Shown in pieces: positions 1-22,315 of a stretch of DNA of 22,315 bases. The stretch comes from a virus. The stretch is taken from positions 1 through 22,315 of the IMG/VR virus record IMGVR_UViG_3300025133_000642; one strand, written 5' to 3'. Made by a program: the position numbers and the translations under genes. Numbering within the stretch: the first letter of the stretch is position 1; each line of letters starts with the position of its first letter. The notes beneath the pieces are model-generated. The model had not been told where the DNA came from, ran no database searches, and was given only the letters and a program-made list of their open reading frames with translations.

Positions 1-106
1 TGGCGTGATACGCTGTGTCATACTTAGCTTTCTTAGCTTTAGACTTAGGATTATCTCGGTAGTTCTGAGCTGACTTCTTAACCTTCTTCATGGGTTTGCG
101 TGCCAT
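1..106 (-). CDS. Lysine-rich basic phage protein (partial, runs off the left edge)
   Basis: This is the N-terminal 35 residues of a longer frame, MARKPMKKVKKSAQNYRDNP followed by KSKAKKAKYDTAYHA, still open at base 1. The DTAYHA-type motif after a lysine-rich start is one I have seen in small basic proteins of T7-like aquatic phages, of unknown role. It overlaps the previous stop by one base (TGATG). Confidence 0.6.
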   Translation of the reverse strand, partial: MARKPMKKVKKSAQNYRDNPKSKAKKAKYDTAYHA

Positions 107-219
107 CAGTACTTCTTCTTTGCTGCTTTGTTAGCTTTCTTTCTAGCAGGGCCCTTCTTTTTCATACGGTTCTTAAAAGCTGCTGTTGTTTCCTTTGGGT
201 ATTTTTTATTCGGTGGCAT
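106..219 (-). CDS. Tiny lysine-rich protein (37 aa)
   Basis: The protein has 37 residues: MPPNKKYPKETTAAFKNRMK followed by KKGPARKKANKAAKKKY. Over a third is Lys or Arg, with a single acidic residue. GGAG lies 7 nt before the ATG, 10 bp after the spike stop. Its TGA overlaps the next start as TGATG. The good SD and coupling support expression. It is probably a nucleic-acid-binding or packaging-related protein; no family is recognised. Confidence 0.6.
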   Translation of the reverse strand: MPPNKKYPKETTAAFKNRMKKKGPARKKANKAAKKKY

Positions 220-229
220 GTTAATTCTC

Positions 230-1831
230 CTAGGCTATAACTAACGATTTAATACGACCGCCAAAGGTCGCTATATTTAATTGCCCCGTAGCTCCAGTTC
301 TATTCGTAAAGACAATCGACCTACTGTCTGCATCTTTAGTACACTGCCAACCTGCTCCGGTATCGGTTGTGGCTATAGTTAATCCTCCATCATGAGCGAC
401 ACCTGTAACCGAACCAGTTATCGCTTGCTTATAGGAGAACGCCATTAAGGCACTGTAACCAGAACCGTCTGTTACTAACGCCATCAGGCCATTATTACTA
501 AACCCAAACGTAGCTGTTTCGTTATCCTCTAGAATAATCTGTCCCGGATCTCCTGTATAACTAATATTACTTGCATCATCAGAAGCAAATGTCTTAGGAG
601 TTTCTCGTAATCCGAGGGGAGTCAGGACAGAAATATCTCCCCCAATGTCAGTGCTGTAACTATCTATTCCATAATCATACAAAGCCGAGCCTGTCTTCTC
701 AGTAAGTATAGGATATTCATATTCATTATTCATGACTACCCGATCTCCACCCGCTGCACCCGTAGAAGACTTAATCCAATCAACATCTCCACTCGTAATA
801 ATAGTTAAATCCTTAACACGCGGTCCTATCAAAACCTTATTATGCTTGTCTTGTGATCCGACTCCATGGATTCTTATAGTCCCATTTGATACAACTGGAT
901 CGGTATCTTCTGTACCACCATAATCACTAAGAGATGTGGTGGGGTCTGCTATAACTATTCGACCATTAGCACTAGTTAAATCTACAGACATACCAGAGCT
1001 TACAAATCCATTGTAATCTCCGGGATTAGCTGCGTTGTAAGTGGATGTTATAACTACAGAATCACTTTCTCCAGTTTCAGTCCATGTGGGATGTACTTGT
1101 ACACTGACACCTCTTACGTTGAGGTGGCAACAAGAATCAAAATATAAGCCCGTCTTACCTGTAAAAAAAGCATTGCAATTTTCAATCCATAGACCTCTTA
1201 GTCCATTATCTGACTCGCTTCCGTCTGCGTACATGCAATAATCCCAATAGTTATACCACCATGTACTAGGGTCTGTACTATCTTCTGTGCCGGTTTCACC
1301 CGTAGAGCTCGCTGTTACAGTAACTCCGCTAAACCTATGGTCAGCAGTGCTCGTCTCAGCAGCCCCATCGCTGTATATAGAGATAGCAGCTCCAGCATTT
1401 TGTTCTAGTGTACTATGTTGGAATCCTATGTTATACATGTCACTACCACTACTTCCGGGAGCAAATCTAATGAAACCCTCAGTAGCTCCGCCCGTATTGC
1501 TGTACTTCTTAGTAAAGGTTGTAGAAGAAGTAGCTCCTTGTAGTGCTAATCTTGTAGTAATAGCGTCTGGTTTAGTAAGGAAATAATAATGGCCCGCAGG
1601 GAAGTAAACTGTTGGGCGGCCTCCATTAGGACCGGGATCTTGGTAATCAGCTACCGCCTCTAACATAGCATTCCATGTAGGAGTAAAATCTATAGTACTG
1701 TCATCAAACCCGGTGAAACCAAAGTCTCTGATATCCATCAACCCAGAACCCAAACCAAATCTGTCCTCTAAACTTCTCTCGGTTGTGCTTCCAGTAGCTA
1801 TTATCCCTGCCTTGTCTAGTCTTGTAACCAT
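230..1831 (-). CDS. Second tail spike, beta-helix type, lacking an N-terminal anchor
   Basis: The protein has 533 residues. It opens almost directly with IIATGSTTERSLEDRFG (10-26) then MDIRDFGFTG (32-41), the same module junction that in the 991-residue fiber occurs after 430 residues of anchor and linker. A pectin-lyase-like helix follows: RPTVYFPAGHYYF (about 72-84), GLRGLWIENCNAFF, DSCCHLNVRGVSVQ, VKDLTIITSGDVDW. A C-terminal beta domain ends FTNRTGATGQLNIATF. With no T7-type anchor it must join the virion through another protein or through its own short N-terminus. The ATG overlaps the small terminase stop (TAATG), and AAGGAT lies close upstream. Confidence 0.82.
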   Translation of the reverse strand: MVTRLDKAGIIATGSTTERSLEDRFGLGSGLMDIRDFGFTGFDDSTIDFTPTWNAMLEAVADYQDPGPNGGRPTVYFPAGHYYFLTKPDAITTRLALQGATSSTTFTKKYSNTGGATEGFIRFAPGSSGSDMYNIGFQHSTLEQNAGAAISIYSDGAAETSTADHRFSGVTVTASSTGETGTEDSTDPSTWWYNYWDYCMYADGSESDNGLRGLWIENCNAFFTGKTGLYFDSCCHLNVRGVSVQVHPTWTETGESDSVVITSTYNAANPGDYNGFVSSGMSVDLTSANGRIVIADPTTSLSDYGGTEDTDPVVSNGTIRIHGVGSQDKHNKVLIGPRVKDLTIITSGDVDWIKSSTGAAGGDRVVMNNEYEYPILTEKTGSALYDYGIDSYSTDIGGDISVLTPLGLRETPKTFASDDASNISYTGDPGQIILEDNETATFGFSNNGLMALVTDGSGYSALMAFSYKQAITGSVTGVAHDGGLTIATTDTGAGWQCTKDADSRSIVFTNRTGATGQLNIATFGGRIKSLVIA

Positions 1832-2040
1832 TATCCTTGTCTCCTAAAGGGTATAGCATCAGTCATCTTCTCAAGATGATCCAAAGCCTCGTTTGGTAGA
1901 CCATCTAAGGCCTCACGATTATCATTAATATATCCTCTAATTATTTGATAGAGGCCCGGTGTACACTTGTTGGGATCATCTAGATCTAATAATAGAGTAT
2001 CTGCTAGTCGGTCGTTGAGTTGATTAATTCTATCATTCAC
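1831..2040 (-). CDS. Probable small terminase subunit (DNA maturase A), T7 gp18-like
   Basis: The protein has 69 residues (T7 gp18 has 89). The core LADTLLLDLDDPNKCTPGLY followed by QIIRGYINDNREAL follows the gp18 pattern: an N-terminal helix, a short DL..D..K/R-P turn, LY, then a helix with a DN/DR pair. In T7 this protein recognises DNA and delivers it to the large terminase. It begins with GTG at 2040: AAGGAG lies exactly 7 nt before it, and the nearby ATG is out of frame. The stop overlaps the next ATG as TAATG. It lies between two spike genes rather than beside the large terminase, which is not in the window. Confidence 0.68.
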   Translation of the reverse strand: MNDRINQLNDRLADTLLLDLDDPNKCTPGLYQIIRGYINDNREALDGLPNEALDHLEKMTDAIPFRRQG

Positions 2041-2054
2041 AGTACTTCTCCTTA

Positions 2055-5030
2055 CTAAACTGTTCCATCATGTAGTACCTTATAAGTCGTGCCATTGATG
2101 TTTATTTGTACAGATTGTTTACCGCTCCCCGCAGAACCAGAACCAGCTGTTGTACCATCGATGTTTATAACACCATCAGTTAGGATACCCACAGCAGTAC
2201 CTGTAACAGACGATGTATAATTATCCCTTACAACAGTTCCCGTTGCTGAGCTTTGTACATTAATTCCTGATCGATTATAGTCTGAGATTTGATTACTGTC
2301 AATTATATTATTATCACCGTTGGTTCTTATACCATCCCCAGTTAAGCCAGATGCCGATATACAACTCCCAATTATATTCCCTCTTACAATCGAATTATCC
2401 ACATCAGTTCCAGCATTAATACCGACATTAGTCATACCATCCTTTAGTATATTATTTAAAATATACACCTCATATAAGTATGATCCAGAATCATCATTAG
2501 TAAAATTAATACCATCTAACGTAGCTTCTATTGTGTTTGACTGAATGGTGATGTTTTTAGTAGTACTTTCAACTCCAGTCGGATCGTTTATAATTCCTGT
2601 TGTAACATCCGTTATGGCGTTGTTACTGATTAGAAGAGAGGAGTTATTGTCATATAAATGTACACCATAAGCAACCCCCGTAGAAATTGACCCCCTAAAG
2701 ACATTCCCTACTAAAGAACAGTCAGCTGTTTTAGAGAAGCCAAAACACGTAGATGTTGTTGACGCAGTATTAAGATCTGATATAATATTATTTGAGAATA
2801 CATTATACCGCCCCCTTCTTAATTTACCTAGGGGTGACAATCCTCCTTGGCACCGCATTCCTAATATCACTTTCGATCCGTCTGTTGCGGCTAAAAATCC
2901 TGTAGCAATATTACTATCGAAGACGTTATAACTAGCACCTTTATCAGATTCTATTGCTGAATATCCTTTACAATCCTTAATTATATTATTTGAGATATTA
3001 TTATAAATAGTACCCGGACCAGCGATCTCTACATTATTCCAAGAGAAGCCTGACAAAGTATTCCTATCTATATTATTATGAGAACACGTTATTACAAAGG
3101 CATCTTCCTCTATCTCGTAATCCCAGTTCGTAAATAATCGAATACCAAACTTACATTTTCCATCAGGATCCTCTAGAATACAATTTTTAATTGTGTTTCC
3201 TATGGAGCTCACTCCTGCATGATCGTTATCTCCTGCCGATGAGTCCCCAGACTCATACGCATTTAACATGATATGGGCACCAGCCGAATTTGCTCCGCTT
3301 TCTCTACCACAATCTATGATATGTACTGAGTCAATTGTACAATAACTCGAAGCAGATATGTAAATTGCTGAGTGTCCGGCTGCTTGTGTTAGGTTTGTAG
3401 CATTCCCGTCAATCTTCAAAGAAGAGACGCGTACATTAGTTTTATTCTTTATCAACAAAACAGGAGAAACAGCATCGCCAGAGGAGTCTAGGGGTTTTAG
3501 AATAGAGTTGTCACCTTCCCCACTTAAAGACGTACCTGATCCCATCGTTAGGATAGCACTAATTCTATAGGTTCCTTCTGGTATATATACTTTTCCTCCT
3601 TTGTCTAACGCTGCTTGTATAGCTACAGTATCATCTGTAGTTCCATCTCCAGTTGCACCCCAATCCTTTACGTTTACAGTATCTGCGAATCTAGAAGCCA
3701 GTGTACGGGCCGACGTGCTACCTGTAGCTGTTACTGTACCCGTGATACTACCACTGACTGTCAAGTCTCCAATAATTCCGGGGTCTTCGGACAGTGTACT
3801 CTTAGAGATCCCCATGTTCTGAACAGAGATCACGTCTTCATCTAAAGTCGCCCCTAGAATCGTAATCCCAGTTGCGTCTACGGTGAAGTCTGTGAAAGGA
3901 ATCTGAGCCACCCCATTAATAGCTACGTTATAGGAGTTCGTAGTTGTAGATGCCGGGGTGAAGGGTAGCGTATATGTCTGATCAGTACCAGCAGTAATTG
4001 ATGTAATAGTTACTACACCAGCCTGTGGGGTACTAGGCGGTGCGGGATAGACTTCAGCACCGATATTCTGGACAGATATTACGTCCGTATCTACGGTTGT
4101 TCCTATAATATTAATCGTATTATTTGTAGCATGGATTGTAAAATCTGTTGTAGGTTTCAAGAATGTAGTATTATGATGTACCATCCACGTACTCACGTTT
4201 GTGCTTAAGGCTGTGAAAGGCAGTGTGTAATCCTGCCCTGTACCCGCTGTGCCAGAGGTAACTAGGATACTACCGGTTAGAGGTGTCCCTGAAGGTGTAG
4301 TATAGTTCATCGCGTTGTCTACATAATCTTTAGTCACAGCATCTGCTTCATCCACAGGGGTCAACATGTTACCAATCTTCTTAGCTTCCGCATCCCACTT
4401 AGCTAGGGAGTCACTGTAATTAATTACGGCACCTATCATCTGGGCTTCTTTAATCGTACCTGTACTGTCCAGCGTAGCTATACCATTAGGCATACCAAAG
4501 AATGGACTAAGCTTATCGAAGTTATGGAACCTATCATCAATCTCTTGAATGAGATAAAAGAGCTGCTGAATTGACGTGTTTAAATTAACGGACGTAATTC
4601 TACTAGCTGGTTGGAAGGTAACCATCTGATTATTCTTAACTGTAGATCTCACGATATAAACCGTATCCGACGCAGAGATTACTGGTAAGTTCTCAGTCCC
4701 CGCCGTACGTACGAAAGAGTAGTCTGAGCTTGTAGTACTAAACGTAATAAAGTTACCTGAGACGGAATACATGCTACTACCAGATGCCGATGAATTAGGT
4801 AGAGTCCACGCATCCCAAGCCTCTGAGGCTGTTAAGACACCATGTACTAAGCTTGAGTCATCAAACTTCCGCACAATAGTTATTTCTTCTTGGTTTGTTG
4901 TGATGTCAGCATAGTCCCCCGACGATAGGAAGAGACCTTCTCCGCTGATATCAACCGCAGTACCGCCAGCAAAACTGCTGCCTGAGATTGTCGCTAGTAC
5001 TGTAACTCTTGATTGATTATCTACAGCCAT
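2055..5030 (-). CDS. Tail fiber/spike with T7 gp17-like anchor and pectate-lyase-type beta helix
   Basis: The protein has 991 residues. Residues 1-170 look like the T7 gp17 tail-attachment domain, ending in TFQPASRITSVNLNTSIQQL and FYLIQEIDDRF. EADAVTKDYVDN (228-239) is a common fiber linker. Two about 70-residue repeats (255-324, 340-407) each end ISVQN(I/M)G. The junction TATGSTSARTLASRFADTVN then VKDWGATGDGTTDD (433-467) begins a right-handed beta helix with VYIPEGTYRIS and long Asn/Ser/Ile ladders such as NNIIKDCKG and SNNIISDL. Beta-helix spikes often bind or cut host surface polysaccharide; no catalytic residues can be assigned here. AGGAGG lies 5 nt before the ATG. Confidence 0.9.
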   Translation of the reverse strand: MAVDNQSRVTVLATISGSSFAGGTAVDISGEGLFLSSGDYADITTNQEEITIVRKFDDSSLVHGVLTASEAWDAWTLPNSSASGSSMYSVSGNFITFSTTSSDYSFVRTAGTENLPVISASDTVYIVRSTVKNNQMVTFQPASRITSVNLNTSIQQLFYLIQEIDDRFHNFDKLSPFFGMPNGIATLDSTGTIKEAQMIGAVINYSDSLAKWDAEAKKIGNMLTPVDEADAVTKDYVDNAMNYTTPSGTPLTGSILVTSGTAGTGQDYTLPFTALSTNVSTWMVHHNTTFLKPTTDFTIHATNNTINIIGTTVDTDVISVQNIGAEVYPAPPSTPQAGVVTITSITAGTDQTYTLPFTPASTTTNSYNVAINGVAQIPFTDFTVDATGITILGATLDEDVISVQNMGISKSTLSEDPGIIGDLTVSGSITGTVTATGSTSARTLASRFADTVNVKDWGATGDGTTDDTVAIQAALDKGGKVYIPEGTYRISAILTMGSGTSLSGEGDNSILKPLDSSGDAVSPVLLIKNKTNVRVSSLKIDGNATNLTQAAGHSAIYISASSYCTIDSVHIIDCGRESGANSAGAHIMLNAYESGDSSAGDNDHAGVSSIGNTIKNCILEDPDGKCKFGIRLFTNWDYEIEEDAFVITCSHNNIDRNTLSGFSWNNVEIAGPGTIYNNISNNIIKDCKGYSAIESDKGASYNVFDSNIATGFLAATDGSKVILGMRCQGGLSPLGKLRRGRYNVFSNNIISDLNTASTTSTCFGFSKTADCSLVGNVFRGSISTGVAYGVHLYDNNSSLLISNNAITDVTTGIINDPTGVESTTKNITIQSNTIEATLDGINFTNDDSGSYLYEVYILNNILKDGMTNVGINAGTDVDNSIVRGNIIGSCISASGLTGDGIRTNGDNNIIDSNQISDYNRSGINVQSSATGTVVRDNYTSSVTGTAVGILTDGVINIDGTTAGSGSAGSGKQSVQININGTTYKVLHDGTV
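3810..4013 (-). repeat. Fiber linker repeat, copy 2
   Basis: It encodes residues 340-407. It reads TSITAGTDQTYTLPFT, TDFTVDATGITILG, DEDVISVQNMG, aligned with copy 1 over its whole length. It lies immediately upstream of the modular junction to the beta helix. Confidence 0.7.
4059..4268 (-). repeat. Fiber linker repeat, copy 1
   Basis: It encodes residues 255-324 of the fiber. Shared features with copy 2: TSGTAGTGQDYTLPFT at the start, TDFTI in the middle, and DTDVISVQNIG at the end. The pattern is that of a small beta domain carried in tandem between anchor and beta helix. Confidence 0.7.
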
Positions 5031-5039
5031 GTTAGCCTC

Positions 5040-8000
5040 CTATGAGTTGTGGAATCTGGTAATTCCCTTGAACTTACCAGTGAATTGTAAACTTGCGATA
5101 TTCAGTGGGTGTGGATTATCGCTTGAGATTGTTATTTGTACATCATTATTGAATCCTAAAATAGGAAACCTAACTTGATGTTCTTTAATACGACCTGTTA
5201 GTACAGATGAACCAATCCAATCATTATCTTCTCTGGAATCAGATATCTCTTGATCGAATTCATAAGTGTTTTTGTTCCTATTACGGACCTCTACATCGAC
5301 CGAGAATTTCTTAGAGTTGTAGGTCTGTAGTACACAGTACCGTAAGTTCAAAGATCCGGGAGCAATGTTATTGGCTTCATCTCTCAGGTAAACCGTAGAG
5401 AATTCTATAGAACTAGGGAAGTTTACCCCAGCCCATTTATGTTCCGTTGTCAAAGCGGAGACAAGGTTACCGGGGGTGGTATAAGTCAATCCGTCTGTAT
5501 CGGTCTTTGTCAGATCTAGGACTTCACCCTCTGTTGTGATAATAATATCCACGAAAGGAACACCCCAAGTAACAGTTATTGTCGTGAGGTTAGTTGAGGA
5601 ATCATATACCGGCGTTAGGGTATCACCTGAGATATCTCTAAGGTAATCTAACCGTGGTATATTCTCCTCTTCTCTATCTAAAGGAAGCCTACTCAGAACA
5701 AGAGTTGGAGATCCTTCTTTATAATTCTTAGAAATACAATATAAGTTCTTACCCCATGTGTGGAGATACCGTAGGGAGTGCTTCTCTGTAGCTATGGACC
5801 CCATCGTCCACTTAAAGAATGCATTCTGAATTACCTGATCACCCGCAATCTGATTTTTATAAACAAATATCTTTGATGCGGAAGTAGAACTTGGGGTGGT
5901 GTCTTTTTCTAAAGCGAATAGCATACTACTATGACTAGACCCTGTCAAGCTCTTGATCTCATTTGGTAAGTAGCCTGGAATGTGCTTAGATACTTCAAAG
6001 GCTTGCTCTACTGCTGTCTTTTTCTGACCGAAGTAGATATATAACTTCTGCTTTGAGAAAAAGAATAGGTTGTTATCCATAGGTAGAGGATCTACATTGT
6101 TTAACATAGGATAAAATGCAGTGGGTGAGAATACAGCTGTTAGTGGTGAGATAACATTCTGTGACCCCATGAGCTCATACTGGGTGCTTCCACTAGTACC
6201 TACGAATAAGAAATCCTTGAAGGGAACCAAGTTCTTAATAGGCGTATAGGTGTTAGTTGATACCATGAGATCTAGGGGATCAGAATCAATAACGTTCTCG
6301 GGATCAGCGAGCCAGAAGTTATCCCAATTGCCTGACCTACTAGCGATGACTGTTTCGTTATTAGCTAGGAATAACCTGTCTCTATAGAAAGCCATCGTGT
6401 TAATCTTAGATTCTTGAGGTTCTTCGGTAGAGGGGTTAAAGAATAAACCCGGACCTTTATTGGTGTCCTTATCACCCGACGTTCTATGATCCCAGTCAAC
6501 CATCCGAGCTGACCAAGTGTTAGTTGCCGCATCAGATAAGTAAATCATCATAGGCATTCGTCGCTGGTCAATCACAGCCCGAATGCCGGGTGTCCTTATC
6601 TTCTTTATGTAAGGTGCTTCTTCTTTATTAATAATCCTATACCAGCCCGGAGTATGATCTAAGTAACTTTGGGATAGATGAATAATCTTTCCGAAACCCT
6701 CAGAGCCCGCTTGAGAATCGTTAGGATATAACGCATGTAGAGTGGTTTGAACATTAGCTGTGCCGTTATAACTCACTAAATCCTCAGCCGTAGGAGGGAA
6801 CTTTAGGTCAGATAGCTTAGAAACAGATTGCCCTAAGTGAGGTGCGAGGGGGTCGGGGTATGAGTATTCTTCTACAGGAATAAACCAAGAAGGCTCGACA
6901 TTACAGATATCGGTTCCTGTTGTTAAATCGTCGGACTGATTAACCACCCTTTCCCACCGAACTAAATCTAGATGTGGACTTACTGTAGACCCCTGAGTAT
7001 TCTCACTGAGGAGCTCATTCGTTGGCCCCGGTAATTCCTCAGCTGGCAAATATTTCTTAACTTGCCAGATTCCATACATGGCATCAGCTTGGGAGAAAGT
7101 CGACCAATAGTCCGCCACGCCTGTCTCAGAAGTATCCCACTTAGGATTAAAGGTATCTTGAATAGATTCATCACCATCCTCTACCCCTCCTGTGAGAGAA
7201 GAGGGAAGATCAGACGCAGCGTAGCTATCTAGATTATAATCCTCATTCTTTATCGCAGAATCTGTGTTTACAGCGATGTAATTATTCTTCCATATTTTTG
7301 TATTAGTTGCAAGGCCTGCTTCTCGGGCCCTTATAAGAACTCTTCCGGGGTATGGGGTACTGTCCGTGAATGATCTCTGGTTTGATAAGACCTCAAATAT
7401 AGCAGTCGTATGCCCCTCTGAACTGAGGATTGCTGCTGCTAAGGAGTCGGCATCTGCGTAACCACTTCCCAACTGCCCCTCGGTATAAGAACCTCCAGTA
7501 CCGCCTCCAGTAAACGCACTGGCTACAGTTACGCTTGTGAAATCAGACGAGATAGCCCTATTACCATCAGCTCCAAAGACCGACTGCCGTAAGGTAGCTA
7601 CGTCACTAACCGATGAGACAGTTATTGAACCTCCGTGACCGTCCTCATGCTCTATACATGCTTTTAATGAAGCTATTATTTCCGCAGGAGTCCCTGTGTG
7701 GATGAACTGATTCGATGTTAAGTCTTCAGCCGTTTTTGCTGTATAGGTTTTACTGGCCCCATAGCCATCTATTAATGTAATAAACTCATCTACTAGAATA
7801 CCTTCACTAGAGAAGTCTATATCCACAGTAGCATTAGTCCATAACTGTAAGGGATTAACGCAAACAGATTTTGCACGCTTTATTTTAACATCGTGATAAA
7901 CGTGCCATTCCTCGCCCGTATCGTAATCCCCCGAGGCCGCTTCCGTAGCGTCCCAAGGACTGGCCCATACGTAATTCCTAGATTGACTTTCCCCAGCGGC

Positions 8001-8891
8001 ATCTAGACCAGAGATAGTTAGTTGACAGCCATATCTTGCGTTCTGATACGAAGCAACTTTGCCCGTATCACCGTGTGCTAAAGCTAGAACTTGAGTGTTG
8101 AAGTCTATTACTAGATGTCCACCAGAGTTACGCGTGGGGTTTTCGTCCCACGAGTACCCACGCCACTCACCCCAAGGGTTGGTATCGGAAGTAGAATCCG
8201 TAGTATATACAGGGTCATTTGTATCAATAACTTTCTGGCCCCATACATAGTCAGCTGACTCGATCCAGACTTCAGCCTCATGACCTCTGTGGACAGATAG
8301 AGATGTCAAATACTGTATATCATCTCCTTTAACATCAAGTGTGGAGGTTGCGATACCATCTAAATCTTTAAGCTTGTTATCTCCGTCTTCCTGGGTTGAA
8401 GTAAAGCCCGCTGAGACTTCCGGGTTTAAAACCAACAAGGCTGAGCCGATATTTACGAACTTAAGTTCAGCTGCGTCTTTACAGAGGTAATCATAAATCG
8501 CTGTCTCAATCGTTGAATCAACCGTCATAGCGGTTACTGTAGCTACGTCATCCGTATCAAGAGTCACCTTGTAAACATTAAGAAAATTAGTGCTATCCGC
8601 ACTGCTATCCTGCTGAATAAGGAATATATAACTAACTAAGTTACCGGCTTCCATCCAATGATACCTGATATCAGAATCATCAGAAAGCGGAAGTAACGTA
8701 CTAACATACTTAGTACCATTTCGTTTATCTGTAGAATACTCCGTTGTACAGGTGAAATTAATAGACTCCTCAACCTCGTTAGGCATCTTCTTGCTGGGTA
8801 TCTGCCTCCCTACGCCCCCACTTAAGGAATACAGCGGTATCTTTACGGGGAAATATGATTGACTTCTAGTTGGTCGCGTAGTATTAGCCAT
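5040..8891 (-). CDS. Tail tubular protein B (nozzle), T7 gp12-like, enlarged
   Basis: The protein has 1283 residues, against 794 for T7 gp12. It would form the nozzle of the stubby tail. The N-terminus is family-typical: IPLYSLSGGVGRQIPSKKMP then INFTCTTEY (about 18-54, chosen start). The later core matches too: FYRDRLFLANNETVIASRSG, FKDFLFVGTSGSTQYEL, FFFSKQKLYIYFG, and FPILGFNNDVQITISSDNPH near the end. Extra length includes two adjacent related domains at about 368-463 and 476-570, each ending in a Phe/Leu-Thr-Gly-Gly turn. The ATG at 8891 has GGAG 8 nt upstream. An ATG at 8927 lacks an SD and would overlap gp11 by 44 bp. Confidence 0.93.
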   Translation of the reverse strand: MANTTRPTRSQSYFPVKIPLYSLSGGVGRQIPSKKMPNEVEESINFTCTTEYSTDKRNGTKYVSTLLPLSDDSDIRYHWMEAGNLVSYIFLIQQDSSADSTNFLNVYKVTLDTDDVATVTAMTVDSTIETAIYDYLCKDAAELKFVNIGSALLVLNPEVSAGFTSTQEDGDNKLKDLDGIATSTLDVKGDDIQYLTSLSVHRGHEAEVWIESADYVWGQKVIDTNDPVYTTDSTSDTNPWGEWRGYSWDENPTRNSGGHLVIDFNTQVLALAHGDTGKVASYQNARYGCQLTISGLDAAGESQSRNYVWASPWDATEAASGDYDTGEEWHVYHDVKIKRAKSVCVNPLQLWTNATVDIDFSSEGILVDEFITLIDGYGASKTYTAKTAEDLTSNQFIHTGTPAEIIASLKACIEHEDGHGGSITVSSVSDVATLRQSVFGADGNRAISSDFTSVTVASAFTGGGTGGSYTEGQLGSGYADADSLAAAILSSEGHTTAIFEVLSNQRSFTDSTPYPGRVLIRAREAGLATNTKIWKNNYIAVNTDSAIKNEDYNLDSYAASDLPSSLTGGVEDGDESIQDTFNPKWDTSETGVADYWSTFSQADAMYGIWQVKKYLPAEELPGPTNELLSENTQGSTVSPHLDLVRWERVVNQSDDLTTGTDICNVEPSWFIPVEEYSYPDPLAPHLGQSVSKLSDLKFPPTAEDLVSYNGTANVQTTLHALYPNDSQAGSEGFGKIIHLSQSYLDHTPGWYRIINKEEAPYIKKIRTPGIRAVIDQRRMPMMIYLSDAATNTWSARMVDWDHRTSGDKDTNKGPGLFFNPSTEEPQESKINTMAFYRDRLFLANNETVIASRSGNWDNFWLADPENVIDSDPLDLMVSTNTYTPIKNLVPFKDFLFVGTSGSTQYELMGSQNVISPLTAVFSPTAFYPMLNNVDPLPMDNNLFFFSKQKLYIYFGQKKTAVEQAFEVSKHIPGYLPNEIKSLTGSSHSSMLFALEKDTTPSSTSASKIFVYKNQIAGDQVIQNAFFKWTMGSIATEKHSLRYLHTWGKNLYCISKNYKEGSPTLVLSRLPLDREEENIPRLDYLRDISGDTLTPVYDSSTNLTTITVTWGVPFVDIIITTEGEVLDLTKTDTDGLTYTTPGNLVSALTTEHKWAGVNFPSSIEFSTVYLRDEANNIAPGSLNLRYCVLQTYNSKKFSVDVEVRNRNKNTYEFDQEISDSREDNDWIGSSVLTGRIKEHQVRFPILGFNNDVQITISSDNPHPLNIASLQFTGKFKGITRFHNS
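7182..7466 (-). repeat. Inserted domain 2 of the nozzle protein
   Basis: This codes for about 95 residues with the same order as domain 1: helix SLAAAILSSEG, strand RVLIRAREAGLATNTKIWK in place of the TLRQ and GADGNRAI blocks, and a final SSLTGGVED. Residue identity to domain 1 is low; the match is of pattern rather than sequence. Confidence 0.45.
7503..7790 (-). repeat. Inserted domain 1 of the nozzle protein
   Basis: This codes for about 96 residues, FITLIDGYGASKTYTAK to ASAFTGGG. The layout is: a beta strand opening with a DG turn, a helix with IIASLKACIEHEDG, SITVSSVSDVATLRQ, GADGNRAI, then a final strand ending FTGG. The same layout recurs just downstream, so the pair reads as a diverged tandem duplication within the protein. 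Confidence 0.5.
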
Positions 8892-9552
8892 TCGACGTTC
8901 TCCAGTAACGGAATCTACTTGGGTCATTAGCTGAGGACCCGCGATTATGGATATCCCTTAGTTTTGGGGTGCCTGAGTTAAATATAGATCGTCTCTTATT
9001 GTCTACATCAGCACCTTTACCTCGGATAGTATACATCGTTTCCAACTCTTGTAGATATCTATCGGCTTGTATATCACCCTGCATTATGACCTGATACTGC
9101 CGAGCGGCTGAAGACATAATGGCCCTCTGGATAGGGGTATCCATCTCGTTCCAGATAACCTTCACTACAATTTCTATATAATAATCCGTACTAGCCTCCC
9201 ACTCTATGGTTTGGTCTGTCACATTCCAAAGCTTAGTTACTCCCGTAGAATCATCCACAGTTCGTCCTACGCCTATGATATAGAACCCATCGTCATTAAC
9301 ATGGCTAGATACTAACTCAGCAGAAATAATATTATTACCTACACTGATTTCTCCCGCAGTGGTGAGAGAGAATTTTTTAGTATATTGGTTATTCGCTAAT
9401 CCTCTTGACTGGAAATCGACAAGAACTCTTTCTAAGACATCCTCGCAAACTCCTGTATCTACACCACCTAAGGACTCTAAGTCGGATACCGGAGATTCTC
9501 CTGCCATTAGCAGCATATGGTTAACAGCATCAAGCTTTGAAATTACACCCAT
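8884..9552 (-). CDS. Tail tubular protein A (adaptor), T7 gp11-like
   Basis: The protein has 222 residues (T7 gp11 has 196). It would form the ring that joins the portal to the nozzle and gates DNA exit. It starts ISKLDAVNHMLLMAGESPVS, typical of this family, followed by GVCEDVLERVLVDFQSRGL, and later TPIQRAIMSSAARQYQVIMQ with GDIQADRYL, a hallmark helix region. AGGAGG lies 5 nt before the ATG. It is the first gene after the capsid terminator and its 3' end overlaps the nozzle gene by 8 bp. The C-terminus is basic and extended (DNKRRSIF, DPSRFRYWRTSNG). Confidence 0.94.
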   Translation of the reverse strand: MGVISKLDAVNHMLLMAGESPVSDLESLGGVDTGVCEDVLERVLVDFQSRGLANNQYTKKFSLTTAGEISVGNNIISAELVSSHVNDDGFYIIGVGRTVDDSTGVTKLWNVTDQTIEWEASTDYYIEIVVKVIWNEMDTPIQRAIMSSAARQYQVIMQGDIQADRYLQELETMYTIRGKGADVDNKRRSIFNSGTPKLRDIHNRGSSANDPSRFRYWRTSNG

Positions 9553-9583
9553 GGTATCCTCCTATGTAGAAAATTATTAATTG

Positions 9584-9615
9584 AAAACTCCTCGGGCCTG
9601 TTAAGACCCGAGGAG
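9584..9615 (-). terminator. Intrinsic terminator after the capsid gene
   Basis: On the minus strand CTCCTCGGG and CCCGAGGAG form a perfect 9-bp GC-rich stem (plus-strand arms 9588-9596 and 9607-9615) with a 10-nt loop, followed at once by TTTTC. It begins about 20 bp after the capsid stop and lies before the tail-tube SD. On the other strand no T-run follows, so it acts only in the direction of the genes. The position equals T-phi in T7, which is partly read through so that tail genes are made at lower levels. Confidence 0.88.
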
Positions 9616-9634
9616 CTGATTAGATCAATTAAGA

Positions 9635-10852
9635 TCAAGCATCCAACAGAGCACTAAAGAGTCCTCGCTGATTGCCAGCAACGTCTGGAGTAGTCTCAGC
9701 CGTCGTGGACAACGATGTAATAATCGCAGCACACTCAGGTCGAAGAATACCCGTACCGTTCATCATACTTGCAACGGTGAAAGTCGTATTACGACGGACA
9801 TCGTCTACAGTATCAACCTTAAGGCCTTGGAGCCGGAGAGCAGCAACTGCCTCCGGAATCCACATAATGCCCTTCACACCTGCACCAGAAGCAGCACCGA
9901 AGTTCTTTGCGTACTTCGCTTCACCCATGGTAGCAGTCGTGGTATCGGCTTCAATAACGTGGTTACTCTTAATGATTCGGCAACCCATGTACTCAAGTGA
10001 GTCATGAAGCTTCGAAAAACCATTACGGAGCCCTTCTCCTAAACCACCCATATCAGCCGTACCTCCGAAGTAAGGCCTACGGCCTCCACTGTCAAGGTCT
10101 GAATCTTCACGAGCTACACCAAGAGCACGGATGTCCATGAAGGACTGTGGCGAGCAAGCGAGATATAAGTTGCCGTAGGGGATATGCATCTCCTGTAACG
10201 AAACAATGTACTTCTCAATAGCTTCGAGAGCTGAGAGAGCACCTGTAGCGCGGTCTGCGGCTGCGGCTGTGTTGTCGCCCCAAGAACTAAGCTTCTTGTC
10301 GTAAGTTCCTTCCGTAGTCTCGCTATCCCCATAAAGCATGGTGTCTAGCTGAGCCTCAGAAATGTCAGTTCTTGGATCATTTGAGTGAGGATCAGAACAA
10401 GCCGTCTGAACGAGCATAGAGTAAATCTGCTTGTCTCGGGCGTTAGCCAAAGTCATAGCAGCCTGACGAGCGAGCTCGCTTCGGTACTCCCATTGAGTCA
10501 ACATAAGGTCTACATTGTCAAGCTCGAAGTGAGCGGCCATGGGTCGCTTATCGAGAGCAATAGTAAATGTAGTAGCCGTTGAGTTAGTTCCTCCGACTAG
10601 TTCTTGACCTGCGTCCCAGTTAGGTTCTAAGTCAACAGTGCCCGTAATAGGGAACTCGACCGTCGTACCACTAGTAATAGTACGTGAAGTAACTAAGGGT
10701 TCGAACATGTTATACTCATCATACGCATTAATAACTTCGCCAGCCCAAATCGGGAGCCAAAGTTTACCACCAGTTGAATTGCTACCCGAGGTAGCTGCTG
10801 TGATATCACTACGATATCCAAGATCTGCTGCGGCTAAAGAATCACCAGCCAT
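9635..10852 (-). CDS. Major capsid protein, T7 gp10-like
   Basis: The protein has 405 residues (T7 gp10A has 345) and would form the HK97-fold shell. The N-terminal Ser/Gly-rich arm is followed by WLPIWAGEVINAYDEYNMFE (32-51), VEFPITGTVDLEPNWDAGQE (65-84), and LDKRPMAAHFELDNVDL (100-116) with QWEYRSELARQ (120-130), all characteristic of podoviral T7-like capsid proteins. AAGGAG sits 7 nt before the ATG. It is preceded by the only large non-coding gap in the window and followed by a strong terminator, the arrangement that gives T7 capsid mRNA its abundance. I see no evidence for a frameshifted 10B-like extension, since the terminator begins about 20 bp after the stop. Confidence 0.96.
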   Translation of the reverse strand: MAGDSLAAADLGYRSDITAATSGSNSTGGKLWLPIWAGEVINAYDEYNMFEPLVTSRTITSGTTVEFPITGTVDLEPNWDAGQELVGGTNSTATTFTIALDKRPMAAHFELDNVDLMLTQWEYRSELARQAAMTLANARDKQIYSMLVQTACSDPHSNDPRTDISEAQLDTMLYGDSETTEGTYDKKLSSWGDNTAAAADRATGALSALEAIEKYIVSLQEMHIPYGNLYLACSPQSFMDIRALGVAREDSDLDSGGRRPYFGGTADMGGLGEGLRNGFSKLHDSLEYMGCRIIKSNHVIEADTTTATMGEAKYAKNFGAASGAGVKGIMWIPEAVAALRLQGLKVDTVDDVRRNTTFTVASMMNGTGILRPECAAIITSLSTTAETTPDVAGNQRGLFSALLDA

Positions 10853-11023
10853 AATAAATCTCCTTAAAAATAAAAACTATTAAATAAAACAATGCGGCAT
10901 TCTCTCTGTGCATCGGATTATTCCAGTTAAGGAGTCCATAGAACTGAGTGGGTCTGAAACTAAGTTAGACTTTCCTTTCCCCTCATCCAAGAGGAAGGAG
11001 TGATCAAGTTAAGTTATCCCCCA

Positions 11024-11043
11024 AGAGGTCCGCGACGGCCTCT
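11024..11043 (-). promoter_or_regulatory. Hairpin at the scaffold stop codon, start of the scaffold-capsid gap
   Basis: On the minus strand AGAGGCCG, loop TCG, then CGG-A-CCTCT folds into an 8-bp stem with one bulged A, overlapping the scaffold TAG. It has no T-run after it, so it is not a standard terminator. It may be a processing site or a 3'-end stabiliser of the scaffold message, as RNase III sites are in T7. The remaining 10853-11023 stretch holds no gene that I can support. It contains AATGCGGCATT and the capsid SD. Confidence 0.4.
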
Positions 11044-11986
11044 ATTTCGGTAGTGTATTCCAGTCTGTCTTAGACATTCTGGCCTCTACCATTTGCCGAT
11101 ATCTCGGCTCTACATTAAACTTAGGACTGTTGCGTTCCTGAGTGAACTCACGCTTTGTACTGTAACCTCTAATACCTGTCTCACTAGCGGACATGGAAGT
11201 CAGGTTTCTATTCTGACTTGGTTCAGCAGCCTTAGCTTGAGTTACACTGTCTTCATACATAGACGATAATCCTCGTAGGGTCACCTCGTATGATGGACTC
11301 GCAAGTCCTACGTTAATTTGCTTTTGTTGGTCCGGACTTAAGGAAGTCCCTGCCCAATCGAAAATCTGTTGAAGTTTTTCTCGTCCACCTACTACAGAAG
11401 ATGCCTTAGCGAAGCTCTCCTTCAGTCGGGCCTTTTGCCCCGAGACGTAATCATCTATCATACCCTCAGTAAAACCTGTCTTCTGTTTTATATCAGCTCG
11501 GGTTAGTTCGCTGAGTGTGCCAGTTTGAGCCATCTCAATACCCCAAGCTTCGTATGACTGTGGGTTTATACCAGTATCTTCAGTAGCGGGCTCAGGGTCC
11601 TTTGTGATATTATCTGGAATCCTAAGCTCGGGAGTATCCGGAGTAATCTCAACTTCACTTGGAAGAGAATCTGATACTTCTGCTGGATCCGTCTCCGAAA
11701 CCCCTCCTTGTTCAGCATACTGCTGTTTCAGCGATGCAATCTCTTGCTGCCCTCGTGTATAGTTCGATTGGGCCTCCTTAAGGCTGTTAAACCATGCATC
11801 GGTATCATTAAAGTTCTCTGGTGTTGCCTGACCTGAGGACTCTACATACGTCTTGAATGCTGTACGTTCAGCTGCTACTTGTGGATCCTCATCGGCCTTC
11901 GTAGGGAAGGTTATCGAATTAGTTTCCTGTGTACCGACCTCTAGTTGAGTCCCGTCAGAGGATTGTTCAACTTGTTCATTAGACAT
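11042..11986 (-). CDS. Capsid assembly scaffold protein, T7 gp9-like
   Basis: The protein has 314 residues (T7 gp9 has 307). Scaffold proteins line the procapsid and direct coat protein into a closed shell. It is acidic, rich in Glu, Ser, Thr, Pro and Gln with little hydrophobic core in the first about 150 residues. Its C-terminal end is basic (YRQMVEARMSKTDWNTLPK), the part that normally contacts the coat. AAGGAG lies 6 nt before the ATG. Identification rests mainly on size, composition and the portal-scaffold-capsid order; sequence motifs in this family are weak. A hairpin overlaps its stop codon. Confidence 0.85.
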   Translation of the reverse strand: MSNEQVEQSSDGTQLEVGTQETNSITFPTKADEDPQVAAERTAFKTYVESSGQATPENFNDTDAWFNSLKEAQSNYTRGQQEIASLKQQYAEQGGVSETDPAEVSDSLPSEVEITPDTPELRIPDNITKDPEPATEDTGINPQSYEAWGIEMAQTGTLSELTRADIKQKTGFTEGMIDDYVSGQKARLKESFAKASSVVGGREKLQQIFDWAGTSLSPDQQKQINVGLASPSYEVTLRGLSSMYEDSVTQAKAAEPSQNRNLTSMSASETGIRGYSTKREFTQERNSPKFNVEPRYRQMVEARMSKTDWNTLPK

Positions 11987-12016
11987 TAAGTTCTCCTTGT
12001 TTGTTTTTAATCATCA

Positions 12017-12169
12017 TCATCTACCCCCACTTGGATTAGAATAGGACTGAGTTTTTGCACTGGTTCTGGTAGCTTTAGTTGTAGCCCTGCTTGCTCTCGT
12101 GGCTCTTGCGGGAGGTGCTTGAACAGAAGCCGTTTTCTTCCCCGGCTTCTTTCGTTTCTTCTTAGCCAT
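12017..12169 (-). CDS. Tiny very basic protein (50 aa)
   Basis: The protein has 50 residues: MAKKKRKKPGKKTASVQAPP followed by an Arg/Thr/Ala/Ser-rich tail ending SNPSGGR. About one third is Lys or Arg and acidic residues are absent. GGAG lies 6 nt before the ATG, within the end of the jelly-roll gene, and the ATG is 3 bp past that stop. Spacing, SD and head-gene location support a real gene. Such composition suits binding DNA, RNA or an acidic surface, for instance a minor head protein. No family is recognised. Confidence 0.65.
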   Translation of the reverse strand: MAKKKRKKPGKKTASVQAPPARATRASRATTKATRTSAKTQSYSNPSGGR

Positions 12170-12172
12170 AGT

Positions 12173-13171
12173 TTACTCCTGTAATGGGGACCTAGGGGGA
12201 TTAGTTTTATAAGGATGATCAGACTCTAAGAGATCTGTCTTAGCGTATTTATGTGCCAAGTATCCCTCTATCTTTTCTCGATCATCTTCTGATATAGTAC
12301 CATGATAGAATATTAACTCATATAATTCTCCGTCCCAGTTCGCAGTACTCAACCCAGTAGTAAGAGCGTGTTGACGGGCTCCTAAAGCGAAATGTGATGC
12401 GTTGAGCATATTCCCTGTAGACGTACCTGAATAAAGGTTACCGGATCCTGTCGAAGTGTCGGTGTAGGATCTAAGCGTACGGTTTGAACTTTCTCTCCCC
12501 GCACCAACAATACCATAATCTCCGGGAGCCCAAGCAATCGACGCTTGATTAGATTCTACAGGAGACTGATTATAATAAGACTTATAGTTAAAGTTTATTG
12601 AGGTACTACGAGCCGCTAGAGTAAAGTCCCTGACGTAGTCACTGCATAGGATATACTTCTGTGTATCTACGTCCGTACCGTGTTTCAGCATAAGCATGAA
12701 ATAGAAATCATCGGTCCCTACATCGAACTCATCATCTCCAACCTCATCGTCACTGAATAAAACATCATTAGATCCATCAAAATCTATACCCTGAAACCCA
12801 TTCAGCTCTGCACTAAAGTGTGGTTGGTTGGCTTCAACGTAAGTGTTATTGAACTTGATCCCATTTCCCGATCTATCCTCTGCTTCTGCAACGTCATTAG
12901 CATCTCCCGAAGAAGGGTGTAGATACTCAGGCGATAACCAGCATTTGATCACCGTTGAACCTAGTTGGGCCGGTGTCCAGATAGGCCCAAGATGTACATT
13001 CCACGATGTATCCCAGTCCTCGGGTACAAGATAGCCCCGATTGGTTAGGATCTCATCGCGTATAGATAACACATGGTCTCTCGTGCCTTTAGTAATCCAC
13101 TCGTTTTGGTTGAGTTTCAGAATACTATTGGTTTCAGTCCCTATAATATCTAATGTGTGTAGTCTTAGCAT
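12173..13171 (-). CDS. LamG/concanavalin A-like jelly-roll protein
   Basis: The protein has 332 residues. Residues 62-85 (IWTPAQLGSTVIKCWLSPEY), then DRSGNG (99-104), and FDGSNDVLF (131-139) open a laminin-G/concanavalin A-like beta sandwich. It closes with WDGELYELIFYHGTISEDDR (279-298) and IEGYLAHKYA (301-310), the usual ending of these domains in marine bacterial and phage proteins. Such domains bind carbohydrates or decorate capsids. The first 60 residues are a separate segment. The gene sits inside the head block between the holin-like gene and the scaffold. The start overlaps the previous stop (TAATG) with no clear SD, so it probably depends on coupling. Function is inferred: a virion surface glycan-binding or decoration protein. 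Confidence 0.75.
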   Translation of the reverse strand: MLRLHTLDIIGTETNSILKLNQNEWITKGTRDHVLSIRDEILTNRGYLVPEDWDTSWNVHLGPIWTPAQLGSTVIKCWLSPEYLHPSSGDANDVAEAEDRSGNGIKFNNTYVEANQPHFSAELNGFQGIDFDGSNDVLFSDDEVGDDEFDVGTDDFYFMLMLKHGTDVDTQKYILCSDYVRDFTLAARSTSINFNYKSYYNQSPVESNQASIAWAPGDYGIVGAGRESSNRTLRSYTDTSTGSGNLYSGTSTGNMLNASHFALGARQHALTTGLSTANWDGELYELIFYHGTISEDDREKIEGYLAHKYAKTDLLESDHPYKTNPPRSPLQE

Positions 13172-13386
13172 TATTTAATCATTATATCAAACACAAGACT
13201 AAAGACACCAGTTAGTATGATACTCGCCACGAAAGCCGAAGCATATACTTTTGTATCGAGGACAGACAGCTTACGTTCAATATGGTTTAATCTCTTATCG
13301 ATATCAGTTAGTCGGTTATTAGTTCTCTCAAGCTCGTGTAGGACGAGCTTCTTGTACTGATCCCAGCCGTTCGGAGTAACTCCCAT
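13171..13386 (-). CDS. Small coiled-coil, single-TM protein (holin-like / XhlA-like)
   Basis: The protein has 71 residues. Residues 10-46 form a charged heptad-like helix (LHELERTNNRLTDIDKRLNH). Residues 48-69 (VYASAFVASIILTGVFSLVF) are one transmembrane segment, with a short basic end. This N-in coiled coil plus C-terminal membrane helix is the layout of XhlA-type haemolysin/holin accessory proteins found in many phages, so a role in membrane lesion formation at lysis is plausible. GGAGG lies about 6 nt before the ATG at 13386. A GTG one codon earlier is less well placed. The ATG overlaps the portal stop as TGATG and the gene ends in a TAATG overlap with the next. No endolysin is adjacent, which leaves the lysis role unproven. 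Confidence 0.7.
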   Translation of the reverse strand: MGVTPNGWDQYKKLVLHELERTNNRLTDIDKRLNHIERKLSVLDTKVYASAFVASIILTGVFSLVFDIMIK

Positions 13387-14984
13387 CACGCCCCTCCTTG
13401 TTGCATCTGCTGCATCACTTGTTGTATACCAGCCCCGCCGGTTTCTTGGAGATCCTGTTGGGCGGCCTGCTGAGCGGCACCTGTAATGGCTTGATTGACC
13501 ATTTGCTCTCTACCCTCTGTGGCCCTAAGTTTCGATTGCTGCTCTGCCATAGCCATCTGCTCCTGTTTAAGTTCTTCTTCGCTTTTAACCCACAACTCAG
13601 GATTAAACCCAAGAGACGTAATGAGGGCCTTACCATATTGATCCCATCTAAACATCCCCGCAGCATTCTCCGGTAAGTTACGTACCATCTCACCCATCTG
13701 CATAAGTTTTTGTAAGTCAGAATCTCTGCTTAAAGCCTGTAGGCCGGTAACTATTTCGACATCTAATAAACCCTCCTCACCGGAGAACATGTCTTGTAAT
13801 CTTGGATCGACATCTCCATTCGAAATCATGAGAAACAGCACACGGGAAACCAGCGGCTTCATTAATTCCCTAGCAATAGCTGAGAAAGCTCCGCCCAATA
13901 CGTGCTCAAGCTCCTGACCAATCATCCGTACGGCAGTAGCTGTAACTCTCTCGCCTTGAGGTATACTTGCGGAGTCTAACAAGAAAGCTCGACCGATCTC
14001 TCTTCTCAAAGTCTCTACGCCAACCTGAGTATGACTGATCTGTGGATTCATTGTGGTTGCGGGGGAGACTACATGGACTTCATTAGGCCTAGCAGTTATC
14101 CACCCACCCGTAGGAGTACCATTAATATCATCAACCTCGGCCATCCCTGTAGGATCCACAGCCATCCAGAAGATGGACGCAGCTGTGATACCGTTAATTA
14201 ATCCCTCAGTAAAACCTTCGAGGGCTTTAATATCCCCTATTAGATCCTCGCAATGACTGCGACCATAATTTTCTCCAGCGACACCTGTCCACCTTAAGAC
14301 AATAAAGTTAGGCACTTTAAAGCTACCCGAGTTTTTGGTGTTTCCATCCCTGTCTTCGGTTGTCGATACCCATTCTTGATCTTTATCCTTCACAAGCCGG
14401 GTCCACAGAGCTCGATACCCCTGCCTGTTTTCCATATCCTCCGAAGCGGAATATAATAAGTCTTCACTTAACTCTGAAGCGGTCGATTCGTATTCCTTAT
14501 AGATTATCTCTTCAGGGTTGCCGTTAATGTCTCGTCTAACAACGAAACGATCTAGGCGAATTAAACGTAACGACATATCATCATCAAGGATAACCATCAC
14601 ATCCCCAACTATGATTAATTGCTGAAGGATTTGGAAGATAGAATCCCGTAGGTTACTGGATGAAAGTTTATTGTAGACTTGTAAGCTTAAGGCACTTAAA
14701 TAGGATTCGATCTCAACCTCGGGCTCAAGACCCGAATCCAACTCAAACCTAAAGAAAGGCGTGTCGTTAAGAGGAAGCAGTGCTGATAACATCCTACTAG
14801 ACATCGCGGTTACCCCACGAGCTGCGGTAGAACTATAAGGCTGAGGTAACTGCATCTGTTCTGTCCACCCGTCTGGCGGAAGAATGCTAGGTATTGTAAT
14901 ACTAGCACAAAACCTAGCTCTCTCAAGCTTACTTATTCGCAAGCCGTCCAGTATTCGGAATCTATCGGCGTTAGAGGATGACAT
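13386..14984 (-). CDS. Head-tail connector (portal) protein, T7 gp8-like
   Basis: The protein has 532 residues (T7 gp8 has 536). It would form the dodecameric ring at the capsid vertex through which DNA is packaged and ejected. Blocks diagnostic of podoviral connectors are AARGVTAMSSRML (55-66), ENYGRSHCEDLIGDIKALEG (238-257), and ERVTATAVRMIGQELEHVLG (345-364), all close to the T7 family pattern. The last about 60 residues are Gln-rich (AAQQAAQQ, QQVMQQMQQ) and probably disordered or helical barrel. No clear SD precedes the ATG. The upstream gene stops 4 bp before it, suggesting coupled translation. The stop overlaps the next start as TGATG. Confidence 0.96.
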   Translation of the reverse strand: MSSSNADRFRILDGLRISKLERARFCASITIPSILPPDGWTEQMQLPQPYSSTAARGVTAMSSRMLSALLPLNDTPFFRFELDSGLEPEVEIESYLSALSLQVYNKLSSSNLRDSIFQILQQLIIVGDVMVILDDDMSLRLIRLDRFVVRRDINGNPEEIIYKEYESTASELSEDLLYSASEDMENRQGYRALWTRLVKDKDQEWVSTTEDRDGNTKNSGSFKVPNFIVLRWTGVAGENYGRSHCEDLIGDIKALEGFTEGLINGITAASIFWMAVDPTGMAEVDDINGTPTGGWITARPNEVHVVSPATTMNPQISHTQVGVETLRREIGRAFLLDSASIPQGERVTATAVRMIGQELEHVLGGAFSAIARELMKPLVSRVLFLMISNGDVDPRLQDMFSGEEGLLDVEIVTGLQALSRDSDLQKLMQMGEMVRNLPENAAGMFRWDQYGKALITSLGFNPELWVKSEEELKQEQMAMAEQQSKLRATEGREQMVNQAITGAAQQAAQQDLQETGGAGIQQVMQQMQQGGA

Positions 14985-14988
14985 AGGA

Positions 14989-15372
14989 CTACAGAGGCCT
15001 CTTGTTTACTGTGGTTTGTCCTGGACTTTGTGGGTTTTCTGCCACAGAACCCGTAGGTTTTACACCCGAGACTAGAGAAGACCACATAGACACAACCTTA
15101 GATTCAGTATCACCGCTTGTTGTATCAGTCTCACTACCTCCGGAATCCCTAGCAGCTTCCTCTTGTTCTTTAAGAAGAGCTATCCTTTCTTCCTCGGTTC
15201 TCTTGATCTGATCTCTCCTTTGAGTCTCGATTGCCTCTCGCCTACGCTCTGATTCTTCTTGGTAAGCTCTTGCTTTTTCTTGTCTTTTTTCCGCTAGGTT
15301 AGCTTCCTTCTCAAGTAAGGCTTCTCTCTCAGCTGCTGACGGTCCAGCCGGAATATGTGGTGCACCAGCCAT
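14989..15372 (-). CDS. Charged helical structural-type protein preceding the portal
   Basis: The protein has 127 residues. After a short Pro/Ala start (MAGAPHIPAGPSAAER), residues 14-75 are almost entirely Glu, Lys, Arg, Gln and Ala, a long single helix or coiled coil. A Ser/Thr/Gly-rich flexible tail with SMWSSLVSGVKP follows. GGAGGT lies 5 nt before the ATG, one of the strongest SD sites in the window. Only 4 bp separate it from the portal gene. T7 encodes the small tail-assembly protein gp7.3 at this position, but I see no convincing residue match, so only position is shared. A virion or assembly role is inferred from position and expected expression. Confidence 0.7.
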   Translation of the reverse strand: MAGAPHIPAGPSAAEREALLEKEANLAEKRQEKARAYQEESERRREAIETQRRDQIKRTEEERIALLKEQEEAARDSGGSETDTTSGDTESKVVSMWSSLVSGVKPTGSVAENPQSPGQTTVNKRPL

Positions 15373-15375
15373 AAG

Positions 15376-15567
15376 TCACCTCCTTTTGTTTTGTAATTTA
15401 ATGATAGACTCAAGAGCCTGAATCACCTCAATGCGACCGCTTTGCTTAGCGGCAAGTCTTGTAAATACTTCGCTGTTTACTAAGTCCGTATACTCTTCAC
15501 CGGGGAACTTATTCCTCAGATACTTTGGTAGATCTTCGTCTAGTCTTGGTAGCTGCTTCCAGTCCAT
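15376..15567 (-). CDS. Small hypothetical protein upstream of the portal
   Basis: The protein has 63 residues from the ATG at 15567, beginning MDWKQLPRLDEDLPKYL and ending in a basic KLQNKRR tail. An in-frame ATG 21 bp upstream (15588) exists, but GAGGAG stands 7 nt before the 15567 ATG, so the shorter form is preferred. It overlaps the preceding small gene by 59 bp. Only 3 bp separate its stop from the next gene, whose GGAGGT SD overlaps its end. It has no transmembrane segment and no motif I recognise. Small proteins of this size between the replication genes and the portal are common in T7-like phages. No function is assigned. Confidence 0.65.
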   Translation of the reverse strand: MDWKQLPRLDEDLPKYLRNKFPGEEYTDLVNSEVFTRLAAKQSGRIEVIQALESIIKLQNKRR

Positions 15568-15694
15568 CAAGCTTCTCCTCAATATCATCTATCTTTTTCA
15601 TAAGTCCCCGGATAACTAACAACATTTCAGCGGGGGTTACTGAAGCATTCATCTTAATTTTACGCTCAATATTCTCTAAGCTATGATGTGACAT
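15509..15694 (-). CDS. Small coiled-coil hypothetical protein
   Basis: The protein has 61 residues. It is charged, mostly helical by composition, with a central heptad-like stretch (MLLVIRGLMKKIDDIEEKL) and a basic tail KTRRRSTK. GGAG lies 7 nt before the ATG, inside the end of the reductase gene, and the start overlaps that gene by 14 bp. Its own 3' part overlaps the next small gene by 59 bp in a different frame. No family is recognised. The helical, multimer-prone look would suit a small structural or adaptor protein, but that is a guess. Confidence 0.65.
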   Translation of the reverse strand: MSHHSLENIERKIKMNASVTPAEMLLVIRGLMKKIDDIEEKLDGLEAATKTRRRSTKVSEE

Positions 15695-17606
15695 TTACAT
15701 TCTCCGTTAAGTCTACGACCTCACACGCACCCCCATGGCACGCAAGCTCTTGTGAACCAGTAGTATGATCTTCTGTCTCATACCGAGTTAATTTATCCCA
15801 AGGCAAATCGAGAGGCATCTCTAAGACGAGAGTCTCATACTCGTACTCAGTTAAGGCTTCGAAAGGAGCTTGGTCATATATATTATCATCATAAGGGAGA
15901 AAGGAAACGCCTGAGATATAATCCCAATTCTTCCAGACCCAGTCCCCAATCGCCATGAAGTCTTTATCAGTATATGATACAGTGATACTTGGTTTATGAT
16001 CACACCAATGCTTTTGATACTCAAGCCAGAGATCTAGGTGATCTGCGGGATTAAGTTCTGCTTGGGTGATACAATCCATAGGAGACTTGATAGGGAAAGA
16101 AAAGATTACAGTCTTATCTGTATTCGCTAGGCAGGGCTCGTTGGGGATACCGTTGTCTATCATAAACTGACAGATTGGGTCGGTAATATCAATACGTACA
16201 CGACGTACGTAGTATTGGGAATACCTAGGGTGTAAGCCAGAAGCCGTACCAGCCACAAGACTCGTAGTTCCTGAGGGCTTACAGCATGTCAAGGCTTTCG
16301 ACGGAGGTATCCCGAGCTTCTCTGACCACCGAAGGTTGGTCGCTTCGGCTTCTTCTTTGAGCTTCTTAAGAGTCCAGCGAAGCTTGGGCATACCAAGTTG
16401 ACCAGACATGAGCTTATTATCATAGATACCCGTATAGGATACCCCAAGTAATCTCTCTTCTTCACAGTTCTCCTTCCACTTCCCATCTAGATAGGGGAAA
16501 TTACAGGCTGCGGACTGGACCGTACCCAGTATAGTAGCGATCCTGACCTTATCTAACAAGGTTTCCAGTGTGTCCTCAGACCGTATCACAACTTCCGTTA
16601 AGTTACAGAACTGTTTATCTCGGAGAATAATCTCAGAGCAAGGATTTGTCCCGAAGGAGATACCCTCAATCTCTCGACCAGATTTCTCAGCCAGATTCTT
16701 GAGAGCTTCGCGGTTACATATACCACGCTCTCCAGATTTAGAATTATATAATGAGGTCCACTCATCGAGGAACTCAGACATGGTTGGCTTGGTCTCATAG
16801 ACAGCCGAGTTGTTAGCTAGACGGCGATGCCCTGCGGCTTCCCACCAAGGGCCAGCCTTACAGTTAGCCATCTCTCGGTCACCTAAGTCACTGAGGGAGA
16901 TCAAGGCTGATCGTCTCACAGAGCCTACGATGACGATCTCACCAATCATACAGGCTAGATCGTGGATCTCAATGCTCTTGAGCTTCCGGCCACGGGCTGT
17001 CATGAACTTATTTACAGTGAACCGAAAGAGTTTCTCTAGCGGATCAGGCCCAGAGGCCCTGCCTCCGAAGGTCTTTAGTCGTTCGCCAGCAGGCCTAATC
17101 AAATGTGTCTCCCATGTAGGGTGACGGCCAGCAAACAAGGCAGTTAGTAGGCTATGGTAGGCATTAGCCCAGCCATATCGAGAGTCCTCGACTACAATAA
17201 TATTATCTACACAACGTACAATCTCCTCAGGAACCTCAGGTAATAGGTTTACCTCTTGGGCCTCACAGGAGAAGCCTACGCCGGTACCACAACACAAGAT
17301 CTGAAGGAGATTAGGTAAAGATCTGATCTCATTGATCGCAATATACGAACAGTTGTATAAACAAGTGTCATCTACGTCAGAAGCGGGGCCAGCGGTCATC
17401 AAAGCACGCATGCTTGGGAAGACCTCGCGTTGTTGGGTCGCCAAGCGAGCCCGTTTCCACTCGTGATTGTCCAGAGATATACCAAAACGAGTACTCATGT
17501 AGTCATAGTACCTATCTACACACTCGAACCAGCGTTCGCGTCTCTGTTTTGTTTCATCCCACCTACAATACTTCGATTTCACAATGAATTTTTGAAAGTT
17601 ATCCAT
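15681..17606 (-). CDS. nrdJ: Adenosylcobalamin-dependent (class II) ribonucleoside-triphosphate reductase, monomeric type
   Basis: The protein has 641 residues from ATG at 17606. It reduces ribonucleotides to deoxyribonucleotides using B12. Against Lactobacillus leichmannii RTPR (739 residues), all five key cysteines are present. C86 (NCSYIAI) and C334 (QFCNL) are the redox pair. C323 in GTNPCSEI carries the thiyl radical, with N321 and E325 beside it and the C323-C334 spacing of 11 conserved. C623 and C628 (CHGGACEV) are the C-terminal shuttle. GVRRSA-like SVRRSA and KPSGTTS motifs also match. The stretch between C86 and the FGGRASGP block is clearly shorter than in RTPR, where the allosteric dNTP site lies. 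The start is uncertain: an in-frame TTG at 17627 overlaps the exonuclease, and neither start has a well-spaced SD. Confidence 0.95.
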   Translation of the reverse strand: MDNFQKFIVKSKYCRWDETKQRRERWFECVDRYYDYMSTRFGISLDNHEWKRARLATQQREVFPSMRALMTAGPASDVDDTCLYNCSYIAINEIRSLPNLLQILCCGTGVGFSCEAQEVNLLPEVPEEIVRCVDNIIVVEDSRYGWANAYHSLLTALFAGRHPTWETHLIRPAGERLKTFGGRASGPDPLEKLFRFTVNKFMTARGRKLKSIEIHDLACMIGEIVIVGSVRRSALISLSDLGDREMANCKAGPWWEAAGHRRLANNSAVYETKPTMSEFLDEWTSLYNSKSGERGICNREALKNLAEKSGREIEGISFGTNPCSEIILRDKQFCNLTEVVIRSEDTLETLLDKVRIATILGTVQSAACNFPYLDGKWKENCEEERLLGVSYTGIYDNKLMSGQLGMPKLRWTLKKLKEEAEATNLRWSEKLGIPPSKALTCCKPSGTTSLVAGTASGLHPRYSQYYVRRVRIDITDPICQFMIDNGIPNEPCLANTDKTVIFSFPIKSPMDCITQAELNPADHLDLWLEYQKHWCDHKPSITVSYTDKDFMAIGDWVWKNWDYISGVSFLPYDDNIYDQAPFEALTEYEYETLVLEMPLDLPWDKLTRYETEDHTTGSQELACHGGACEVVDLTENVNVTS

Positions 17607-17616
17607 AATTTGTTCT

Positions 17617-18372
17617 TTATACTCCAACTTTAGGGACCCAAAGGTCGATTTCGTTTGTTATGCTATCATAATCCCCGTTTCGTAGGATCCTAACGCACCT
17701 AGCCATGGCAAGAGCCAAGTCTAAGTCCTCAAGATCGCACGTATGCTTGGGAATATACTTTTCATTTGAATACATGTCTATAATATTTTGAATTATGTCC
17801 TCACCTTCCCACTTTTTGAGGAAAGATCGAGCTCTTTTGTGCCCTATCCGCCAGAGACCGGGGATTGTATCAGTACTATCTCCTGCCATCCATTGAACCA
17901 AGAAGAATTCATCTGCTTCCTCTTCGGTGACGTGTACAGGAGCATCCTCCTTGTCCGGATTGAAGTGCCATCCCGGTACACACCTCAAGTCCTTGTCAAT
18001 TGTCACGGAAACCGCCTCGTAGCCTGAAGCTCGCATCCCAAGGATGTCATCAGCCTCCAGTTTGTCTATAAATTCACAGTTATAGATATCAAACATATAG
18101 TCTCGTACTTCTGAGAGATATTCGGGGGTAGGTTGTCCTTCCCGACTCATCTTATAGCGAGGCCAGACTTCTCTTCGGTAGTTATCTTTGCGGCTACAGC
18201 TGAGACACATCGTGAACTCATCTGTCTCAGCTGGCAACCAGTTCTCTAGGTATTCCTCAATCATCTGGGGAATAAACGCAGGGTCATCAGACTCAGCCCT
18301 AAAGGCTACACGGTAAGCCACAATGTCAGCGTCAATCGCTGCCTTCGTCGGGCACGGGGGGATCTTCTCCAT
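17617..18372 (-). CDS. T7 gp6-like 5'-3' exonuclease (FEN/RNase H family)
   Basis: The protein has 251 residues (T7 gp6 has 300). In T7 this nuclease removes RNA primers and degrades host DNA to nucleotides. The metal-binding acidic residues of the FEN/PIN-like family are in order: AAIDADIVAYR (D14, D16), KLEADDILG (E106, D108, D109), TIDKDLRCVPG (D126, D128), and AGDSTDTIPGLWRIG (164 onward). The last is the helix-hairpin-helix entry that contacts DNA. An in-frame TTG occurs at 18378, but AAGGAG lies 7 nt before the ATG at 18372, which decides the start. The gene overlaps the kinase end by 41 bp and its TAA precedes the likely reductase ATG by 10 nt. Released dNMPs would be substrates for the adjacent kinase. 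Confidence 0.92.
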   Translation of the reverse strand: MEKIPPCPTKAAIDADIVAYRVAFRAESDDPAFIPQMIEEYLENWLPAETDEFTMCLSCSRKDNYRREVWPRYKMSREGQPTPEYLSEVRDYMFDIYNCEFIDKLEADDILGMRASGYEAVSVTIDKDLRCVPGWHFNPDKEDAPVHVTEEEADEFFLVQWMAGDSTDTIPGLWRIGHKRARSFLKKWEGEDIIQNIIDMYSNEKYIPKHTCDLEDLDLALAMARCVRILRNGDYDSITNEIDLWVPKVGV

Positions 18373-19072
18373 CCTCAAACTCCTTCATTAAGATATCAAT
18401 CAGCTCACTGAGCATGTCTTCTAATTCTTCAGTATCATAAGTAACATCTGCGTCATCTAGGTTAGTAGTTAACCCAGCTGCCGATACCCCACACCAAATC
18501 GGAGCCATAGCCCTAGTCTTTACCCTTAGGGTTTCGGCATCCCCGTCATTAAGGAGATGATAATCAAACCACGCACCTTGCTCTTGGTCTCCCTCCTCGA
18601 TATCATTAGCCATAGCCTCAGATTCGTGTTGTCTCCAAGCAGCGTCAGCTTCTGGGAGATCTCTAACCCCCGGAGACATGAAGATTAAGGTTGCGTTGTA
18701 CTTTATTCCCATACCTACTTCGTTATGGTATCGACAATCATCTACAATAACACACCTTTCCCAGAAAGGATTACCTTTCTCCAACTCTTCTTTCTCTTCT
18801 TCTACAATTAGGCTTAAGTCCTTTTCAAAAGCCTCAACCCAATGCGAAGGATTTTCCGTTCGTCTCATAGAACCTAGTTCCTGACAGAAGGATCGGTAAT
18901 CCTCGGGAGTTTTGTCTTTAGTGTACCCTCGTTCCTTTGCTTCCCTCTTGAGAGGATCAGCGAAGGATAATAACTTAGGAACCAATCCTAAGTCGAATGA
19001 TTCTTTAGCTATTAGGTTGGCTAGTGTACTCTTACCCACTCTTGCTGGCCCGGAAATAATTATCAACTCCAT
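18332..19072 (-). CDS. Deoxynucleoside monophosphate kinase-like protein
   Basis: The protein has 246 residues from the chosen ATG. It probably phosphorylates dNMPs, feeding host DNA breakdown products to the polymerase. It has a Walker A loop GPARVGKST (8-16), a Walker B-like strand ending VIVDDCRYHNEV (about 108-119), and RQHESE (147-152), the HxSE-type element of phage T4 gp1-like kinases. The C-terminal roughly 45 residues are strongly acidic and probably extra to the kinase core. An in-frame TTG lies 6 bp upstream at 19078, but AAGGAG sits 7 nt before the ATG at 19072 and almost touches the TTG, so I take the ATG. It overlaps the upstream gene by 41 bp and the exonuclease gene by 41 bp. 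Confidence 0.85.
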   Translation of the reverse strand: MELIIISGPARVGKSTLANLIAKESFDLGLVPKLLSFADPLKREAKERGYTKDKTPEDYRSFCQELGSMRRTENPSHWVEAFEKDLSLIVEEEKEELEKGNPFWERCVIVDDCRYHNEVGMGIKYNATLIFMSPGVRDLPEADAAWRQHESEAMANDIEEGDQEQGAWFDYHLLNDGDAETLRVKTRAMAPIWCGVSAAGLTTNLDDADVTYDTEELEDMLSELIDILMKEFEDGEDPPVPDEGSD

Positions 19073-19556
19073 GCTCAATCTCCTTATAGAGTTTATGTGG
19101 TTCTACGTGCATCCCGACTTGAAACCCAACCATCCTTAATATATAACAAATCATTAACCCACAAGACATAAGCTTGAAGGATAAAGGTACGTATCTAAGT
19201 ATCGTCCACCAGAGGATGTACTCTAAGGTATTACCTATTTTAAAATCATCGGCCTTGATGAAATTATAGAGCTGTCGACTATCGACAACTGTACGACCTA
19301 AGTTGACTCTAGATTCTTTAGAGGTTGGGTGTTTTTTTGTGTATGCTTTACTGAATACCTTGTAAGGTATGAAAGAAAACCTTCGTTTTGCGTTAGATGT
19401 AATTACAAACTCATTCCCATCTTCATAACGAAGTAATAAAGCTGCGTGTGTTATCTCTTCTCTCGAAAATAAATAGAAGAAGCCTAGGAACAATGAATAG
19501 ATGTTCCCTAGCCTCCTATCTACCTTATAGAAGAGTACGATAATCTCCGAGCTCAT
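19032..19556 (-). CDS. Probable permuted papain-like (NlpC/P60-like, YiiX/LRAT type) protein
   Basis: The protein has 174 residues. Two blocks suggest the circularly permuted papain-like fold, in which the catalytic His comes before the Cys. The first is ITHAALLLRYEDGNEFVIT (H37 leading a pair of beta strands). The second is SCGLMICYILRMVG (C132 starting a helix). Residues 17-30 (NIYSLFLGFFYLF) are hydrophobic and precede the His block, so membrane contact is possible. Known relatives are amidases, peptidases or acyltransferases acting on cell-wall or lipid substrates. Which applies here cannot be read from the sequence. The start overlaps the DUF4406 stop (ATGA), and the 3' end overlaps the kinase gene by 41 bp and contains its SD site. 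The assignment rests on the His/Cys order alone; it may be a noncatalytic hypothetical. Confidence 0.5.
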   Translation of the reverse strand: MSSEIIVLFYKVDRRLGNIYSLFLGFFYLFSREEITHAALLLRYEDGNEFVITSNAKRRFSFIPYKVFSKAYTKKHPTSKESRVNLGRTVVDSRQLYNFIKADDFKIGNTLEYILWWTILRYVPLSFKLMSCGLMICYILRMVGFQVGMHVEPHKLYKEIEHGVDNYFRASKSG

Positions 19557-19876
19557 TGATACATTATAGTCATGTTAAGCATGGTAGCCAATGAGTGTTC
19601 AATCCTAGCACCCTCAGACTTCTCCCATCCAGTTAACATATAAATGATATCACATGTTGTGATGTCTGTCAAGTCTCTTGACATGACAATCCTCAGTCCA
19701 TCTGTACTAGATAGCTGGGAATCCGTGAGATTTAAGGCCTTGTCTTCCTTACAAGGATTGATGATAGTATAGATACCTTGAGACCCAAGGGCAGCCTCAG
19801 CTCTGTAGAATTCCTTACGATTAAAGTCCTCATAGCCTCGCATAGGACCTGCAATATATAGATTTAATTGTTCCAT
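19553..19876 (-). CDS. DUF4406 / nucleoside 2-deoxyribosyltransferase-like protein
   Basis: The protein has 107 residues and looks like the DUF4406 group of the nucleoside 2-deoxyribosyltransferase superfamily. It opens with LYIAGPMRGYEDFN (6-19), a nucleotide-binding-like loop. It ends with DLTDITTCDIIYMLTGWEKS followed by EGARIEH. E93 in the latter sits where the catalytic glutamate of the transferases lies, and D76 precedes the strand. Known relatives swap bases on deoxynucleosides or hydrolyse deoxynucleoside monophosphates. Activity in this short phage form is inferred only from the fold. The ATG abuts the polymerase stop and the gene ends in an ATGA overlap with the next gene, so all three are probably co-translated. 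A role in nucleotide salvage fits the nearby kinase and ribonucleotide reductase. Confidence 0.8.
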   Translation of the reverse strand: MEQLNLYIAGPMRGYEDFNRKEFYRAEAALGSQGIYTIINPCKEDKALNLTDSQLSSTDGLRIVMSRDLTDITTCDIIYMLTGWEKSEGARIEHSLATMLNMTIMYQ

Positions 19877-21568
19877 TCAGTGGCACTCCGACCAGTTCTT
19901 ACCTACTCTAAATTCTCCGTCCATCTTAATACAACAATTAAGAATCTTACCTGCTTGGGTAATAGCCTGACACCCTAGTGTACCTACGATATCAGAGATG
20001 ACGGGATCACACTCCAACTGCCACTCATCATGAACAGTTGCCATAAAATTCACTTGACCCTTAAAGGGCTTCAAACTCCGCGACAATAATACCTGAGCTA
20101 CCTTCATAAGTATAGCTCCATCGCCTTGTAGTTGTACGTTCAAAGATTTATGAGCAGCTCGGCAAGGAACCTCTCGATGATCTAGCAACGTAATGGTCCC
20201 TTTCTTCTGCACTTGCCACTCAACATTAGCTAAGAGCTGCTTAAGGGCTGGCATTGAATCCAAGTATTGTTTCTTGATCTCCTTACCAACCTTCGGTCCC
20301 TTCTTAACAATCTGCCCTATCTTCAAATCACCAGCACCGTAGATCAAAGCGTAGAAGAAAGTCTTTGCGGATTCTCTATCTGGTAGACCAGCTGCCTTCT
20401 GATTCACGGTGTGAATATCATCATTTAGTACCTGCTGAGCGAAAGCTCCCTTGTCCCATCTAGCCATACGACTAGCGAGTAACCGAGCTTCTAGACCAGA
20501 GGCATCAATACCTACCTGTACCCAGTCCTTACCCGGTACAAACAAAGATCGTGCTCTACTATCTCCAGATACCTGTTGTAGGTTAGGCTGGGAAGCAGTC
20601 ATACGACCAGTTACAGTGCCTTGGGTATTTACCCCTCCGTGGATGCGACCGTCTCTAGATACGTTAGCTCTGAGAATCCAATCTTCCACCTGACTCAGCA
20701 GCTTTGTGATAGCAAAGTATCTTACTAATTCCTTTGCCTCAGAGTAAGGTAGCTTCTTGAGGACAGCCTCATCTACTTTAGGATTACCCTTCTCTGTCTT
20801 AGGCGGTTTCCAGTTATACTTGGTAGCCAACCTTTCCGCTATCTGCTTCCGAGAACCGGGGTTAAACACAGTGACCTTATCCTTTAACCTCTTACCGGTC
20901 TTATCAGAGTATCTTTCCTCAGTAATAGGTAAGAATATCTGACCAAGATCGTCCTCTATACCTACCTTTTCCATGAGAAGGTCAGCTTCGAGGGACTCAG
21001 CGGCCTTGAGATTAAACCCAAAGCCATTAACGATTTGATCCGAAACAATCCGTGCGACTTTATGCTCCAACTTTACCGACTTCGAATACTGTTTTACATA
21101 AGCCTGCTCTGCATGGAATATCTTAGCTGTTATAGCTACGTCCTGCTTACAGTAACGAACCATCTCTTCTGTCAGCTGAGAGAAATCGTGGAATTCCTGC
21201 TTAGGAAAATCGAAATACTCTCCCCAAGACTTTAGACTATTAGATCCCATCGGGTGGTTCTGTCTGTCTGGATACATCAACCGAGAAACAATCAATGTAT
21301 CAAAGAATTTAACATCAATCCGACCATAGTATCTCTCAAGCATTGGGATATCATACATGATGATATTATGTCCGATCAATAAGTCAGCAGTCTTCAGGAA
21401 AGCAACGCCTTCCATCATCTCTCCTCGTAGGAATTCCCAAGTTTCGCCTGTGTCTACGTCTTCCACACACATGCAGAAGATATCATCGCCCTCTGGGATA
21501 GGGCAACCTTTCTTATTAATGACAACTTCGCTCAGGCCGTTGGCCTCGATGTCGAAAGCAAGTCTCAT
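19877..21568 (-). CDS. T7-like family A DNA polymerase with 3'-5' exonuclease domain
   Basis: The protein has 563 residues (T7 gp5 has 704) and is the phage replicase. The proofreading domain carries D6 and E8 in FDIEANGL, D73 in MYDIPML, and D143 in YCKQDVAIT. The polymerase domain has motif A IDASGLEARLL (D355), DIHT (H386), the O-helix RESAKTFFYALIYGAGD (R398, K402, Y406, Y410), and motif C VHDE (H513, D514). The C-terminus GKNWSECH closely matches the end of T7 gp5. Tyr406 sits at the E. coli Pol I position 762, as in T7. The thumb between about residues 209 and 233 is very short, so the T7 thioredoxin-binding insertion is essentially missing. AAGGA lies 8 nt before the ATG. The stop directly abuts the next start (TGAATG). 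Confidence 0.97.
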   Translation of the reverse strand: MRLAFDIEANGLSEVVINKKGCPIPEGDDIFCMCVEDVDTGETWEFLRGEMMEGVAFLKTADLLIGHNIIMYDIPMLERYYGRIDVKFFDTLIVSRLMYPDRQNHPMGSNSLKSWGEYFDFPKQEFHDFSQLTEEMVRYCKQDVAITAKIFHAEQAYVKQYSKSVKLEHKVARIVSDQIVNGFGFNLKAAESLEADLLMEKVGIEDDLGQIFLPITEERYSDKTGKRLKDKVTVFNPGSRKQIAERLATKYNWKPPKTEKGNPKVDEAVLKKLPYSEAKELVRYFAITKLLSQVEDWILRANVSRDGRIHGGVNTQGTVTGRMTASQPNLQQVSGDSRARSLFVPGKDWVQVGIDASGLEARLLASRMARWDKGAFAQQVLNDDIHTVNQKAAGLPDRESAKTFFYALIYGAGDLKIGQIVKKGPKVGKEIKKQYLDSMPALKQLLANVEWQVQKKGTITLLDHREVPCRAAHKSLNVQLQGDGAILMKVAQVLLSRSLKPFKGQVNFMATVHDEWQLECDPVISDIVGTLGCQAITQAGKILNCCIKMDGEFRVGKNWSECH

Positions 21569-21571
21569 TGT

Positions 21572-22225
21572 TTAAATCCTTATATTATTTACTGCTTTTT
21601 CTGTAGATCCCGTAAGACCTAGGAATTTATTAATTGTTTTGATTGTTATCTCAGGAGTGTCTAGCATATCCTCAAAGAATATTTTAAAAGTCCTGACACG
21701 AGAGTCTCTCCACCACCTCGCTATTGAAGCACTACCAAAGTTAACTATATTCTTGAACTGCTGGAGATCTAAGTGCCTATACAGTTCGAGAGACCTCGCA
21801 CGTTGGCTTAGGGGGTCCAGGCGGCCTGCTTTTATTTCTTTATCCATAACTTCTACATCAAGTATAGCAAGCTTCATAAAGCTTAGGGCCTGAGCGTCTC
21901 TGTCCCGTCGATCACAAAGTATAACTCTAGAAGTAAGTCCTTCTGGGATTAACATAGGACCTATAGGTCCTAGTACCTTTACGCCCTTGCCTTGGTTTGC
22001 GTCAGTAAAATAGCTTAGCTGTTTCTCAAAAGGTATATCATAATAACCTTGGGGATTGTGTTTGGAGATCCTTTCTTGAAGATCCTCTGGCACGTCTTGG
22101 CTGTGGAGATAGCTATTCCCTTGGAAGTCGTAGTCATCTACGCCAACCAAGGGAACCCCGAGATGCTGGATGGTCTGCATCATCAGGCTTGAGCCACTCC
22201 TAGGCATACCGGATACTACAATCAT
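21572..22225 (-). CDS. Sulfotransferase-like P-loop protein
   Basis: The protein has 217 residues and resembles PAPS-dependent sulfotransferases, which move a sulfuryl group from PAPS to a hydroxyl or amino acceptor. The N-terminal strand is followed by SGMPRSGSS (residues 5-13), matching the 5'-phosphosulfate-binding loop. Residues 101-115 (VILCDRRDRDAQALS) match the 3'-phosphate-binding RxxRD...S element: R106, R109, D110 and S115, with the serine one position later than usual. A C-terminal INKFLGL segment is also typical of the family. The start is an ATG overlapping the upstream stop as ATGA; no strong Shine-Dalgarno (SD) site is seen, so translation is probably coupled. It lies just upstream of the DNA polymerase, an unusual partner for replication genes. 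The acceptor is unknown. It could also be a related P-loop protein without sulfotransferase activity. Confidence 0.72.
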   Translation of the reverse strand: MIVVSGMPRSGSSLMMQTIQHLGVPLVGVDDYDFQGNSYLHSQDVPEDLQERISKHNPQGYYDIPFEKQLSYFTDANQGKGVKVLGPIGPMLIPEGLTSRVILCDRRDRDAQALSFMKLAILDVEVMDKEIKAGRLDPLSQRARSLELYRHLDLQQFKNIVNFGSASIARWWRDSRVRTFKIFFEDMLDTPEITIKTINKFLGLTGSTEKAVNNIRI

Positions 22226-22314
22226 GTGTCTGGGTCTACAATAGTCTTACCTTCGTCAGTTAACGCGAAGTCAACCTCTCGTAAGCGACCATTGTCTCGA
22301 TCAAACAACAAGCA
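22222..22314 (-). CDS. C-terminal end of an unidentified phage protein (partial, runs off the right edge)
   Basis: An open frame enters from the right edge and ends in TGA after 30 visible codons. The residues read roughly CLLFDRDNGRLREVDFALTD followed by EGKTIVDPDT. The stop overlaps the start of the sulfotransferase-like gene as ATGA, the same tight junction used elsewhere on this strand, which supports it being a real gene end. The piece is polar and acidic with no recognisable motif. I cannot name the protein. Confidence 0.6.
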   Translation of the reverse strand, partial: CLLFDRDNGRLREVDFALTDEGKTIVDPDT

Positions 22315-22315
22315 T

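Follow-up and report, generated by a model that had tools for sequence, protein, structure and literature searches.

A predicted divergent sulfotransferase encoded between the helicase and polymerase genes of an uncultured T7-like phage and its relatives

The sulfotransferase gene and its operon

The window, i.e. the whole 22,315-nucleotide stretch of viral DNA analysed here (IMG/VR record IMGVR_UViG_3300025133_000642), comes from an uncultured T7-like phage. Its DNA polymerase is at best ~40% identical to those of LUZ100 and the pelagiphages, which places the source phage outside every lineage in the phage collection. The genes that concern us lie near its end, all on the minus strand:

15681..19876, minus: downstream nucleotide-metabolism genes, comprising DUF4406, an unknown 174-aa protein, dNMP kinase, 5'-3' exonuclease and ribonucleotide reductase
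19877..21568, minus: family A DNA polymerase, T7 gp5-like, 563 aa (phrog_17, E=8.9e-121; PF00476, E=1.3e-43)
21572..22225, minus: predicted sulfotransferase, 217 aa, ATG start (PF13469 match, fold, 27 distinct same-slot homologues)
22222..22225, minus: ATGA, the 4-bp overlap of the sulfotransferase start with the primase-helicase stop
22222..22315, minus: C-terminal end of a T7 gp4-like primase-helicase, truncated where the window stops

The primase-helicase, inside which the window ends, is complete in the related contigs L002 (2823-4565) and L003 (5287-7029). On the other side, the polymerase starts just 3 bp downstream of the sulfotransferase stop. The first-pass annotation had described a 217-codon reading frame at 21572-22225 embedded in a replication block; that frame is indeed present on the minus strand, and the block is bounded by the primase-helicase and the family A DNA polymerase. 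Since the frame and its motifs are kept in relatives at 96, 59, 39, 33 and 28% identity, and dN/dS between close copies is ~0.24, it is more than a chance open reading frame.

Two further features of the neighborhood deserve mention. The 174-aa frame in the downstream genes (window 19032-19556, minus strand) has no Pfam or PHROG match, keeps its position in many relatives and diverges fast, with 34% identity to its counterpart in L096 against 81% for the polymerase. Further upstream, three tRNA genes (Arg-tct, Leu-taa, Met-cat) are found between a rusA-like gene and the helicase (L002:1254-1574, L003:3579-4057); L003 also has a 188-aa frame (3022-3588, plus strand), lacking at the corresponding place in the near-identical L002, whose product is similar to the C-terminal region of citrate synthase (PF00285, E 0.0022, under the cut-off).

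Fold and active site of the predicted enzyme

Profile and structure comparisons agree in predicting that the 217-aa protein is a divergent PAPS-type sulfotransferase. It matches the Pfam family Sulfotransfer_3 (PF13469) at E=5.2e-6 with 27.3 bits, marginally above the cut-off of 27, while its scores against the cytosolic SULT family (PF00685, 19.0 bits) and Stf0 (PF09037, 15.5 bits, a weak match at residues 101-210) fall below the respective cut-offs of 22. At E<=1 Sulfotransfer_3 is recovered for every one of the 27 aligned members, yet in genome searches no more than 2 of 15 related contigs exceed its cut-off; the window protein matches none of the PHROG phage families at E<=10. In a PDB profile search with the 27-sequence alignment, sulfotransferases dominate the match list, with SULT1B1 recovered at E 6.1e-6. 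The AlphaFold2 model of the protein (pLDDT 89.2, pTM 0.87) was compared with the PDB using Foldseek: ranks 1-49 are all of the sulfotransferase fold, most of them solved with PAP bound (best E 9.3e-5), and the first entry outside this fold, another P-loop protein, appears at rank 50. The listed matches include retinol dehydratase, solved with PAP, which is of the same fold. TM-scores against the solved enzymes are ~0.5, pointing to a remote member of the sulfotransferase fold. A P-loop kinase, the identity that the first-pass annotation had named as fatal to its proposal, is ruled out by these ranks, and the proposal of a sulfotransferase is borne out.

Conservation across the 27 distinct same-slot homologues delineates a candidate active site. 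The residues G6, R9, G11, S13, N57, P58, G60, K83, C104, R106, D186 and N214 are invariant in all 27, and the principal elements are as follows:

22184..22210, minus: 5'-phosphosulfate-binding loop, residues 6-14 (GMPRSGSSL), in which L14 is also invariant (27/27)
22037..22057, minus: NPxGY[YWF][DE] motif, residues 57-63, candidate acceptor or catalytic-base region
21977..21979, minus: K83, candidate catalytic Lys (27/27), in a core strand (81-85) of the model
21881..21910, minus: predicted 3'-phosphate-binding motif, R106 to S115 (R-x8-S), from the HMM alignment to 1ls6

The motif SGMPRSGSS noted in the first pass occupies residues 5-13, and its loop follows the G-x-[P/G]-R-x-G-[ST]-S pattern of Sulfotransfer_3, with G6, R9, G11 and S13 present in 27/27. 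The model places it after a strand (2-6) and leading into a helix (12-21). An acid is retained at residue 63 in 26 of the 27 homologues.

The second PAPS motif had been read as R106/R109/D110/S115. All four residues are at these positions, but they are not equally conserved: R106 is found in 27/27 and S115 in 22/27, the exceptions being one subclade of five (L107, L108, L115, L117, L120) with Gly or Lys instead, whereas R109 (6/27) and D110 (7/27) vary and thus do not belong to the conserved motif. In SULTs the 3'-phosphate is bound by R130 and S138. In the HMM alignment to SULT1A1 (1ls6), R106 falls opposite R130 and S115 opposite S138, with a single phage residue lacking a partner just after the Arg. 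Both the Arg and the Ser expected of Sulfotransfer_3 are therefore present with one extra residue between them, making the span one residue longer than the R-x7-S of SULT1A1. Wherever a slot homologue retains the Ser, the spacing is R-x8-S rather than that of PF00685; the far homologues L138 and L140 have the usual R-x7-S. We also considered that the shift might be an artefact of anchoring on R106, as R107-x7-S115 would fit the SULT spacing. We rejected this reading: position 107 may be R, K, Y, E, G or S, whereas R106 never changes, and the SULT1A1 profile alignment itself pairs R106 with R130. Thus, judged from these alignments, the one-residue shift spotted in the first pass is a real insertion after R106, and its retention through the whole phage clade favors the divergent subgroup suggested there.

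It is most improbable that the protein is merely a P-loop nucleotide-binding protein or a decayed enzyme. The marginal Pfam score and the loss of S115 in five homologues would fit such a protein, but R9, K83, R106 and other sites are invariant over ~70% sequence divergence, dN/dS is well below 1, and the fold matches are to sulfotransferases and not to kinases.

Among characterized families, the cytosolic SULTs (PF00685; SULT1A1, SULT1B1, SULT1E1) provide the best profile and fold matches, and their 3'-phosphate Arg and Ser align with those of the phage protein. The latter differs in being ~80 residues shorter, in carrying an Arg where the 5' loop of SULTs has Lys and R-x8-S instead of R-x7-S, and in apparently having replaced the SULT catalytic His. 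The Stf0/LPS-type bacterial sulfotransferases (PF09037; 1tex, NodH 9vki) show the weak profile match mentioned above and a fold match to 1tex. Short Sulfotransfer_3 proteins from cells of Verrucomicrobiota/Planctomycetota (L143/L317, L142) and a planctomycete prophage-like copy (L144) share a GRxGxSLMMQTL or PRSGTSLMMQTL loop as well as the NPxGxxE and GKAVK motifs with the window protein; they differ in that the identity (32-36%) is restricted to the N-terminal half and in their genome context. A cellular relative on a Verrucomicrobia contig lies above the Sulfotransfer_3 cut-off (44.5 bits).

Phage members of Sulfotransfer_3 have been reported from OM43 phage contigs and the Synechococcus phage S-SRM01, where their role is unclear, and sulfotransferase genes of phages recur in lists of auxiliary metabolic genes to which no role has been assigned (e.g. 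PMC10580990). The podovirus AP-20-A has a sulfotransferase in its replication region, mentioned without a function (PMC13299392). Our literature search for a demonstrated function of a phage sulfotransferase found no case. The window protein resembles the reported phage members in its PAPS-binding loop and C-terminal region match, its phage-borne nature and its unclear function; it differs in being locked into the gp4-gp5 slot of a single T7-like clade and in the extra residue of its R...S motif. It is not close to them, as tblastn queries with three clade members and one outsider gave no match at E 0.01 among 50,697 phage records; no cultured phage of that collection carries the gene. The window gene hence adds one divergent sulfotransferase to those already reported from phages. 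A scan of bacterial genomes with the single window protein likewise gave no match.

Distribution, selection and alternative contents of the slot

Viral contigs were searched with the sulfotransferase, polymerase and helicase, yielding 179 distinct helicase-polymerase junctions. The sulfotransferase is present in 31 of these (27 distinct proteins), a count that is not a prevalence as part of the set was found via the sulfotransferase itself. All 31 belong to phages with a polymerase at least 57% identical to that of the window (that of L118 reads 50% only because it is cut). The gene is missing from 20 junctions with a polymerase at >=56% and occurs in none of the 128 others. Among these junctions, the gene-neighborhood survey of T7-like phages proposed in the first pass thus confines it to one clade, all of whose homologues lie in this one slot. 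Mapped onto the polymerase tree, its presence and absence can be explained with ~4 changes, where shuffled labels require 13.5; the main subclades of the polymerase tree reappear in that of the sulfotransferase. The simplest reading of these trees, which cannot separate gain from loss, would be one old acquisition followed by several losses. Sporadic acquisition as cargo was rejected as the main picture, given the single clade-wide slot, the matching subclades and the few changes. Its absence from several sister lineages indicates that the gene is dispensable there. The 27 distinct versions in one operon position, together with the sister lineages lacking the gene, constitute natural presence/absence pairs; this clade set and the clear candidate catalytic residues make the question of what phages sulfate a testable one.

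In close pairs the sulfotransferase dN/dS is mostly 0.16-0.24 (0.07 in one saturated pair), while the helicase and polymerase stand at ~0.03-0.10, such that in most close pairs the former is ~2-6 times that of its operon neighbors. The changes are concentrated at residues 30-56 and in the C-terminal half. These ratios indicate a protein kept functional by purifying selection and yet changing faster than those encoded by the flanking genes; such fast evolution may fit a host-specific acceptor and an arms race alike.

Outside the clade, homologues occur in other settings: on four phage contigs (L138-L141) immediately behind large genes of tail or virion type, and on a planctomycete chromosome (L144) among tail-type genes in an apparent prophage.

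The helicase-polymerase slot itself is filled differently in several related phages. In L182, L183 and L258 it holds ~2.1 kb encoding adenylosuccinate synthetase and IMPDH/GMP reductase. The assignment is from Pfam on the L182 copies (PF00709, E 1.2e-75; PF00478, E 1.3e-68), from the reading frames of L182 and L258, and for L183 from equal slot length; the WGDEGKGK motif is kept in the purine enzyme. A more distant phage has a C5-cytosine DNA methylase in the slot (L034:4941-5873, plus strand; PF00145, E 6e-53). In two sulfotransferase-less clade members the slot holds frames (L029:5439-6002 and one in L246) that appear ParB-like by eye, neither with a Pfam match. Elsewhere in the clade, a 4,728-codon frame (G004 10372-24558, loci L296/L297), probably a giant virion protein, has relatives in all four other long contigs compared (G006, G008, G010, G011).

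Cofactor supply, mechanism and candidate acceptors

Searches for APS kinase in 15 related contigs gave none over cut-off, with two weak matches of which at least one falls on the dNMP kinase. For PAPS reductase, 20 related contigs gave none; positive controls were run for both, and most of the contigs are incomplete fragments, so that absence is not proof. The host sulfate-assimilation pathway is therefore the likely source of PAPS. Linked PAPS/PAP recycling was discarded as a candidate: neither an APS kinase nor a PAPS reductase was found in those contigs, and the conserved metallophosphoesterase occurs with or without the sulfotransferase.

Taking class, expression and cofactor jointly, we consider it highly probable (roughly 0.85) that the gene specifies a compact PAPS-dependent sulfotransferase that is made together with the replication proteins and fed with PAPS by the host. 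The enzyme would be produced cytoplasmically during infection, along with the phage replication proteins, and would draw PAPS from the host's own sulfate assimilation. By analogy with known sulfotransferases, R9 and K83 are predicted to stabilize the transition state of sulfuryl transfer, with D/E63 as a possible base. The acceptor may differ between hosts and might be a host cytoplasmic molecule. For its identity we infer a ranking that places a surface-glycan precursor ahead of counter-defence, and the latter ahead of nucleotide or DNA modification. The first choice, a host surface-glycan or lipopolysaccharide precursor, is a tentative one, held at clearly less than even odds; the altered surface could then act against rival phages, or the physiology of the host could be changed.

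The pace of evolution bears on a role in counter-defence, whereby sulfation would disarm a component of host defence, for instance a defence protein or a nucleotide second messenger, during replication. This appears unlikely. A dN/dS of ~2-6 times that of the operon neighbors in most close pairs, the sporadic loss of the gene, the altered 3'-phosphate site of one subclade and production alongside replication rather than virion proteins would fit such a role; but a host-specific glycan acceptor is also compatible with the fast evolution, PADLOC gave no match, and the search for a known counter-defence enzyme of this type found none.

The operon position is relevant to the proposal that a sulfated modified nucleotide or DNA lets the phage DNA escape nucleases, which we regard as quite unlikely. 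The gene does lie between helicase and polymerase, upstream of a dNMP kinase and a deoxyribosyltransferase-like DUF4406 gene, and in related phages its slot holds the purine enzymes (L182, L183, L258) or the C5-cytosine methylase (L034) described above. Against this, the window has no visible base-hypermodification pathway and the downstream nucleotide genes are present also where the sulfotransferase is absent. We know of no sulfated DNA base. Similarly doubtful is the notion of a nucleotide-based target that is made or met at the replication fork, whether DNA of the phage, a modified dNTP or a nucleotide signal of host immunity; if true, it would amount to phage counter-defence by sulfation, in a slot that elsewhere holds purine-metabolism or DNA-methylation cargo.

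The genomic contexts also speak to one further candidate target within the phage's own virion, namely a tail protein or an internal one. The homologues that follow tail- or virion-type genes in L138-L141 and that lie among tail-type genes in L144 would suit sulfation of such a protein. We nevertheless consider it very unlikely, as the gene in the window's clade is never in a virion module but is fixed in the replication operon, and the virion-module homologues are very divergent, at 27-31% identity.
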